A DNA stretch of 64,000 nt from Microbacteriaceae bacterium 3FA27C10 (GTDB taxonomy: Bacteria; Actinomycetota; Actinomycetes; Actinomycetales; Microbacteriaceae), in contig SCNI01000002.1 of assembly GCA_005502775.1 (NCBI GenBank), positions 124,001 through 188,000 of the forward strand, given 5' to 3'. The notes beneath the pieces were generated by a model. That model made no database searches and was not told the DNA's origin. It worked only from the letters and a program-made list of their open reading frames with translations. This document shows positions 1 to 64,000 of this stretch, one piece after another. Made by a program: the position numbers and the translations under genes. How positions within the stretch are numbered: position 1 is the stretch's first letter; each line of letters opens with the position of its first letter.

Positions 1-726
1 CTGCTTGAGGAAGGCCACGCGCTCGAGGCCCATGCCCGTGTCGATGTTCTTGCGGGGAAGCTCGCCCAGGATCTCGAACTCGGTCTTCGAGGTGCCCTCG
101 CCCCGCAGGTACTGCATGAACACGAGGTTCCAGATCTCGATGTAGCGGTTCTCATCGGCCACCGGGCCGCCTTCGACGCCGTAGGCGGGGCCGCGGTCGA
201 AGTAGATCTCCGAGCAGGGGCCGGCCGGGCCGGGCTGGCCGGTCGACCAGTAGTTGTCTTCTTTGCCGCGGCGCTGGATGCGCGCATCCGGCAGCCCGGC
301 GACCCGCTTCCAGATGTCGATGGCCTCGTCATCGTCTTCGTAGACGGTGACCCACAGGTCGCGCTCGGGGAAGCCGAGGCCTCCGTCGGCCTCGGACGTG
401 GTGAGCAGCTCCCAGGCGTAGCCGATGGCGCCCTCTTTGAAGTAGTCGCCGAACGAGAAGTTGCCGTTCATCTGGAAGAAGGTGCCGTGGCGGGTGGTCT
501 TACCCACCTCTTCGATGTCGAGCGTGCGGATGCACTTCTGCACGCTCGTGGCACGCGGGTACGGCGCCGGCACGAGACCCGAGAGATACGGGATGAAGGG
601 CACCATCCCGGCCACCGTGAACAACAGCGAGGGGTCTTCGCTGACGAGGGAGGCCGAGGGAACGACCGTGTGCCCCCGGGATCCGAAGAAGTCGAGCCAG
701 CGGGAGCGGATGTCAGCGGTCTGCAT
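1..726 (-). CDS. alaS: alanyl-tRNA synthetase, N-terminal part (runs off the window)
   Basis: Class II aminoacyl-tRNA synthetase that charges tRNA-Ala in the cytoplasm. The visible 242 residues begin [14 protein letters not shown], followed by the catalytic-domain signatures [19 protein letters not shown] and [12 protein letters not shown], which are diagnostic of AlaRS. The gene is cut by the window edge, so the tRNA-recognition, editing and C-Ala domains are not visible. It is the last gene seen of a minus-strand run rarA, rpsD, DUF948 protein, small membrane protein, alaS, an order common in actinobacteria. The ATG at 726 is chosen because homologues start at this residue and earlier in-frame sequence does not look conserved. 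Confidence 0.97.
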
Positions 727-821
727 GGAGTGCGGGGGTCCTTGTCGAGCGGTGGAGAGCACCGCTCCGGCCCGGGCGCGAACGCCCGGCCGGCCGGTGC
801 GGGGCCTGGTGGGGCGGGAGA

Positions 822-1013
822 CTACTTGCCGGCGATGGCGGCGCGGAGCTCGGCTTCGCGCTCACGGTAGCCGTCGATCAGCGAGTCGCTGAACTCTTTG
901 GTGCGCTTGTCGAACTCGCTGAAGAACTTCTTGCCGCTCGACGTCTGGTTGAACTGGTGCGCCACCACGAATCCGATGCCGACGCCGGCGATCAACCACA
1001 GAACCTTCTTCAT
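822..1013 (-). CDS. small single-pass membrane protein, function unknown
   Basis: A 63-residue protein starting [20 protein letters not shown], i.e. a two-lysine N-terminus and one hydrophobic segment (about residues 4-20), then a charged, probably helical tail rich in Lys, Glu and Arg. It sits between the DUF948 protein and alaS, the slot occupied in other actinobacteria by small DUF6167-like or YtxH-like membrane proteins. I recognise no catalytic motif. Conserved position and a good start context support a real gene; the role is unknown. A 95-bp gap before alaS may hold the alaS leader. Confidence 0.75.
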
Positions 1014-1060
1014 TGTGTTCTCCTCGTTCGTGTCTCGGGCAGAAAGAGCCTCACGACAGT

Positions 1061-1438
1061 TTAGTGCGCGTCGGTGCCGCTCGTCTTCGCGCGGCGGAAG
1101 CTGAGCATGGCGGCGCGGACGGCCGCGCTGAAGCCCGCGACCTTGATCAGCGGTCCGCCGACGGATGCCGCGAACAGCGCCACCAGCGAGGACACGTTGC
1201 CGGTGACCTCTTCGACGTTGCGGGTGATCACGTCGACGCGGGCGAGCTGCTTGTTCGCCTCCTGCACGGTCACCGTCGACTCGGCGAGGATGGGCGTGAT
1301 GCCGTCGCTGACGTCTTTGATGGAGTCGCGGGTCTGGTCGAACACTCCCCCGAGCTTCACCAGCGGGATGGCCATCAGGCCGACGAGCACGGCGAACACG
1401 CCCGCGGCGATGAGTCCTGCGATGTCTCCACCGGTCAT
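1061..1438 (-). CDS. DUF948 domain-containing membrane protein
   Basis: A 125-residue protein with an N-terminal membrane segment (about residues 5-27, GLIAAGVFAVLVGLMAIPLV), followed by a helical region with T/V/N-rich heptads typical of DUF948 proteins (tail-anchored-like coiled coil), and a basic C-terminus. The ATG at 1438 is preferred over an upstream in-frame start at 1471 because a strong AGAGAGG ribosome-binding site lies about 8 nt upstream of it. It lies 47 bp upstream of the small membrane protein and downstream of rpsD. Molecular function of DUF948 is not established. Confidence 0.85.
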   Translation of the reverse strand: MTGGDIAGLIAAGVFAVLVGLMAIPLVKLGGVFDQTRDSIKDVSDGITPILAESTVTVQEANKQLARVDVITRNVEEVTGNVSSLVALFAASVGGPLIKVAGFSAAVRAAMLSFRRAKTSGTDAH

Positions 1439-1519
1439 GACGAACCTCTCTCTACGACGAAAGCGGGCCACCCAGGGGTGACCCGCTCTCCAGTATGTCG
1501 TGTGTACGACCGCTGCGCC

Positions 1520-2149
1520 TTATCGGGCTGCGTAGTACTCCACCACGAGCTGCACTTCGCAGGTCACGGGGACCTCGGCGCGCTTCGGGCGACGCTCCAG
1601 GCGGGCCTGCAGCTTGTCGAGCTCGACGGTGAGGTAGCCCGGGGTCTTCGGCAGGAGGTCGATGTGACCACCGGCGGCGGCGACCTGGAAGGGCTCGGTG
1701 CCCTCGGACTTGGCCTTGACGTGGATGAGCTGACCCGGCTTCACGCGGAAGGAGGGGCGGTCGACGAGCTGGCCGTCGACCAGGATGTGACGGTGCACGA
1801 CCATCTGACGGGCCTGGGCGGTGGTGCGGGCGAAGCCGGCACGCAGAACCAGGGCGTCGAGGCGCATCTCGAGGAGCTCGACCAGGTTCTCACCGGTCAG
1901 GCCCTTCGCGCGGCGGGCCTCTTCGAAGGCGATCTTCAGCTGCTTCTCGCGGATGCCGTACTGGGCACGCAGACGCTGCTTCTCGCGCAGACGGACGGCG
2001 TAGTCGCTGTCCTGCTTGCGCTTGGTGCGGCCGTGCTCACCGGGAGCGTAGGGACGCTTCTCGAGGTACTTGGCCGCCTTCGGGGTGAGCGGGATGCCGA
2101 GTGCCCGCGAGAGGCGGGTCTTGCTGCGCGTACGCGACTTGGTAGCCAC
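1520..2149 (-). CDS. rpsD: 30S ribosomal protein S4
   Basis: Primary 16S rRNA-binding protein of the small subunit body. The 209-residue product starts MATKSRTRSKTRLSRALGIPL and contains the S4 RNA-binding domain around residues 97-160 (RLDALVLRAGFARTTAQARQ, then HRHILVDG). There is no N-terminal zinc-binding Cys cluster, so this is the C-minus form common in actinobacteria. It stands outside the rpsM-rpsK-rpoA operon, as usual in Microbacteriaceae, downstream of rarA with a 194-bp gap that presumably carries its own promoter and leader. Confidence 0.97.
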   Translation of the reverse strand: MATKSRTRSKTRLSRALGIPLTPKAAKYLEKRPYAPGEHGRTKRKQDSDYAVRLREKQRLRAQYGIREKQLKIAFEEARRAKGLTGENLVELLEMRLDALVLRAGFARTTAQARQMVVHRHILVDGQLVDRPSFRVKPGQLIHVKAKSEGTEPFQVAAAGGHIDLLPKTPGYLTVELDKLQARLERRPKRAEVPVTCEVQLVVEYYAAR

Positions 2150-2184
2150 TTACGTCCTTTCGTAGAAATTCTTACAAGATGGAT

Positions 2185-2200
2185 GCGCGCCGGAGCGCGC
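2185..2200 (-). promoter_or_regulatory. short GC hairpin in the rpsD 5' leader
   Basis: Six-base perfect arms GCGCGC (2185-2190 and 2195-2200) around a four-base loop, 36 bp upstream of the rpsD start. S4 represses its own mRNA through a leader structure in several bacteria, so an autoregulatory role is possible, but this hairpin is small and I cannot show an S4-binding fold. Confidence 0.25.
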
Positions 2201-2343
2201 GGGTGAATCCACAGGATTCCAAGTAAGAGGGTGTCTGCCGGGCCGTTCGGCTAATGAACGCGATCCCGTCATCGAACGTCGATCGGCAGCCGCTCCGAAA
2301 TGACGCTGATTAGGCGTCTCTGAGATTAGCACAGCGAAGGCTG

Positions 2344-3696
2344 CTAGTTCGGCTTTCCCCGCGTGATGTCGCGGAGTTTCTGCAACCGCGCCGACACCTC
2401 GCGCTCGTGCCCGTGATCGGTGGGGTTGTAGTAGGTGGTTCCGGTCAGCTCGTCGGGCAGGTACTGCTGGCGCACCACCCCGAGGTCGTCGTCGTGCGGG
2501 TACTTGTAGCCCTTGCCGTGGCCCAGCCGCTTGGCCCCGGCGTAGTGCGCGTCCCGCAGGTGCTTCGGCACCCGCCCGAAGTTGCCCGCCTTGACGTCGG
2601 CGATCGCTTGGTTGATGCCCATGTACGCCGCATTCGACTTGGGTGCGGTGGCGAGGTACACCACGGCCTCGGCGAGCGGGATGCGACCCTCGGGCATGCC
2701 GATCATCTGCACGGCCTCCGCGGCGGCGACCGCGATGGGCAGCGCCTGAGGGTCGGCGATACCGATGTCCTCCGACGCCAGGATGATCACCCGGCGGGCG
2801 ATGAAGCGCGGGTCCTCCCCCGCCTCGAACATGCGCGCGAGGTAGTGCAGAGCGGCATCGACGTCGGAACCGCGCACCGATTTGATGAAGGCGCTGATCA
2901 CGTCGTAGTGCTCGTCGCCGTTGCGGTCGTAGCGCAGCAGCGCCCGGTCGACCGACTGCTCGAGCACCTCGGTGGTGATGACGGGCACCTCGTCGTCGTC
3001 GCTGTCGGGGTCGATCCCCGCCAGCACCGTGCCGGCAGACGCCTCGAGCGCGGTCAGCGCCCGCCGGGCGTCGCCCGACGACATCCGGATGATGGCGGCG
3101 CGCGCCTCGGGGTCGAGCGTGACCGCACCGGCCAGGCCCCGGGCATCCGTCACCGCCCGGTCGAGCAGGATGCCGAGGTCGTCGTCGGTGAGCTGCTCGA
3201 GGGTGAGGAGAAGGGAGCGCGAGAGCAGCGGCGAGATCACCGAGAACGAGGGGTTCTCGGTGGTGGCCGCCACGAGGATGACCCAGCCGTTCTCCACGCC
3301 GGGGAGCAGCGCATCCTGCTGAGCCTTGGTGAAGCGGTGGATCTCGTCGAGGAAGAGAACGGTGGAGAGGCCGTAGAGGTCGCGGTTGCGGAAGGCGTCG
3401 TCCATCACCTGGCGCACGTCTTTGACGCCGGCGGTGACCGCCGAGAGCTCCACGAACTTGCGGCCGGAGGAATGCGCGATGGCCTGGGCCAACGTGGTCT
3501 TGCCGGTACCGGGCGGGCCCCACAGGATGACCGACACGGATCCGGTGGTTCCGCCCACGTCGGAGGCCAGATTGACCAGGGGCGAGCCGGGGCGCAGGAG
3601 GTGCTTCTGACCGGCCACTTCGTCGAGACTGCGCGGTCGCATCCGCACCGCAAGCGGGACCGCTCCGGAGTGGAGTCCCGGTTGCTGATAAGCCAT
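2344..3696 (-). CDS. rarA: replication-associated recombination protein A (AAA+ ATPase)
   Basis: RarA/MgsA is a clamp-loader-like AAA+ ATPase acting at stalled replication forks. The 450-residue product shows Walker [10 protein letters not shown] (about 60-68), Walker [10 protein letters not shown] (about 114-122), sensor 1 AATTENPSF, and the C-terminal tetramerisation region with [10 protein letters not shown] and PKHLRDAHY. The length is normal for the family. It is transcribed away from the cyclophilin gene; the 60-bp intergenic region (3697-3756) must hold divergent promoters. Confidence 0.96.
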
Positions 3697-3756
3697 ACGT
3701 CTAGGGTACTGTGATGGGCCGACAGAGCCCGGCGATCAGAGACACATGGAGGACCC

Positions 3757-4548
3757 GTGGCACCCAGCAACCAGGAGCGCGCTGCCCGCGAGGCACGGAC
3801 CCGTTTGCGCGACTACCAGGCCCGGCAGACCGCTCACAACGAGCGCACCCGCCGGCGCGTGCGCGACAACGTGATCGCCGCGGTCGTGGTGGTGCTCCTC
3901 ATCGCCGGGGTCACCGGAGCCCAGCTCTTCTACTTCAACGGCGGCCCGGGTTCGCCGGTCGCCTCCGCCTCGGCGACGCCCACCCCGGCGGCCACCGACG
4001 CGGCAGGCCAGAACACCGGCGACGTGCCCTCGGCCTCGGTGGCCGAGGACCGCACCTGGACCGGGACCATGACCATCGACGGCGCCCAGCTCGGCCTCCA
4101 GCTCGACGGCGCCGCCGCCCCTCAGGCCGTCTCGGCGTTCATCACCCAGGCCCAGTCGGGCTTCTTCAACGGCACCTCCTGCCACCGCCTCACCACGTCG
4201 GGCCTGTTCGTGCTGCAGTGCGGCGACCCCACCGGCACCGGCACGGGCGGTCCGGGCTACAGCTACGGCCCGGTCGAGAACGCCCCGGCCGACAACGTCT
4301 ACCCGGCCGGCACCCTCGCCATGGCGCGTCAGAGCGGCAACGGCTACAGCATGGGCAGCCAGTTCTTCATCGTCTACCAGGACACCACGCTCCCCACGGA
4401 TGCGGCGGGCGGCTACACCGTGCTCGGCACCATCACGAGCGGCCTGGATGCGCTCCAGTCGGCCGTGATCGCCCAGGGCGTCGCCGGCGGCGCCACCGAC
4501 GGCAAGCCGGTCGCCCCCGCCGTCATCAGCAGTGTCACAGTTCAATAA
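3757..4548 (+). CDS. membrane-anchored cyclophilin-type peptidyl-prolyl isomerase
   Basis: Catalyses proline cis-trans isomerisation, probably at the outer face of the membrane. The 263-residue protein has a basic N-terminus, one membrane segment (about 43-63, NVIAAVVVVLLIAGVTGAQLF), an Ala/Thr/Pro-rich linker, and a cyclophilin domain from about residue 100. Typical cyclophilin elements CHRLTTSG, QCGDPTGTGTGGPGY, LAMAR and GSQFFIVYQD are present. GTG at 3757 has a GGAGGA ribosome-binding site a few nt upstream (3748-3753). It is followed 63 bp later by the DUF349 gene on the same strand, a pairing common near rel in actinobacteria. Confidence 0.92.
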   Translation: MAPSNQERAAREARTRLRDYQARQTAHNERTRRRVRDNVIAAVVVVLLIAGVTGAQLFYFNGGPGSPVASASATPTPAATDAAGQNTGDVPSASVAEDRTWTGTMTIDGAQLGLQLDGAAAPQAVSAFITQAQSGFFNGTSCHRLTTSGLFVLQCGDPTGTGTGGPGYSYGPVENAPADNVYPAGTLAMARQSGNGYSMGSQFFIVYQDTTLPTDAAGGYTVLGTITSGLDALQSAVIAQGVAGGATDGKPVAPAVISSVTVQ

Positions 4549-4611
4549 CCGTGGCGGCACTGTGCAATAGGCTTGTGGCCGTACTCCAGACATCGTCGAC
4601 AGGATGGTTCC

Positions 4612-5841
4612 GTGACCAGTAGTGATCAACTCCCGTGGGGCCGAGTGGACGACGACGGTTCCGTCTACGTTCGCGAAGCAGACGGTGAACGGCTGGTCGG
4701 CCAGTACCCCGACGGCAGCAAAGAAGAGGCTCTCGCCTACTTCGAGCGCAAGTTCACCGATCTCGCCGGCCAAGTGACCCTGCTCGAGCAGCGCGCCAAG
4801 CGCGGTGCTCCGGCGAACGACATCGCGAAGGCCGTCAGTTCGCTCACCGCCGCCGTGCAGTCGGCCAACGCCGTCGGCGATCTCGCCGCGCTGCGCACGC
4901 GCCTCGAGGCTCTGGCGGGCACCGTCACCGAGATCACCGAGAAGCAGTCGGCCGAGGCTCAGGCCGAAGTCGCCGAGGCTCTCGCACAGCGCACAGCCAT
5001 CGTGGTGCAGATCGAGACGCTCGCCGCACACGACCCGGCCAAGGCGCAGTGGAAAGCGGTCACCGCCAAGATCGACGAGCTCTTCGCCGAGTGGCAGAAG
5101 CACCAGCACGAGAGCCCCCGGCTCCCCCGCGCTGAGGCGCAGGACCTCTGGAAGCGGTTCCGTGAGGCGCGCACCTCGCTCGAGACGCAGCGCAAGGCGT
5201 TCTTCTCCGAGCTCGACCAGGTGCACCGCGACGCCCGCACCCGCAAGCAGGAGCTGGTCGACCAGGCCGAGGCGCTCGCGCCGCGCGGCGTCGAGGGCAT
5301 CACGGCCTACCGCGATCTCCTCGCGCAGTGGAAGGCGACCGGCCGCGCCGGCAAGAAGTACGACGACGCGCTCTGGGACAAGTTCAAGGCCGCCGGCGAT
5401 GTGCTCTATTCCGCGCGCAGCGAGGTCGTGGCGCGCGACGAGCAGGAGTTCGGCGAGAACCTCACGCAGAAGCTCGCTCTGCTCGACGAGGCGGAGCCGC
5501 TCCTGAAGGAGACCGACCGCACCAAGGCGCGCGAAGCCCTGATCTCGATCCAGCAGCGCTGGGATGCCATCGGCAAGGTCCCGCGCGAGCAGGTGAAGAC
5601 GGTCGAGGAACGACTCCGCAAGGTCGAAGCCGCCGTGCGCAAGCTCGACGAGGACTACTGGAGCCGCAACAACCCCGAGAAGAAGGCGCGCTCGGAAGGG
5701 CTCGCGTCTCAGCTCTCGGACGCGATCGACAAGCTCCAGCGCGAGATCGACGAGGCCCAGGCCTCGGGCGACAGCAAGAAGGTCGCCGAGCTGCAGGAAG
5801 CACTCGACGCACGCAAGATCTGGCTCGACGCCCTGGGCTGA
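4612..5841 (+). CDS. DUF349 domain-containing coiled-coil protein
   Basis: A 409-residue, highly charged helical protein made of several DUF349 repeats, each with a W-K/F-R core: DLWKRFREARTSLETQRKAFF (about 185-205), ALWDKFKAAGDVLYSARSE, RWDAIGKVPREQV and YWSRNNPEKKARSE. DUF349 proteins are conserved beside rel in actinobacteria, but their biochemical role is not established. GTG at 4612 is preferred over an upstream TTG (4573) because homologues begin near VTSSDQLPWGRVDDDG and an AGGATGG site precedes it. Confidence 0.88.
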   Translation: MTSSDQLPWGRVDDDGSVYVREADGERLVGQYPDGSKEEALAYFERKFTDLAGQVTLLEQRAKRGAPANDIAKAVSSLTAAVQSANAVGDLAALRTRLEALAGTVTEITEKQSAEAQAEVAEALAQRTAIVVQIETLAAHDPAKAQWKAVTAKIDELFAEWQKHQHESPRLPRAEAQDLWKRFREARTSLETQRKAFFSELDQVHRDARTRKQELVDQAEALAPRGVEGITAYRDLLAQWKATGRAGKKYDDALWDKFKAAGDVLYSARSEVVARDEQEFGENLTQKLALLDEAEPLLKETDRTKAREALISIQQRWDAIGKVPREQVKTVEERLRKVEAAVRKLDEDYWSRNNPEKKARSEGLASQLSDAIDKLQREIDEAQASGDSKKVAELQEALDARKIWLDALG

Positions 5842-5880
5842 GCGAGGCCGATCCTCCGGGGCGGCTGTGCGCCTCCGGGT

Positions 5881-5912
5881 GATCTGTGGATGAGCGGAGT
5901 TCTCCACAGATC
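5881..5912. repeat. 10-bp perfect inverted repeat downstream of the DUF349 gene
   Basis: GATCTGTGGA (5881-5890) and its exact reverse complement (5903-5912) are separated by 12 bases. It lies between the DUF349 gene and the AbiEi-like gene. There is no T-tract, so it is a weak terminator candidate; it could equally be an operator for the gene starting at 5959. Confidence 0.5.
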
Positions 5913-5958
5913 CGCCCGCGAGGCCGCACGCCCGCGGGTGCGCTGACACCCTCGGACG

Positions 5959-6549
5959 ATGGTCTCCGCGCTCCCTCTTCTTCTCGACCCGCAGTCCTTC
6001 CCGGTGGCCGAATTGAGCGCCCTGGTGCTCGACCAGGAGGTGCGAGCCGTGGCGGGCGTGCACTGCCCGGCCGACATCCGGCCCTCGCCCGGGTTGAGGG
6101 CTCTGGCACTGCTCGCCTGTGTGCCGGCCGGTCTGATCGCCGAGCGCCGCACGGCGGCCTGGTTGCACGGAGCCCTGACGCGGCTGGATTCGCCGTTGCA
6201 GCTGTGCGTGCGATCGGCACACCGCGTGAACGTCACGCCCTCGCCCGAACGGCGGGTGCGGCAGGTGGTGCTCGCCGAGCGCGAGATCGTCGACCACGGC
6301 GGGGTGCTCGCGACGGATGCGGTGCGCACCGCCGTCGACCTCCTGCGCTGGGAACCGCGCTTCGGCGCGGAGCAGGCGAGCTGCGTCGCCACCCTCTTGT
6401 TGTCGGTCTCCGCCACCCCGGGCGATGCCCGGGCGGGCCTCCGCCGGAATCCGCACCTGCCGCACAAACAGCGGGCACTGCGTCGCCTCGAGCGGCTCCC
6501 GGGGTTCGGGGAGCCGCTCGGCGGAGCTCAGCCTCCGGTGACGCGGTAG
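5959..6549 (+). CDS. AbiEi-like (type IV antitoxin-family) protein, possibly orphan
   Basis: A 196-residue protein whose middle resembles the C-terminal part of AbiEi-type antitoxin/regulator proteins common in Microbacteriaceae: an ALACVPAGLIAERRTAAWLHG segment (about 48-70), a beta-strand region, then GGVLATDAVRTAVDLLRW, matching the usual xVTxxxRTxxDLxR block. An N-terminal winged helix is not obvious. No cognate AbiEii nucleotidyltransferase is adjacent. Its last 22 bases overlap the 3' end of rel on the opposite strand. Gene reality is likely (codon use and length); the family assignment is moderate and no function can be claimed. Confidence 0.6.
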   Translation: MVSALPLLLDPQSFPVAELSALVLDQEVRAVAGVHCPADIRPSPGLRALALLACVPAGLIAERRTAAWLHGALTRLDSPLQLCVRSAHRVNVTPSPERRVRQVVLAEREIVDHGGVLATDAVRTAVDLLRWEPRFGAEQASCVATLLLSVSATPGDARAGLRRNPHLPHKQRALRRLERLPGFGEPLGGAQPPVTR

Positions 6550-8783
6550 ACGTCGTAGACGGCGTCGATGCGGCGCACCGCGTTGAGCACGCGGTCGAGG
6601 TGGGTGGTGTCGCCCATTTCGAACACGAAACGACTGAGCGCGAGGCGGTCGCTGGAGGTGTTGACCGATGCCGAGAGGATGTTCACGTGATGCTCCGAGA
6701 GCACCCGCGTGACGTCGGAGAGCAGTCCGGAGCGGTCGAGGGCCTCCACCTGGATCTGCACCAGGAAGACGCTCTTCGACGAGGGGGCCCACTCGACGTC
6801 GATCATCCGTTCGGGTTCGGTCAGCAGCGAGGCGACGTTGTGGCAGTCGGCCTGGTGCACCGAGACGCCGGAGCCGCGGGTCACGAAACCCACGATGTCG
6901 TCGCCCGGCACCGGGGTGCAGCACTTCGCGAGCTTCACCAGGATGTCGGGCGCCCCACGCACCAGCACGCCGGAGTCGCTGTGGGTGACCCGCGGGCGGC
7001 CGCCGACGAAGACGTCGAGGTCGGAGTCCTCGCTCTCCACCTCTGTCTGCAGCGAGGCGATGACCTTCTCGATCACCGACTGCGTCGAGATGTGGCCCTC
7101 CCCGATCGCCGCGTAGAGCCCCGACACGTTGTCGTAGTGCATCTGCGAGGCGACCTCGGCGATGGAGTCCTGGCTCATCAGCTTCTGCAGCGGGAGGTTC
7201 TGCTTGCGCATGGCCCGCGCGATCGCATCCCGCCCCTGTTCGATGGCCTCGTCGCGCCGTTCCTTCGTGAACCACTGGCGGATCTTGTTGCGCGCACGCG
7301 GGCTCTGAACGAAGCTCAGCCAGTCCTGGCTCGGCCCGGAGTCGGGGTTCTTCGAGGTGAAGACCTCGACGACGTCACCGGAGCCGAGGGTCGAGTCGAG
7401 CGGCACGAGCCGCCCGTTGACCTTCGCGCCCATGGTGCGGTGGCCCACCTCGGTGTGCACGGCGTAGGCGAAGTCCACCGGCGTGGCCCCGGCCGGCAGG
7501 CCCACGACCTTGCCCTTCGGGGTGAAGACGTAGACCTCTTTCGCCCCGATCTCGAAGCGCAGCGAGTCGAGGAACTCGCCGGGGTCGACGGTCTCGGCCT
7601 GCCAGTCGGAGATGCGCGCGAGCCAGGCCATGTCGGTGTCGGGCGCGGTCGAGGAGGTGGTCGACGCCTTGCCGCCGTTCATCCGCTCCTTGTACTTCCA
7701 GTGCGCGGCCACACCGAACTCGGCGCGCTGGTGCATCTCGTGAGTGCGGATCTGGATCTCGACCGGGCGGCCTCCGGGCCCGATCACCGTGGTGTGCAGC
7801 GACTGGTAGAGGTTGAACTTCGGGGTGGCGATGTAGTCCTTGAAACGGCCCGGGATCGGGTTCCAGCGCGCGTGGATGGAGCCGAGCACGGCGTAACAGT
7901 CGCGCACGGTGTTCACGAGCACCCGGATGCCCACGAGGTCGTAGATCTCGTCGAACTCGCGGCCTCGCACGATCATCTTCTGGTAGATCGAGTAGTACTG
8001 CTTCGGACGGCCCACGACCTTGCCGCGGATGCGCCCGGCCTTCAGGTCGTCGCCCACGGCGTCGATCACCTGCTGCACGTACTCCTCGCGCTGCGGGGTG
8101 CGCTGGCGCACGAGGTTCTCGATCTCCACGTAGAGCTTGGGGTAGAGCACGGCGAAGGAGAGGTCTTCGAGCTCCCACTTGATCGACTGGATGCCCAGGC
8201 GGTGCGCGAGCGGCGCATAGATCTCGAGGGTCTCCTTGGCCTTGCGGGCGGCCGACTCGGCCGGCACGAAGCCCCAGGTGCGCGCGTTGTGCAGACGGTC
8301 GCAGAGCTTGATGATGAGCACGCGGATGTCGCGCGACATCGCGACGATCATCTTGCGCACCGTCTCGGCCTGGGCGCTGTCGCCGTACTTGACCTTGTCG
8401 AGCTTCGTGACGCCGTCGACCAGCATCGCCACCTCGTCGCCGAAGTCGTGGCGCACCATGTCGAGGGAGTAGTCGGTGTCCTCGACGGTGTCGTGCAACA
8501 GGGCTGCGGCGACGGCTTTCGAGCCGAGGCCGAGCTCGGCCAAGATCTGGGCGACGGCCACCGGATGCGTGATGTAGGGCTCGCCGCTGCGGCGCTTCTG
8601 CCCGTCGTGGGCCCGCTCGGCAGCAGTGTAGGCCCGTTCCACGATGGTCAGATCGGCCTTGGGGTGGTTGGCCCGCACCGTGCGGATGAGCGTGTCGACC
8701 GCGCCGGCGGGCTGAGCCCGCGAGAAGATGCGCGGCACGAGACGGCGCAGCGTCGCGGTGGATGTCGCTGTGGTCTCCGTCAT
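6528..8783 (-). CDS. rel: bifunctional (p)ppGpp synthetase/hydrolase Rel
   Basis: Makes and degrades the stringent-response alarmone. The 751-residue long-Rel protein has an HD hydrolase domain (H97-D98 in LLHDTVEDTDYS), a synthetase domain (GREFDEIYDLVGIRVLV), a TGS domain (VYVFTPKGKVVGLPAGATPVDFAYAVHT around 400-430), a zinc-finger-like region with KCCTPVPGDDIVGF, and a C-terminal ACT domain (about 675-751). Both active sites look intact, so it should be bifunctional, as expected for the single Rel of actinobacteria. The 3' end overlaps the convergent AbiEi-like gene by 22 bp. Confidence 0.97.
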   Translation of the reverse strand: MTETTATSTATLRRLVPRIFSRAQPAGAVDTLIRTVRANHPKADLTIVERAYTAAERAHDGQKRRSGEPYITHPVAVAQILAELGLGSKAVAAALLHDTVEDTDYSLDMVRHDFGDEVAMLVDGVTKLDKVKYGDSAQAETVRKMIVAMSRDIRVLIIKLCDRLHNARTWGFVPAESAARKAKETLEIYAPLAHRLGIQSIKWELEDLSFAVLYPKLYVEIENLVRQRTPQREEYVQQVIDAVGDDLKAGRIRGKVVGRPKQYYSIYQKMIVRGREFDEIYDLVGIRVLVNTVRDCYAVLGSIHARWNPIPGRFKDYIATPKFNLYQSLHTTVIGPGGRPVEIQIRTHEMHQRAEFGVAAHWKYKERMNGGKASTTSSTAPDTDMAWLARISDWQAETVDPGEFLDSLRFEIGAKEVYVFTPKGKVVGLPAGATPVDFAYAVHTEVGHRTMGAKVNGRLVPLDSTLGSGDVVEVFTSKNPDSGPSQDWLSFVQSPRARNKIRQWFTKERRDEAIEQGRDAIARAMRKQNLPLQKLMSQDSIAEVASQMHYDNVSGLYAAIGEGHISTQSVIEKVIASLQTEVESEDSDLDVFVGGRPRVTHSDSGVLVRGAPDILVKLAKCCTPVPGDDIVGFVTRGSGVSVHQADCHNVASLLTEPERMIDVEWAPSSKSVFLVQIQVEALDRSGLLSDVTRVLSEHHVNILSASVNTSSDRLALSRFVFEMGDTTHLDRVLNAVRRIDAVYDVYRVTGG

Positions 8784-8887
8784 GTCAGGCCTCCACCTCG
8801 ATTATCCCTCAGTCGCGCAGCTGTGCCGCACGCAGGGTTGCGCTGTGCGCGGAGCGGTGACGACGCGCGGTGGCGCCCCGAGGTCGA

Positions 8888-9682
8888 TCAGGGGGTGATC
8901 ACGCGGACGCCCGCGGCGTCGAGCGCGGCCTGCAGCGGCGCAGAGGGCGGTGCATCCGTGACGAGGAAGTCGGCGCCACCGAGGGGCGCGACCTGCGCGA
9001 ACAGGCGCTGATCGAACTTGCCGGAGTCGGCCATCACCACGACACGCTCGGCCCGGCTCATCATCTCGGCCATCATGGCGGCATCGCCGAGGTTCGAGGT
9101 GGAGTAACCCTCCTCGGAGACCGCTCCGACGGCGATCAGCGCCAGATCGCAGCGCAGATCGATCTCGGCACCGCCCGGGCCGAGGTTGAAGCTCACGGGC
9201 CCGGTGGTGGCCTGGGTGATGGAACGCACCGAACCGCCGAAGACGTAGAGGTCGCGGAACGCCGTCGGCACGATCTCGGCCGGCACCTGCAGGTTGTTCG
9301 TGGCGATGGTCAGGTCCCGGTGATTGCGCAGAGCGCGCGCGAGCGCGAGCGCAGTGGTTCCTGCATTGATCATCACCACGGAGCCGTCCTCCACCAGGGT
9401 GGCGGCCAGCTCTCCGATCTGCTCCTTCTCGGCCGCACGCAGACGCAGGCGGACATCCAGCCCTCGGTCGATCGTGCGACTCACCGCGGCCAGACTGAGC
9501 GCCCCGCCATGGGTGCGCACGATCTGGCCGTCTGAGTCGAGTTGGTCGAGATCGCGCCGGATGGTGTCGATCGAGACCGAGAACTGCTCGGCGAGTGCGG
9601 CGACGGTCACCTGTCCATGCTGATTGATCGCATCCGCGAGGGCCGCCTTCCGTCCAGCGGGAAGTCGTCGTAGTTCGCTCAT
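8888..9682 (-). CDS. DeoR/GlpR-family transcriptional regulator
   Basis: A 264-residue repressor with an N-terminal DeoR winged helix (about 1-57: VTVAALAEQFSVSIDTIRRDLDQL) and a C-terminal sugar-phosphate-binding DeoRC domain (ISOCOT fold, VVMINAGTTALALARAL and VMADSGKFDQ). Such regulators usually respond to a phosphorylated sugar. The ATG at 9682 matches family N-termini; an upstream in-frame start at 9742 would lie inside the divergent promoter region. It is transcribed away from the ABC transporter and presumably controls that cluster through the inverted repeat at 9710-9736. Confidence 0.93.
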   Translation of the reverse strand: MSELRRLPAGRKAALADAINQHGQVTVAALAEQFSVSIDTIRRDLDQLDSDGQIVRTHGGALSLAAVSRTIDRGLDVRLRLRAAEKEQIGELAATLVEDGSVVMINAGTTALALARALRNHRDLTIATNNLQVPAEIVPTAFRDLYVFGGSVRSITQATTGPVSFNLGPGGAEIDLRCDLALIAVGAVSEEGYSTSNLGDAAMMAEMMSRAERVVVMADSGKFDQRLFAQVAPLGGADFLVTDAPPSAPLQAALDAAGVRVITP

Positions 9683-9709
9683 ACGGCAACAAATAGCACG
9701 AAAGCGAGA

Positions 9710-9736
9710 AAATGTGTGCGCGCGCGGCACACATTT
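9710..9736. promoter_or_regulatory. inverted repeat, candidate DeoR operator
   Basis: AAATGTGTG (9710-9718) and CACACATTT (9728-9736) are perfect 9-bp arms around a 9-bp alternating CG spacer, extended by GAGA/TCTC outside. It lies between the regulator start (9682) and the -35 box of the ABC-transporter promoter, the expected site for a self-regulating divergent repressor. Assignment to this regulator is inference. Confidence 0.5.
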
Positions 9737-9752
9737 CTCCACAAGTTGCAGC

Positions 9753-9781
9753 TTGACGCCGTTTTATGCGAGGTCTAGCAT
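9753..9781 (+). promoter_or_regulatory. sigma-70-type promoter of the sugar ABC cluster
   Basis: TTGACG (9753-9758), a 17-bp spacer, and TAGCAT (9776-9781) form a good primary-sigma promoter, with the transcription start expected near 9788, about 48 bp before the binding-protein ATG. Confidence 0.6.
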
Positions 9782-9835
9782 TCAAACACTGCATCAAGGC
9801 GCAAATTACAGCGCCGCCGTCCTGAATGGAGAATC

Positions 9836-11125
9836 ATGAGCAATGACGCTCGTACACGAGGCGCCCTCCGCCTCTTCGGTGTTCTCGCCGTAGCCGCCAC
9901 CGTGGCCGCTACCGCCGGATGCTCCGCGTCCGGATCATCGGCTTCCTCCGATGGCCCTGTCACCCTCGAATTCGCACAGTGGTGGGAGCCGGAGCTTCCC
10001 GCCGGTGCCCTGCGGGGCATCATGGACGACTTCGAGGCCGCCAACCCCGGTATCAAGGTCAACCTGTTGAGCGGACCGTACGCCTCGACGAAGGAGCAGC
10101 TCTTCGCCGGAGCCGCCGCCGGAACCATGTCGGACGTCGTGGGACTCGACGGCGCCTGGGTCAGCGATTTCGCCAAGCAGGGCGCTCTCGCCGATCTGAC
10201 CAAGCTGATGTCCGACGCCGGCTACGACGACAGCCAGCTCGCGAGCCAGATCAAGGTCGACGGCTCGACCTACATGATCCCGGCCGTCAACTTCGTCTAC
10301 CCCTTGTTCACGAACGACGACCTGCTCGCGAAAGCGGGAGTGACCGCCCCGCCCTCGACCCGTACCGAGTTCTCGAACGCCGCCAAGGCCGTCACCGCTC
10401 TCGGTGACAACACCAGCGGCTGGATCCTCCCGCTCTCGCAAGAGGCACCCAACGGCATCCAGAACGACGTCATGTCGTGGGTGTGGGCCTCGGGCGGCTC
10501 GATGCTCAAGGACGGCAAACCCGACCTCACCAACTCCGATGTCAAGAGCGCGGTCGAATTCGTGCAGGGCATGTGGAAGGACGGGTCGATCGCACCCGGG
10601 TCGTTCACGATGAAGGAGCAGGACAAGGTCGAGGAGTTCGGCAACGGACGGGTCGGCATGATGATCGATTCGCTCGCTCACATCAACCTCCTCCGCAAGA
10701 ACGACCCCAACCTCAAGTTCAGCATCTCGGCCATTCCGGCCGTCGACGGCTTCAGCGGCGAACGTGGCATCCCTTACGCGTCGTGGGGCCTGGGCGTTTC
10801 GGGCAGCTCCGCGCACCCCGCAGAGGCCTTCAAGCTCGTGCAGTACCTGATGAGCGAGAAGGTCAACTCCGAACTGTCGACCAAGGCGAACGCCTTCCCC
10901 GGCAACACGAAGTCGGTCCCCGACTTCTCGGGGAGCGACCCGCTGTTCAAGACGGCGTTCGACATCTACAAGAAGGGCTACCCGGCCAACGAATTCACCG
11001 GGCTGCCCGTGGCCGAGGAACTGATGCGCACCTTCGACACCCAGTTCCAGAGCCTCTTGAACGGCGACCAGTCGGTCGACGACACCCTCAAGAATGCTCA
11101 GAGCCAGTGGGAGTCGCAGTTCTAG
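9836..11125 (+). CDS. sugar ABC transporter substrate-binding lipoprotein
   Basis: A 429-residue family 1 extracellular solute-binding protein. The signal peptide ends in a lipobox (ATAGC, Cys29), so it should be lipid-anchored outside the membrane. The mature part shows the typical VTLEFAQWWEPE start, DFEAANPGIKVN, and an ERGIPYASWGLGVS segment. It is the first gene of the cluster, with a GGAGA site before the ATG. The substrate cannot be read from sequence; by family it is a mono- or oligosaccharide. A strong hairpin follows the stop codon. Confidence 0.95.
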   Translation: MSNDARTRGALRLFGVLAVAATVAATAGCSASGSSASSDGPVTLEFAQWWEPELPAGALRGIMDDFEAANPGIKVNLLSGPYASTKEQLFAGAAAGTMSDVVGLDGAWVSDFAKQGALADLTKLMSDAGYDDSQLASQIKVDGSTYMIPAVNFVYPLFTNDDLLAKAGVTAPPSTRTEFSNAAKAVTALGDNTSGWILPLSQEAPNGIQNDVMSWVWASGGSMLKDGKPDLTNSDVKSAVEFVQGMWKDGSIAPGSFTMKEQDKVEEFGNGRVGMMIDSLAHINLLRKNDPNLKFSISAIPAVDGFSGERGIPYASWGLGVSGSSAHPAEAFKLVQYLMSEKVNSELSTKANAFPGNTKSVPDFSGSDPLFKTAFDIYKKGYPANEFTGLPVAEELMRTFDTQFQSLLNGDQSVDDTLKNAQSQWESQF

Positions 11126-11179
11126 CCTCTCAACTCTGAGGCCTCTGCTACGAGCGCACCCGTTCTAGCATCCCCAACC

Positions 11180-11225
11180 GGCCGCGTCGCGGTGACGCGC
11201 ATCGTCGTACTCCCGCGACGCGGCC
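11180..11225 (+). terminator. strong intercistronic hairpin between binding protein and permeases
   Basis: Arms GGCCGCGTCGCGG (11180-11192) and CCGCGACGCGGCC (11213-11225) are perfectly complementary over 13 bp with a 20-nt loop. There is no T-tract, and the permease ATG follows 20 bp later. It is more likely a partial attenuator or mRNA 3'-end stabiliser that keeps binding-protein expression above permease expression than a full terminator. Confidence 0.6.
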
Positions 11226-11245
11226 CCCATCTGAAGGAACCCGGC

Positions 11246-12169
11246 ATGACACCGACGTCAGTCGACAGAACCCGGCCAGGCGCCGGCCGGCTCGCGAAAG
11301 CCCGCCGAGGCAGCGAACCGTACGCCTTCATCCTGCCCACCGCCGTTCTTCTCACGGTCTTGATGATCGTCCCCATCGTCATGGTGATCGGCTACTCGTT
11401 CACCAACAACGTGATCACGAACAAGCACCCGCAGCTGGTGGGCCTGCAGAACTACCTCGAGATCCTCGGAGATCCGGTCTTCCACACCGCCGTGATCAAC
11501 ACGACCGTGTTCACCCTCGGGAGCGTCGCCGCGCACCTCGTTCTCGGCCTCGCATTCGCCATGCTGCTGAACACGCCGTTGCTCAGCCGCCTGACCAAGG
11601 CGCTCTTCCGCACCATCTACATTCTCCCGTGGCTCTTCACCGCTGCGGTGATCGCGGTGCTCTGGCGACTGCTGCTCAGCCCGAACGGCGTGATCAACTA
11701 CCTGCTCGACTCCTCCGGTATCGGCAGCGGACAGATCGAATGGCTGTCGAACCCGAGCCTCGCCCTCGGCTCGGTGACCTTCATCAACATCTGGGCGGGC
11801 TACCCGTTCTTCATGATCAGCCTGCTCGCAGGACTGCAGGGCATCCCGCAGGATCTCTACGAAGCGGCCACCGTCGACGGCGCCAACGGCATCCAGAAGT
11901 TCTTCAGCGTCACCATCCCGCAGCTGCGGCCGATCATCATCAGCATGCTGCTGCTCGACCTGATCTGGACCTCCCAGCAATTCGCCCTGATCTGGATGAC
12001 GACGGGCGGCGGCCCGATCAACGTCACCGAGATGCTGAGCACCTACACCTACAAGCTGGCGTTCAGTCGCTACGAGTTCGCTCTCGCCTCGACCAGCGCC
12101 GTCCTCGTTCTCGCGCTGTCGATGGTTCTCGCCGTCTTCTACGTGCGTCACCAGAGAGCCCGTGATTGA
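11246..12169 (+). CDS. sugar ABC transporter permease (MalF/UgpA type)
   Basis: A 307-residue inner-membrane permease with six predicted helices, the first around residues 27-49 (FILPTAVLLTVLMIVPIVMVIGY), and the cytoplasmic EAA loop (YEAATVDGANGIQKFFSVTIPQL) that docks to the ATPase. ATG 11246 follows a GAAGGA site; a longer in-frame start at 11192 falls inside the hairpin and is rejected. It overlaps the next permease gene. No ATP-binding subunit is encoded in the cluster, so a shared MsmK/UgpC-type ATPase is presumably used. Confidence 0.95.
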   Translation: MTPTSVDRTRPGAGRLAKARRGSEPYAFILPTAVLLTVLMIVPIVMVIGYSFTNNVITNKHPQLVGLQNYLEILGDPVFHTAVINTTVFTLGSVAAHLVLGLAFAMLLNTPLLSRLTKALFRTIYILPWLFTAAVIAVLWRLLLSPNGVINYLLDSSGIGSGQIEWLSNPSLALGSVTFINIWAGYPFFMISLLAGLQGIPQDLYEAATVDGANGIQKFFSVTIPQLRPIIISMLLLDLIWTSQQFALIWMTTGGGPINVTEMLSTYTYKLAFSRYEFALASTSAVLVLALSMVLAVFYVRHQRARD

Positions 12170-12170
12170 C

Positions 12171-13019
12171 ATGACGATGACCAAACGCAGTCGCAACCGC
12201 CTCCTCATGAAGGCCGGCGTCATCCTGGCGCTCATCGCCGGCGCCCTCTTCGCGGGCTTCCCGATCCTCTGGATGCTCTCGAGCTCCTTCAAGTCCAACG
12301 GCGAGATCTTCGAGTTCCCCCCGCGGCTGCTGACCGAGGACTTCTCCTTCAGCGCTTACATCTCGATCCTCACCGATCCGACCAAGGTGCGCTTCTTCGT
12401 CAACAGCTACGTCGTGGCCATCGCCGTGACCCTGCTCACGCTCGTGGTGGCCATCCTGGCGGCCTACGCCTTCAGCCGCTTCGAATTCCGGGGCAAGCGC
12501 ATCATCAACGTGGTGATCGTGAGCGTGCAGGCTGTGCCCCCGATCACCCTGCTCATCCCGTACTTCGGGCTCGTGGTGGTGCTCGGGCTCTACAACACCT
12601 ACCCCGGCCTCATCCTCACCTACATGGTGTTCACGCTGCCCTACGCCATCATCATGATGACCGGCTACTTCAACACCCTCCCCCGCGAACTCGACGAAGC
12701 AGTGCGGATGGACGGGGCCGGTTCCATGACGGCGCTCTGGAAGGTGCTCGTCCCCATCGCGGTGCCCGGCATCGTCTCCGTGGGCATCTACACCTTCATG
12801 ATCGCCTGGAACGAGTACCTCTTCGCGCTCACCCTCACCAAGACCGAGGACATGCGCACGGTGCCGATCGGCATCCAGCTGCTGATGGGCCAGCACTCGT
12901 ACCAGTGGAACGAGATCATGGCGATGAGCATCCTGGGGTCGATCCCGGTTCTGATCCTCTTCCTCTTCTTCCAGCGCTACTTCATGGGCGGACTCGCCTC
13001 CGGCTCCGTCAAGAGCTGA
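12171..13019 (+). CDS. sugar ABC transporter permease (MalG/UgpE type)
   Basis: A 282-residue second permease of the importer with six predicted helices and the EAA loop ELDEAVRMDGAGSMTALWKVLVP (about 180-202). The C-terminal QRYFMGGLASGSVK is characteristic of the MalG-like group. ATG 12171 lies 1 bp after the preceding stop; a GTG at 12162 overlapping that stop is an equally plausible start. It is cotranscribed with the first permease and followed 52 bp later by the aldolase. Confidence 0.94.
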   Translation: MTMTKRSRNRLLMKAGVILALIAGALFAGFPILWMLSSSFKSNGEIFEFPPRLLTEDFSFSAYISILTDPTKVRFFVNSYVVAIAVTLLTLVVAILAAYAFSRFEFRGKRIINVVIVSVQAVPPITLLIPYFGLVVVLGLYNTYPGLILTYMVFTLPYAIIMMTGYFNTLPRELDEAVRMDGAGSMTALWKVLVPIAVPGIVSVGIYTFMIAWNEYLFALTLTKTEDMRTVPIGIQLLMGQHSYQWNEIMAMSILGSIPVLILFLFFQRYFMGGLASGSVKS

Positions 13020-13071
13020 CCCCGGTTTTCCATTCCCCCCTGCCAACCACACAGAACAAGGAGAAACACCA

Positions 13072-13932
13072 GTGCTGATCACAGGAAAAGATCTGCTCGC
13101 CGTCGCCCACGAGAACTACTTCGCGGTGCCGGCCTTCAACATCAGCGATTGGGCGATGTTCAACGGAATCGTCGAGATCAGCGAGGAGGAGCAGTCCCCG
13201 CTGATCGTCGCGATCCACCCCGACGAGCTCAGTCACATCACGGCCGACCTGCTCCCCGCGATCATCGCCCGCTCGCACCGCGCCTCGGTGCCCGTGACGA
13301 TCCACCTCGACCACGGGGCGAACTACGAACAGGCGCTCACTGCCATCCAGGCCGGCTTCAAGTCGCTGATGATCGACGGCTCGATGCTCCCCTTCGAGGA
13401 GAACGCGGCGCTCACCAAACGAGTCGCGGAGACGGCGCACAAGGTGGGGCTCTCCGTCGAGGGCGAGCTCGGCACCATCGGCAAGATGGACGAGGAGGCC
13501 GAGGACGGCGCGGTGGAGATCATCTACACCGACCCCGCCGACGCCGTGCGCTTCATCCAGGAGACCGGCGTCGACAGCCTCGCCGTGGCCATCGGCACCT
13601 CGCACGGCATCTACCCCTCGTGGTTGAAGCCCGCGCTGAAGCTCGACCTGCTGAAGGAGATCAAGGCGGCCACGGGCATCCCGCTCGTGCTGCACGGCGG
13701 ATCCGGCAACCCGGACGACGAGATCGCGGAAGCAGTGAAGCTCGGCATCAACAAGATCAACATCTCGAGTGACATCAAGCACGCCTACCACTCGAAGATG
13801 CGCGAGGTGCTGGCCGACGCCGGAGTGCGCGAGCCCAACACCATCCAGCCTCCCTCGCTGGTGGCCATGAAGGAGACGGCCAAGCACAAGATCCGCCTGT
13901 TCGACGCCGCCGGAAAGGCCACACTGTACTGA
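13072..13932 (+). CDS. class II ketose-bisphosphate aldolase
   Basis: A 286-residue zinc-dependent aldolase of the fructose/tagatose-bisphosphate family. Visible elements are the catalytic Asp and zinc His in IHLDHGANYEQA, the Glu in SVEGELGTIG, zinc ligands in IGTSHGIYP and VLHGGSGNPDDE, and phosphate-binding NKINISSDIK. It cleaves a ketose bisphosphate to dihydroxyacetone phosphate and an aldehyde. GTG start with an AAGGAG site at 13058-13063. Its stop overlaps the start of the ADP-dependent kinase by one base (TGATG), implying translational coupling and a shared pathway. Fructose versus tagatose specificity cannot be decided. Confidence 0.93.
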   Translation: MLITGKDLLAVAHENYFAVPAFNISDWAMFNGIVEISEEEQSPLIVAIHPDELSHITADLLPAIIARSHRASVPVTIHLDHGANYEQALTAIQAGFKSLMIDGSMLPFEENAALTKRVAETAHKVGLSVEGELGTIGKMDEEAEDGAVEIIYTDPADAVRFIQETGVDSLAVAIGTSHGIYPSWLKPALKLDLLKEIKAATGIPLVLHGGSGNPDDEIAEAVKLGINKINISSDIKHAYHSKMREVLADAGVREPNTIQPPSLVAMKETAKHKIRLFDAAGKATLY

Positions 13933-15128
13933 TGGACACAGAGATCGTGCTCGGACTCGGCGGCACCGTCGACTACGAGATCGACTGGGACGAGAGCCGT
14001 CTCGATGAGCTCATCCGCTGGTACGGAATCCAGCCCTCCGAGCTCTCGCGGCAGCTGCCGATCGAGTCCGAGCGCGATCTGGTGCGCACCCTGGCCGCGT
14101 TCATCGCCGACGGGGTGGGCGGCGAACGCTTCGTGGCGTCATCGGACATCGTGGAGCAGTTCGCGTCGCGATTCGAGCGGCGCATCACCCTCGGAGGAAC
14201 CTGCGTGCGGGCGGCGATCGCCCTGGACCGCTTGGGCCTGGCGAGCACCGTGCATCTGGTGTCGATCGACGATCATGTGCGCCGGCTGCTGCCGCCCTCG
14301 GTCTCGGTGATCTGCAGTGCCGCCCACGACAGCACTGACCCTCATCTCATCGTGCAGTACCCGGCCGGCGCCTCGCTGCGCGTCGGCGACCAGCTGTACC
14401 GAGCGCGGCATCCGAATCGGATCATCTACACCAACGACCCACCCAACCGTTCGCTCGTGATCAGCCCCGACCTGCCGGCCGTCGTCGCCACCGCGGAGCT
14501 CTTCCTCGTCTCCGGGTTCAACACCATCCAGAGCAAAGCCGTGCTCGAAGCCCGCCTCGACAGCGTCGTCGAGGCGATCGGAAGGATTCCCGAGACCGGC
14601 CTCGTCGTCTACGAAGACGCCGGATATCACCTTCCCGAGTACACGGAGCCGGTACGCCGGCGACTGCTCGGCGCGGTGCACCTCTGGAGCATGAACGAAG
14701 ACGAGCTGCAGCACTACCTCGGCCGCAGCGTCGATCTGCTCGACGCGGAAGACGTGCGCTGGGCCCTGGTCGACGTGAGGCGGGCGTTCCCCGGCCCGGC
14801 GCTCGTCGTGCACACCCGGCACTGGTCGGCGGTGCAGGCCCCGGATGCCGGTCGCTGGGCGGCCGCGGTGCAGGGCGGCATCACCATGGCGAGCACACGC
14901 TACCTGCACGGGGATGACTGGAGCGACGCCGACTACCGCGCGACCAGCCTGCTCCCCCGGCAGGAGGACGCGGTCACGCTGGCCGACGCGCTGCACGCTG
15001 CCTCCGGCGACGAGCTGCTCGTGGTGCCGGCGTTCGAACTGCTCACCGACACGCCGACCACCATCGGGCTGGGCGACTCCTTCGCCGGCGGCCTCATCGA
15101 AGCCCTCAGCCGCGAGACCCGCCGCTGA
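13932..15128 (+). CDS. ADP-dependent phosphofructokinase/glucokinase family kinase
   Basis: A 398-residue ribokinase-fold sugar kinase of the ADP-specific PFK/GK family, which uses ADP rather than ATP as phosphoryl donor in characterised members. Supporting motifs are the NxxE magnesium motif (SMNEDEL, about 255-261), the catalytic GxGD (TIGLGDSFAGG, near 380-390), RIIYTNDP and an ITLGGTCVRAAIAL substrate segment. The family is best known from archaea and animals, and bacterial copies are uncommon. Translational coupling to the aldolase suggests it makes the bisphosphate that the aldolase cleaves. ADP use and substrate are inferred from family only. Confidence 0.85.
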   Translation: MDTEIVLGLGGTVDYEIDWDESRLDELIRWYGIQPSELSRQLPIESERDLVRTLAAFIADGVGGERFVASSDIVEQFASRFERRITLGGTCVRAAIALDRLGLASTVHLVSIDDHVRRLLPPSVSVICSAAHDSTDPHLIVQYPAGASLRVGDQLYRARHPNRIIYTNDPPNRSLVISPDLPAVVATAELFLVSGFNTIQSKAVLEARLDSVVEAIGRIPETGLVVYEDAGYHLPEYTEPVRRRLLGAVHLWSMNEDELQHYLGRSVDLLDAEDVRWALVDVRRAFPGPALVVHTRHWSAVQAPDAGRWAAAVQGGITMASTRYLHGDDWSDADYRATSLLPRQEDAVTLADALHAASGDELLVVPAFELLTDTPTTIGLGDSFAGGLIEALSRETRR

Positions 15129-15196
15129 GACGAGCGGACCGATTCCGCTCAGGAACGAGTCCGCTCAGGAGCCGATCGCGATCGCGTTCCCCCGAC

Positions 15197-15220
15197 GTCC
15201 GCCGGCCTGAGCCGGCGGAC
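15197..15220. terminator. hairpin between convergent kinase and secF genes
   Basis: GTCCGCCGGC (15197-15206), loop CTGA, and the exact complement (15211-15220). A 10-bp GC-rich stem between convergent genes, likely a bidirectional termination element although no clear T-tract follows. Confidence 0.6.
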
Positions 15221-15229
15221 GATCCGGGT

Positions 15230-16246
15230 CTAGGCCGAGACCGAGGGGGACGACGGCGCCGCGGCGGTCGAGCGCTGGCGGTCGGCCAGCACCCGGGCGT
15301 CGTTCTTCTTGATCTTCGCCTCGTTCGAGCGGAACTGCACGTACAGCGGCGAGGCGATGAAGATCGTCGAGTAGGTGCCAACGATGATTCCGATCAGCAG
15401 CGCGAGCGAGATGTCGCGCAGCGTGGCCGCGCCCAGCACGAACGAGCCGATGACGAGGATGGACGCCACCGGCAGCGCGGCCACGATCGAGGTATTGATC
15501 GATCGCACGAGCGTCTGGTTCACCGCGAGGTTCACCATCTCCCCGAAGGTCTGCGTGCCGCGCTCCCCCATGCTGGCCGTGTTCTCACGGATCTTGTCGA
15601 AGACCACCACCGTGTCGTAGAGCGAGTAGCCGAGGATGGTCAGGAATCCGATGACGGCCGCCGGAGTGATCTCCAGACCGGTGAGGCCGTAGACGCCCGC
15701 CGTGATCACGAGGTCGTGCAGCAGGGCGATCAACGCCGCCGCCGCCATCTTCCAGGTGCGGAAGTAGATCGCCATGAAGATCGCCACGAGCACGAGGAAG
15801 ATCACGAGACCGCGGATGGCCTGGGTGGTGATGTCGGCGCCCCAGGTGGCGCCGATGAACGACACCGTGACGTCGTTCGGGGTCACGTCGTAGGCCGTGG
15901 CCAGTGCATTCTGAACAGCCGTGCTCTGGGTGGGATCGAGCTCGTCGGTCTGCACGCGGATGGCGTCCGTACCGAGAGTGCTGACGCGCGGGTTCACCCC
16001 GGGCTGGGCATCGTTGACGGTGTTCGTGGCGAGGGTCTGGTCGAGGTTCGAGACCTGCGACACCGTGAACTCCGAGCCCCCGCGGAACTCGATGCCGAAC
16101 TCGTAGCCGCCGCGGAGCCAGGGCCCCACGAGCGCGATGAGCACGAGCACCGCCGAGATGATGTACCAGAGGCGACGACGGCCGATGAAGTCGATCGAGC
16201 GCTTGCCGGAGTAGAGGTCGTTTCCGAACTGGGAGAAGCTGGCCAT
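15230..16246 (-). CDS. secF: protein translocase subunit SecF
   Basis: RND-like component that, with SecD, uses the proton gradient to drive late steps of Sec export. The 338-residue product has a first helix (about 29-46), a periplasm-side loop with EFGIEFRGGSEF, then five helices including GYSLYDTVVVFDKIRENT, the SecF signature. The C-terminus is a short Ser/Ala-rich tail. Its ATG overlaps the secD stop by one base. Confidence 0.96.
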   Translation of the reverse strand: MASFSQFGNDLYSGKRSIDFIGRRRLWYIISAVLVLIALVGPWLRGGYEFGIEFRGGSEFTVSQVSNLDQTLATNTVNDAQPGVNPRVSTLGTDAIRVQTDELDPTQSTAVQNALATAYDVTPNDVTVSFIGATWGADITTQAIRGLVIFLVLVAIFMAIYFRTWKMAAAALIALLHDLVITAGVYGLTGLEITPAAVIGFLTILGYSLYDTVVVFDKIRENTASMGERGTQTFGEMVNLAVNQTLVRSINTSIVAALPVASILVIGSFVLGAATLRDISLALLIGIIVGTYSTIFIASPLYVQFRSNEAKIKKNDARVLADRQRSTAAAPSSPSVSA

Positions 16247-17976
16247 CAGGAGTTCTTCCCCTCGTCGGTGCTGGGTTTCGAGTCGGTGGCTCCGGCCTTC
16301 GCCGAGGTGCCGGCGAGTTCCGCCGCCTTGCGCTCGGCGATGGTCTGGCGCTTCTGCACCTCACGGCTCGACGAGCCCTTCTTGGCCGCGGAGACGGACT
16401 CGGAGGGTGCCCGGAACTGGGCGCGCCCGCGGTAGACCGCTCCGAGCGCACGCGGGTCGAGGCCACTGAGCTTGTGCCCGTCGCGGAAGAACGGCAGCTC
16501 GGCGAGCAGCGTCATCAGCGGATGCGTGAACAGGATCACGACGAGGATGTCGACGATGGTCGTCAGGCCGAGCGTGAACGCGAAGCCGCGCACGTTTCCG
16601 ACGGCGAGCACGTAGAGCACCGCAGCCGCGAGGAAGTTGACCGTGTCGGACGCGGTGATGGTGCGCAGGGCGCGCTTCCACCCCGACTGCACGGAGGAGG
16701 TCAGAGCCTTCCCCTCGCGCAACTCGTCGCGTATTCGCTCGAAGTACACGATGAAGGAGTCCGCGGTGATACCGATGGCCACGATCAGACCTGCGACGCC
16801 CGCGAGCGAGAGCCGGAAGTCGATGCGCCAGGACATCAGGGTGACCAGCAGGTAGGTCAGCGCGGCGGCGATCACGAGCGAGGCGATCGTGACGAGGCCG
16901 AGCAGGCGGTACTGGATCAGCGAGTAGATGATGACCAGCAGCAGACCGATCGCGCCGGCGATGAGCCCGGAGAGCAGCTGCGTCGAGCCCAGCGTCGCCG
17001 AGATGGCGTCCTTCGACTGCACCGTGAACGCGATCGGCAGGGCGCCGAACTTCAGCTGGTCGGCGAGCGACTGCGCCGAGGTCTGCGTGAACGATCCGGA
17101 GATCTGCGCGCGTCCGTCGGTGATGACGCTGTTCGTCGAGGGCGCGGTGATGACCTTGCCGTCGAGCACCACGGCGAACTGGTTCTGCACGCCGGTCAGC
17201 CCGTAGAGGCGGGTGGTGACATCCGAGAACTGCTGGGTTCCGGTGCTGTCGAAGGTGAGGTCGACGACCCACTGGCCCGTCGAGGAGCCGTTCTGGGTGG
17301 TGGCCACGCCGGCGGTCGCATCCGAGATGTTCGCGCCTTCGATCTCCACCGGGCCGAGGAGGTACTTCACCCCGTTGGAGTCGCAGGTGACCAGCGGCTC
17401 GGCGGCGGGCGCGAGGCCGGCGTTGTCGGCCTGGGTCGAGGCGCAGTCGAAGTTGTCGTACTCGGCCTGCAGCGCCGGGGTCACCCAGGCGAGGTCGCTC
17501 GCGTTCGTGGGCTGGGCCGTCGGCGTCGTCGAGAGGTTCGGGTCGACCGTGGGGGTCGGGCTGCCCGCAGCGACCGAGGAGGCCACCGACGCCAACAGCA
17601 CCGGGCGGAACTCGAGCTTCGCCGAGGACTCGATGCGGTTGAGCGTGGCGTCATCCGGAGTGCCCGGAATCGACACGACCACGTTCGAGGAGCCCTGGGT
17701 GGTCACCTCGGCCTCGGAGACACCGCTCGCGTCGACACGCTGACGGATGATCGACACGGCCTGCGTGAGCTGGTCGGAGGTGACGGTCTGCCCCTGCTCC
17801 GTGACCGGCGTGAGGATGATCTGCGTTCCGCCCTGCAGGTCGAGCGCGAGCTTCGGCGCCCACGTCGCAGTGCTCCAGATCACACCGCCCGCGATGGTGC
17901 CGACGAGGACCGCGAAGAGGACGACCAGCCAGATGAGCGTTCTCCACGCCTTCTTGACCGCGGTAGTTTGTGCCAC
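16246..17976 (-). CDS. secD: protein translocase subunit SecD
   Basis: A 576-residue partner of SecF. The N-terminal helix (about 12-33) is followed by LALDLQGGTQIILTP, the SecD D1 motif, a large external domain, and a six-helix membrane part with AIGITADSFIVYFERIRDELR. A roughly 70-residue C-terminal cytoplasmic extension rich in Lys, Ala and Ser is typical of actinobacterial SecD. It starts with GTG (17974-17976) and lies 70 bp downstream of yajC in the conserved yajC-secD-secF order. Confidence 0.96.
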   Translation of the reverse strand: MAQTTAVKKAWRTLIWLVVLFAVLVGTIAGGVIWSTATWAPKLALDLQGGTQIILTPVTEQGQTVTSDQLTQAVSIIRQRVDASGVSEAEVTTQGSSNVVVSIPGTPDDATLNRIESSAKLEFRPVLLASVASSVAAGSPTPTVDPNLSTTPTAQPTNASDLAWVTPALQAEYDNFDCASTQADNAGLAPAAEPLVTCDSNGVKYLLGPVEIEGANISDATAGVATTQNGSSTGQWVVDLTFDSTGTQQFSDVTTRLYGLTGVQNQFAVVLDGKVITAPSTNSVITDGRAQISGSFTQTSAQSLADQLKFGALPIAFTVQSKDAISATLGSTQLLSGLIAGAIGLLLVIIYSLIQYRLLGLVTIASLVIAAALTYLLVTLMSWRIDFRLSLAGVAGLIVAIGITADSFIVYFERIRDELREGKALTSSVQSGWKRALRTITASDTVNFLAAAVLYVLAVGNVRGFAFTLGLTTIVDILVVILFTHPLMTLLAELPFFRDGHKLSGLDPRALGAVYRGRAQFRAPSESVSAAKKGSSSREVQKRQTIAERKAAELAGTSAKAGATDSKPSTDEGKNS

Positions 17977-18046
17977 CTAAGTTACTCAGCTTTCTGTGCC
18001 GCTCGAGCGCCCTCGCGGCGAGCGTAGATCTGGAGGGGACGAGTTG

Positions 18047-18466
18047 TTACTCGTCGCCCTTCTTGTCGGTCTTGTCGGCAGCGGACGTGTCGGCGGCAGG
18101 GGCGTCCGTGGTGGTGTCGGCTGCGTCGTCGATGCGCTCACCGTAGGCCGGCTCGCTCTCGTCGATGTGGTCGGGCGAGGTCTCGATCTCGGCCAGGGGC
18201 GAGGGGGTGACGACGCGCGTGACGGTCTGGCGGTGCACGGTGAGAACGGTGCCGGGAGAGGTCTCGACCAGAACCTTGTTCTCTTCCTCGTCGATCGCGA
18301 GGATCGTGCCGTACACGCCGAAGTTCGTCATGACCTCCGCGCCCACGGCCACCTTGCTCTGCAGTTCCTGAGCATCGCGCTGACGCTTGCGGCTGTTTCG
18401 GAACATGAAGAACACCAGCACGGCCAGAACGACCAGCATGCCGATGGTTAACGGATCGAGGGTCAT
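18047..18466 (-). CDS. yajC: preprotein translocase subunit YajC
   Basis: A 139-residue protein with one N-terminal helix (about 6-22, LTIGMLVVLAVLVFFMF), the YajC core NSRKRQRDAQELQSKVAVGAEV with MTNFGVYGTI, and an Asp/Ala-rich disordered tail. It associates with SecDF. It is the first of three sec genes, directly downstream of ruvB. Confidence 0.93.
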   Translation of the reverse strand: MTLDPLTIGMLVVLAVLVFFMFRNSRKRQRDAQELQSKVAVGAEVMTNFGVYGTILAIDEEENKVLVETSPGTVLTVHRQTVTRVVTPSPLAEIETSPDHIDESEPAYGERIDDAADTTTDAPAADTSAADKTDKKGDE

Positions 18467-18546
18467 GAAGAAAGACGCCTTCCAAATGGGGGTGGGGTTG
18501 ATGGCCAGGGCACATCATAGCTACGGGTCCTGAAGACCAGCTTGAA

Positions 18547-19584
18547 TTATAGGTCATCCCCGAAGAGCGCGTCTGCACCGCGCTTCAGACCGAAGTGCGC
18601 CCAGCCCGCTTTCGTGGCCACCCGGCCGCGCGGAGTGCGCGAGAGCAGACCGATGCGCACGAGGAAGGGCTCGACCACCGCCTCGATGGTGTCGGCCTCC
18701 TCGCCGACCGAGACCGCGAGGGTGTTGAGGCCGACCGGACCGCCGTCGAAGCGTTCCAGGATGATGGACATCACGGCTCGGTCCAGGCGGTCGAGACCGA
18801 GCTCGTCGACATCGTAGAGCTCGAGCGCGGCCCGCACGGCGGAGAGCGTCGCGCCTCCCCCGTCGACCAGCGCGTAGTCGCGCACCCGCCGCAGCAGGCG
18901 GTTCGCGATGCGCGGCGTGCCGCGTGAGCGCGAGGCGATCTCGCGGAGTGACTCCTCGTCGATCGTCACCGAGAGCAGCTGGGCAGCCCGGTGCAGCACG
19001 CGCACGAGCTCCTCCGTCTCATAGAACTCGAGGTGCGCCGTGAAACCGAAGCGGTCGCGCAGGGGGTTGGGCAGCAGTCCGGAACGGGTGGTGGCGCCGA
19101 CGAGGGTGAAAGGGGCGAGATCGAGCGGGATCGACGTCGCGCCGGCGCCCTTGCCCACCATGATGTCGATGCGGAAGTCCTCCATCGCCAGGTACAGCAT
19201 CTCCTCCGCGGAGCGGGCCATGCGGTGGATCTCGTCGACGAAGAGCACCTCGCCGGGAACGAGGGAGGACAGCACCGCCGCGAGATCGCCGGCGTGCTGG
19301 ATGGCGGGGCCCGAGGTGAGGCGGAGGGGCCGTCCGCTCTCGTGCGCCACGATCATCGCGAGGGTCGTCTTGCCGAGGCCGGGTGGGCCGGCCAGCAGGA
19401 TGTGGTCGGGCGTGCGTCTCTCGATCGCCGCCGCGTCCAGCAGCAGCTGGAGCTGCCCTCTGACCTTGCGCTGCCCGACGAATTCGGCGAGCGAGCGCGG
19501 TCGCAGGGCGCCCTCGAAGGCGATCTCCGTCTCCGACTCCACCTCAGGATTCACCAGATCTTCACCATCGAATGCCGGTGTCAT
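18547..19584 (-). CDS. ruvB: Holliday junction branch migration helicase RuvB
   Basis: AAA+ motor of RuvAB branch migration. The 345-residue protein has Walker [10 protein letters not shown] (66-74), Walker [10 protein letters not shown], the sensor [18 protein letters not shown], and the C-terminal winged helix with [17 protein letters not shown]. It overlaps the ruvA stop by 4 bp within a tight ruvC-ruvA-ruvB operon. Confidence 0.97.
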
Positions 19585-20204
19585 CGCGACGCACCCCGGT
19601 TCTGAGCCGGGCCGAGCACGGCGAGGGCGAGGCGGAGCAGGGCCGGCACACTGTCGGCGTCGGCCGGGGATGCGGTCTCGAGCACTTCGTCGACCGCAGC
19701 GGTGGCGTTGCGCTCCTGCCAGCCGAGCCCCACGAGAGCGCGCTCGACGTCGGCGCGCACGCTCCGCGCTCCCCCGTTCTGCGGCGTGCTGGCCGGGGCC
19801 GCGTGCACGGCGATCTTGCCGGCGAGCGAGAGCACGATGAGCTTGGCGGTCTTGGGGCCGATGCCGGAGACCTTGCGGAAGGCGCTGTCGTCCTCGCGGG
19901 CGACCGCCGTGGCGACCTCTCCCGGCGACAGCTCGCTCAGCACGCCGAGGGCGGACTTGGGGCCGACCCCGGTCACGCCCACGAGCAGCGAGAAGATGTC
20001 GAGCGATTCCTGGTCGGGGAAGCCGAACAGGGAGAGGCTGTCCTCCCGCACGATCAGGCTGGTCAGCAGCGTCGCCTCACTGCCGGTGCGCAACAGGAAC
20101 GCGTGCCCGGCGGTCACGTTCACGGCGAAGCCGACCCCGCCGACGTCGATCACGGCGGTGCCTCCGGCGACGGAGAGGACGGTGCCGCGCAACGCAGAGA
20201 TCAT
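19581..20204 (-). CDS. ruvA: Holliday junction branch migration protein RuvA
   Basis: DNA-binding tetramer that loads RuvB. The 207-residue product has an OB-fold N-terminus ([12 protein letters not shown]), helix-hairpin-helix motifs ([20 protein letters not shown] and [16 protein letters not shown]) and a C-terminal RuvB-binding domain ([19 protein letters not shown]). It overlaps ruvC by 4 bp (ATGA) and ruvB by 4 bp. Confidence 0.96.
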
Positions 20205-20824
20205 CGAGCCAGCTTATGCCGGGCGGTGCGCCCCGCCGTGCCTTGCTCGGCGGCGCGCCACGCCCGTTGCGCCGGGGTGAGACCCGCAGTGGGGGCCGCG
20301 GATGCGCGGGGCAGCGTCGATCCGCTCGTCGCCCCGGTCACCGGTGCGCCCAAGGGGATCCGCCAGGCGTGGCAGATGGCCAGGGCGAGGGCGTCGGCCG
20401 CGTCGGCGGGCTTCGGGATGCTCTCCAGCCGCAGCACCTTCGCCACCATCGTCCCCACCTGCTTCTTGTCGGCCTGGCCGTACCCGGTGATGGCGGCCTT
20501 CACCTCGCTCGGCGTGTGCAGTCCCACGGCGAGCGACCGGCTCGCCGCAGCGAGCAGCGCGATACCGCTCACCTGAGCGGTTCCCATCACGGTGCGCACG
20601 TTGTGCTGCGCGAACACCCGCTCCACGGCGACGCTGTCGGGCCGGTGCTCGTCGAGCACGGCCTCGATGCCGCGGGAGACCAGCAGCAGACGCTCCTCGA
20701 GGGGCAGCTCCGGGCTCGTCGTGATCACCGAGACGTGCACGAGCACCGGAACGCGGGTGCTGGAAACATCGACGATGCCGATGCCGCAGCGGGTGAGGCC
20801 GGGGTCGATGCCGAGTACGCGCAT
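20201..20824 (-). CDS. ruvC: crossover junction endodeoxyribonuclease RuvC
   Basis: Holliday-junction resolvase. The 207-residue protein begins MRVLGIDPGLTRCGIG, with catalytic Asp7. Other acidic positions occur in AVERVFAQHNVRTVMGTAQ and the DAADALALAICHA block. The tail after about residue 175 is longer than in E. coli and low in complexity. It is first of the ruvCAB operon, 41 bp after yebC. Confidence 0.96.
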   Translation of the reverse strand: MRVLGIDPGLTRCGIGIVDVSSTRVPVLVHVSVITTSPELPLEERLLLVSRGIEAVLDEHRPDSVAVERVFAQHNVRTVMGTAQVSGIALLAAASRSLAVGLHTPSEVKAAITGYGQADKKQVGTMVAKVLRLESIPKPADAADALALAICHAWRIPLGAPVTGATSGSTLPRASAAPTAGLTPAQRAWRAAEQGTAGRTARHKLAR

Positions 20825-20865
20825 CCGTTCTCCGTTCCTCCCCCGGCCGGACTCCGCCCGCTCGA

Positions 20866-21624
20866 TCAGTCTTCTTCGAGCTCGGCCTGGACCTCGGGCG
20901 TGATGTCGAGGTTCGTGTACACGTTCTGCACGTCGTCGGAGTCCTCGAGCGCGTCGATCAGGCGGAAGACCTTGCGCGCGGTCTCGGCGTCGGCCTCGAC
21001 CTGCAGGCTCGCCACGAACTCCACATCGGCGGAGTCGTAGTCGATGCCGGCCTCCTGAAGCGCGGTGCGGGCGTCGACCATGGCCGAGGGCTCGGTGAGC
21101 ACCTCGAACGACTCGCCCCGATCGGTGACCTCCTCGGCTCCGGCATCCAGCACGGCGGCCAGCACGTCGTCTTCGGTGAGGCCGTCAGCGTGCGCGACGG
21201 TGATCACGCCCTTGCGGGCGAAGTTGTAGGCGACGCTGCCCGGGTCGGCCATGGTGCCGCCATTGCGGGTCATCGCGGTGCGCACGTCGGCGGCCGCACG
21301 GTTCTTGTTGTCGGTGAGGCACTCCACCAGCAAGGCGATGCCGTTCGGGCCGTAGGCCTCGTACATGATGGTGTGGTAGTCGATCGACTCACCGGTGAGC
21401 CCGGCGCCGCGCTTGATCGCGCGGTCGATGTTGTCGTTCGGAACAGAGGTCTTCTTGGCCTTCTGCACCGCGTCCACCAGCGTGGGGTTGCCGGCCATGT
21501 CGGCACCGCCCATCTTGGCGGCGACCTCGATGTTCTTGATCAGCTTGGCGAACGACTTGGCACGGCGCGAGTCGATGATCGCCTTCTTGTGCTTGGTCGT
21601 CGCCCACTTGGAATGTCCGGACAC
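20866..21624 (-). CDS. yebC: YebC/PmpR-family protein (translation/transcription factor)
   Basis: A 252-residue member of a nearly universal family, starting [21 protein letters not shown]. The family has been described as DNA-binding regulator and more recently as a factor relieving ribosome stalling at proline-rich stretches. The three-domain layout and acidic C-terminus are complete. It lies between pdxT and ruvC, its conserved position in actinobacteria. Confidence 0.95.
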
Positions 21625-21670
21625 GAAAATCTCCTTCAGGAATCGGGCACAAGTCTACGCGAGAGCGCCC

Positions 21671-22330
21671 TCAGGGGCGGGATGAGCGCGCAGTGCCGTT
21701 GTCGAAGCCAGCCACTTTCTGAAGGAAGTACTGGTGGAAGCGGTAGTCGGCCGTCATCTCCGGGTGGAACGAGGTTCCGAGGAGGTTGCCCTGCTCGACC
21801 GCCACCACCGTTCCGTCGTCGAGGGTCGCCAGCGCCGTGGCCCCGGGGCCGAGCTCGGCCACCACCGGGGCGCGGATGAAGATCGCGTGCATCGGCGGAT
21901 CGCCGAGCACCGGAACCGAGAGCTCGGCCTCGAACGACTCGGTCTGACCTCCGAAGGCGTTGCGGCGCACGGCCACATCGAGACCGCCCAGACTCTCCTG
22001 GCCCCGGATGCCGTCGACGATGCGGTCGGCGAGCATGATGAGCCCGGCACAGGTGCCGTACACCGGCATCCCCTCGGCGATGCGGCGCTTGAGCACCTCG
22101 GCCACACCGAAGGCGCGCGACAGCTTGTCCATCACGCTCGACTCCCCGCCGGGGATCACGAGGCCCGAGATCGCGGCGGCTTCTTCCGGGCGGCGCACGG
22201 TCACGACCTCGGCTCCCAGCCCGCGCAGCACGGAGACGTGTTCGCGGAAGTCGCCCTGGAGCGCCAGCACTCCGACGGGCCCGCCGCCGCCCGCCGCGAC
22301 CTCCTGGTGACCCTGCGGGCTACCAGCCAC
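21671..22330 (-). CDS. pdxT: pyridoxal 5'-phosphate synthase glutaminase subunit PdxT
   Basis: Class I glutaminase that supplies ammonia to PdxS for vitamin B6 synthesis. The 219-residue protein has [13 protein letters not shown], the oxyanion segment PGGESSVM, nucleophile Cys94 in [10 protein letters not shown], and a C-terminal FHPEMT with the catalytic His-Glu. The GTG at 22330 overlaps the pdxS stop by 11 bp and gives a slightly long N-terminus; a start nearer GVLALQGD is possible. Unlike GatD in this window, this glutaminase keeps its nucleophile. Confidence 0.95.
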
Positions 22331-23219
22331 GCTCGGCGAGCCGGTGCGGCGCGGGGACGTCGGCCACGTTGATGCCGACCATCGCCTCGCCGAGACCGCG
22401 CGACACCTCGGCGATGACGCTCGGGTCGTCGTAGAACGTCGTGGCCTTCACCACGGCCGCCGCGCGCTTCTCGGGATTGCCCGACTTGAAGATGCCCGAG
22501 CCCACGAACACACCGTCGGCGCCGAGCTGCATCATCATGGCCGCGTCGGCCGGAGTGGCGACGCCGCCCGCGGTGAACAGCACGACGGGGAGCTTGCCGG
22601 TCTCGGCCACCTCGACCACGAGGTCGTACGGAGCCTGCAGCTCCTTGGCCGCCACGTACAGCTCGTCCTTCGACATCGACGACAGCGCCGCGATCTCCGA
22701 CTTGATCTTGCGGATGTGCTTGGTGGCCTCCGAGACGTCGCCGGTGCCGGCCTCGCCCTTCGAGCGCACCATCGCGGCGCCCTCGTTGATCCGGCGGAGT
22801 GCCTCGCCCAGGTTGGTGGCGCCGCAGACGAAGGGAACCGTGTAGTCCCACTTGTCGATGTGGTTCACGTAGTCGGCGGGGCTCAGCACCTCGGACTCGT
22901 CGATGTAGTCGACGCCGAGCGACTGGAGCACCTGCGCCTCGACGAAGTGGCCGATGCGGGCCTTCGCCATCACGGGGATGGAGACCTCGGCGATGATCGC
23001 CTCGATCAGGTCGGGGTCGCTCATGCGGGCCACGCCGCCCTGGGAGCGGATGTCGGCGGGCACGCGCTCGAGGGCCATCACGGCCACCGCTCCGGCGTCT
23101 TCGGCGATGCGCGCCTGCGCGGCCGTTACGACGTCCATGATGACGCCGCCCTTCAGCATCTCCGCCAGACCGCGCTTGACGCGGCTGGACCCGAACTGGT
23201 GTGTGGTGCTCTCGCTCAT
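22320..23219 (-). CDS. pdxS: pyridoxal 5'-phosphate synthase lyase subunit PdxS
   Basis: TIM-barrel PLP synthase that builds PLP from ribose 5-phosphate, glyceraldehyde 3-phosphate and ammonia from PdxT. The 299-residue product carries [52 protein letters not shown] and the [26 protein letters not shown] barrel end. The second of two adjacent ATGs (23219) is preferred because the AGAGG site is only 2 nt from the first. It lies 27 bp downstream of the HIT gene. Confidence 0.97.
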
Positions 23220-23246
23220 CATGTCCTCTCAGAAACCAGAAGAATT

Positions 23247-23807
23247 CTACTGCCCGGGCGCGCCGGCCACCGGCCACGCCGCCTGGATCTCCGCACGCAC
23301 TTCGCCGAGCAACTGCGGCAACGCCTTCGTGCGGGCGATGATCGGGAAGAAGTTGGAGTCCGACATCCACCGCGGCACGATGTGCTGGTGCAGGTGTCCT
23401 GCCACGCCCGCGCCGGCCACCCGGCCCTGGTTCATGCCGATGTTGAAGCCGTCGCAGCGCGACACCGCCTGCAGCACGCGCATCGCGGTCTGCGTCAGGG
23501 TCCCAATCTCCTGGACCTCCTCGGGCGTCGCCAAATCGTATGTCGCCACGTGACGGTAAGGGCACACCAGCAGGTGACCGGAGTTGTAGGGGAAGAGGTT
23601 CAGCAGCACGTAGGCGTGCGTTCCGCGGGCCACGATGAGCCCCTCCTCGTCGGAGAGCGACGGCGCCCGGCAGAACGGGCACTCGTCGATGTGCGGCTGC
23701 TCCCCGCCCTGGATGTAGACCATGCGGTGCGGCGTCCACAGCCGCTGGAAGGCATCCGGGATCGCAGCGAAGTCCTCGGAGGATTCGACCTCGACCGGCC
23801 CGTCCAT
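23247..23807 (-). CDS. HIT-family nucleotide hydrolase/phosphorylase
   Basis: A 186-residue histidine-triad protein resembling the mycobacterial Ap4A phosphorylase-type HIT protein found downstream of thrS. The triad HLHQH is at residues 138-142, preceded by FNIGMNQGRVAGAGVAGH, and a CPFC zinc pair lies at 43-46. It lies 16 bp after thrS, so it is likely in the same transcript. In mycobacteria pgsA, an acyltransferase and pimA follow this gene; here pdxS follows directly. Confidence 0.9.
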   Translation of the reverse strand: MDGPVEVESSEDFAAIPDAFQRLWTPHRMVYIQGGEQPHIDECPFCRAPSLSDEEGLIVARGTHAYVLLNLFPYNSGHLLVCPYRHVATYDLATPEEVQEIGTLTQTAMRVLQAVSRCDGFNIGMNQGRVAGAGVAGHLHQHIVPRWMSDSNFFPIIARTKALPQLLGEVRAEIQAAWPVAGAPGQ

Positions 23808-23823
23808 CAGCGGCGGCCCGCCA

Positions 23824-25812
23824 TCACAGCTGACCGGCGGTCGTCACCTGCTGGTGCGACGCCACGGCGGCCACGATCCGCTCCACGGCCTCGTCGACGG
23901 CCACGCCGTTCTCCTGCGAGCCGTCCCGGAAGCGGAAGCTCACCGAGCTGTTCGCGGTGTCCTCCGCGCCGGCGATGAGGAGCACGGGCACCTTGTCTTT
24001 GGTGTGCGTGCGGATCTTCTTCTGCATGCGGTCGGCCGAGTCGTCGAGCTCGGCACGGATGCCGCGCTTCTTGAGCTTTCGCACCACCTCGGCCAGGTAG
24101 TCGGCGTGATCGTCGGAGATCGGGATGGCCACGACCTGCACCGGGGCGAGCCACACCGGGAAGGCCCCGGCGTAGTGCTCGAGCAGGATGGCGAAGAAGC
24201 GCTCGATCGAACCGAGCAGCGCGCGGTGGATCATCACCGGCTGCTGACGGGTTCCGTCGGCAGCCGTGTACTCGAGCTCGAAGAGCTCGGGTTGGTTGAA
24301 GTCGAGCTGGATGGTCGAGAGCTGCCAGGTGCGGCCGATCGCGTCGCGGGCCTGCACCGAGATCTTCGGTCCGTAGAAGGCCGCTCCCCCGGGGTCGGGC
24401 ACGAGCTCGAGGCCGGAGGCGAGGGCGACCTCGCGGAGCGTCTCGGTGGCGGTCTCCCACATCTCGTCGGTGCCGACCGACTTCTCGGGGTCGCGAGTGG
24501 AGAGCTCGAGGTAGAAGTCCTCGAGCCCGTAGCCGCGCAGCACGTCGAGCATGAAGTCGATCTGGCGGGTGAGCTCTTCGCGCACCTCGCCCGGGGTCAC
24601 GTAGATGTGCGCGTCGTCCTGGGTGAGTCCGCGCACGCGGGTGAGGCCGGAGAGCGTGCCGCTCTTCTCGTAGCGGTAGACGGTGCCGAACTCGGCCAAC
24701 CGCAGCGGGAGCTCGCGATAGCTGCGGCCGCGCGCGCGGAAGATCAGGTTGTGCATCGGGCAGTTCATCGGCTTCAGGTAGTAGTCCTGGCCCTGCTTCG
24801 TGACGGTGCCGTCGGCATCCGACTCCTGGTCGAGATGCATCGCCGGGAACATGCCCTCCTTGTACCAGTGCAGGTGGCCACTGGTCTCGAACAGGTGTGC
24901 CTTGGTGATGTGCGGCGTGTTCACGAGCTCGTAGCCGTTGGCGATGAGCTGCTCGCGCAGGTAGTTCTCGATCTCGGAGCGGATGATGCCGCCCTTCGGG
25001 TGGAACACCGCGAGGCCGGAGCCGATCTCGTCGGGGAAGGAGAAGAGGTCGAGCTCGGAGCCGAGCTTGCGGTGGTCGCGCTTGGCGGCCTCCTCGAGGC
25101 GCGTCTGGTAGGCGCGCAGCTCGTCTTTGGTGGGCCAGGCGGTTCCGTAGACGCGCTGCAGCTGCTTGTTCTTCTCCGAGCCGCGCCAGTAGGCCGCGGC
25201 GAGACGGGTGAGGGCGAAGCCGTTGCCGATCATGCGGGTGTTCGGCAGGTGCGGGCCGCGGCAGAGGTCTTTCCAGACGGTCTCGCCGGTCTTCGGGTCG
25301 ACGTTGTCGTAGATGGTGAGTTCGGCGCCGCCGACCTCCACCGACTCGCTCGCGGCGTTCTCCGCCTCGTCGATGCCGTCGGCGCTGCTGCCGCCCTTGA
25401 GGCCGATGAGCTCGAGCTTGTAGGGCTCGTCGGCGAGCTCGGCGCGGGCCTCGTCTTCGGTCACGACGCGGCGAACGAAGCGCTGGCCGGAGCGCACGAT
25501 GCGCTCCATGCCCTTCTCGATGGCCTTGAGGTCTTCGGGGGTGAACGGCTCGGCCACGTCGAAGTCGTAGTAGAAGCCGTCGGTGACGGGCGGTCCGATG
25601 CCGAGCTTGGCCTCGGGGTTGATGGCCTGCACGGCCTGGGCGGCCACGTGGGCGGCCGAGTGGCGCAGGATGGCGAGGCCGTCGGGGCTGTCGATCGTCA
25701 CCGGCTCCACGGCATCCGTCTCGGTCACCGTGGCGGCGAGGTCTTTCAGCTCGCCGTTGACCCGCATGGCCACGACGGCCCGGTCGGTGAAGTGATCGAA
25801 TCCTGTTGCCAC
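23824..25812 (-). CDS. thrS: threonyl-tRNA synthetase
   Basis: Charges tRNA-Thr. The 662-residue protein has an N-terminal TGS domain, the editing domain with [11 protein letters not shown], class II motifs including [13 protein letters not shown] and [13 protein letters not shown], and the anticodon-binding domain ([13 protein letters not shown]). GTG at 25812 is chosen because a GCAGGAG site lies 9 nt upstream; a TTG at 25851 would add 13 poorly conserved residues. Confidence 0.96.
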
Positions 25813-25873
25813 GGGTGAGGGCTCCTGCCTAGGTGAAAGACGACCAGACAATCCTACCGACGGCGCGGGCGGC

Positions 25874-26386
25874 TCAGTCCCAGTCGAGGTAGTCCTCGAT
25901 GGCCCAGGCGGTCTCGCCGATGTGCGTGGCGGGGAAGCGGTGGCCGGCGCCGTCGATGGTCACGACGCTCACGAGACCCGGCGCGGCCGCCTTCAGTGCG
26001 TCGCCGTTGGCCGGCGGCGTCACCGCGTCGTCGGCGCCCTGGATGACGAGCACCGGGATGCCCTCGGGCTCCGGGAGACCCGTGGTGTCTTCGACACCGA
26101 GGAGGATGATGCCGTTGACGCGATCGTGGTGATCTCGCGCGACGATCCGCGCGAGCGAGCCGCCCGCGCCGTGGCCGCCGATCCAGGCGTCGGCCACGCC
26201 GACCTCGTCGAGGCGCGCCAGCACCTCGTGCGGCTCCCCCGCCTCGATGCGCACCACGCGGAAGTCCTCGGAGGCGACCGAGTGGGCGAGCCCGGCCAGG
26301 TAGCCGATGCCCTCCCCCGGCTCGGCCAGCAGCACGACGGCGGGTCCGGCGCCCTCCTCGGCGAAGGGAAGCGGCGCGTCGGTCAT
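25874..26386 (-). CDS. alpha/beta-hydrolase-fold protein lacking the nucleophile
   Basis: A compact 170-residue alpha/beta-hydrolase-like protein. The region expected to be the nucleophile elbow reads GGHGAGG (about 95-101) where GHSxGG is usual, so the catalytic Ser is Gly. The acid ([12 protein letters not shown]) and histidine (GAGHRFP) loops look normal. It may be non-enzymatic or use another mechanism. It is upstream of thrS on the same strand (61-bp gap), downstream of the tRNA terminator. The gene is clearly coding; its activity is uncertain. Confidence 0.8.
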
Positions 26387-26417
26387 GGTGTCTCCTCACG
26401 ATCCCGGGATGAGAAAA

Positions 26418-26441
26418 GGCCCCCGAACATCATCGGGGGCC
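26418..26441 (-). terminator. terminator of the Gly-Cys-Val tRNA operon
   Basis: GGCCCCCGA (26418-26426) and TCGGGGGCC (26433-26441) form a perfect 9-bp stem with a 6-nt loop. Read on the minus strand it is followed by TTTTCTC, a good Rho-independent terminator 8 bp after the tRNA-Val CCA end. Confidence 0.85.
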
Positions 26442-26448
26442 TCTTGCG

Positions 26449-26523
26449 TGGTGGGCGATACTGGGATCGAACCAGTGACCTCTTCCGTGTCAGGGAAGCG
26501 CGCTACCGCTGCGCCAATCGCCC
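26449..26523 (-). tRNA. tRNA-Val (anticodon GAC)
   Basis: Cloverleaf with acceptor GGGCGAT/ATCGCCC, D-arm GCGCAGCGGTAGCGC, anticodon stem CTTCC/GGAAG around loop CTGACAC, T-arm CTGGTTCGATCCCAG and genome-encoded CCA (26449-26451). Last gene of a three-tRNA minus-strand operon. Confidence 0.97.
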
Positions 26524-26553
26524 AATGCTCTGATGATAGAGCCTTCGGTGGAG

Positions 26554-26627
26554 TGGAGGTGGCGACGGGATTTGAACCCGTGTGGACGGCTTTGCAGGCC
26601 GCTGCCTCGCCTCTCGGCCACGCCACC
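26554..26627 (-). tRNA. tRNA-Cys (anticodon GCA)
   Basis: Acceptor GGTGGCG/CGCCACC, U73 discriminator as expected for tRNA-Cys, anticodon loop CTGCAAA, T-arm ACGGGTTCAAATCCCGT, and encoded CCA at 26554-26556. It lies between the Gly and Val tRNA genes. Confidence 0.96.
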
Positions 26628-26679
26628 CAGTTCGTGCACGAGGAAACCAGGTGGTTCCCATGACGAGTAACTTCACTCG

Positions 26680-26751
26680 AGCGGATGACGAGATTCGAAC
26701 TCGCGACCCTAACCTTGGCAAGGTTATGCGCTACCACTGCGCCACATCCGC
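26680..26751 (-). tRNA. tRNA-Gly (anticodon GCC)
   Basis: Acceptor GCGGATG, D-arm GCGCAGTGGTAGCGC, anticodon stem TAACC/GGTTA with loop TTGCCAA, T-arm GCGAGTTCGAATCTCGT, U73. CCA is not encoded, unlike its two operon neighbours. First tRNA of the minus-strand operon. Confidence 0.96.
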
Positions 26752-26780
26752 ATTTGCTCGCATTTCTGCGTGCGGAAGAG

Positions 26781-26810
26781 ACTCTATCCGATTCATTCAG
26801 CGTTAGCCAA
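26781..26810 (-). promoter_or_regulatory. candidate promoter of the tRNA-Gly-Cys-Val operon
   Basis: On the minus strand TTGGCT (26805-26810) and TAGAGT (26781-26786) are separated by 18 bp, with the start of tRNA-Gly about 30 bp downstream. Moderate match to a primary-sigma promoter. Confidence 0.4.
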
Positions 26811-26889
26811 ATCGTCACGGGCCGGGTGTGTCGCCCGCCGGATGTGCACGAAGCACCCCTCGGCATCCGGTACTATCGATAACTGTCCA

Positions 26890-26965
26890 GGGCGATTGGC
26901 GCAGTTGGTAGCGCGCTTCCTTCACACGGAAGAGGTCATCGGTTCGAGTCCGGTATCGCCCACCA
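26890..26965 (+). tRNA. tRNA-Val (anticodon CAC)
   Basis: Acceptor GGGCGAT/ATCGCCC, D-arm GCGCAGTTGGTAGCGC, anticodon stem CTTCC/GGAAG with loop TTCACAC, T-arm CGGTTCGAGTCCG and encoded CCA (26963-26965). Strongly similar to tRNA-Val(GAC) on the opposite strand 366 bp away. A TACTAT hexamer at 26871-26876 is a possible -10. Confidence 0.97.
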
Positions 26966-26972
26966 CGACACA

Positions 26973-27009
26973 GCGAAAGGCCCCCAGATCAGTTCTGGGG
27001 GCCTTTCGC
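26973..27009. terminator. bidirectional terminator shared by tRNA-Val and the HTH-VOC gene
   Basis: Arms GCGAAAGGCCCCCAGA (26973-26988) and TCTGGGGGCCTTTCGC (26994-27009) pair perfectly over 16 bp with a 5-nt loop. It ends tRNA-Val(CAC) 7 bp after its CCA and contains the last codons and stop of the convergent HTH-VOC gene. Confidence 0.85.
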
Positions 27010-27687
27010 TTTGCCTCCACTACGTGTGTGAAGCGGGTCGATGGGTGGCGTTTGGGCCATGAGGGCGAGGGAATGTCCGTCGGGGTCGGTGAAGAACGAC
27101 ATCCATTCCTCGACGCCCGACTCGTGCCGATGGATCATGTGGGGTGCGCCGACGAAGACGACTCCCCGATCCGTCAGGGCGTCCTGGACCGCATGGATGT
27201 CCTCGACACGGAAATAGATGATGGACTCGCCCTTCTGCCCAGCACCCTCGTCGACCGCGCTGAGGAAGAGCCGCGTGCCGCCGGCGTCGAAGAATGCGAC
27301 GTCTCCGTAGGTGTAGAGGTGCGGGAGTCCCAGTACATCTCGGTACCAGCCGACCGCGGCGGCGATATCGCTCACCCGGTGAGAGATCTGCCCGATCGGC
27401 CCCAACGTCATTCCTGTCACAGCTTTCCTTTCTCCGGTGTCCTGGTGCTGCAGCGAGCTGTCGAGGGGAACGCCCTCCCATGCCCGCAACTGCGCCCTCG
27501 TGTCCATGCCGAGCTTGTCGAGGATGTTCCTCACGTGGAATTTGACGGCATCGACGCTGACGCCTTGCCGCTGAGCGATCACGCGGGTCGACATGCCGTG
27601 CCTCACTGCGTGAGCGATGCGCCACTCCGCAGGTGTCAGCACATCGGGATGTCGAGGACGGCCCCGACCAGGAAAACTCGCGGTCAT
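26989..27687 (-). CDS. LuxR-type HTH fused to a VOC (glyoxalase/bleomycin-resistance) domain
   Basis: A 232-residue protein with two modules. Residues about 16-72 are a LuxR/GerE-like helix-turn-helix (VLTPAEWRIAHAVRHGMSTR, VIAQRQGVSVDAVKFHVRNI, LDKLGMDTRAQLRAW). Residues about 93-215 are a VOC fold (ISHRVSDIAAAVGWYRDVLG, FFTDPDGHSLALM). VOC domains bind small molecules or metals, so this looks like a one-component regulator with an enzyme-like sensor. A fused enzyme is the alternative. ATG 27687 fits both modules in one frame. The last codons lie inside the terminator at 26973-27009. Ligand and targets are unknown. Confidence 0.85.
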   Translation of the reverse strand: MTASFPGRGRPRHPDVLTPAEWRIAHAVRHGMSTRVIAQRQGVSVDAVKFHVRNILDKLGMDTRAQLRAWEGVPLDSSLQHQDTGERKAVTGMTLGPIGQISHRVSDIAAAVGWYRDVLGLPHLYTYGDVAFFDAGGTRLFLSAVDEGAGQKGESIIYFRVEDIHAVQDALTDRGVVFVGAPHMIHRHESGVEEWMSFFTDPDGHSLALMAQTPPIDPLHTRSGGKAKGPQN

Positions 27688-27734
27688 GGTTACACAGTAG
27701 GGAGCGGGGGGCCGAATTACCCTCCCCTGGCCGC

Positions 27735-27782
27735 ACGACGAGAGCGGGGCGCCATCCCGAAGGATGACGCCCCGCTCGTCGT
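27735..27782 (-). terminator. terminator downstream of amt
   Basis: ACGACGAG-AGCGGGGCG (from 27735) pairs with CGCCCCGCT-CGTCGT (to 27782) with a 2-nt bulge; an inner CCATCC/GGATG stem closes a small loop. It lies 22 bp beyond the amt stop. Confidence 0.7.
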
Positions 27783-27803
27783 TCGCCCGAAGGCGGACAG
27801 AGA

Positions 27804-29084
27804 CTAGACGGTCTCGAGCACGTAGCCCTCTTCGCCGTGAACGACGGTGTCGACGCCGGCCACTTCGTCTTCGTTCTTGATGCGGAAGCCCATCGTCTTC
27901 TGGATGACCCAGCCGATGACGAACGCCAGGATGAAGGAGTAGAACAGCACCGAGAAGGCACCGAGCGCCTGGGCACCGAGCTGCGAGAACGGCGTCGCGT
28001 CGCCGGCCGAGATGCGGTCGATGAGGCCGATGCCGGTACCGAAGATGCCGATGTAGAGGGTTCCGATGAGACCACCGACGAGGTGGATGCCCACGACGTC
28101 GAGCGAGTCGTCGAAACCGAGCTTGAACTTCAGCTCGATCGCGAGCGCACAGACTGCGCCGGTGACCAGACCCAGCAGCATGCCCCAGCCGGGCGTCAGG
28201 ATGTTACAGGCCGGGGTGATGGCGACCAGGCCGGCGACGGCGCCCGACGCGGCACCGATCGAGGTGGGCTTGCCGTCCTTGATCTTCTCGACGACGAGCC
28301 AGCCGATGATGGCGGCCGCGGGGGCGGCGAGGGTGTTGATCCAGGCCAGGGCGGCGATGCCGTCGACACCGGCTTCGGAACCGGCGTTGAAGCCGAACCA
28401 GCCGAACCACAGCAGTGCGGCGCCGAGGAGGGTGAGCGGCACGTTGTGGGGCTTCTGGATGCCCTTCTGGAAGCCGACGCGACGTCCGAGAACGAGGGCG
28501 AGCGCGAGACCCGCAGCACCGGCGTTGATGTGCACCGCGGTACCACCGGCGAAGTCGTTCACGCCGAGGAGGTAGACGATCCAGCCACCGTCGGTGAGCT
28601 TGCCGTCGGTGAGGGTGAAGTTGAACACCCAGCTCGCGACGGGGAAGTACACCACGGTCACCCAGATACCGGCGAAGACCATCCACGCACCGAACTTCGC
28701 ACGGTCGGCGATCGCACCGGAGATGAGGGCGACTGTGATGATCGCGAAGGTCGCCTGGAAGCCGGCGAAGGCCAGCATGTTCAGGTTCGGCGTTCCGCCG
28801 TCACCGCTGGTCAGCAGCGGCTCCATCAGGAAGTTGGTGAACGGGTTGCCCAGCACGTGCGGGATCACCCAGTCGGCGCCCGAGGTGAACGACAGGCTGT
28901 AGCCGTACAGCACCCACAGCACTCCGACAAGGCCCATGGCCCCGAAGCTCATCATCATCATGCTGATGACGCTCTTGGCCTTCACCATGCCGCCGTAGAA
29001 GAACGCCACACCCGGCGTCATGATCAAAACGAGCGCGGCGGCGACCATCAGCCATAGGGAATTTATGACGGTTGTGGTGTCCAT
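27804..29084 (-). CDS. amt: ammonium transporter
   Basis: Amt/MEP/Rh-family trimeric channel for ammonium uptake. The 426-residue protein has eleven predicted helices from about residue 10; diagnostic segments are MTPGVAFFYGGMVKAKSVISMMMMS near the N-terminus, ASWVFNFTLTDG, NDFAGGTAVHINAGAAGLALA, and VGIHLVGGLIGTLYIG containing the conserved pore His. The C-terminal tail (FRIKNEDEVAGVDTVVHGE) is the usual PII-responsive tail. No glnK or glnD is adjacent; it stands alone between two terminator-flanked neighbours. Confidence 0.96.
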   Translation of the reverse strand: MDTTTVINSLWLMVAAALVLIMTPGVAFFYGGMVKAKSVISMMMMSFGAMGLVGVLWVLYGYSLSFTSGADWVIPHVLGNPFTNFLMEPLLTSGDGGTPNLNMLAFAGFQATFAIITVALISGAIADRAKFGAWMVFAGIWVTVVYFPVASWVFNFTLTDGKLTDGGWIVYLLGVNDFAGGTAVHINAGAAGLALALVLGRRVGFQKGIQKPHNVPLTLLGAALLWFGWFGFNAGSEAGVDGIAALAWINTLAAPAAAIIGWLVVEKIKDGKPTSIGAASGAVAGLVAITPACNILTPGWGMLLGLVTGAVCALAIELKFKLGFDDSLDVVGIHLVGGLIGTLYIGIFGTGIGLIDRISAGDATPFSQLGAQALGAFSVLFYSFILAFVIGWVIQKTMGFRIKNEDEVAGVDTVVHGEEGYVLETV

Positions 29085-29223
29085 GCGTAAATGGTTACCT
29101 CTCTATAACGTGCTGGCGGGTACTTCTGAACTGCTGTGTTGCTCACGGCTAGCACGGGGCCGATGGCGCAATTACAGGCAAGGGAAGTCTGCCGAAGAGA
29201 GGTTTCGCCGGACGACTATCTAT

Positions 29224-29270
29224 GTGTACGTCGTGTTACGCGGCAAGGCCTTGTGTAAACATCGTGTTTC
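29224..29270. promoter_or_regulatory. direct repeats resembling GlnR-type boxes upstream of amt
   Basis: Two 16-mers, GTGTACGTCGTGTTAC (29224-29239) and GTAAACATCGTGTTTC (29255-29270), match at 12 of 16 positions and start 31 bp apart, close to three helical turns. The GTnAx-n6-GTTxC layout resembles actinobacterial GlnR half-sites, which regulate amt genes. They are about 140-185 bp upstream of the amt start. Which regulator binds is inference. Confidence 0.4.
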
Positions 29271-29307
29271 GGGACCCGGGAAATCCGGTGGGAGATCGCC
29301 CTCTGAT

Positions 29308-30342
29308 TCAGAGACTGGCGGAGGCGATGAGCCGGGAGACCGCGCGCAGGTACTTCTTGCGGTAGCCGCCGTTCATCATGTCGCCCGCGAACACCTCGTC
29401 GAGGGGCGTTCCGGAGGCGAGGATGCGCACCTGGGCGTCGTACACCCGGTCGACGAAGGCCACGAAGCGCAGCGCATCCGTCTGGTTGGCGAAGGGAGCG
29501 ACGTCTCTGAGGGCGATGACGTCGACGCCTTCGACGAGGCGCACGTAGCGCGAGGGGTGGATGCTGCCAAGGTGCTGCACGAGGGCGCCGAAGTCGTCGG
29601 AGGTGATGCGCTCCCCCGCGGCGGCGCGCTGCTCGACGGCGACGGCCAGCTCGGCGTCGGAGCCGAAAGCGACGGCGTGGCCCTCGATGTCGCGCCGCCG
29701 GTAGTCGAGACCGTCGATGCGCAAGATCTCGAAACGGTCGGCGATGGCCTGGATCTCGCGCAGGAAGTCGCTCGCGGCGAACCGGCCCTCGCCGAGCGCG
29801 TTCGGCGGTGTGTTCGAGGTGGCGGCAAGGCGCGTGCCCTTCGCGACGAGCTCGCCGAGGAAGCGGGTCATCAGCATGGTGTCGCCCGGGTCGTCGAGCT
29901 CGAACTCGTCGATGGCGACGAAAGCGGCGCCGTTGAACAGCTGCACGGCCCCTGCGTAGCCGAGGGCCCCGATGAGAGCGGTGTACTCGATGAAGGTACC
30001 GAAGTACTTCGGGCCCGGCGCCGCGTGCCAGAGCGCGGCGAGCAGGTGGGTCTTGCCCACGCCGAATCCGCCGTCGAGGTAGATGCCGGGCTTCGCGGCG
30101 GGGATCTTCTTGCCGCGGCCGAAGAATCCCCCGGCCTTGGCGGGCTTCCACCCCTCGGCGAAGGCTCGGATCTTCGCCAGCGCCTCGCCCTGCGACGGGT
30201 AGTCGCGGTCGGGCCGGTAGCTCTCGAAGGTGGCGCCGTCGAACTGGCGCGGCGGCACGAGGGTCTTCGCCAACTCAGCCGCCGACATCGCGGGCGTGCG
30301 TTCCGTCAAGCGCGGGACAACCGCCTGCCGCTCTTCAGTCAT
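29308..30342 (-). CDS. zapE: cell division protein ZapE (AFG1-like ATPase)
   Basis: A 344-residue AFG1/ZapE-family P-loop ATPase. It has Walker [10 protein letters not shown] (about 92-100), Walker [18 protein letters not shown], and the family segments [23 protein letters not shown] and [15 protein letters not shown]. In E. coli ZapE interacts with the Z-ring during late division. Actinobacterial members are common but not functionally defined. It is divergent from the sulfurtransferase gene with a 122-bp gap. Confidence 0.92.
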
Positions 30343-30464
30343 CGAGATCCGGGCCGTTCGTTCGTGTCGAAGTCTTACGCCACCATGGAAGAACGAACAC
30401 AGACGCGGAATGCTTGAATTCGTCAGGCAGTTGTATTGAGCCTAAACCGCCAGGAGGTACCACC

Positions 30465-31370
30465 ATGCCCGTTGCACCCGATCCCTTCGAGAAGTTCGCC
30501 GGCTACGCGCATCCGGAGCGCCTGGTCTCGGGCGACTGGCTCGAGGCCCGCCTCGGTGAGCCCGGGCTCGTGATCGTCGAGTCCGACGAGGACGTGCTGC
30601 TCTACGAGACCGGCCACATCCCCGGTTCGGTCAAGATCGACTGGCACACCGACCTCAACGACCCCGTGCTGCGCGACTACATCGACGGCGCCGCGTTCGC
30701 CGCCCTCGTCGGCGGCAAGGGCATCTCGCGCGACGACACCGTGGTGATCTACGGCGACAAGAACAACTGGTGGGCCGCCTACGCGCTCTGGGTGTTCACC
30801 CTCTTCGGCCACGAAGACGTGCGCCTGCTCGATGGCGGCCGCGACAAGTGGATCGCCGAGGGCCGCCCGATCACCACCGACCGCCCCGCTCCGGATGCGG
30901 TGGACTACCCGGTCGTCGAACGTCACGACGACGAGATCCGCGCCTTCAAGGACGACGTGCTCGCGCACCTCGGCCATCCGCTGATCGACGTGCGTTCTCC
31001 CGAGGAGTACAGCGGAGAGCGCACGACGGCGCCCGCCTACCCCGAGGAGGGCGCCCTGCGCGCCGGCCACATCCCGAGCGCCGCGAACGTGCCCTGGGCC
31101 CGCGCTGCCGCGGAGGACGGCACCTTCAAGCCCGTGGCCGAGCTCGACGAGATCTACCGCAGCGAAGCCGGGCTCGGTCTCGACGGTTCGGAGCCTGTGA
31201 TCGCCTACTGCCGCATCGGCGAGCGTTCCAGCCACACCTGGTTCGTGCTCACGCACCTGCTGGGCTTCGAGAACGTGCGCAACTACGACGGCTCGTGGAC
31301 CGAATGGGGCAGCGCCGTGCGGGTGCCCATCACGACGGGCTCCGAGCCCGGCGCGGTGCCGGCGAAGTAG
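30465..31370 (+). CDS. sseA: thiosulfate/3-mercaptopyruvate sulfurtransferase
   Basis: A 301-residue two-domain rhodanese. The inactive N-terminal domain (about 20-140) has Asp97 where a Cys would be. The C-terminal domain carries catalytic Cys249 in the loop [13 protein letters not shown], a form typical of actinobacterial Sse[12 protein letters not shown] and [11 protein letters not shown] are rhodanese signatures. ATG 30465 has an AGGAGG site at 30452-30457, so an upstream in-frame ATG (30414) is rejected. It is 16 bp upstream of the SufE gene; together they could deliver sulfur to Fe-S cluster assembly. Confidence 0.93.
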
Positions 31371-31386
31371 AGCGATACTGGAAGGG

Positions 31387-31827
31387 ATGACCGACACGAC
31401 CCTGCCCACCGCCCTCGCCGACATCCGCGACGACTTCCTCGCCCTCGAACAACGGGAGCGGCTGGAGATGCTGCTGGAGTTCTCGAACGAGCTGCCGGAG
31501 CTCCCGGAGCGTTACCAGGAGCATCCGGATCTCTTCGAGCGGGTGGTGGAGTGCCAGTCGCCGGTGTTCATCTTCGTCGAGGTCGACGACGAGCGCGTGG
31601 TGCACCTGTTCGCCACCGCTCCGAAGGAGGCGCCGACGACACGCGGCTTCGCGTCGATCCTCGTGCAGGGGATCGCCGGTCTGACGGTCGACGAGGTGCT
31701 CGGCATCCCCGACGACTTCCCGAACACGCTCGGGCTCACGGCCGCGGTGTCGCCGCTGCGCATCCGGGGCATGACGGCGCTGCTCGGTCGCACCAAGCGC
31801 CAGGTGCGCGAGCGGATCGCTGCCTGA
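31387..31827 (+). CDS. sufE: SufE-family sulfur acceptor protein
   Basis: A 146-residue protein with the SufE fold: EFSNELPELPERYQ, then the persulfide-accepting Cys56 in VVECQSPVFIF, and the conserved GFASILVQGIAGLTVDEVLGIPDDF block. SufE carries sulfur from a cysteine desulfurase; here its likely donor is the upstream rhodanese or a distant SufS. The suf operon itself is not in the window. It ends 12 bp from a convergent hydrolase gene. Confidence 0.93.
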   Translation: MTDTTLPTALADIRDDFLALEQRERLEMLLEFSNELPELPERYQEHPDLFERVVECQSPVFIFVEVDDERVVHLFATAPKEAPTTRGFASILVQGIAGLTVDEVLGIPDDFPNTLGLTAAVSPLRIRGMTALLGRTKRQVRERIAA

Positions 31828-31839
31828 GCGCTCGACCGC

Positions 31840-33036
31840 TCAGAGTCCCTGGGCGGTGAGCCAGCCGTCGATGGCGCCGTTCCACTTGGCTCTGTCGTAG
31901 TTCCAGAGCTTGGTGTGGCGCGCGACCTGGAAGGGCACGAAGGTCACCAGGTCGGGCCGAGACTCCGCGAGCCGCCGCGAGCCGCCGACGGGCACGTAGC
32001 CGTCGTCGTCGCTGTGCAGGATGAGCAGGGGCACGTCGACCTCGTCGGAGCGCTTCACGAAGTCGAGCCGGTCGAGGTCGAGGGGCTCCTCCTGACCGGT
32101 GATGACGCTCCCCCAGCCGTGGGTGATCGTGGCGAAGGCCGCGTCGCCGACGAGGTCGGGGATGCGGCGCATCCGGCCCTGGAAGCGCAGCACCTCGTGC
32201 CAGTCCACGGCCGGGGAGTCGAGGGCGATGGCGCGGATGCGGTCGCGGTGCACCGCGCGCCCCATGGCCTGCAGGGCGATGGCGCCGCCCATCGACCAGC
32301 CCATCAGCACGATGTCGGTGGCCCCGTTGTCGACGGCGAAGGTGATGGCGGCGTCGAGGTCCTGCCACTCGATCTCGCCGAGCGCATAGCGGCCGTCGGA
32401 GGAACGGGGCGCGTCGCCGTCGTTGCGGTAGGAGATGAGCAGCGAGGTGTAGCCGCGCTGCCGGAAAACCGGCACCGCCCGGATGGTCTCGCCACGGCGC
32501 ACCCCGCGGCCATGCACCTGGATCACCCACTTGGATCCCCCGCCCGCCGAGGCGAGCGCGGGGTCGGCGGGCACCAGCCAGGCCGGCGCGGGGCCGACGG
32601 GTGTGAACACCTCGACCTCCTCGACCGGCACGTCGAGCTCGCGCGGGTGGATGTAGTACCAGCCGCTGATGCGGCCGTGCCGCGCCGCGGCCAGGTCTCC
32701 GTAGTCCACGGCGATCACCGAGCGCACCACGACGCCGTCGGAGACCGAGAGCACCTCGCCGATGCGCGCGTGCCCCGTGTCGCCGGAGAAACGCAGGCTG
32801 TAGAGACCAGGCAGGATGGCGTCGGCTGACACGGAGAGCGACACGGTGCCCGCGCGCGGATCGTAGCCGAGGATGCGCACGTCGTCGATGGGCAGCGACG
32901 GGGTGACGATCGCCCGCGAGAGCCGCGCGGTGACGAAGGCGCCGGCGGCCGCGACCAGGGCGGCGAGCGATCCGCCCACGAGCGCCGCGACGGCCCAGCC
33001 GGGAACCCGGGCGGGCCCGGATGACTTGTGACTCAC
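31840..33036 (-). CDS. membrane-anchored alpha/beta hydrolase
   Basis: A 398-residue protein with an N-terminal membrane segment (about 12-32, VAALVGGSLAALVAAAGAFV), a roughly 100-residue beta-rich region without a recognised family, and an alpha/beta-hydrolase domain. The nucleophile Ser is in LMGWSMGGA, the acid in LLILHSDDDGYVPVG, and the His in QVARHTKLWNYD. By similarity it belongs with BEM46-like or acyl-aminoacyl-peptidase-like hydrolases. It probably acts at the cell surface. Substrate unknown. GTG start, divergent from the DUF3000 gene. Confidence 0.88.
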   Translation of the reverse strand: MSHKSSGPARVPGWAVAALVGGSLAALVAAAGAFVTARLSRAIVTPSLPIDDVRILGYDPRAGTVSLSVSADAILPGLYSLRFSGDTGHARIGEVLSVSDGVVVRSVIAVDYGDLAAARHGRISGWYYIHPRELDVPVEEVEVFTPVGPAPAWLVPADPALASAGGGSKWVIQVHGRGVRRGETIRAVPVFRQRGYTSLLISYRNDGDAPRSSDGRYALGEIEWQDLDAAITFAVDNGATDIVLMGWSMGGAIALQAMGRAVHRDRIRAIALDSPAVDWHEVLRFQGRMRRIPDLVGDAAFATITHGWGSVITGQEEPLDLDRLDFVKRSDEVDVPLLILHSDDDGYVPVGGSRRLAESRPDLVTFVPFQVARHTKLWNYDRAKWNGAIDGWLTAQGL

Positions 33037-33160
33037 GAGAAAACACCCCTTCGAGCAGGAATCCGCGGCGCAGGGATCGTTCTCCGGCCGCGAACAGATG
33101 CCGCATCACCGTGCGGCGTGCCTTCGCCGCCCGGAACGTAAAGAACTCTAGTCTGCAGAC

Positions 33161-33757
33161 GTGGCCGATTCCCCCTTCACCCCGGACATTCCGGCGGCGT
33201 TCGGCGCAGCGCTCGATTCGCTGCGGCGGGCAGACACGCGCGCGGAACTCGTCGTGCACGAGATTCCGGCGCCCGCGAATCTGGCGCCGAACGCGGTGGC
33301 CCTGGCCGCCGACGTGACGCCGGCGCGACACGGCTCCGACTCGGAGCTCGGCACCGGCCGCTTCATCCTGCTGCACGACGAGTCGCGGCCGGAGGCCTGG
33401 GGCGGCGAGTTCCGGGTCGTCTGCTTCGCACAGGCGCCGCTCGAGACCGAGATCGGGCTCGACCCCTTCCTGGCCGACGTGGCGTGGTCGTGGCTCGTGG
33501 ATGCACTGGACGCACGTGGCGCCAACTACACGGCCGCCTCGGGCACCGCCACGAAGATCATCTCCACCGGCTTCGGCGAACTGTCGGCCCAGGGTGACGG
33601 GGCGCAGATCGAGCTGCGCGCATCCTGGACCCCCACCGACCACAACCTCCAGGCCCATGTGGAGGGCTGGAGCGAACTCCTCTGCATGCTGGCCGGTCTG
33701 CCCCCTGTCGTCGATGGTGTGACGATGCTGCAGACCAGGCGAGCGCGACGCGACTGA
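33161..33757 (+). CDS. DUF3000 domain-containing protein
   Basis: A 198-residue actinobacteria-restricted protein with DUF3000 features: an N-terminal AAFGAALDSLRRADTRAEL helix, RFILLHDESRPEAWGGEFRVVCFAQAPLE, and an ASWTPTDHNLQAHVEGWSELLCMLAGLPP end. Function unknown. It lies 7 bp upstream of rnd, its conserved neighbour. GTG start at 33161. Confidence 0.9.
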   Translation: MADSPFTPDIPAAFGAALDSLRRADTRAELVVHEIPAPANLAPNAVALAADVTPARHGSDSELGTGRFILLHDESRPEAWGGEFRVVCFAQAPLETEIGLDPFLADVAWSWLVDALDARGANYTAASGTATKIISTGFGELSAQGDGAQIELRASWTPTDHNLQAHVEGWSELLCMLAGLPPVVDGVTMLQTRRARRD

Positions 33758-33764
33758 AGAAGAC

Positions 33765-34997
33765 GTGACTGACGAAGAACCGAACGACCACCTCATCGAG
33801 ACCCCTGTCCGCACCGTCATCTCGACGGTGGACGAGTTCCACGACGCCGTCGAGGCGATCGCGCTCGGCACCGGCCCCATCGCGGTCGACGCGGAGCGCG
33901 CGAGCGGCTTCCGCTACTCGCAGCGGGCCTATCTCATCCAGCTCTACCGGCGCGGCGCCGGCACCTTCCTGATCGACCCTCCCGCCATCGAGGAGTTCGC
34001 TCCCCTGCAATCGGTGATCGGAGACCTCGAGTGGGTGCTGCACGCGGCGAGCCAGGACCTCGCGTGCCTGCGCGAGGTGGGACTCGACCCGAGCACCGTC
34101 TTCGACACGGAGCTCGCTGCCCGGCTGCTCGGCATCCCGCGCGTGGGCCTCGGCACCGTGGTGGAGGAACTGCTCGGCATCCACCTCGCCAAGGAGCACT
34201 CGGCCGCCGACTGGTCGACCCGGCCGCTGCCCGCCTCGTGGCTGGAATACGCCGCGCTCGACGTGGAGCTGCTGATCGACCTGCGCGACTCGATGGCCGT
34301 GCTGCTGCGCGAACAGGGCAAAGAGCGCATCGCCGCGGAGGAGTTCGCCGCCGTCGTCGCGAAGGAGGAGAAGGCGCCGCTGGCCGAGCCCTGGCGCCGG
34401 CTCACCGGCATCCACGCCCTCCGCGCCGATCGGCACCTCGCCGCTGCGCGCGAGCTGTGGCTCGCCCGCGACGAGCTGGCCCGGGAGACCGACATCGCTC
34501 CGGGCCGCCTGGTTCCGGATGCCTCGCTCATGGTGGCCGCTCGCGCCTTGCCGACCTCCCGCCGGGAGCTCGCCGCCCTCAAGCAGTTCTCGGGGCGGGC
34601 GAGCCGCTCCGAGATCGACCGCTGGTGGGCGGCGATCGAGCGCGCCCTCACCACCGACGACATCCCGGTGCATCGGCGCGCCGCCGACACGCTGCCGCCG
34701 CCACGCAGCTGGGCCGACCGCAACCCCGAAGCGGATGCGCGCCTGAAGAACGCGCGTGCGGCTCTGGCCACCGTCTCCGAGGAGCACGCGATCCCGGTGG
34801 AGAACCTCCTCACCCCCGACTTCCTCCGGCGCGTCGCCTGGAACGCGCCCGATCCGCTCACCGTCGAGACGGTCTCCGAGGCCCTCGGTGAGCTCGGGGC
34901 CCGGCCGTGGCAGATTGAACTGACTGCACAGCCGATCCTGCAGGCCTTTGTCGATGCCCACCAAAAGGTCGAGACCGCTCCGGAAGCCGAGTCGTAG
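33765..34997 (+). CDS. rnd: ribonuclease D (HRDC-domain 3'-5' exonuclease)
   Basis: A 410-residue 3'-5' exoribonuclease implicated in tRNA maturation. The DEDD-type domain shows GPIAVDAERASGFRYSQRAYLIQL (motif I) and WVLHAASQDLACLREVG (motif II). Later come AARLLGIPRVGLGTVVEELLG and SWLEYAALDVELLIDLRDSM (motif III). An HRDC domain follows (TGIHALRADRHLAAARELWLARDELA, about 205-290). GTG start at 33765, almost contiguous with DUF3000. In mycobacteria rnd is next to dxs; here two beta-oxidation genes and a small reductase-like gene intervene. Confidence 0.94.
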   Translation: MTDEEPNDHLIETPVRTVISTVDEFHDAVEAIALGTGPIAVDAERASGFRYSQRAYLIQLYRRGAGTFLIDPPAIEEFAPLQSVIGDLEWVLHAASQDLACLREVGLDPSTVFDTELAARLLGIPRVGLGTVVEELLGIHLAKEHSAADWSTRPLPASWLEYAALDVELLIDLRDSMAVLLREQGKERIAAEEFAAVVAKEEKAPLAEPWRRLTGIHALRADRHLAAARELWLARDELARETDIAPGRLVPDASLMVAARALPTSRRELAALKQFSGRASRSEIDRWWAAIERALTTDDIPVHRRAADTLPPPRSWADRNPEADARLKNARAALATVSEEHAIPVENLLTPDFLRRVAWNAPDPLTVETVSEALGELGARPWQIELTAQPILQAFVDAHQKVETAPEAES

Positions 34998-35069
34998 GAA
35001 GAAGCAAACGATTCCGGGCCTTCGAGCGCCGGTTCTAGGATCGAAGCCGATCCAATCTCAGGAGGCATA

Positions 35070-36287
35070 GTGGCCGAAAGATCTGAAGTCGTTTTCGTCG
35101 ATGGTGTACGCACCCCGTTCGGGCGTGCCGGCGAAAAAGGGATGTTCTGGCAGACCCGCGCGGACGACCTCGTCGTCAAGGCGATGATCGGTCTGCTCGA
35201 GCGCAATCCCGCCGTTCCGAAGGAGGCGATCGACGATGTGGCGATCGCGGCGACGACGCAGCAGGGCGACCAGGGGCTCACCCTGGGGCGCACGGCGGCG
35301 TTGCTCTCCGGGCTGCCGCTCTCGGTGCCCGGCTACGCGATCGACCGGATGTGCGCCGGCGCGATGACGAGCGTCACCACCGTCGCCGGGGCCATCGCCT
35401 TCGGGGCCTACGACCTCGCGATCGCGGGCGGCGTGGAACACATGGGCCGGCATCCGATGGGCTTCGGCGCCGACCCGAACCCGCGATTCCTCGCCGAGAA
35501 GCTCGTGAGCGCCGAGGCGCTCAACATGGGCAACACGGCCGAGCGCATCCACGACCGCTTCCCGCAGCTCACCAAGGAGCGCTCCGACCGCTACGCGCTG
35601 CGCAGCCAGCAGAAGGTGGCCGCGGCCTACGAGGCCGGCAAGATCCAGCCCGACCTCATCCCGGTGGCCACCCGCAACGCGGAGGGCTGGGGGCTCGCGA
35701 CCCGCGACGAGGCGCCCCGCCCCGAGACCACCATGGAGGGTCTCGCCGGGCTCCGCACGCCGTTCCGCCCGCACGGGCGCGTGACGGCCGGCAACTCCTC
35801 GGGCCTGAACGACGGCGCCACGGCCTCGCTCATCGCGAGCGAGGCGATGGCCAAGGAGCTCGGCCTCTCCGTGAAGATGCGCCTGGTGTCGTTCGCCTTC
35901 GCCGGCGTGGAGCCGGAGATCATGGGCATCGGACCGGTCCCCTCCACCGAGAAGGCTCTGCGCAAGGCCGGGCTGTCGATCGACGACATCGGCCTGTTCG
36001 AGCTCAACGAGGCCTTCGCGGTGCAGGTGCTGTCGTTCCTCGACCACTTCGGCATCGACGACGACGACCCGCGCGTCAACGAGTACGGCGGAGCGATCGC
36101 GCTCGGCCACCCGCTCGCCTCCTCGGGCGTGCGCCTGATGATCCAGCTGGCGCGCCAGTTCGAGGAGCACCCGGAGGTGCGCTACGGCGTCACCGCCATG
36201 TGCATCGGCCTGGGCCAGGGCGGCTCGGTCATCTGGGAGAACCCGAACTGGAACGCGAAGGCCTCGAGCAAGAAGGCGACACGATGA
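35070..36287 (+). CDS. fadA: acetyl-CoA acyltransferase (thiolase)
   Basis: The final thiolytic step of beta-oxidation. The 405-residue thiolase has active-site Cys95 in IDRMCAGAMTS, GGVEHMGRHPMG, catalytic His in GGAIALGHPLASSGVR, and the second Cys in AMCIGLGQGGSV. GTG 35070 has an AGGAGG site about 8 bp upstream. It overlaps the FadB-like gene by 4 bp (ATGA), forming the usual two-subunit trifunctional operon. Confidence 0.95.
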   Translation: MAERSEVVFVDGVRTPFGRAGEKGMFWQTRADDLVVKAMIGLLERNPAVPKEAIDDVAIAATTQQGDQGLTLGRTAALLSGLPLSVPGYAIDRMCAGAMTSVTTVAGAIAFGAYDLAIAGGVEHMGRHPMGFGADPNPRFLAEKLVSAEALNMGNTAERIHDRFPQLTKERSDRYALRSQQKVAAAYEAGKIQPDLIPVATRNAEGWGLATRDEAPRPETTMEGLAGLRTPFRPHGRVTAGNSSGLNDGATASLIASEAMAKELGLSVKMRLVSFAFAGVEPEIMGIGPVPSTEKALRKAGLSIDDIGLFELNEAFAVQVLSFLDHFGIDDDDPRVNEYGGAIALGHPLASSGVRLMIQLARQFEEHPEVRYGVTAMCIGLGQGGSVIWENPNWNAKASSKKATR

Positions 36288-38428
36288 CCGACTACTCCAC
36301 CATCGACTTCTCCGAGCTCGAAGTCCTGTCGGAAGGCGAGGTGGTGTCGCACTCCTACGTGCGCGACATCCCTCTGCCGAGCGGCAAGACGCTCGCGCTC
36401 ATCACTCTCGACAATGGGCGCGACCACACCCGGCCGAACACCCTCGGGCCGGCCACGCTGATCGAGTACGGCACGACGCTGGATGCGCTGGCCGGGCGTG
36501 CCGCGGCCGGCGAGATCGACGCCGTGGCCGTCATCGGCAAGCCCTACATCCTCGCGGCAGGCGCCGACCTCTCGAAGGTCGGCGAGGTGCCGAGCCGTGA
36601 GGTGGCGAAGCAGATGGGTCAGCTGGGGCACTTCGTGTTCGGCAAGATGAAGAAGGTCGGCGTCCCCTCCTTCGCCTTCATCAACGGGCTCGCGCTCGGC
36701 GGTGGCGTGGAGATCGCCCTGGCGGCCGACTACCGCACCGTCGACTCCTCGATTCCGGCGCTCGCGCTGCCCGAGGTCTTCCTCGGCATCATTCCCGGCT
36801 GGGGCGGCGCCTACCTGCTGCCGAATCTCATCGGCATCGAGAACGCCCTCAAGGTGATCATCGAGAACCCGCTCAAGAACAACCGCACGCTCAAGGGCCA
36901 GGAGGTCTTCGAGCTCGGCATCGCCGACGCGATCTTCGCCCCGTCGAACTACCTCGAGGACTCGCTGAAGTGGGCCGACGGCGTGCTCGGCGGCTCGATC
37001 AAGGTCAAGCGACCCAACGAGCCGGGCAAGGTCGAGAAGCTCGTCAAGTGGGACGTGGCCATCGGCATCGCCCGCAAGATGCTCGAGTCCCGCATCGGCA
37101 CGGTCGCGAAGTCGCCCTACCGCGCTCTCGACCTGCTGAAGGCCGCGAAGTCGGGCACCGCCGAGGAGGGCTTCGCCCGCGAAGACGAGGCGCTGGCCGA
37201 TCTCATCTCGGGCGACCAGTTCCGCGCGAGCATCTACGCCTTCGACCTCGTGCAGAAGCGGGCCAAGCGGCCGGCCGGCGCACCCGACAAGGCGCTCGCC
37301 AAGCCCGTCACGAAGGTGGGCGTCATCGGCGCCGGCCTCATGGCATCCCAGTTCGCCCTCCTGTTCGTGCGCCGGCTCCAGGTGCCGGTGGTCATCACCG
37401 ACCTCGACCAGTCGCGCGTCGACAAGGGTCTGGAGTACATCCGCGGAGAGATCGCCGGTCTGCTGGCGAAGGGCCGCATCTCGCACGACGAGTCGAACCG
37501 CCTGAACGCGCTCATCTCGGGCACCACCGACAAGTCGGAGTTCAACGACGCCGACTGGGTGATCGAGGCCGTCTTCGAGGAGCTCGGGGTGAAGCAGGAC
37601 GTCTTCGCCGAGATCGAGAAGCACGTCTCCGAGACCGCCGTGCTCGCCACGAACACCTCCTCGCTGTCGGTGGAGCAGATCGGCGCCAAGCTCGCGCATC
37701 CGGAACGCCTCGTGGGATTCCACTTTTTCAACCCGGTGGCCGTGATGCCCCTGGTCGAAGTGGTGAACGCCCCGGCGACGGATGAGGCCACGCTGTCGAC
37801 CGCGATGGTCACGGCGGCGAAGCTCAGGAAGAACGCCGTCATCACCCGCGACACACCCGGCTTCGTGGTGAACCGCATCCTGGCCAAGGTTCTCGGCGAG
37901 GCGATGCACGCCGTCGACACCGGCACCTCCTTCGAGGTGATGAACCGGGCGCTCGCACCCTTCGGCCTGCCGATGACGCCGTTCGAGCTGCTCGAGCTCG
38001 TCGGTCTCAAGGTGGGTGCGCACGTGCTCGACACGCACCACGCAGCCTTCCCCGAGCGCTTCTTCGAGAGTTCGAACCTGCACCGGCTCGCCGAGCACGG
38101 CAAGATCTTCGATCGCGACGCGAAGGGCAAGATCACGGGCTTCGACAAGGAGGCCGTGAAGATCGTCGCGCCGCCGAAGGGCTCGTCGACGCCGATGACC
38201 GAGGAGCAGATCCTCCGCCGCGTCGAAGACGGCCTGGCCGACGAGGTGCACCGGATGCTCGAGGACGACGTGGTGCACGCCGCCGAGGACATCGACCTCT
38301 GCCTCATCCTCGGCGCGGGCTACCCGTTCCAGATGGGCGGCGTCACGCCGTACCTCGACCGCGTCGGCGCGTCCGAGCGCGTGTTCGGCGACACGTTCCA
38401 CCACCCCGTCATCCGCGGCGTCTCCTAG
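36284..38428 (+). CDS. fadB: fused enoyl-CoA hydratase / 3-hydroxyacyl-CoA dehydrogenase (FadB/FadJ type)
   Basis: A 714-residue multifunctional beta-oxidation enzyme. The N-terminal crotonase domain (about 1-300) keeps both catalytic Glu positions (ALGGGVEIALAADYR and LPEVFLGIIPGWGG). The NAD-binding domain starts at about 340 (KVGVIGAGLMASQFALLF). HFFNPVAVMPLVEVV provides the dehydrogenase His-Glu pair. C-terminal HADH domains follow (DTPGFVVNRILAKVLGEAM). ATG 36284 overlaps the thiolase stop by 4 bp. A hairpin with T-run follows the gene. Confidence 0.95.
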   Translation: MTDYSTIDFSELEVLSEGEVVSHSYVRDIPLPSGKTLALITLDNGRDHTRPNTLGPATLIEYGTTLDALAGRAAAGEIDAVAVIGKPYILAAGADLSKVGEVPSREVAKQMGQLGHFVFGKMKKVGVPSFAFINGLALGGGVEIALAADYRTVDSSIPALALPEVFLGIIPGWGGAYLLPNLIGIENALKVIIENPLKNNRTLKGQEVFELGIADAIFAPSNYLEDSLKWADGVLGGSIKVKRPNEPGKVEKLVKWDVAIGIARKMLESRIGTVAKSPYRALDLLKAAKSGTAEEGFAREDEALADLISGDQFRASIYAFDLVQKRAKRPAGAPDKALAKPVTKVGVIGAGLMASQFALLFVRRLQVPVVITDLDQSRVDKGLEYIRGEIAGLLAKGRISHDESNRLNALISGTTDKSEFNDADWVIEAVFEELGVKQDVFAEIEKHVSETAVLATNTSSLSVEQIGAKLAHPERLVGFHFFNPVAVMPLVEVVNAPATDEATLSTAMVTAAKLRKNAVITRDTPGFVVNRILAKVLGEAMHAVDTGTSFEVMNRALAPFGLPMTPFELLELVGLKVGAHVLDTHHAAFPERFFESSNLHRLAEHGKIFDRDAKGKITGFDKEAVKIVAPPKGSSTPMTEEQILRRVEDGLADEVHRMLEDDVVHAAEDIDLCLILGAGYPFQMGGVTPYLDRVGASERVFGDTFHHPVIRGVS

Positions 38429-38441
38429 CCCGTCAGCGGCG

Positions 38442-38488
38442 CGAGCGGCCATCGGCACCAGCGGGTGTCGGTGGCCGCTCGTAGTTTT
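38442..38488 (+). terminator. Rho-independent terminator after the fadA-fadB operon
   Basis: CGAGCGGCCA (38442-38451) pairs perfectly with TGGCCGCTCG (38472-38481); an inner GGCACC/GGGTGTC stem extends it, and TAGTTTT follows. It separates the beta-oxidation operon from the next gene. Confidence 0.75.
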
Positions 38489-38493
38489 GGGGC

Positions 38494-39054
38494 GTGACGG
38501 AAGAACGCGCAGTGAAGACGCAGTACTACGTGGCCTCGAGCCTCGACGGGTTCATCGCCGATCGCGAGAACCGCATCGATTGGCTGATGGAGTTCGGCAT
38601 GGAGGAGTTCTCGGCCGACTATGCGGCTTTCATCGAGAACATCGGCGTGATCGTGATGGGCTCGCGCACCTACGAGTTCCTGCTCGGCGAGGGCCTGGCG
38701 GAGTGGCCGTACGCCGGGCAGATGTGCTGGGTGCTCACGAGCCGCGAGCTGCCTCGAATCGAGGGCGCCGACATCCGGTTCGCCCGCGGAGACATCACCG
38801 ACCTGCATCGCGAGTGGGCGGCTGCCGCGCGGGACCTCGGCAAGGACATCTGGATCGTCGGGGGCGGCGACGTCGCGGCCCAGGTCTACGACGCCGGGCT
38901 GCTCGACGAACTGCTGATCACGATCATGCCGGTCGTGCTCGGCGCGGGCGCTCCCCTGTTGCCGACGGCCGCGAACAGCCCGGTCTTCGAGGTGGTCGAG
39001 ACCCACGCCTTCTCCGGCGGGGCGCTCGGAGCCACCTATCGAACGAGGCGCTGA
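38494..39054 (+). CDS. dihydrofolate reductase / RibD C-terminal-like family protein
   Basis: A 186-residue reductase-fold protein of the RibD_C family: YYVASSLDGFIADRENRIDWL at the N-terminus, IVMGSRTYEFLLG (NADPH-binding region), and IWIVGGGDVAAQVYDAGLLDELLITIMPVVLGAGAPLL near the C-terminus. Such stand-alone proteins are common; their substrate is usually unknown and folate reduction should not be assumed. GTG start at 38494. Its last 19 bases overlap the 3' end of dxs on the other strand. Confidence 0.88.
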   Translation: MTEERAVKTQYYVASSLDGFIADRENRIDWLMEFGMEEFSADYAAFIENIGVIVMGSRTYEFLLGEGLAEWPYAGQMCWVLTSRELPRIEGADIRFARGDITDLHREWAAAARDLGKDIWIVGGGDVAAQVYDAGLLDELLITIMPVVLGAGAPLLPTAANSPVFEVVETHAFSGGALGATYRTRR

Positions 39055-40976
39055 TACGAGGGCTGCTCGGCGTTCACGGGCCGCGCGATGGGGATCTTGT
39101 TGCCCTGTACCTGCGCGATCACGTCTTCGGCGATCTGGGGCGCCGTGAGGCCCACGCGTTCCATGATCTCCTCGCGGCTCGCATGCTCGAGGAATTCGTC
39201 GGGCAAGCCGAGTTCGGTCACCGCCGTGTCGACGCCGGCCTCGCGCAGATCTTGCCGGATACGGGTGCCGATCCCGCCGACGCGCACGCCGTCCTCGATC
39301 GTCACCACGAGGCGGTGGGCGTCGGAGAGCTCGATGACGCTCCACGGCACCGGGACCACCCAGCGCGGGTCGACCACGGTCGAGCCGATGCCCTGTGCAG
39401 CCAGGAGTGACGAGACCTCCAGAGCCAGCTCGGCCATCGTTCCGACGGCGACGATGAGAACGTCCTTCTTCTCGTCTTCGCGCAGCACGTCGACCCCGTC
39501 GCCGGTGCGGCGGAGCGCCGGCAGGTCGGGGCCCACGCTGCCCTTCGGGAAGCGGAGCACCGTCGGAGCATCCGTCACCCGCACGGCCTCGGCGAGTTCC
39601 TCGCGCAAGCGCTCGGCGTCACGCGGGGCGCTGAGGCGGATGCGCGGCACCACCTGCAGGATCGCCAGGTCCCACATGCCGTGATGGCTGGGCCCGTCGG
39701 GCCCGGTGACGCCGGCGCGGTCGAGCACGAAGGTGACGCCGGCCTGGTGGAGCCCGACGTCCATCAGCACCTGATCGAAGGCGCGGTTCACGAAGGTGGC
39801 GTAGAGGGCGACGACCGGGTGGAGGCCGCCGAAGGCGAGACCGGCGGCGGAGGTGACGGCGTGCTGCTCGGCGATGCCGACGTCGAACACGCGGTTAGGG
39901 AACCGCTCGGCGAACTTGTGCAGCCCCGTGGGGCGCAACATCGCCGCAGTGATGCCGACGATCGTGTCGTCGGCCTCGGCCTGACGCACGATCTCGTCGG
40001 CGAAGACGCCGGTCCACGACGGCCGGCCGGAGGGCGCGGTGAGCGACTCACCGGTCTCGGGATCGATCTGCCCGACGGCGTGGAACTGGTCGGCCACGTC
40101 GGTGAGCGCCGGCTCGTAGCCGCGGCCCTTCTCCGTGATCGCGTGCACGATCACCGGAGCCGCGTACTCCTTCGCCTGCCGGAGCGCCTCCTCCATCGCG
40201 TGCAGATCGTGCCCGTCGATCGGCCCGACGTACTTGATGTCGAGGTTCGCGTAGAGCGACACGTTGTTCGTGACCCGGCTGAGGAAGCCGTGCAGTCCGC
40301 CGCGCACCCCGCGGTAGATCGCGCGCCCGGGAGAGCCGAGATGGTCGAAGAGACGGCGGCTGGACTGATGGAGCTGGCGGTAGCCCTGCTTCGTGCGGAC
40401 CGTGTTGAGGTAGCGTGCCATGCCGCCGATGGTGGGGGCATAGGAGCGCCCGTTGTCATTGACGACGATCACGAGGTTGCGGGAGTTGTCGTCGCTGATG
40501 TTGTTGAGCGCCTCCCAGGTCATTCCGCCGGTGAGGGCGCCGTCGCCCACCACGGCGACGACGTGCCGGTCGGTCTGGCCGGTCATCTCGAAGGCACGGG
40601 AGATACCGTCGGCCCAGGAGAGCGAGCTGGAGGCGTGTGAGGACTCCACGACATCGTGCGGGCTCTCGGAACGCTGCGGGTAGCCGGCGAGGCCGCCGCT
40701 CTGGCGCAGGCGCGAGAAGTCCTGCCGGCCGGTGAGCAGCTTGTGCACGTAGGACTGGTGTCCGGTGTCGAACACGATCGCATCGCGCGGCGAGTCGAAG
40801 ACCCGATGGATGGCGATGGTGGTCTCCACCACCCCGAGGTTCGGGCCGAGATGGCCACCGGTCTTGGACACCTCCGCGATCAGGAACGCACGCACTTCGG
40901 CCGCCAGCTGCACCAGCTGTTCGGGCGTCAGGGAGTCGAGATCGCGCGGTGTGTTGATCCCTTCGAGCAGGCTCAT
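39036..40976 (-). CDS. dxs: 1-deoxy-D-xylulose-5-phosphate synthase
   Basis: First enzyme of the MEP isoprenoid pathway (pyruvate plus glyceraldehyde 3-phosphate, thiamine diphosphate-dependent). The 646-residue product shows FDTGHQSYVHKLLTGR, the ThDP-binding VVGDGALTGGMTWEALNN, DGHDLHAMEEAL, and RAGVTGPDGPSHHGMWD. ATG 40976 is preferred over GTG 40985, having a GGGAAGG site 8 nt upstream. It is convergent with, and overlaps, the RibD-C-like gene. Confidence 0.96.
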   Translation of the reverse strand: MSLLEGINTPRDLDSLTPEQLVQLAAEVRAFLIAEVSKTGGHLGPNLGVVETTIAIHRVFDSPRDAIVFDTGHQSYVHKLLTGRQDFSRLRQSGGLAGYPQRSESPHDVVESSHASSSLSWADGISRAFEMTGQTDRHVVAVVGDGALTGGMTWEALNNISDDNSRNLVIVVNDNGRSYAPTIGGMARYLNTVRTKQGYRQLHQSSRRLFDHLGSPGRAIYRGVRGGLHGFLSRVTNNVSLYANLDIKYVGPIDGHDLHAMEEALRQAKEYAAPVIVHAITEKGRGYEPALTDVADQFHAVGQIDPETGESLTAPSGRPSWTGVFADEIVRQAEADDTIVGITAAMLRPTGLHKFAERFPNRVFDVGIAEQHAVTSAAGLAFGGLHPVVALYATFVNRAFDQVLMDVGLHQAGVTFVLDRAGVTGPDGPSHHGMWDLAILQVVPRIRLSAPRDAERLREELAEAVRVTDAPTVLRFPKGSVGPDLPALRRTGDGVDVLREDEKKDVLIVAVGTMAELALEVSSLLAAQGIGSTVVDPRWVVPVPWSVIELSDAHRLVVTIEDGVRVGGIGTRIRQDLREAGVDTAVTELGLPDEFLEHASREEIMERVGLTAPQIAEDVIAQVQGNKIPIARPVNAEQPSYQRLVR

Positions 40977-41030
40977 ACCTTCCACCTTCCCATGACAGCG
41001 TGATCTCGCAGTCTACGCCGCCGCAGACAG

Positions 41031-41070
41031 ACGAACGGTGAGGTGCGCTCGCGCGCCCCTCACCGTTCGT
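41031..41070 (-). terminator. hairpin terminator downstream of acnA
   Basis: ACGAACGGTGAGG (41031-41043) and CCTCACCGTTCGT (41058-41070) are perfectly complementary over 13 bp with a 14-nt GC-rich loop, 20 bp beyond the acnA stop and before the dxs start region. Confidence 0.75.
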
Positions 41071-41090
41071 GAACCGTTATGCGAGCCCGC

Positions 41091-43934
<2,844 letters not shown>

Positions 43935-44043
43935 GTCGACCTCACCTTCGCTGACTCACGCCAATCCTTGTGCGTGAGAGGGGGGAATGGCTAGCAAGGC
44001 GATCCTTACCGGAAGGCTCGTCGTGTGCCGCCAGACCTCATTG

Positions 44044-44067
44044 ATTTATCTTGACGTCAAGATAAAT
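44044..44067. promoter_or_regulatory. perfect 24-bp palindrome upstream of acnA
   Basis: ATTTATCTTGAC (44044-44055) followed at once by its exact reverse complement (44056-44067). It lies 110 bp upstream of the acnA start and 8 bp from the stop of the P-type ATPase gene, so it most likely regulates acnA. Size and symmetry suit a homodimeric MarR- or TetR-type repressor. Streptomyces aconitase is controlled by the MarR-type TamR, but I cannot verify a matching motif. Confidence 0.6.
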
Positions 44068-44074
44068 GTAGCAC

Positions 44075-46459
44075 TCATTCGCGGTCGAAGACGAGCCCGC
44101 GACGGCGCGCCACGCGGTACCAGAGCTCGACGCCGAGAGCGCCCACCGCCCCGATGCCCACCGCCAGCGCGAGCCATTCCGGGTGCACGGGCTGGAGCTC
44201 GAAGAAGCGGCGCGCCACGGGCACGAAGAAGGCGAGCACGAAGGCGGCCGACACTCCCCCGATCAGTGCGAGCCGCCAGCCGCTGAGCGGACGCGCGAGC
44301 ACGCAGAGCACCCAGAGCGAGACGATGAAGAGCGTCACGGTGGCGAGCGTGCGCGCCTCGGCCAACGGCAGGGCGTCGCGATACACCGCGAAGCCGCCGA
44401 CCACCGCCGCGGCCGCGATGAGTCCGGTCGGCACGGAGAAGCTCAGGATGCGCTTCAGCACCCCGGGCACATAACGCCGGCTGTTCGGCGCGAGGGCGAG
44501 GAAGAACGACGGGATGCCGATGGCGAGCGAGGAGACGAGCGTCATCTGCCGGGGCAGGAACGGGAACTTCCACAACAGCACGGCACTCACGAGGCCCAGC
44601 ACGATGCCGTAGACGGTCTTGGCCAGGAAGAGGTTGGACACGCGCTCCACGTTGGCGATGACGCGGCGCGCGTAGGAGAGCACGGTCGGGAGCCGGTCGA
44701 AACGGCTGTCGAGCAGCACGATGCGCGAGACGGCGCGGGTGGCGGGGGTCGCGTTGCCCATCGCGATGCCGAGGTCGGCGTCCTTGATGGCCATCGCGTC
44801 GTTCACGCCGTCGCCGGTCATGGCCACCGTCCGGCCCTGTTCCTGGAGCGTGTGCACCACTCGCCGCTTCTGCTCGGGCGCCACCCGGCCGAAGACACTC
44901 GAGGTCTCGAGGGCGGAGGTGACAGCCCCGTCGTCGGTGAGGGAGCTCGCATCGACGGGCCGTGAGCCGAGCCCGAGCTCGCCGGCGATCGCGCCGACCG
45001 TGACCGGGTTGTCACCCGAGAGCACGACGACGCGCACGTCCTGGTCGTCGAAATAGGCCAGGGTCGACTGCGCATCCGGTCGCACCGTCTCACGGAACAC
45101 CGCGATGGCGGCCGGGCGGAACCCCTCGCCGGGCGCGAGGCTGTCGGCGTAGTCGCTCGCGAGACCGGAGCCGAGGCCGAGCACCAGGGCGCGCCGCCCG
45201 CTCGAGGCGATCTCATTGGCCTGCACGAGCGCATCCGGAGCGGCGGAGAGCAGCCGCTCGGGGGCGCCGAGCAGCCAGGTCGAGCGCCCCTCGGGACTGT
45301 CGACGGTGACCGCACTGAAGGCTCGGCGCGAGCTGAACGGAAGCCGCTCCACCACCACGGCGCCGGTCTCGGCGAAGTGGGTGCGCAGGGCCAGCGCGGT
45401 CTGGTTGGCGGCCACGTCGTGCGCGATCGCGCCCAGCACCGTGTCGAGATCGTCGTCGCGGAAGCCGGAGTCGAGGGTCACGAGCCGTTCGAAGCCGATC
45501 TCCCCGGTGGTGAGCGTTCCGGTCTTGTCGAGGCAGAGCACGTCGACGCGCGCCAGCACCTCCACGGCGGCGAGCTCCTGCACGAGCACCTTCTGCCGCC
45601 CGAGCTGGATGACGGCCACCCCGAAGGCGAGGCTGGTGAGCAGCACGAGCCCCTCGGGGATCATGCCGACCACACTGGCCACCGCGTCGAGCCCGGCCAG
45701 CCGCCAGGCGTCGATGCCGACCGTGTCGAGTCCGCGCAGACCGCCGTAGGTGAAGACGCGGCCGACGAGCACCACGAGGATGACGGGAACCAGGATCCAG
45801 CTGAGGTACACCAGGATGCGCGTGGTCGCCGCGCGGAGTTCGGAGTACACCAGGCTGTGCTTCTTGATCTCCCGCGTGAGCGTGTTCGCGTAGGAGTCCG
45901 CCCCGACGGCCGTGACCTGCGCCTCCGCGGTGCCGGACACCACGAAGGAGCCCGAGAGCAGCGTGTCGCCCGGCCGCTTCGCGATGGGCTCCGACTCGCC
46001 CGTGAGCATGGACTCGTCGACGAGCAGGTCGGCCACGGCGTCGAGCTGCGCATCCGCCGTCACCTGGTCGCCCGGGCGCAGCAGGAGCAGGTCGTCGAGC
46101 ACCACCTGCTCGGGCGGGATGACCACCACGGCTCCCCCACGACGCACCGCGGCTTCGGGGGCGGCGAGCAGCGCGAGGCGCTCGAGGCTCGCTTTGGCCC
46201 GAAGCTCCTGCACGATACCGATGAGGGAGTTGACCACCACGATGCCGAAGAAGAGCGCATCGCCCAGATGACCGAGCAGCAGCACCGCCACGAAGCAGAC
46301 GGTGAGGATGCCGTTGAAGAAGGTGAAGACGTTCTCGCGGAGGATGCTGCCGACCGAGCGTGACGTGGAGTTGTCACTGACGTTGGTGAGGCCGCGCCGC
46401 ACCCGGTCGGCGACCTCGGCCTCGCTGAGCCCGGTGGAGGCGATCCGCGCTTCGGTCAT
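44075..46459 (-). CDS. cation-transporting P-type ATPase, CtpE-like
   Basis: A 794-residue P-type ATPase. It has the actuator motif MLTGESEP (151-158), the PEGL motif (268-271, GMIPEGLVLLTS), the phosphorylated Asp311 in DKTGTLT, MTGDGVNDAMAIKDADLGIAMG in the hinge, and about ten predicted membrane helices. The PEGL motif and absence of heavy-metal CPx or N-terminal metal-binding domains fit the CtpE group; mycobacterial CtpE is involved in calcium uptake. It lies 4 bp after the DUF3159 gene. Ion specificity is inferred from family. Confidence 0.92.
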   Translation of the reverse strand: MTEARIASTGLSEAEVADRVRRGLTNVSDNSTSRSVGSILRENVFTFFNGILTVCFVAVLLLGHLGDALFFGIVVVNSLIGIVQELRAKASLERLALLAAPEAAVRRGGAVVVIPPEQVVLDDLLLLRPGDQVTADAQLDAVADLLVDESMLTGESEPIAKRPGDTLLSGSFVVSGTAEAQVTAVGADSYANTLTREIKKHSLVYSELRAATTRILVYLSWILVPVILVVLVGRVFTYGGLRGLDTVGIDAWRLAGLDAVASVVGMIPEGLVLLTSLAFGVAVIQLGRQKVLVQELAAVEVLARVDVLCLDKTGTLTTGEIGFERLVTLDSGFRDDDLDTVLGAIAHDVAANQTALALRTHFAETGAVVVERLPFSSRRAFSAVTVDSPEGRSTWLLGAPERLLSAAPDALVQANEIASSGRRALVLGLGSGLASDYADSLAPGEGFRPAAIAVFRETVRPDAQSTLAYFDDQDVRVVVLSGDNPVTVGAIAGELGLGSRPVDASSLTDDGAVTSALETSSVFGRVAPEQKRRVVHTLQEQGRTVAMTGDGVNDAMAIKDADLGIAMGNATPATRAVSRIVLLDSRFDRLPTVLSYARRVIANVERVSNLFLAKTVYGIVLGLVSAVLLWKFPFLPRQMTLVSSLAIGIPSFFLALAPNSRRYVPGVLKRILSFSVPTGLIAAAAVVGGFAVYRDALPLAEARTLATVTLFIVSLWVLCVLARPLSGWRLALIGGVSAAFVLAFFVPVARRFFELQPVHPEWLALAVGIGAVGALGVELWYRVARRRGLVFDRE

Positions 46460-46463
46460 CGCT

Positions 46464-47234
46464 CTACGGCGTCTCGGAGGGCTGCTCGGGCTCGGCCGGC
46501 CCAGGGGTGGCCGGCCCAGTGGTGGCCGGCTCAGGGGCGGCCGACTCAGGGGCGGTGCGGTACGCGGCCCGCACGAGCAACCAGGTGACCCAGAGCATCC
46601 CCGCGTAGAGCGGAACGCCCATGATGAGCTTCACCGAGGCCAGTATCTCGGCCTGGCCGGACAGGTAGAGCGGCACCTCGAAGACGAGCCTCGCGGTGAA
46701 CAGCCCCACCCAGCACCAGGTGGCGACGAGCACGACCCGCGCTTTCGCCTTGTCGGTGCGGTAGCCGCTGCCGTCGCCCGTGAGCAGGCCCACGATCACG
46801 CCGATGAGCGGCCGGCGCGCGACGAGGGACACGAGCAGCACCACCAGGCACACGATGTTGATGACGATGCCCACGACGAAGTTGTCCTCCGCGCGGCCCG
46901 TGAAGAGGGCGAGGCCGGCCGACACGCCCACGCCCAGCAGACCCGCGATCGCCGGCATGACCGCGCTGCGGGTCACGATGCGCACGAGCACGAAGACCAC
47001 CGAGACCGCGACGGGCGCCGTCACCGAGAGCACGAGGTTCTTCGTGACCGTGAAGAGCACGAGGAAGGCGAGGCCCGGCAGGATCGACTCGATCAGGCCG
47101 CGCACCCCGCCGATCGCCCTCAGCAGCGACTGCCCGGTCGGGTCTTCGCCGGGCGTGACCTGCCCGAAACCGCTGCGGCGCGCCGCCTCGGCGAACGCCT
47201 CGGAGAAGGTGGGCTGCTTGGGCTCCTCGGACAT
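46464..47234 (-). CDS. DUF3159 membrane protein
   Basis: A 256-residue actinobacterial membrane protein. It has a soluble N-terminus (SEAFAEAARRSGFGQ), a GGVRGLIESILPGLAFLVLF first helix typical of DUF3159, about six membrane segments, RPLIGVIVGLLTGDG, and a Pro/Ala/Thr-rich C-terminal tail with PATTGPATPGPAEPEQP repeats. ATG 47234 is the conserved start; upstream in-frame sequence belongs to DUF3710 in another frame. It lies 2 bp after DUF3710. Confidence 0.88.
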   Translation of the reverse strand: MSEEPKQPTFSEAFAEAARRSGFGQVTPGEDPTGQSLLRAIGGVRGLIESILPGLAFLVLFTVTKNLVLSVTAPVAVSVVFVLVRIVTRSAVMPAIAGLLGVGVSAGLALFTGRAEDNFVVGIVINIVCLVVLLVSLVARRPLIGVIVGLLTGDGSGYRTDKAKARVVLVATWCWVGLFTARLVFEVPLYLSGQAEILASVKLIMGVPLYAGMLWVTWLLVRAAYRTAPESAAPEPATTGPATPGPAEPEQPSETP

Positions 47235-47236
47235 GC

Positions 47237-47896
47237 TCAGGATGCAGCCGACTGCGCGCCGCCGGTGGCGCCGGTCTTCGGGATGGTGAGCGGGATGAGG
47301 TCGCGGGGCGGCATCGGAGCGGTACCGCGCACCACGACGACGCTGCGGAACAGCTCCTCGACGGCGGCCTGCGCGGCCGGGTTCTGGATGGCCTCTCCGG
47401 CGATCACGCCGCGGAGGAGCCACCGCGGGCCGTCGACGCCGACGAAGCGGGCGATCCGCAGGCCCTGGGTGCCGTCGGGCGCGGTCGCCGGCACACCGGC
47501 CACCAGCTCGGGCCCGAAGACGCCGTTCTGAATCGTGCTCTGGCCGCCCTGCTTGAGGATCTGGTCTTCGATCTGCTCGCGGATCTCGTGCCAGAGACCC
47601 GACGACCGCGGCGCGGCGAAGGCCTGAACCTGCAGCGTCGATCCGGCGTAGTCGAGCCCGACCGCCACCACGCGGTTCGTGCCCTCCTCGACCTCGAGCC
47701 GAAGATGGAGTCCCTCTCGCGGAAGGATCTTGAGGCCGCCGAGATCGACGTAGGGTCGGGCCGGATTCGCCTCGGTGGCGTCGAAGGGGCCCGCGGTCGC
47801 CCGGTCCTCGGGCGCGGACTTGGCGTCGTTCGCGGCCTCGGGGAGGTCTGCGGCGTCGGGGTTGGACTCGTCGGGGACGATGTCGTTGTCGCTCAT
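47237..47896 (-). CDS. DUF3710 domain-containing protein
   Basis: A 219-residue actinobacteria-specific protein with an acidic, Asp/Ala-rich N-terminus (about 1-40) and a DUF3710 core starting ARPYVDLGGLKILPREGLHLRLE, with QVQAFAAPRSSGLWHEIREQI and FVGVDGPRWLLRGVI. Conserved directly downstream of dut in actinobacteria; function unknown. Its ATG overlaps the dut stop by 4 bp. Confidence 0.92.
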   Translation of the reverse strand: MSDNDIVPDESNPDAADLPEAANDAKSAPEDRATAGPFDATEANPARPYVDLGGLKILPREGLHLRLEVEEGTNRVVAVGLDYAGSTLQVQAFAAPRSSGLWHEIREQIEDQILKQGGQSTIQNGVFGPELVAGVPATAPDGTQGLRIARFVGVDGPRWLLRGVIAGEAIQNPAAQAAVEELFRSVVVVRGTAPMPPRDLIPLTIPKTGATGGAQSAAS

Positions 47897-48351
47897 GACT
47901 GGTTTCCGTTCGTTGACGACGAGTATCCGGTGGAGCCGAAGCCGCCCTCGCCCCGATGACTCCCGGGGAGCGTCGCGACGGGCACGAAGACGGCCCGTGT
48001 CACCGGCATCACGATCAGTTGCGCGATTCTGTCGCCGACGGCGATATCGTACGGCACCGAGCTGTCGGTGTTCAGGAGGGCGACCTTGATCTCGCCGCGG
48101 TACCCGGCGTCAACGGTTCCGGGCGAGTTCACCACGGTGATGCCGTGCTTGGCGGCGAGGCCGCTGCGCGGGACGACGAAGGCCACGTAGCCGTCGGGCA
48201 GCGCGATCGAGACGCCGGTGCCCACGGTCCGGCGTTGGCCGGGGGCGAGCGTGAGGGCCTCCGTCGAGAGCAGATCGGCCCCCGCATCGCCCGGGTGGGC
48301 GTAGACGGGCGGCTGCGGCGCGGTGATGAGGATCTCGACGGAAGAAGTCAC
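47893..48351 (-). CDS. dut: deoxyuridine 5'-triphosphate nucleotidohydrolase (dUTPase)
   Basis: Hydrolyses dUTP to dUMP, limiting uracil in DNA. The 152-residue trimeric dUTPase shows all five motifs: DAGADLLS, VPRSGLA, GTVDAGYRGEIKVALLN, DRIAQLIVMPV and RGEGGFGSTGYSS. GTG at 48351 gives the usual short N-terminus; a much longer in-frame reading to 48885 is rejected as antisense to DUF3093. It is divergent from DUF3093 (39-bp gap). Confidence 0.96.
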   Translation of the reverse strand: MTSSVEILITAPQPPVYAHPGDAGADLLSTEALTLAPGQRRTVGTGVSIALPDGYVAFVVPRSGLAAKHGITVVNSPGTVDAGYRGEIKVALLNTDSSVPYDIAVGDRIAQLIVMPVTRAVFVPVATLPGSHRGEGGFGSTGYSSSTNGNQS

Positions 48352-48390
48352 GAGTCGAGGGTAGTGCAGAAAGAATGATCGAATAGAGAC

Positions 48391-48846
48391 ATGCTGCACT
48401 ACCGGGAGAGACTCACTCCTGCCCTCTGGGTCTTCGTGTCCACCGCCCTGCTGATTCCGGCGAGCATCATCGTGCTCGCCCCCCTGCCGACCGTCGACGG
48501 CGTGCTGATCGGCAGCATCCTGGGCGTCGTGCTCTACCTCGGTGTGGTCGGGACGCTCGTCATCAGCGCGCCGCTGATCGAGGTCACCCCGGGCCAGGTG
48601 CGCGTGGGACCGGCGCGCATCCCGGCCGAGCTGGTGGGAGAATGCACGGCCTTCACGGGCGAGGAGGCGCGGGCCCAGCGGGGACCGCAGATGGACATGC
48701 GGGCCTGGTTGTGCATCCGCGGCTGGATCAAGCCGGTGGTGAAAATGCAAATCGCCGATCCGCTGGATCCGGCACCCTACTGGCTGGTGTCGACCCGGCG
48801 TCCCGGCGATTTCATCGATGCGGTGACGGCCTCCCGCGGAGCCTGA
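48391..48846 (+). CDS. DUF3093 membrane protein
   Basis: A 151-residue protein with YRERLTPALWVF at the N-terminus, two membrane helices (about 12-31 and 37-60), then an exposed domain with VRVGPARIPAELVG and a C-terminal PYWLVSTRRPGDF, hallmarks of DUF3093. Conserved next to dut in actinobacteria. Function unknown. Confidence 0.92.
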   Translation: MLHYRERLTPALWVFVSTALLIPASIIVLAPLPTVDGVLIGSILGVVLYLGVVGTLVISAPLIEVTPGQVRVGPARIPAELVGECTAFTGEEARAQRGPQMDMRAWLCIRGWIKPVVKMQIADPLDPAPYWLVSTRRPGDFIDAVTASRGA

Positions 48847-48889
48847 TCTCTCGACCGGCCCGCAGCGCGCCCTCCGCGCGGACACTCCT

Positions 48890-49183
48890 CTACGAGGCGC
48901 ACTCCACGCAGATGGCGCCGAGCTTCTCCTGGTGATCGATCTGCGAACGGTGCTTCACGAGGAAGCAGCTGATGCAGGTGAATTCGTCGGCCTGCGGAGG
49001 CAGGACGACGACATCCAGATCGAGATCCGAGAGGTCGGCTCCGGGCAGTTCGAAACCACCCGGGTTGTCGGCGTCATCGACATCTACGACGCCGGACATC
49101 TTGTCCGGAACTCGCTCCTTCAGCGCTTCGATCGAATCCGAGTCGTCATCGGTCTTACGCGGTGCGTCGTAATCAGTCGCCAT
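48890..49183 (-). CDS. DUF4193 domain-containing zinc-ribbon-like protein
   Basis: A 97-residue protein beginning MATDYDAPRKTDDD, with an acidic middle and a C-terminal FTCISCFLVKHRSQ ... AICVECA pattern, i.e. two CxxC pairs that could bind zinc. DUF4193 proteins are actinobacteria-specific and located in the dut-sigA neighbourhood. The second ATG (49183) matches homologues; 49189 is possible. Function unknown. Confidence 0.92.
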   Translation of the reverse strand: MATDYDAPRKTDDDSDSIEALKERVPDKMSGVVDVDDADNPGGFELPGADLSDLDLDVVVLPPQADEFTCISCFLVKHRSQIDHQEKLGAICVECAS

Positions 49184-49384
49184 GCCCATCCACTTCTTGA
49201 ATACAGCCCATTAACGAAATCGGCGGCGTTAGTTTGCATCAATCCTCCCGGAATAGCAAACCGTCGAATGAGCAATGAATACTCATGCCGCCCTCAACTT
49301 GCGGCACGCCACGAACATTCCCGGGATACCGGGGCCCGGCATGGCATCCTGTCTTCGAACAGTGACCTCTGGAGGCCTTTCACC

Positions 49385-50581
49385 ATGCAGGATTTGACGG
49401 TAATCGGAGTCGAGAACGGGGCGTTGGTCGTCTCGAGCGATGATGGCGAACGCTTTCGCATCGTCATCGACGAACTCCTCCAATCCCGGCTCCGCCAGGG
49501 CATCGCGTCCGCGCAGAGCGGAAAGAAGGTCTCACCCCGCGAGATCCAGACCCACATCCGCGCCGGGCTCTCCGCCTTCGAGGTCGCCGAGCTGACCGGT
49601 GCGGCCGTCGAGTACATCGAGCGTTTCGAGGGGCCGGTGGTGGCCGAGCGGCAGTTCATCGTGGAGTCCGCCCTGCGGGTCGCCGTGCAGCCCACCACGC
49701 CGGCCGATCCTCTCGGCGAGGAGCAGCTGTCGACCTTCGGCGACGCCATCGAGGAACGCCTCGAGAGCCTCGCGGCCGCCGACGTGCGCTGGGCGAGCTG
49801 GAAGGACGAGACCGGCTGGATCGTGAAGCTCACCTTCACCTCGCGCGAGATCGATCACGACGCCCGCTGGCAGTTCGACCCCAAGCGCCATGTCCTCACC
49901 CCGCTGAACAACGAGGCCACCACGCTCTCCCGCAACGGCGAGCTCACCGAGGGCCTGATCCCCCGGCTCCGGGCCGTGTCGACCCGCACCGAGGAGGACA
50001 CCCGCTTCGACAGCGGCGCCTTCTCCCCGCTCGAGCGGGTTCCGGCTCCGGATGCGCTGCCCAGCGAGCCCGTGCGGCTGCCCGCCGGCCCCGACGACGA
50101 ATCGATGGCCGAGACCCCGGCCGCCCCGGCGGTCGCTCCGGCTGCGCGCGCACCGAAGGAGACCACGCGTCCCTTCGACGCCTTCAACATCAAGCGCGCC
50201 CCCGACGACGCCGACACGGCCGATCACAACCAGACCGCCGACCTCCTCGAGGCGCTGAGGCGCCGCCGCGGCGAGCGGGAGGCGGCGGCGTTCGAACCGG
50301 CCGCCGCCGAGGAGCCGAGCGCCTTCGGCGGCCCGCGGCCGCTGCAGCCGCACACCGCCGAGCCGGCCGACACCCCGGTGGAGGTGCCGCTCGACGGCTT
50401 CGGACTCCTCGGCCTCGACACCGACGAACCCGCACGCCCGGCCCCCACCCCCGCCGCACCCGCCTCGTCATCGCCCGCTCCCGCCTCGGCGAAGCCGTCC
50501 TCGGCCAAGCGGCAGCGCGCCGCGATGCCGAGCTGGGACGAGATCGTGTTCGGCGCGCGCACCGACGACGACCCCGCCTGA
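49385..50581 (+). CDS. sepH: septation protein SepH
   Basis: FtsZ-assembly regulator conserved in actinobacteria. The 398-residue protein has the N-terminal DUF3071 domain with a helix-turn-helix (REIQTHIRAGLSAFEVAELTGAAVEYIERFEGPVVAERQF, about 55-95), a long Pro/Ala/Asp-rich linker, and a short conserved C-terminus (MPSWDEIVFG) known to contact FtsZ in Streptomyces. ATG 49385 follows a GGAGG site. The 195-bp upstream region is shared with divergent DUF4193. Confidence 0.92.
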   Translation: MQDLTVIGVENGALVVSSDDGERFRIVIDELLQSRLRQGIASAQSGKKVSPREIQTHIRAGLSAFEVAELTGAAVEYIERFEGPVVAERQFIVESALRVAVQPTTPADPLGEEQLSTFGDAIEERLESLAAADVRWASWKDETGWIVKLTFTSREIDHDARWQFDPKRHVLTPLNNEATTLSRNGELTEGLIPRLRAVSTRTEEDTRFDSGAFSPLERVPAPDALPSEPVRLPAGPDDESMAETPAAPAVAPAARAPKETTRPFDAFNIKRAPDDADTADHNQTADLLEALRRRRGEREAAAFEPAAAEEPSAFGGPRPLQPHTAEPADTPVEVPLDGFGLLGLDTDEPARPAPTPAAPASSSPAPASAKPSSAKRQRAAMPSWDEIVFGARTDDDPA

Positions 50582-50598
50582 GCTCGCGAGGAGTTCCG

Positions 50599-51744
50599 TC
50601 AGCGGGCGAACACTCCCGCACGGACGAGAGGGACGATCGTCTCCTCGGGCGTCATCGAGCCGTGCTGGCCGATCATGGACTGCCCGGTCTTGTCGTTGCC
50701 GCGCCCGTCGTAGTAGGCCACGAGTTTGCGGGCCGCCACGATCACGTCCCCGATCCGCGGCTCCACCTCCGGGTCGACCCGGCCGAACCAGCCGGCGGCG
50801 ATCGCCTCCTCACGCGTCGCGATCCAGGCGCGCCCTCCCTCGCTGCGGCGCCAGGCCTCCGCGAGCCGGCCCCGCGCATCCCGAGTCGCCTGCGCCCCCA
50901 GGTAGAGCTGCAGGCAGCGCGGGTCGCCGCCCACGTGCGCGACGCCCTCCACGAGCTCGGCCACACCGCCGAAGAGCACGTGCCCGGTGGCCGGCACGTC
51001 GACCACGCCGTGGTCGGCCGTGAGGAGCAGACCCTCGGATGCGCGCAGCGAGGCCGCGAACCGGCCGTACTCGGCGTCGAGCGTCTCGAGCGTGGCGAGC
51101 CAGCGGTCGGACTCCCAGCCCTTGGCGTGCGCGAGTTGGTCGAGCTCGGGGACGTAGAGGTACACCAGCCGGCGACCGCCCTCGTCGAAGAGCCGGCGGG
51201 CGGCAGCGAAGCGCTCGGCGATCGTGCCGGCGGAGACGTAGTCGGCGCCGCGGAGGATGGCGTGGGTGAGTCCCGAGTCGGCGTATTTGACCGGCCCGAT
51301 CGTATTGGACGGGATGCCGGCCTCCCGCAGCCCCTCGAAGACCGTGGGCAGCCGCTGCCAGGTGGCCGGGTCCATCCGCTCCGACCAGCCGGAGAGCTGG
51401 TTCAGCACGGCGCCTGCGGCCGGTACGAGGGCGCTGTAGCCCACGATGCCGTGCTCGCCGGGCGTACCGCCGGTGGTCAGGCTCGCCAGGGCCGCCGCCG
51501 TGGTGGTGGGGAAGCCGCTCGCCAGGGTGGAGCGTTTCGTCATGGCCGTGCTGAGCATCCGCGCATGGCCGGCTCGCGCCCGCAGCGCTGCGGCGCCGAG
51601 ACCGTCGACCAGCACCACGGCGATGCGCTCCGCCGCCGGAAGATCCAGTCGGTTCGGTTCGCCGTCGAAGGAGCGCACGCAACTCGGCAACACGTCGGCG
51701 AGCGTCAGCTCGTCGGGCTGCCGCGTCGGTAGCATTGTGGACAT
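50599..51744 (-). CDS. alkaline-phosphatase-superfamily protein (nucleotide pyrophosphatase/phosphodiesterase-like)
   Basis: A 381-residue metal-dependent phosphohydrolase. It shows the metal-binding Asp in IAVVLVDGLGAAALRA, the catalytic Thr in LASGFPTTTAAALASLTTG, and LLTADHGVVDVP near residue 270. No signal peptide is evident, so it is probably cytoplasmic. ATG 51744 is preferred over 51810. It is divergent from parC and convergent with sepH (17-bp gap). Substrate unknown. Confidence 0.9.
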   Translation of the reverse strand: MSTMLPTRQPDELTLADVLPSCVRSFDGEPNRLDLPAAERIAVVLVDGLGAAALRARAGHARMLSTAMTKRSTLASGFPTTTAAALASLTTGGTPGEHGIVGYSALVPAAGAVLNQLSGWSERMDPATWQRLPTVFEGLREAGIPSNTIGPVKYADSGLTHAILRGADYVSAGTIAERFAAARRLFDEGGRRLVYLYVPELDQLAHAKGWESDRWLATLETLDAEYGRFAASLRASEGLLLTADHGVVDVPATGHVLFGGVAELVEGVAHVGGDPRCLQLYLGAQATRDARGRLAEAWRRSEGGRAWIATREEAIAAGWFGRVDPEVEPRIGDVIVAARKLVAYYDGRGNDKTGQSMIGQHGSMTPEETIVPLVRAGVFAR

Positions 51745-51827
51745 TCGGCCAAGTCTGGCACACGACCCTCCGCTCCCACCCGCCGCCCAGCCGGCTCCGG
51801 ATGGCAGCACGCTCGAGAAAAACAGGA

Positions 51828-54299
51828 ATGACAGCAGCCACGAACGATCCCTCTGCAGGCGCCGGCGGAACGAGCGTCGAGAAGATCCTCGACGTCGACG
51901 TCTCCACGGAGATGCAGGACTCGTTCCTCGAGTACGCCTATTCCGTCATCTACTCCCGGGCCCTGCCGGATGCGCGCGATGGCATGAAGCCGGTGCAGCG
52001 CCGCATCCTCTACATGATGAGCGAGATGGGCCTGCGCCCCGATCGCGGGCACGTGAAGAGCGCCCGCGTGGTGGGCGAGGTGATGGGCAAGCTGCACCCG
52101 CACGGTGACACCGCCATCTACGACGCCCTCGTGCGGCTCGCCCAGTCGTGGACCATGCGCGTTCCGCTCATCGACGGCCACGGCAACTTCGGATCTCTCG
52201 ACGACGGCCCCGCAGCACCGCGCTACACCGAGGCCCGCCTCGACGCGGTGGCCATGGCCATGGTGGAGGGGCTCGACGAGGACGTCGTCGACTTCGTGCC
52301 CAACTACGACAACCAGCTCACCCAGCCCGACGTGCTGCCCGCCGCCATCCCGAACCTGCTGGTGAACGGCGCGAGCGGCATCGCGGTGGGCATGGCCACG
52401 AACATGGCGCCGCACAACCTCATCGAGGTCGTGGCCGGTGCACGCTACCTGATCGAGCATCCGGACGCCACGCTCGACGACCTGATGTCGTTCATCCCCG
52501 GGCCCGATCTGCCGGGCGGCGGCACGATCGTGGGCCTCGCCGGCGTGCGCGACGCCTACGAGAGCGGCCGCGGCGCCTTCAAGACCCGCGCCAAGGTGAC
52601 CGTCGAGAACCTCAGCGCCCGCAAGACCGGGCTCGTGGTGACCGAGCTGCCCTATCTCGTCGGCCCTGAGAAGGTGATCGCCAAGATCAAGGACGGCGTG
52701 ACCTCGAAGAAGATCCAGGGCATCAGCGACGTCACCGACCTCACCGACCGCACCAACGGGCTGCGCCTGGTCATCGGCATCAAGACCGGTTTCAACCCGG
52801 ATGCGGTGCTCGAGCAGCTCTACAAGCTCACCCCGCTCGAAGACAACTTCAGCATCAACAACGTCGCGCTCGTCGACGGCGGACCGCTGACCCTCGGCCT
52901 CCGCGACCTCCTCGTCGTGTACGTCAACCACCGCATCGACGTGGTGACCCGGCGCACGCGCTACCGCCTCGACCGGCGGCGCGAGCGGCTGCACCTGGTC
53001 GAGGGCCTCCTGATCGCCATCCTCGACATCGACGAGGTGATCCAGGTCATCCGCACCAGCGACGACACGGATGCCGCCCGCACCCGCCTGATCGAGGTGT
53101 TCGAGCTGAGCGTGCTGCAGGCCGACTACATCCTCGAGCTGCGCCTGCGCCGGCTCACCCGGTTCTCGCGCATCGAGCTCGAGGCCGAGCGCGACAAGCT
53201 GCGCGAGGAGATCGCCTTCCTCGAACAGCTCCTCGCGAGCCCGGCGCTGCTGCGCAAGACGGTCTCCGACGAGCTCGAGGAGATGGCCGAGAAGTTCGGC
53301 ACGCCGCGGCGGACGCTGCTCACCGAGGCCCGGCCCGCGCTCGCCACGGCCTCGAAGCGCGCGCAACCCGTGCTCGAGGTGGCCGACGTGCCCTGCACGG
53401 TCTACCTCAGCACCACGGGCCGCGTCGTGCGGGTCGACCGCGAGGGAGACGAGGAGGCCGAGGGCCCGGCCGTCAACGTGCGCCGCAGCAAGCACGACGC
53501 CCTGCGCAGCGAGGTCGAGACCACCCGGCGCGGCGAAGTCGGCGCGGTGACCGACACCGGTCGCCTCATCCGGATGCCCGTGATGGACCTGCCGGCCGTG
53601 CCGGTGAACTCGGTTCAACTGGCCGCCGGGGTGAAGGTGGGCGACTACCTCGCTCTCGACGGCAAGCGCGAGCACGTGGTGGGACTCGTCTCCCTGAGCT
53701 CCGAGGTGCCGATCGCGATCGGCACGAGACAGGGTGTAGTCAAGCGCGTGGCCGCCGGCGCCTACCCGGCCAAGCCCGACTTCGAGGTCATCGCACTGAA
53801 GCCCGGCGACGCCGTGGTGGGCGTGGCCCAGCACTCCGAAGACGACGAGCTCGTGTTCATCACCTCGGATGCCCAGCTGCTGCGCTTCTTCCAGGCGAGC
53901 GTGCGGCCGCAGGGCGTGGCGGCGGGCGGCATGGCCGGCATCAACCTCGGCGCGGGCGCCTCCGTCATCTGGTTCGGCTCGGTTCCCGACTCGGGCGATG
54001 CCGTGGTGGTGACCGTCTCGGGCAGTACCTCCACGCTCGCGGGCACGGATGCGGGAGCCGGCAAGGTGTCCGACTTCACGGAGTTCCCGCCGAAAGGCCG
54101 CGCCACCGGCGGCGTGCGCGCGCACCGCTTCCTCAAGGGCGAAGACGTGCTGACCGTGGCCTGGGCCGGCGCGGCGCCGGCGCTCGCCGTGGGTCCCGAC
54201 GGCGCCGCCCGGGTGCTCCCGGAGGCCGGAGCCAAGCGCGACGCCTCCGGCACTCCCCTCGCCGCCCTCATCGGGTCGATCGGGTCGGCCCGCAGCTGA
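51828..54299 (+). CDS. parC: DNA topoisomerase IV subunit A (GyrA/ParC family)
   Basis: Type IIA topoisomerase A subunit that cuts and rejoins DNA. The 823-residue protein has [20 protein letters not shown], the quinolone-pocket region [29 protein letters not shown], active-site Tyr133 in [10 protein letters not shown], a coiled-coil dimerisation region, and a C-terminal beta-pinwheel. No clear GyrA box (QRRGGKG) is visible, favouring ParC over GyrA. parE follows after a DUF7455 gene on the other strand. ATG 51828 has an ACAGGA site close upstream. Confidence 0.9.
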
Positions 54300-54320
54300 G
54301 GCGTCGGTCCACGAACGAAC

Positions 54321-54364
54321 GAAGAAGGCCCGCACCGCGATCTCTCGCGGGGCGGGCCTTCTTC
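54321..54364. terminator. terminator between parC and the DUF7455 gene
   Basis: GAAGAAGGCCCGC (54321-54333) pairs perfectly with GCGGGCCTTCTTC (54352-54364); an inner CGCGA/TCGCG stem closes the loop. A/T-rich outer arms allow termination in both directions. Confidence 0.8.
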
Positions 54365-54382
54365 GGTCTGGATCGGACGGGC

Positions 54383-54616
54383 CTACGGGCGGTCGTTCAG
54401 CTTCGCCGACTCGTCGTGCCATCCGGTGGCCACCTGGGAAAGCTTCTCCTGGTATTTGCGGCCGTGGTGGGCGCAGAACAGGAGCTCACCCCCCGAGGGC
54501 ATGTCGACCCGGATGTAGGCCTGGGCTCCGCAGCTGTCGCAGCGGTCGGCCGCGGTGAGCTGATAGACGTTCTCCAGATCGGAAACAGTGCTGTTATCCG
54601 CTGCAACTGACTGCAT
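54383..54616 (-). CDS. DUF7455 zinc-ribbon-like protein
   Basis: A 77-residue actinobacterial protein with YQLTAADRCDSCGAQAYIRV and LLFCAHHGRKYQEKL, i.e. CxxC plus CxHH that could bind zinc. Orthologues occur beside parE or sigA in many actinobacteria; function unknown. ATG 54616 has an AAGGAG site at a proper distance, so the longer start at 54667 is rejected. Confidence 0.9.
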   Translation of the reverse strand: MQSVAADNSTVSDLENVYQLTAADRCDSCGAQAYIRVDMPSGGELLFCAHHGRKYQEKLSQVATGWHDESAKLNDRP

Positions 54617-54827
54617 CTTCTGCTCCTTAAGCGACTCGAACGGTGACGGGCTGGTAGTGCCATCCAAGCACTCTTCTGTAACGCCTATGCGTCAATCACC
54701 TGTGTTTCGCTGTACGCGTAGTGGGAATACGGGGGCTGTGTCGTGGCCGGGCGGTGTCGCCGGCGGCGGTTAGCCTTGGTGGTTGGAACGCCTGGCCGTT
54801 CCGCAGTCCTACCCCGAAGGAGACCCG

Positions 54828-56918
54828 GTGGCCTCACCGTCCGACTACTCTGCCCGGCACCTGTCCGTTCTCGAAGGCCTCGAGGCGGTGCGCAAGCGCC
54901 CCGGCATGTACATCGGCTCCACCGACTCACGCGGTCTCATGCACTGCCTCTGGGAGATCATCGACAACTCGGTCGACGAGGCTCTCGGCGGCTTCGGAAC
55001 GAGCATCGACATCCGTCTGCACTCCGACGGCAGCGTGGAGGTGCGCGACACCGCGCGCGGCATCCCGGTCGACATCGAGCCGAAGACGGGTCTCTCGGGC
55101 GTCGAGGTCGTGTTCACCAAGCTGCACGCCGGGGGAAAGTTCGGCTCGGGCTCCTATGCGGCATCCGGTGGTCTGCACGGCGTCGGCGCCTCCGTCGTCA
55201 ATGCACTCTCGGAGCGGCTCGACGTCGAGGTCGACCGCGACGGCAAGACCTGGGCCATGTCGTTCCACCGTGGTGAGCCCGGCATCTTCGCCGACACGGC
55301 GAAGGGCGAGCCGAGCCCGGATGCGCCGTTCACGCCGTTCGAGAAGAAGAGCGAGCTGCGGGTGGTCGGCAAGGTCGCCAAGGGCGTCACCGGCACCCGG
55401 GTGCGCTACTGGGCCGACCGTCAGATCTTCACCAAGGGCGCCGAGTTCCAGACCGACGACCTCCTCGTGCGCGCCCGGCAGACGGCTTTCCTCGTGCCCG
55501 GCCTCCGCATCGCGATCGACGACGAGCGCGGCGAGGAACCCCGTGCCGAGTCGTTCCAGTTCGAAGGCGGCATCTCCGAGTTCGTCGAGCATCTCTCTCC
55601 CGACGCCCCGCTCACCGACATCTGGCGCATCACCGGAACGGGCAGCTTCACCGAGACCGTCCCCGTTCTCTCGGAGTCGGGTGCCATGCTCCCCACCGAG
55701 CTCACGCGCGAGTGCACCGTCGACCTCGCGATGCGCTGGGGCATCGGCTACGACACCACCTTCCGCAGCTTCGTGAACATCATCTCCACCCCGAAGGGCG
55801 GCACCCACCAGGCCGGCTTCGAGGCCGGTCTGCTGCGCTTCCTGCGCACCACGGTGGAGGCCAACGCCCGCCGCCTCAAGGTGGGCAACGACAAGCTCGA
55901 CAAAGAAGACGTGCTCGCCGGCCTCACCGCCGTACTCACGGTGCGCCTGCCCGAGCCGCAGTTCGAGGGGCAGACGAAGGAGGTGCTCGGCACCCCGGCC
56001 GTGCGCAACATCGTGTCGACCGTGCTCACCAAGGGCCTCGCGGAGCGCTTCTCGTCGACCAAGCGCGACGACAAGGCGCAGTCCTCGCTCGTGCTCGACA
56101 AGGTGGTGGCCGAGATGAAGTCGCGCATCTCGGCGCGGGCGCACAAAGAGACGCAGCGCCGCAAGAACGCGCTGGAGTCCTCATCCCTGCCGGCGAAGCT
56201 CGTCGACTGCCGCAGCTCCGACGTCACCAACAGCGAGCTCTTCATCGTGGAGGGCGACTCGGCCCTCGGCACGGCGAAGCTCGCTCGCAACAGCGAGTTC
56301 CAAGCCCTGCTGCCCATCCGCGGCAAGATCCTCAACGTGCAGAAGGCCTCGGTGGCCGACATGCTCTCGAACGCCGAGTGCGCCTCCATCATCCAGGTGA
56401 TCGGGGCCGGATCCGGGCGCTCCTTCGACCTCTCCGCGGCGCGCTACGGCAAGATCATCCTGATGAGCGACGCGGATGTCGACGGCGCCCACATCCGCAC
56501 CCTGCTGCTCACGCTGTTCTTCCGTTACATGCGGCCGCTGATCGAAGACGGCCGGGTCTACGCTGCGGTGCCTCCGCTGCACCGCGTGGTGGCGATCAAC
56601 CCCGGCTCGAAGCCCAACGAGACCGTCTACACCTACTCCGAAGCCGAGCTGCAGGGCGTGCTGGCCGGGCTCAAGAAGTCGGGCCGCAAGTACCAGGACC
56701 CGATCCAGCGCTACAAGGGCCTCGGGGAGATGGATGCCGACCAGCTCGCGTCCACGACGATGGACAAGCGCTACCGCACCCTCCGCCGGGTGGGTGTGGC
56801 CGACGCGGCCATCGCCGAGAAGATGTTCGAACTGCTGATGGGCGACGAGGTGCCGCCGCGCAAGGAGTTCATCATCCAGGGCTCCGACAAGCTCTCGCGC
56901 GACCGCATCGACGTGTAG
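54828..56918 (+). CDS. parE: DNA topoisomerase IV subunit B (GyrB/ParE family)
   Basis: ATPase subunit partnering ParC. The 696-residue protein has the GHKL domain (VRKRPGMYIGSTDSRGLMH, IIDNSVDEAL, GGLHGVGASVVNAL), transducer, TOPRIM metal site EGDSALGTAKLARN, and DADVDGAHIRTLLLTLFFRYM with YKGLGEMDADQL near the C-terminus. GTG 54828 has a GAAGGAG site. The 211-bp upstream gap, shared with DUF7455, must carry its promoter. It is convergent with gatD. Confidence 0.92.
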   Translation: MASPSDYSARHLSVLEGLEAVRKRPGMYIGSTDSRGLMHCLWEIIDNSVDEALGGFGTSIDIRLHSDGSVEVRDTARGIPVDIEPKTGLSGVEVVFTKLHAGGKFGSGSYAASGGLHGVGASVVNALSERLDVEVDRDGKTWAMSFHRGEPGIFADTAKGEPSPDAPFTPFEKKSELRVVGKVAKGVTGTRVRYWADRQIFTKGAEFQTDDLLVRARQTAFLVPGLRIAIDDERGEEPRAESFQFEGGISEFVEHLSPDAPLTDIWRITGTGSFTETVPVLSESGAMLPTELTRECTVDLAMRWGIGYDTTFRSFVNIISTPKGGTHQAGFEAGLLRFLRTTVEANARRLKVGNDKLDKEDVLAGLTAVLTVRLPEPQFEGQTKEVLGTPAVRNIVSTVLTKGLAERFSSTKRDDKAQSSLVLDKVVAEMKSRISARAHKETQRRKNALESSSLPAKLVDCRSSDVTNSELFIVEGDSALGTAKLARNSEFQALLPIRGKILNVQKASVADMLSNAECASIIQVIGAGSGRSFDLSAARYGKIILMSDADVDGAHIRTLLLTLFFRYMRPLIEDGRVYAAVPPLHRVVAINPGSKPNETVYTYSEAELQGVLAGLKKSGRKYQDPIQRYKGLGEMDADQLASTTMDKRYRTLRRVGVADAAIAEKMFELLMGDEVPPRKEFIIQGSDKLSRDRIDV

Positions 56919-56956
56919 CGAAAACACACGGCCGGCCCCGTGCGCAAGTTGTGGGG

Positions 56957-57712
56957 CTACTCGCTGAGGGGGGCTGCCGCGATGGTGGCGCGGGCCTGGC
57001 GGGCGCGCTCGTCGATGGTGCGAAGGGCCTCGGCCGCTTCGGGAGTCGGGCCGGCGTAGTCGAGGCGGCGGCGTGCGCGCGCGCTGTCGAGCAGAACGTC
57101 GGCGAGGGCGGGGTTGTTCGCGAGGATCGGCCCGTGCATGTGGGTGCCGAGCAGGTCGCCCTCCCAGAAGCCCTCTTCACCCGGGGTCTCGGTGTTGCCG
57201 CGGCCGTAGACCACGCGTCCGAGGGTGCCGTGGGGGCCGACGTCGACGAACGAGCCGCGGTTCTCGAATCCCACGACGGTGCCGAGCCGCGGTGACTCCA
57301 CCACGAAGTCGCCCACCACACGCGTGCCGCCGTGCCGGGTGACCACCGGGAACACGCCGGCACCCTCGAGCGACTCGCCGCCCTCGAGCACGACCTTCTC
57401 GCCCAGGAGCTGGAATCCGGCTCCGATGGCGAGGAAGGGTCGGCCGTCGGCGGCCAGGGCCCGGAGCTCCGGCGCCACGGCGCTGACGAGCGGATGCGCG
57501 AGCAGTTCGGCCGAGACCGGACCGCTGCCGATGAACACCAGATCGGCGTCGTCGAAGCCGAGCGGTGCACCCTCGTCGTAGGTGGTCACCTCGACGGGCA
57601 GGCCGTGCCACTCGGCTCGCCGGCGCAGGATGTCGACGTTGCCGCTCTCGCCGTTCAGCCCCAGCAGACGCGGGAACAGATGCAGGATGCGCAGGGCGCC
57701 CTCGTTCGTCAT
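56957..57712 (-). CDS. gatD: GatD-like lipid II glutamine amidotransferase subunit with Cys-to-Gly at the active site
   Basis: A 251-residue class I amidotransferase-fold protein, clearly GatD by the N-terminus (LHLFPRLLGLNGESGNVDIL), GFENRGSFVDVGPHGTLGRV, and LLGTHMHGPILANN. GatD normally hydrolyses glutamine to feed ammonia to MurT. The nucleophile position, normally IC in TICGGYQ-like motifs, reads AIGAGFQLLG: Gly97 (codon GGA, 57422-57424). His193 and an Arg (131) aligned with the glutamine-selecting Arg of S. aureus GatD are retained. Glutaminase activity should therefore be absent. It is coupled to murT by a one-base overlap (TGATG). Confidence 0.9.
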   Translation of the reverse strand: MTNEGALRILHLFPRLLGLNGESGNVDILRRRAEWHGLPVEVTTYDEGAPLGFDDADLVFIGSGPVSAELLAHPLVSAVAPELRALAADGRPFLAIGAGFQLLGEKVVLEGGESLEGAGVFPVVTRHGGTRVVGDFVVESPRLGTVVGFENRGSFVDVGPHGTLGRVVYGRGNTETPGEEGFWEGDLLGTHMHGPILANNPALADVLLDSARARRRLDYAGPTPEAAEALRTIDERARQARATIAAAPLSE

Positions 57713-59001
57713 CAGGCCGCTCCCCCGCCCTCGAGCTCCTTGAAGCCCAGGATCTTGCGGATCAGCATCATCTGCTCGTAGTTCAAGATCATCACCTTGT
57801 GGCCGGTGGCGGGCGCAGGCCGCGCCAGGAACGACTTGAGGGCCCGGCGCACGTCGAGATCGACCTCGCCGACCGGGATGCCCAGATAGCCGAGCCGCAC
57901 GGCGAACTGCCACGCCTTCGACCCGGTGATGCCGTCGACGTGGTCGAGCGCCGAGAAGTCGATGTCGTAGATCCAGGACGGATCGGGGGTGCCCTCGTCG
58001 ACGGCGAGGAAGACCTGCTCCGGCGCGCTCTCGAGCGAGTCGAGGTTCAGCTGCAGGGACGCGGGGTTCTTCATCATGATGATCTCGATCTGCTCGCCCT
58101 CCACCTCCAGCAGCTCGCCACGGCCGTAGACGGTCTCGAGCGAATCCAGCGCCTCCACCACGAACTGCGGTCTGAACAGCGGACCGAGCACGTTCTGCGC
58201 CGCCGCGGTGGCGCCCGCCGCATCCAGGGCGTAGTGCATGCCCCGGGCCGGCAGCCGCACCTCGATGGTGGTTCCGCCGATCGCGAGCGTCGCGCGCGCG
58301 CCGTGCAGGGCGACGACCTCCACCGCCGCCGGCCGGCTTCCGGGAGCCACGGTCGTCTCACCGAAGCGATCGGCCGACGCCACCCCGTGGCTCGCGCCGG
58401 CCACGAGCTCGGGCGTGCCGCCGAAGAAGGACACCTCGCGGTTCGGTCGGGCCGGGATGCGCGTGTCGAGGTCGACGAGGAAGTTGTCCTCGCGGTTCAG
58501 CACGAGACCCTCGGTGGCCGAGGCCGCGACCCGGCCGAGCATCGCGGCCACGCGATCCGGCTCGTGATAACGGTTGAGCTGGTCGATCTGGATGTTCAGC
58601 AACAGCACCGTGCGAGGCTTCAGCAGCTCGGCGAGCCGGGTTCCGTAGCCCTCGTCGACCTCGAGGATCGCGATGTCGGAGTCGAGCCGGCCGCTCGCGG
58701 ACACCTCGGAGAGCAGCGCCGAGGCGATGCCCTGCGGGAGATTGCCGCCCGAGGGGTTGGTGAACACCTTCAGTCCGTGCCGCCGCATGATGGCGGCGAG
58801 CATGTTCGTGGTGGTCGACTTGCCGTTCGAGCCGGAGACCGCCACGACACCGTTCGGGATGCTCGCGATGGTGCGTTCCAGGAACCCGGGGTCGATCTTC
58901 AGAGCGATGTTGCCGGGGATCGCCGAGCCGCCGCCGCGCAGGCGCGCGGCGACCCGGACGGCCCGCCCGACGAGGACGGCGGCCGTGGTGCGGAGGCCCA
59001 T
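57712..59001 (-). CDS. murT: MurT-like Mur ligase without the Cys4 zinc ribbon
   Basis: A 429-residue Mur ligase-family protein that in other Gram-positives activates the D-Glu alpha-carboxyl of lipid II. The ATP site AVSGSNGKSTTTNML lies at 54-68, EVDEGYGTRL at 114-123, NIQIDQLNRYHEPDRV at 136-151, and the C-terminal DUF1727 domain includes GRGELLEVEGEQI, MMKNPASLQLNLD and PDPSWIYDIDF (339-349). Known MurT proteins carry a Cys4 zinc ribbon in the middle domain; this protein contains no cysteine. It lies 4 bp after sigA and overlaps gatD by one base. Confidence 0.9.
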   Translation of the reverse strand: MGLRTTAAVLVGRAVRVAARLRGGGSAIPGNIALKIDPGFLERTIASIPNGVVAVSGSNGKSTTTNMLAAIMRRHGLKVFTNPSGGNLPQGIASALLSEVSASGRLDSDIAILEVDEGYGTRLAELLKPRTVLLLNIQIDQLNRYHEPDRVAAMLGRVAASATEGLVLNREDNFLVDLDTRIPARPNREVSFFGGTPELVAGASHGVASADRFGETTVAPGSRPAAVEVVALHGARATLAIGGTTIEVRLPARGMHYALDAAGATAAAQNVLGPLFRPQFVVEALDSLETVYGRGELLEVEGEQIEIIMMKNPASLQLNLDSLESAPEQVFLAVDEGTPDPSWIYDIDFSALDHVDGITGSKAWQFAVRLGYLGIPVGEVDLDVRRALKSFLARPAPATGHKVMILNYEQMMLIRKILGFKELEGGGAA

Positions 59002-59005
59002 CGGC

Positions 59006-60304
59006 CTACTCGAGGTAGTCGCGCAGCGACTGCGAGCGGGACGGGTGGCGCAGCTTGGCCATGGTCTTCGACTCGATCTGGCGGATGCGCTCACGCGTCA
59101 CGCCGAAGGTGTCGCCGATCTGGTCGAGGGTCTTCGGCATGCCGTCGCCGAGCCCGAAGCGCATCCGGATCACGCCGGCCTCGCGCTCGGAGAGCGAGTC
59201 GAGAAGCGACTCGAGCTGCTTCTGCAGCATCGTGAAGCCCACCGCGTCGGCCGGCACCACCGCCTCGGTGTCTTCGATCAGGTCGCCGAACTCGCTGTCG
59301 CCGTCCTCACCCAGGGGCGTGTGCAGCGAGATCGGCTCGCGGCCGTACTTCTGCACCTCGACGACCTTCTCGGGCGTCATGTCGAGTTCGCGCGAGAGCT
59401 CCTCGGGCGTGGGCTCGCGGCCCAGGTCCTGCAGCATCTGGCGCTGGACGCGAGCCAGCTTGTTGATGACCTCCACCATGTGCACCGGGATGCGGATGGT
59501 TCGCGCCTGGTCGGCCATGGCGCGCGTGATCGCCTGACGGATCCACCAGGTGGCGTAGGTCGAGAACTTGAAGCCCTTGGTGTAGTCGAACTTCTCGACG
59601 GCACGGATCAGGCCCAGGTTGCCCTCCTGGATCAGGTCGAGGAACTGCATTCCACGGCCGGTGTAGCGCTTGGCCAGCGAGACGACCAGACGGAGGTTGG
59701 CGCCGAGCAGGTGGCTCTTGGCACGCTGGCCGTCTTTCGCCACCCACTGCAGCTCGCGCTTGGCGGAGGGGCTGAGGTTGTCGGTGTTCGCCAGCTTGTC
59801 CTCGGCGAACAGGCCCGCCTCGATGCGCATCGCGAGCTCGACCTCTTCGGCCGCGTTCAGCAGCGCGACCTTTCCGATCTGCTTCAGGTAGTCCTTGACC
59901 GGGTCGGCGGTCGCACCCGTGATGGTGCTGGAGTAGACCGGCACATCGTCTTCGTCGTCGACCAGCGAGAGCACGAGGGCGCCGCTGGGCAGAGCCTCTT
60001 CGGCCGCGGCCGGCTTCTTCGCGGAGTCGGCGTCGTCGTCGCCGTCGGCGGCTTCGGCATCCGTGTCGTCGTCGGCGACGACGACCTCCACGTCATCCGT
60101 CTCCTCGACGGCGTCGTCGTCGACCTCGTCTCCGGGCTCGATGTCGGCCTCGTCGTCGGCGGCCTTGGCAGCCTTCTTGGGAGCAGCCTTCGCTGCGGTC
60201 TTCTTGGCCGGCGCGCGCTTCGCCGCGGGGCGGGGCGCAGCCGACGCGACCTCTTCAGGCGCCGTTGCCTTGTCGAGGGTGTCTGCGGACTTGGGGGTGG
60301 CCAT
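59006..60304 (-). CDS. sigA: primary RNA polymerase sigma factor
   Basis: Housekeeping sigma-70, 432 residues. It has a Lys/Ala-rich then Asp/Glu-rich N-terminus (about 15-110), region 1.2, region 2 ([49 protein letters not shown]), region 3 ([30 protein letters not shown]), and region 4 with the helix-turn-helix ([29 protein letters not shown]). ATG 60304 has an AAAGGTG site 6 nt upstream; upstream in-frame starts are rejected. murT and gatD follow with almost no gap. Confidence 0.97.
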
Positions 60305-60520
60305 GAGTTCACCTTTCATGCCACGCGATGTCATCGCGGAGAACACGGGAGCCCTGGCAAGTCGGAATCCCGAAAATCTCCGCCGCGTGAAGATGTTTTT
60401 GGACATTACTAAGACCCATGTCAAGTGGGAGATTCTCGCAGCCCGAACAGCAGCTGCGTCCCCTCACAGGAACGGGTCTTCATTATCAATTATTGCACGG
60501 AAAAGCTAGGGTTCCCGCCG

Positions 60521-61837
60521 TCACGCCCCCCGGCGCTTCCACGCTGTGGAGAGTACAACCCAGATGGGGCCCACGGATATTCCCTCATCCTCCTCCAGCT
60601 GGCGGCGGGTGCGGCGGCGCGCCCGGAGGAACATCACCACTCCGAAGCCCACCACCAGGTATTGCACCGCGAATGCCCGGCGGAAAGCGTCGAGATCGTA
60701 GAGCGCCGGGCTGATGCCCGACGAGAACTGGGCGTCGAGCAGCAGCCCGATGAGGAACATGGTGACGAAGCTGGCGCTGAAGCCGCCGACGTTCACCACG
60801 CCGTTCGCCGAGCCGAGCGAGCGGATGGGGTTGAACGAGCGGGCGAAGTCGAAGCCGATGAGCGAGCCGGGGCCCCCGATGCCGAGGGAGATGACGAGCA
60901 GAAGGATGAGCCAGGTCGGCGGCACACCGGGCCAGAGCAGCACCGCCGTCCACACGACGCCGAGCAGCGCGACGATCGAGAGGACGAGGTTGGAACGCCG
61001 CAGCGGGAACCGTGCGGTGAGCACACCGAGGATCGGGCCGGCGATCAGACCCGACACGACGATGACGACGAGGAACAGCGAGGCCTTCGCCTGGTCGAAG
61101 CCGAGCGCCGACACCATGAACGGGAACCCCCAGAACAGCGCGAACACCGTGCCCGACGCCTGCGTGGTGTAGTGGGCCCAGAAGCCGAGCTGGGTTCCCG
61201 GGCGCCGGAGGGTCAGACCGAGGCCGCGCAGCGCATCCCGCACCGAGGCGGCCCGGGGAGGTTCGGCGGCCTCGGACGGCCGGTCGGCGAGGAGCACGAC
61301 GCCGAGCACGAAGGCCACGAAGGAGAGGGCGGCGGCGGCCGAGAAGGCCGGCGTCCAGCCTGCGTTGTGCAGCACCCAGGCGAAGGGCAGCGCCGACAGC
61401 ACCTGGCCGATGGCACCGATGTTGCCGGTCCACTGGGAGAGCAGCGGAACAGTCCGCCCCGCGAACCAGGAGTTGATCAGGCGGATGAGCGAGATGAACA
61501 CCGCGGCATCGCCGGCGCCCACGAGGATGCGGCCCGCGATCGCCGTGCCGATGTCGGGCGCGAAGGCCAGCACGAGCTGCCCGGCGGCCATCACCGCGCT
61601 ACCGGTGCAGATGAGGAGCTTCGGGCCCACCCGGTCGATCAGCAGACCGATCGGGATCTGCAGCCCGGCGTACACCACGAGCTGCAGCACCGCGAGACTC
61701 GAGAGCAGCGCGGCGCTCGTGTCGAAGCGCTCCGCGGCCGAGACGCCGGCGACGCCGAGCGTCGAGCGTTGCAGCACGGCCGCCATGTAGGCGAAGACAC
61801 CGACCGCGAAGACGATCCAGGCGCGGCGAGAGTTCAC
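60521..61837 (-). CDS. MFS transporter
   Basis: A 438-residue major facilitator with twelve predicted helices. The first is WIVFAVGVFAYMAAVLQR, followed by the LIDRVGPKLLICTGSAVM loop (motif A-like) and RILVGAGDAAVFISLIRLINSWF. The second half includes LGVLTARFPLRRSN. GTG 61837 is taken as start; a TTG at 61846 would add three residues. The C-terminus is Arg-rich. Substrate unknown. It lies downstream of the PAC2 gene on the same strand. Confidence 0.88.
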   Translation of the reverse strand: MNSRRAWIVFAVGVFAYMAAVLQRSTLGVAGVSAAERFDTSAALLSSLAVLQLVVYAGLQIPIGLLIDRVGPKLLICTGSAVMAAGQLVLAFAPDIGTAIAGRILVGAGDAAVFISLIRLINSWFAGRTVPLLSQWTGNIGAIGQVLSALPFAWVLHNAGWTPAFSAAAALSFVAFVLGVVLLADRPSEAAEPPRAASVRDALRGLGLTLRRPGTQLGFWAHYTTQASGTVFALFWGFPFMVSALGFDQAKASLFLVVIVVSGLIAGPILGVLTARFPLRRSNLVLSIVALLGVVWTAVLLWPGVPPTWLILLLVISLGIGGPGSLIGFDFARSFNPIRSLGSANGVVNVGGFSASFVTMFLIGLLLDAQFSSGISPALYDLDAFRRAFAVQYLVVGFGVVMFLRARRRTRRQLEEDEGISVGPIWVVLSTAWKRRGA

Positions 61838-61879
61838 CGTCCCCAATCTACTCCGCGGCGGGCGGAGCCTGACCCGGCG

Positions 61880-62815
61880 TCAGAGCGGGCGCGAGTCGCC
61901 CGAAGGGTCGTCCCCCGGCCGGTTGCCGGCCAGGAAGCGCTCGAGCTCGTCGGCGATCTCGTCGGCCGACGGCAGCTCCCCGTCGATGTCGGTGAGCGGA
62001 GAACGCAGGCTCGTGCCCTCCATGTAGGTGTCGTGCCGCTCCTCGAGCGTGTGCACGAGTCGCGCCAGCTCCGGGTTGGACTCGACCTGCTCGTCGATCT
62101 TGCCGGCGAACACCCGGCCTTCTTCGCGCAGGCGGTCGGTGGGGAAGATGAGCCCGGTGGCCGAGCTGATGCTCTCGAGGCCGACGAGCGCCGTGGTGGG
62201 GTACTCGGTGTCGGCGAGGTAGTGCGGCACCAGCAGCACGAAGCCCGTGATCGGATGCCCCAGCTCCTGCAGGCGGTACTCCACCAGGTGGAGCGCATTG
62301 CCCGGGGCCTGGGTGCTCGGCCGCCAGACCGACATCGCGTCGATGAGCTCGATGCGGTTGCCGCTCACCGTGACGCTGATCGGCCGCGTGTGCGGCACCG
62401 GCATCGGGATGGCGTGCACCCACGTGGTGGCCTTCACATGGAAGAGCTGCACGAGCTGGATCACGGCTGCGGTGAACCGCTCCCACTGGAAGTCGGGCTC
62501 GAAGCCGTTCAAGAACAAGAACCTCTGACCGAGCTCGTCGGTCATCAGGTACAGACGGAGCGTCTGCGGCCGGTAGTCGCTCAAGTGGTCTTGATCGAAG
62601 GTGATGATGGGCCGGCGCGCGCGGTAGTCGAGCAGCGCATCCGTGTCGAACTCGGCCACCACGCGGTTGTCGAGGGTGTCGAGCAGGTATTCACCCAGCT
62701 GGGCGACCGCCCCGCCCGCATCGGTGAAGCCGGTGAGCGCGGCGACGAGGTTCAGGCCGTCGGGCACGAGGCCGTCTTCGGCGACGACGTCGTAGAGCCC
62801 ACTCGGTTCTTCCAT
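61880..62815 (-). CDS. PAC2-family protein
   Basis: A 311-residue protein of the PAC2 (proteasome assembly chaperone-like) family. It has LNLVAALTGFTDAGGAVAQLGEYLL at the N-terminus, FDQDHLSDYRPQTLRLYLM, and HPITGFVLLVPHYLADTEYPTTALVGLESISSATGL. The acidic C-terminus (PSADEIADELERFL) is typical of actinobacterial members. Bacterial function is not established. It is divergent from pepA with a 104-bp gap. Confidence 0.93.
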   Translation of the reverse strand: MEEPSGLYDVVAEDGLVPDGLNLVAALTGFTDAGGAVAQLGEYLLDTLDNRVVAEFDTDALLDYRARRPIITFDQDHLSDYRPQTLRLYLMTDELGQRFLFLNGFEPDFQWERFTAAVIQLVQLFHVKATTWVHAIPMPVPHTRPISVTVSGNRIELIDAMSVWRPSTQAPGNALHLVEYRLQELGHPITGFVLLVPHYLADTEYPTTALVGLESISSATGLIFPTDRLREEGRVFAGKIDEQVESNPELARLVHTLEERHDTYMEGTSLRSPLTDIDGELPSADEIADELERFLAGNRPGDDPSGDSRPL

Positions 62816-62919
62816 GCGTCAACTCTAAACCGGGGCCCCGGGCGCCACCCGGCGCGGCGGCATGCCGAGAGCGAACACGCCTCGGGAATAGATCGGGAAG
62901 CCGTGGATACGATGACGGC

Positions 62920-64000
62920 ATGACTACCGCCCCACTCCGCCTCCGCTCCGACTCCGCACCCGCCGCCCTCGATCCGGCCCGGGAGATCGTCGTCGTCGCC
63001 GCCTCGAAGGCGGGTGAAGGAATCCTGCTGCGCGGCGGAGCAGCCCTCGCGCAGGCCGGAGTGGTGACCGAGGTGCAGGCGGCGCTCGCCGCGGTCGGGT
63101 TCGCAGGCAAGAAGGACGAGCTCGTGCGCATCCCGTCGCCCGCCGGCGTGGGAGCGAAGAGCCTCGCCGTCGTCGGGCTCGGCGCCGCGGATGCCGGAGT
63201 CGAGGAACTGCGCTACGCCGCCGGTGCGGCCGCCCGGCGGCTGAGCGAGCGTGAGGCGCTCGTGATCGACTTCGCTCCGCGTTCGGCGGAGGAGCTGACC
63301 GCCGTGATCGAGGGTGCGGGCCTCGGCTCCTACGACTACACCGACTACCGCGGCGCCGGAACGAACGACGGGGAGACCACGTCGCCTCCCGGCATCGCGA
63401 TCGCGACCGCGGCCGTGGCCGACGACGAGGCGAAGGACGCGCTCGCCCGGGCCCGCGCATCCGTCGACGCCGTCGCGCTCGTGCGCGATCTCGTCAACAT
63501 CCCGGCGCTCGACCTCTACCCCGAGGTCTACGCCGAACGGGTGCAGGCGCTCGCCGACGGCAAGCCGCTCGAGGTGACGGTGTGGGACTACGAGGCCCTG
63601 CTCGAGGGCGGTTTCGGCGGCATCGCCGGCGTCGGCCAGGGCTCGCCCCGCCTGCCGCGGCTCGTGCGGGTGTCGTATGCGCCCGCCGGGGCGACCCGGC
63701 ACATCGCCCTCGTGGGCAAGGGCATCACCTTCGACACGGGCGGCCTCTCGCTGAAGCCGCCGGTGTCGATGATCGGCATGAAGTACGACATGGCCGGGTC
63801 TGCCACGGTGCTGGCGACCGTTCTCGCCGCCGCGGAGCTGGGACTGCCGGTGCGGCTGACGGCCTGGCTCTGCCTCGCCGAGAACATGCCCTCCGGTGAG
63901 GCGATCCGCCCGGGTGACGTGCTCACCATCCGGGGCGGCCGCACGGTCGAGGTACTCAACACCGACGCCGAGGGGCGGCTCGTGCTCGCCGACGGGCTCG
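62920..64000 (+). CDS. pepA: leucyl aminopeptidase, M17 family (C-terminus beyond the window)
   Basis: Cytosolic dinuclear-metal aminopeptidase. The 360 visible residues contain the N-terminal macro-like domain, then the catalytic domain: GKGITFDTGGLSLKP with the metal-binding Lys/Asp, MKYDMAGSATVLATVLA, and NTDAEGRLVLADGL, where the Asp-Glu metal ligands and catalytic Arg lie. The last residues are cut by the window edge. ATG 62920 starts MTTAPLRLRSDSAPAAL. Confidence 0.96.
   Translation, partial: MTTAPLRLRSDSAPAALDPAREIVVVAASKAGEGILLRGGAALAQAGVVTEVQAALAAVGFAGKKDELVRIPSPAGVGAKSLAVVGLGAADAGVEELRYAAGAAARRLSEREALVIDFAPRSAEELTAVIEGAGLGSYDYTDYRGAGTNDGETTSPPGIAIATAAVADDEAKDALARARASVDAVALVRDLVNIPALDLYPEVYAERVQALADGKPLEVTVWDYEALLEGGFGGIAGVGQGSPRLPRLVRVSYAPAGATRHIALVGKGITFDTGGLSLKPPVSMIGMKYDMAGSATVLATVLAAAELGLPVRLTAWLCLAENMPSGEAIRPGDVLTIRGGRTVEVLNTDAEGRLVLADGL

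Follow-up and report, generated by a model that had tools for sequence, protein, structure and literature searches.

The closest described counterparts of the locus presented here are the MurT/GatD complexes of Staphylococcus aureus and Streptococcus pneumoniae (6gs2, 6fqb), lipid II isoglutaminyl synthases made up of a Mur ligase, MurT, and a glutaminase, GatD, whose normal reaction is the addition of ammonia to a building block of the wall. In S. aureus GatD, each of the substitutions C94A, H189A, and R128A abolishes glutaminase activity (excerpts of PMC5871853). In S. pneumoniae MurT, Asn85 is assigned to the acceptor carboxylate and Asp355 points into the GatD site (excerpts of PMC6085368). 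According to the available parts of Muench et al. (PMC3266927), the S. aureus GatD mutant C94G, in which TGT is changed into GGA, lost all glutamine-dependent amidation; its ammonia-dependent amidation was unaffected at pH 8.5, ammonia was ineffective at pH 7.5, and MurT on its own showed no activity with any nitrogen donor. The other relevant enzyme is CofE, the F420-0:glutamate ligase (2phn, 7uld). This amide ligase attaches an amino acid and has a fold other than that of MurT. A relative of CofE fills, in other genomes, the chromosomal slot that is occupied by murT and gatD in the genome studied here.

In type-B walls, cross-linking occurs via the alpha-carboxyl of D-Glu, which carries the bridge. 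The B2beta and B2gamma bridges of Schleifer and Kandler reportedly consist of one D-diamino acid, and bridge types containing glycine need two bonds. To our knowledge, no enzymes building this D-Glu alpha-carboxyl bridge have been assigned, and in the open-access literature no title or abstract start suggests any, most subscription journals lying outside the search. Wall compositions are given in the accessible portions of several descriptions. Herbiconiux is B2gamma, with D- and L-Dab and possibly glycine, this being a genus description and not the wall of the present strain. Subtercola vilae is B2gamma with Ala:Gly:Dab of 1.1:1.0:1.7, and Rhodoluna is B2beta/B10, with the peptides Mur-Gly, Gly-D-Glu, and D-Ala-D-Dab and about one Gly per Glu. 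Glaciihabitans has Dab (B10), Salinibacterium Lys/Orn, Lacisediminihabitans Dab (B1alpha), and Microbacterium Lys, Orn, or Dab. Further sources are PMC10011130, PMC11319209, PMC4156110, PMC5945732, PMC12113805, PMC7033078, PMC10757982, PMC12823222, PMC6196244, PMC4511665, PMC12786226, and PMC6113628.

The window, that is, the whole stretch of 64,000 nucleotides analyzed from Microbacteriaceae bacterium 3FA27C10, carries three consecutive genes on the minus strand. rpoD (sigA; 59006..60424) is followed by murT (57712..59001, 429 aa), which starts a few bases past the rpoD stop, and by gatD (56957..57712, 251 aa), whose start overlaps the murT stop by one base (TGATG). On the plus strand, a gene for a parE-like topoisomerase IV subunit B (54783..56918, start approximate) converges with gatD. 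rpoD and parE thus border a slot, upstream and downstream, respectively. GatD scores 74.1 bits against PF07685 (cut-off 27), and the nine best structure matches of its AlphaFold2 model (pLDDT 94.7) are all GatD chains from MurT/GatD structures; the class I glutaminase fold is present according to the profile, the model, and the structure search. MurT matches the MurT C-terminal domain PF08353 (34.9 bits, cut-off 25) and the Mur ligase middle domain PF08245 (43.9 bits, cut-off 24). Both proteins miss the NCBIfam isoglutaminyl-synthase equivalog cut-offs by far, with 146 of 450 bits for GatD and 110 of 800 bits for MurT.

Codon 97 of gatD (57422..57424, minus strand) reads GGA, the plus strand being tcc, and the resulting Gly97 aligns with the catalytic Cys94 of S. 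aureus GatD (6gs2, E 5.8e-40; also 5n9m). The catalytic histidine is kept as His193 (57134..57136, minus strand), aligned with His189 of 6gs2, and so is Arg131 (57320..57322, minus strand), which corresponds by alignment to the glutamine-sequestering Arg128. GatD is therefore a Cys-less subunit, or pseudo-glutaminase. With eight relatives, dN/dS (NG86) is 0.19-0.37 for GatD and 0.14-0.23 for MurT; because of the former values, gatD is not decaying. The initial annotation had read Gly at the catalytic position, with the fold, the histidine, and the arginine retained, in an intact gene coupled to murT, and all of this stands. It had also raised a second intact pair elsewhere in the genome as a point against its interpretation; the pair of the window is the sole one found, since the MurT_C profile search of the 3FA27C10 genome gave one match and, of four GATase_3 matches, the three others than GatD look like PdxT, PurQ, and HisH from their sequences. 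Four named Herbiconiux loci have GatDs 81-87% and MurTs 87-89% identical to those of the window, so that the genome is Herbiconiux-like and very probably Herbiconiux.

Compared with the S. aureus and S. pneumoniae complexes, the window pair has the same two subunits, folds, and ligase residues, with 34-35% identity between S. aureus GatD and the window GatD model over the Foldseek alignment. It differs by the missing cysteine, by its position after rpoD, by its scores far under the equivalog cut-offs and, among the 74 related GatDs described below, by loss of the catalytic histidine in 22. In the 72 MurTs with a Cys-less partner, including that of 3FA27C10 and setting apart the H-type (see below) and two odd MurTs, the equivalents of S. 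pneumoniae Asn85, Glu110, Asp112, Glu113, Asn132, Arg304, and Asp355 are invariant. At the position of Lys321, 49 of them have Lys and 23 have Gln, and the equivalents of the adenine-pocket residues Asn270 and Asn273 are mostly Tyr and Asp. The C94G mutant has the same residue and even the same new codon as the window GatD, and it still partners MurT with free ammonia at pH 8.5 (excerpts of PMC3266927). However, that mutant was made in the laboratory and uses ammonia, whereas the window state is natural, widespread, and under selection. Because the MurT residues are kept and in view of the C94G data, the natural pseudo-GatD looks like a required, non-hydrolyzing partner of a working ligase. 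By the same analogy, the proposed loss of glutamine-driven D-isoglutamine formation would be expected, and the proposed retention of GatD as a needed partner is plausible, S. aureus MurT alone being inactive whatever the nitrogen donor.

We then consider how far this state extends. Among 120 Microbacteriaceae genomes, the classes were assembled by hand from profile searches and read loci, and their counts and Fisher tests ignore relatedness. A pseudo-type pair is found in 77 genomes, in five of which (G013, G027, G038, G081, and G095) MurT was found well and GatD was left unread. Seven genomes have an H-type pair, with a Zn-ribbon MurT; in the H-type GatDs read, His stands in place of the catalytic Cys, and the catalytic His is replaced by Ile or Leu. 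Canonical Cys pairs occur in 14 genomes, 12 of which have no other pair and two a pseudo-type pair as well. Two genomes (G005 and G053) have other Cys-less pairs, 16 have a CofE-like gene without MurT, and in six neither MurT nor a CofE-like gene was found, “MurT-less” meaning that profile A1 matched only the Mur-ligase background. The pair is therefore not family-wide, given the 16 genomes with CofE-like and no MurT, the 12 with the canonical pair only, and the six with neither. Hence, the generality within Microbacteriaceae assumed in the initial annotation does not hold, and the idea that all Microbacteriaceae use MurT/pseudo-GatD is rejected because of the CofE-like genomes without MurT.

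The missing cysteine recurs. In a tree set of 113 GatDs, 33 have Cys (14 from the family and 19 from outside) and 80 do not; since, moreover, Cys is absent from every Microbacteriaceae GatD seen behind an rpoD tail, the loss is beyond chance. The Cys/no-Cys label changes at least twice on a quick GatD tree, built without bootstrap, with the Cys columns included, and containing three long branches. The pseudo group, defined by the missing Cys, comprises 72 MurTs and 74 GatDs, of which G113 contributes two and G053 one. At the Cys position, these GatDs have G (54), A (14), S (3), N (2), or T (1); the catalytic His is retained in 52 and lost in 22. Of the 74, 65 have Asp at position 19 and 68 have Arg at position 128. 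In named Microbacteriaceae loci, 0 of 52 GatDs among the matches listed have Cys (G 37, A 12, H 3). The MurT_C score provides an independent mark: all 14 family MurTs at 71-95 bits have Cys-bearing partners, and MurTs at 63 bits or less have partners read without Cys. Outside Microbacteriaceae, Cys and His are kept in 19 of 20 GatDs from other families of Actinomycetales, these 20 being our choice from 129 non-family genomes with a MurT_C match. The interpretation in the initial annotation is favored by these 19 GatDs and weakened by the exception, a fused Cys-less MurT-GatD in family f7. In that exception (G433, locus L211) and its congener G442 (L195), MurT and GatD form one chain of about 800 aa, in which Arg and Gln stand at the Cys and His positions, respectively, and the acidic motif of MurT is ETRE in place of EVDE.

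The slot order rpoD-[murT-gatD]-parE is recurrent in Microbacteriaceae. Wherever the junction is visible, pseudo-type pairs almost always follow rpoD (an rpoD tail was seen in 103 loci, counting repeats and H-type), with 79 pseudo-type slots in coded loci and 62 in named loci among the matches listed. Canonical pairs have an rpoD tail in none of their loci, and rpoD adjoins parE in all nine canonical-only genomes inspected out of 12. In 14 of the 16 CofE-like genomes, detected at E below 1e-110, the CofE-like gene lies in the slot; the contigs end in the other two (G044 and G094). None of these 16 genomes of the 120-genome sample also has any MurT. The CofE-like protein matches Pfam F420_ligase PF01996 (6.2e-12), and CofE structures are the sole matches of its AlphaFold2 model (pLDDT 85) below E 0.001; with 32.5 bits against the TIGR01916 cut-off of 180.65, it is not CofE proper.

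Named genomes give a similar picture in a scan where 80 loci were listed of at least 119 stretches. CofE-like was searched genome-wide in 50 of the 80, MurT being seen at the loci only; it was found in 12, and in the same 12 the slot is filled by it. These 12 slots, among the matches listed, belong to Microbacterium sp. Gd 4-13, three Salinibacterium, Pseudolysinimonas yzui, Homoserinibacter gongjuensis, Gulosibacter sediminis, Agromyces seonyuensis, and MAGs called Lacisediminihabitans, Rhodoglobus, Microbacteriaceae, and Micrococcales. Named pseudo-type slots include Herbiconiux, Subtercola, Clavibacter, Leifsonia, Agromyces, Curtobacterium, Cryobacterium, and Pseudoclavibacter. The four named H-type slots among the matches listed are from Schumannella soli, two Glaciihabitans MAGs, and one Actinomycetota MAG; two further Glaciihabitans MAGs have the pseudo-type pair. 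Both contents can occur within one genus, as in genus codes g7, g9, g12, g79, and g85. g79 is Agromyces, its genome G255 having a CofE-like protein identical to that of A. seonyuensis, and the other Agromyces seen have the pseudo-type pair; g85 is Microbacterium, with a CofE-like protein 98% identical to a named one. Likewise, a fourth Salinibacterium, S. soli, has a pseudo-type MurT.

Slots hold further genes besides these. A slot-type ATP-grasp gene (PF14397) occurs in 14/16 CofE-like, 4/7 H-type, 2/77 pseudo-type, 0/12 canonical-only, and 0/8 other genomes, the total of 20 excluding a partial match (1e-33) in the canonical-only genome G014. The CofE-like genomes devoid of it are G036 (Pseudolysinimonas yzui) and G058. 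Both pseudo-type genomes having it are of genus g18, where, at locus L078, a MurT variant adjoins the ATP-grasp ligase. When slots complete to parE are considered, ATP-grasp is present in 17/20 CofE-like and 1/56 pseudo-type slots of coded loci, with MurT-less slots chosen for the absence of MurT and H-type rows repeating the same genomes; in named loci, the numbers are 5/6 and 0/35 among the matches listed. Alanine-racemase-like genes do not discriminate the modules, because they are present with both: they are found in 21/79 coded and 16/62 named pseudo-type slots and in 11/23 coded and 3/12 named CofE-like slots (named loci among the matches listed). MurJ is encoded in one slot and a diaminobutyrate transaminase in four, one protein tested exceeding the EctB equivalog cut-off. 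Genome-wide, TIGR00709, the diaminobutyrate transaminase profile, has matches in 21/120 genomes with no clear link to slot type (pseudo-type 12/77, CofE-like 5/16, canonical-only 2/12, ligase-less 2/6), and at E below 1e-110 none was found in 3FA27C10. FemAB is found in 1/120 genomes at E 1e-15, so that the usual tRNA-dependent bridge enzymes are unlikely to account for the bridge in Microbacteriaceae.

Altogether, the sequences lead us to consider it probable that MurT and Cys-less GatD form an ATP-dependent amino-acid ligase of type-B peptidoglycan, adding the first bridge residue onto the D-Glu alpha-carboxyl. This proposal is based on a dead glutaminase signature, an intact ligase signature, selection, a recurrent slot, and exclusion with CofE-like in the sample; from these, we infer the reaction, the acceptor and, above all, the identity of the amine. 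MurT would activate the D-Glu alpha-carboxyl of a precursor, lipid-linked or UDP-linked, by forming an acyl phosphate; the first bridge residue, in place of ammonia from GatD, would then attack it with its amino group. GatD, having lost glutamine hydrolysis, would stay as the structural partner that MurT needs and would perhaps aid binding of the amine. That the amine is a D-diamino acid has, in our estimate, slightly less than an even chance; in the Herbiconiux-like genome (the genus being B2gamma with D-Dab), the residue would most likely be D-2,4-diaminobutyrate. The suggestion in the initial annotation that MurT acts as a bridge ligase is thus favored by the slot, the CofE-like/ATP-grasp pattern, and the near-absence of FemAB, the ligated amino acid being its more conjectural part. 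Several observations count against it: the 12/120 genomes with the canonical pair only, the 6/120 ligase-less genomes, the fused Cys-less pair of f7, the CofE-like gene of A. seonyuensis, the 2/16 CofE-like genomes without ATP-grasp, the two pseudo-type genomes with it, the racemase-like genes present with both modules, and the diaminobutyrate transaminase, which lacks a clear link to slot type and has no match in 3FA27C10 despite the Dab in the wall of Herbiconiux.

One ligase (MurT/pseudo-GatD) as opposed to two (CofE-like plus ATP-grasp) fits one-bond as opposed to two-bond bridges. We put forward, more tentatively, that the rpoD-parE slot may be a type-B cross-bridge locus with exchangeable modules. 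The pseudo-type pair would add a D-diamino acid (D-Dab, D-Orn) in one step for B2 bridges, CofE-like plus ATP-grasp would build D-Glu-Gly-diamino acid in two steps for Gly-containing bridges, and the Zn-ribbon MurT with its His-type GatD would be a third module. As one case, the MAG of Lacisediminihabitans, a B1alpha genus, has CofE-like; in such comparisons, the chemically analyzed species mostly differ from the species with slots seen.

Other explanations bear on the same evidence. A first-bridge ligase using glycine or another small amino acid, and not a D-diamino acid, as the amine would require the shortest step for a MurT evolved for ammonia, and the adjacency of the g18 MurT variant to ATP-grasp (L078; both g18 genomes) together with ATP-grasp in 4/7 H-type genomes points the same way. 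We nevertheless judge it unlikely, since a slot-type ATP-grasp for the second bond is present in just 2/77 pseudo-type genomes. The wall data speak against it as well: Gly is about equimolar with Glu in Rhodoluna, which also has Mur-Gly, and with Ala in S. vilae, so that the Gly could be consumed at position 1, the Rhodoluna slot itself not being seen by name. A change of target, the pair acting elsewhere than on the D-Glu alpha-carboxyl, in the wall or outside, is compatible with a substrate that we infer and with the adenine-pocket residues Asn270 and Asn273 having become mostly Tyr and Asp. It appears very unlikely, however, as several slot neighbors are wall or bridge-amino-acid genes and the acceptor-carboxylate Asn85 is kept in 72/72 MurTs.

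Continued amidation of D-Glu from free ammonia is, for us, quite unlikely: the type-B D-Glu carboxyl carries the bridge, and the CofE-like exclusion and the ATP-grasp pattern would be left unexplained. The ligase residues are intact and S. aureus C94G is active with ammonia at pH 8.5, but ammonia failed at pH 7.5 (excerpts of PMC3266927). As to a sequencing error or a decaying relic, the Cys position does vary freely among G, A, S, N, and T. Yet the selection test contradicts decay, with dN/dS of 0.14-0.37 over the two genes, the Cys loss recurs across relatives, and the pair is present in 77/120 genomes; a relic is extremely improbable and a sequencing error is rejected on the same selection and recurrence grounds.

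The Cys-less slot rpoD-[murT-gatD]-parE and its CofE-like alternative are new here. If the bridge-ligase proposal is true, the loss of glutaminase chemistry, with the subunit retained, turned an amidotransferase into an amino-acid ligase, and the fold of an F420-cofactor ligase was recruited to the wall. Candidates for the type-B bridge are named at one locus, i.e., murT with Cys-less gatD, the CofE-like gene, and the ATP-grasp gene. A module is predicted for each genome, so that a long-standing chemotaxonomic trait becomes testable at the gene level. The locus also offers an example of a dead subunit under selection with, probably, an altered reaction.

A few loci depart from the common arrangements. 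In genome G053, the rpoD-parE slot holds two alanine-racemase-like genes; a separate cluster (L116) combines genes for a Zn-ribbon MurT and a Cys-less GatD with a distant CofE-like gene. At L117 (G005), the GatD of a MurT-GatD pair has Asn aligned with the catalytic Cys; the pair is distant from all others and was possibly acquired from elsewhere. In the 927,303-base genome G015 (L084), the GatD that follows rpoD carries Ser in place of the catalytic Cys. A tandem pair of alanine-racemase-like genes is found in slots such as L176, L221, L238, and L251 and may encode a two-subunit racemase acting on the bridge diamino acid; in L176, one of the two is shorter and both are under the alr equivalog cut-off. 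Finally, in Amnibacterium sp. CER49 (L263), the slot is empty and a canonical Cys pair lies elsewhere, whereas Amnibacterium flavum (L240) has a pseudo-type MurT after rpoD, a contrast that possibly corresponds to a switch of wall type.
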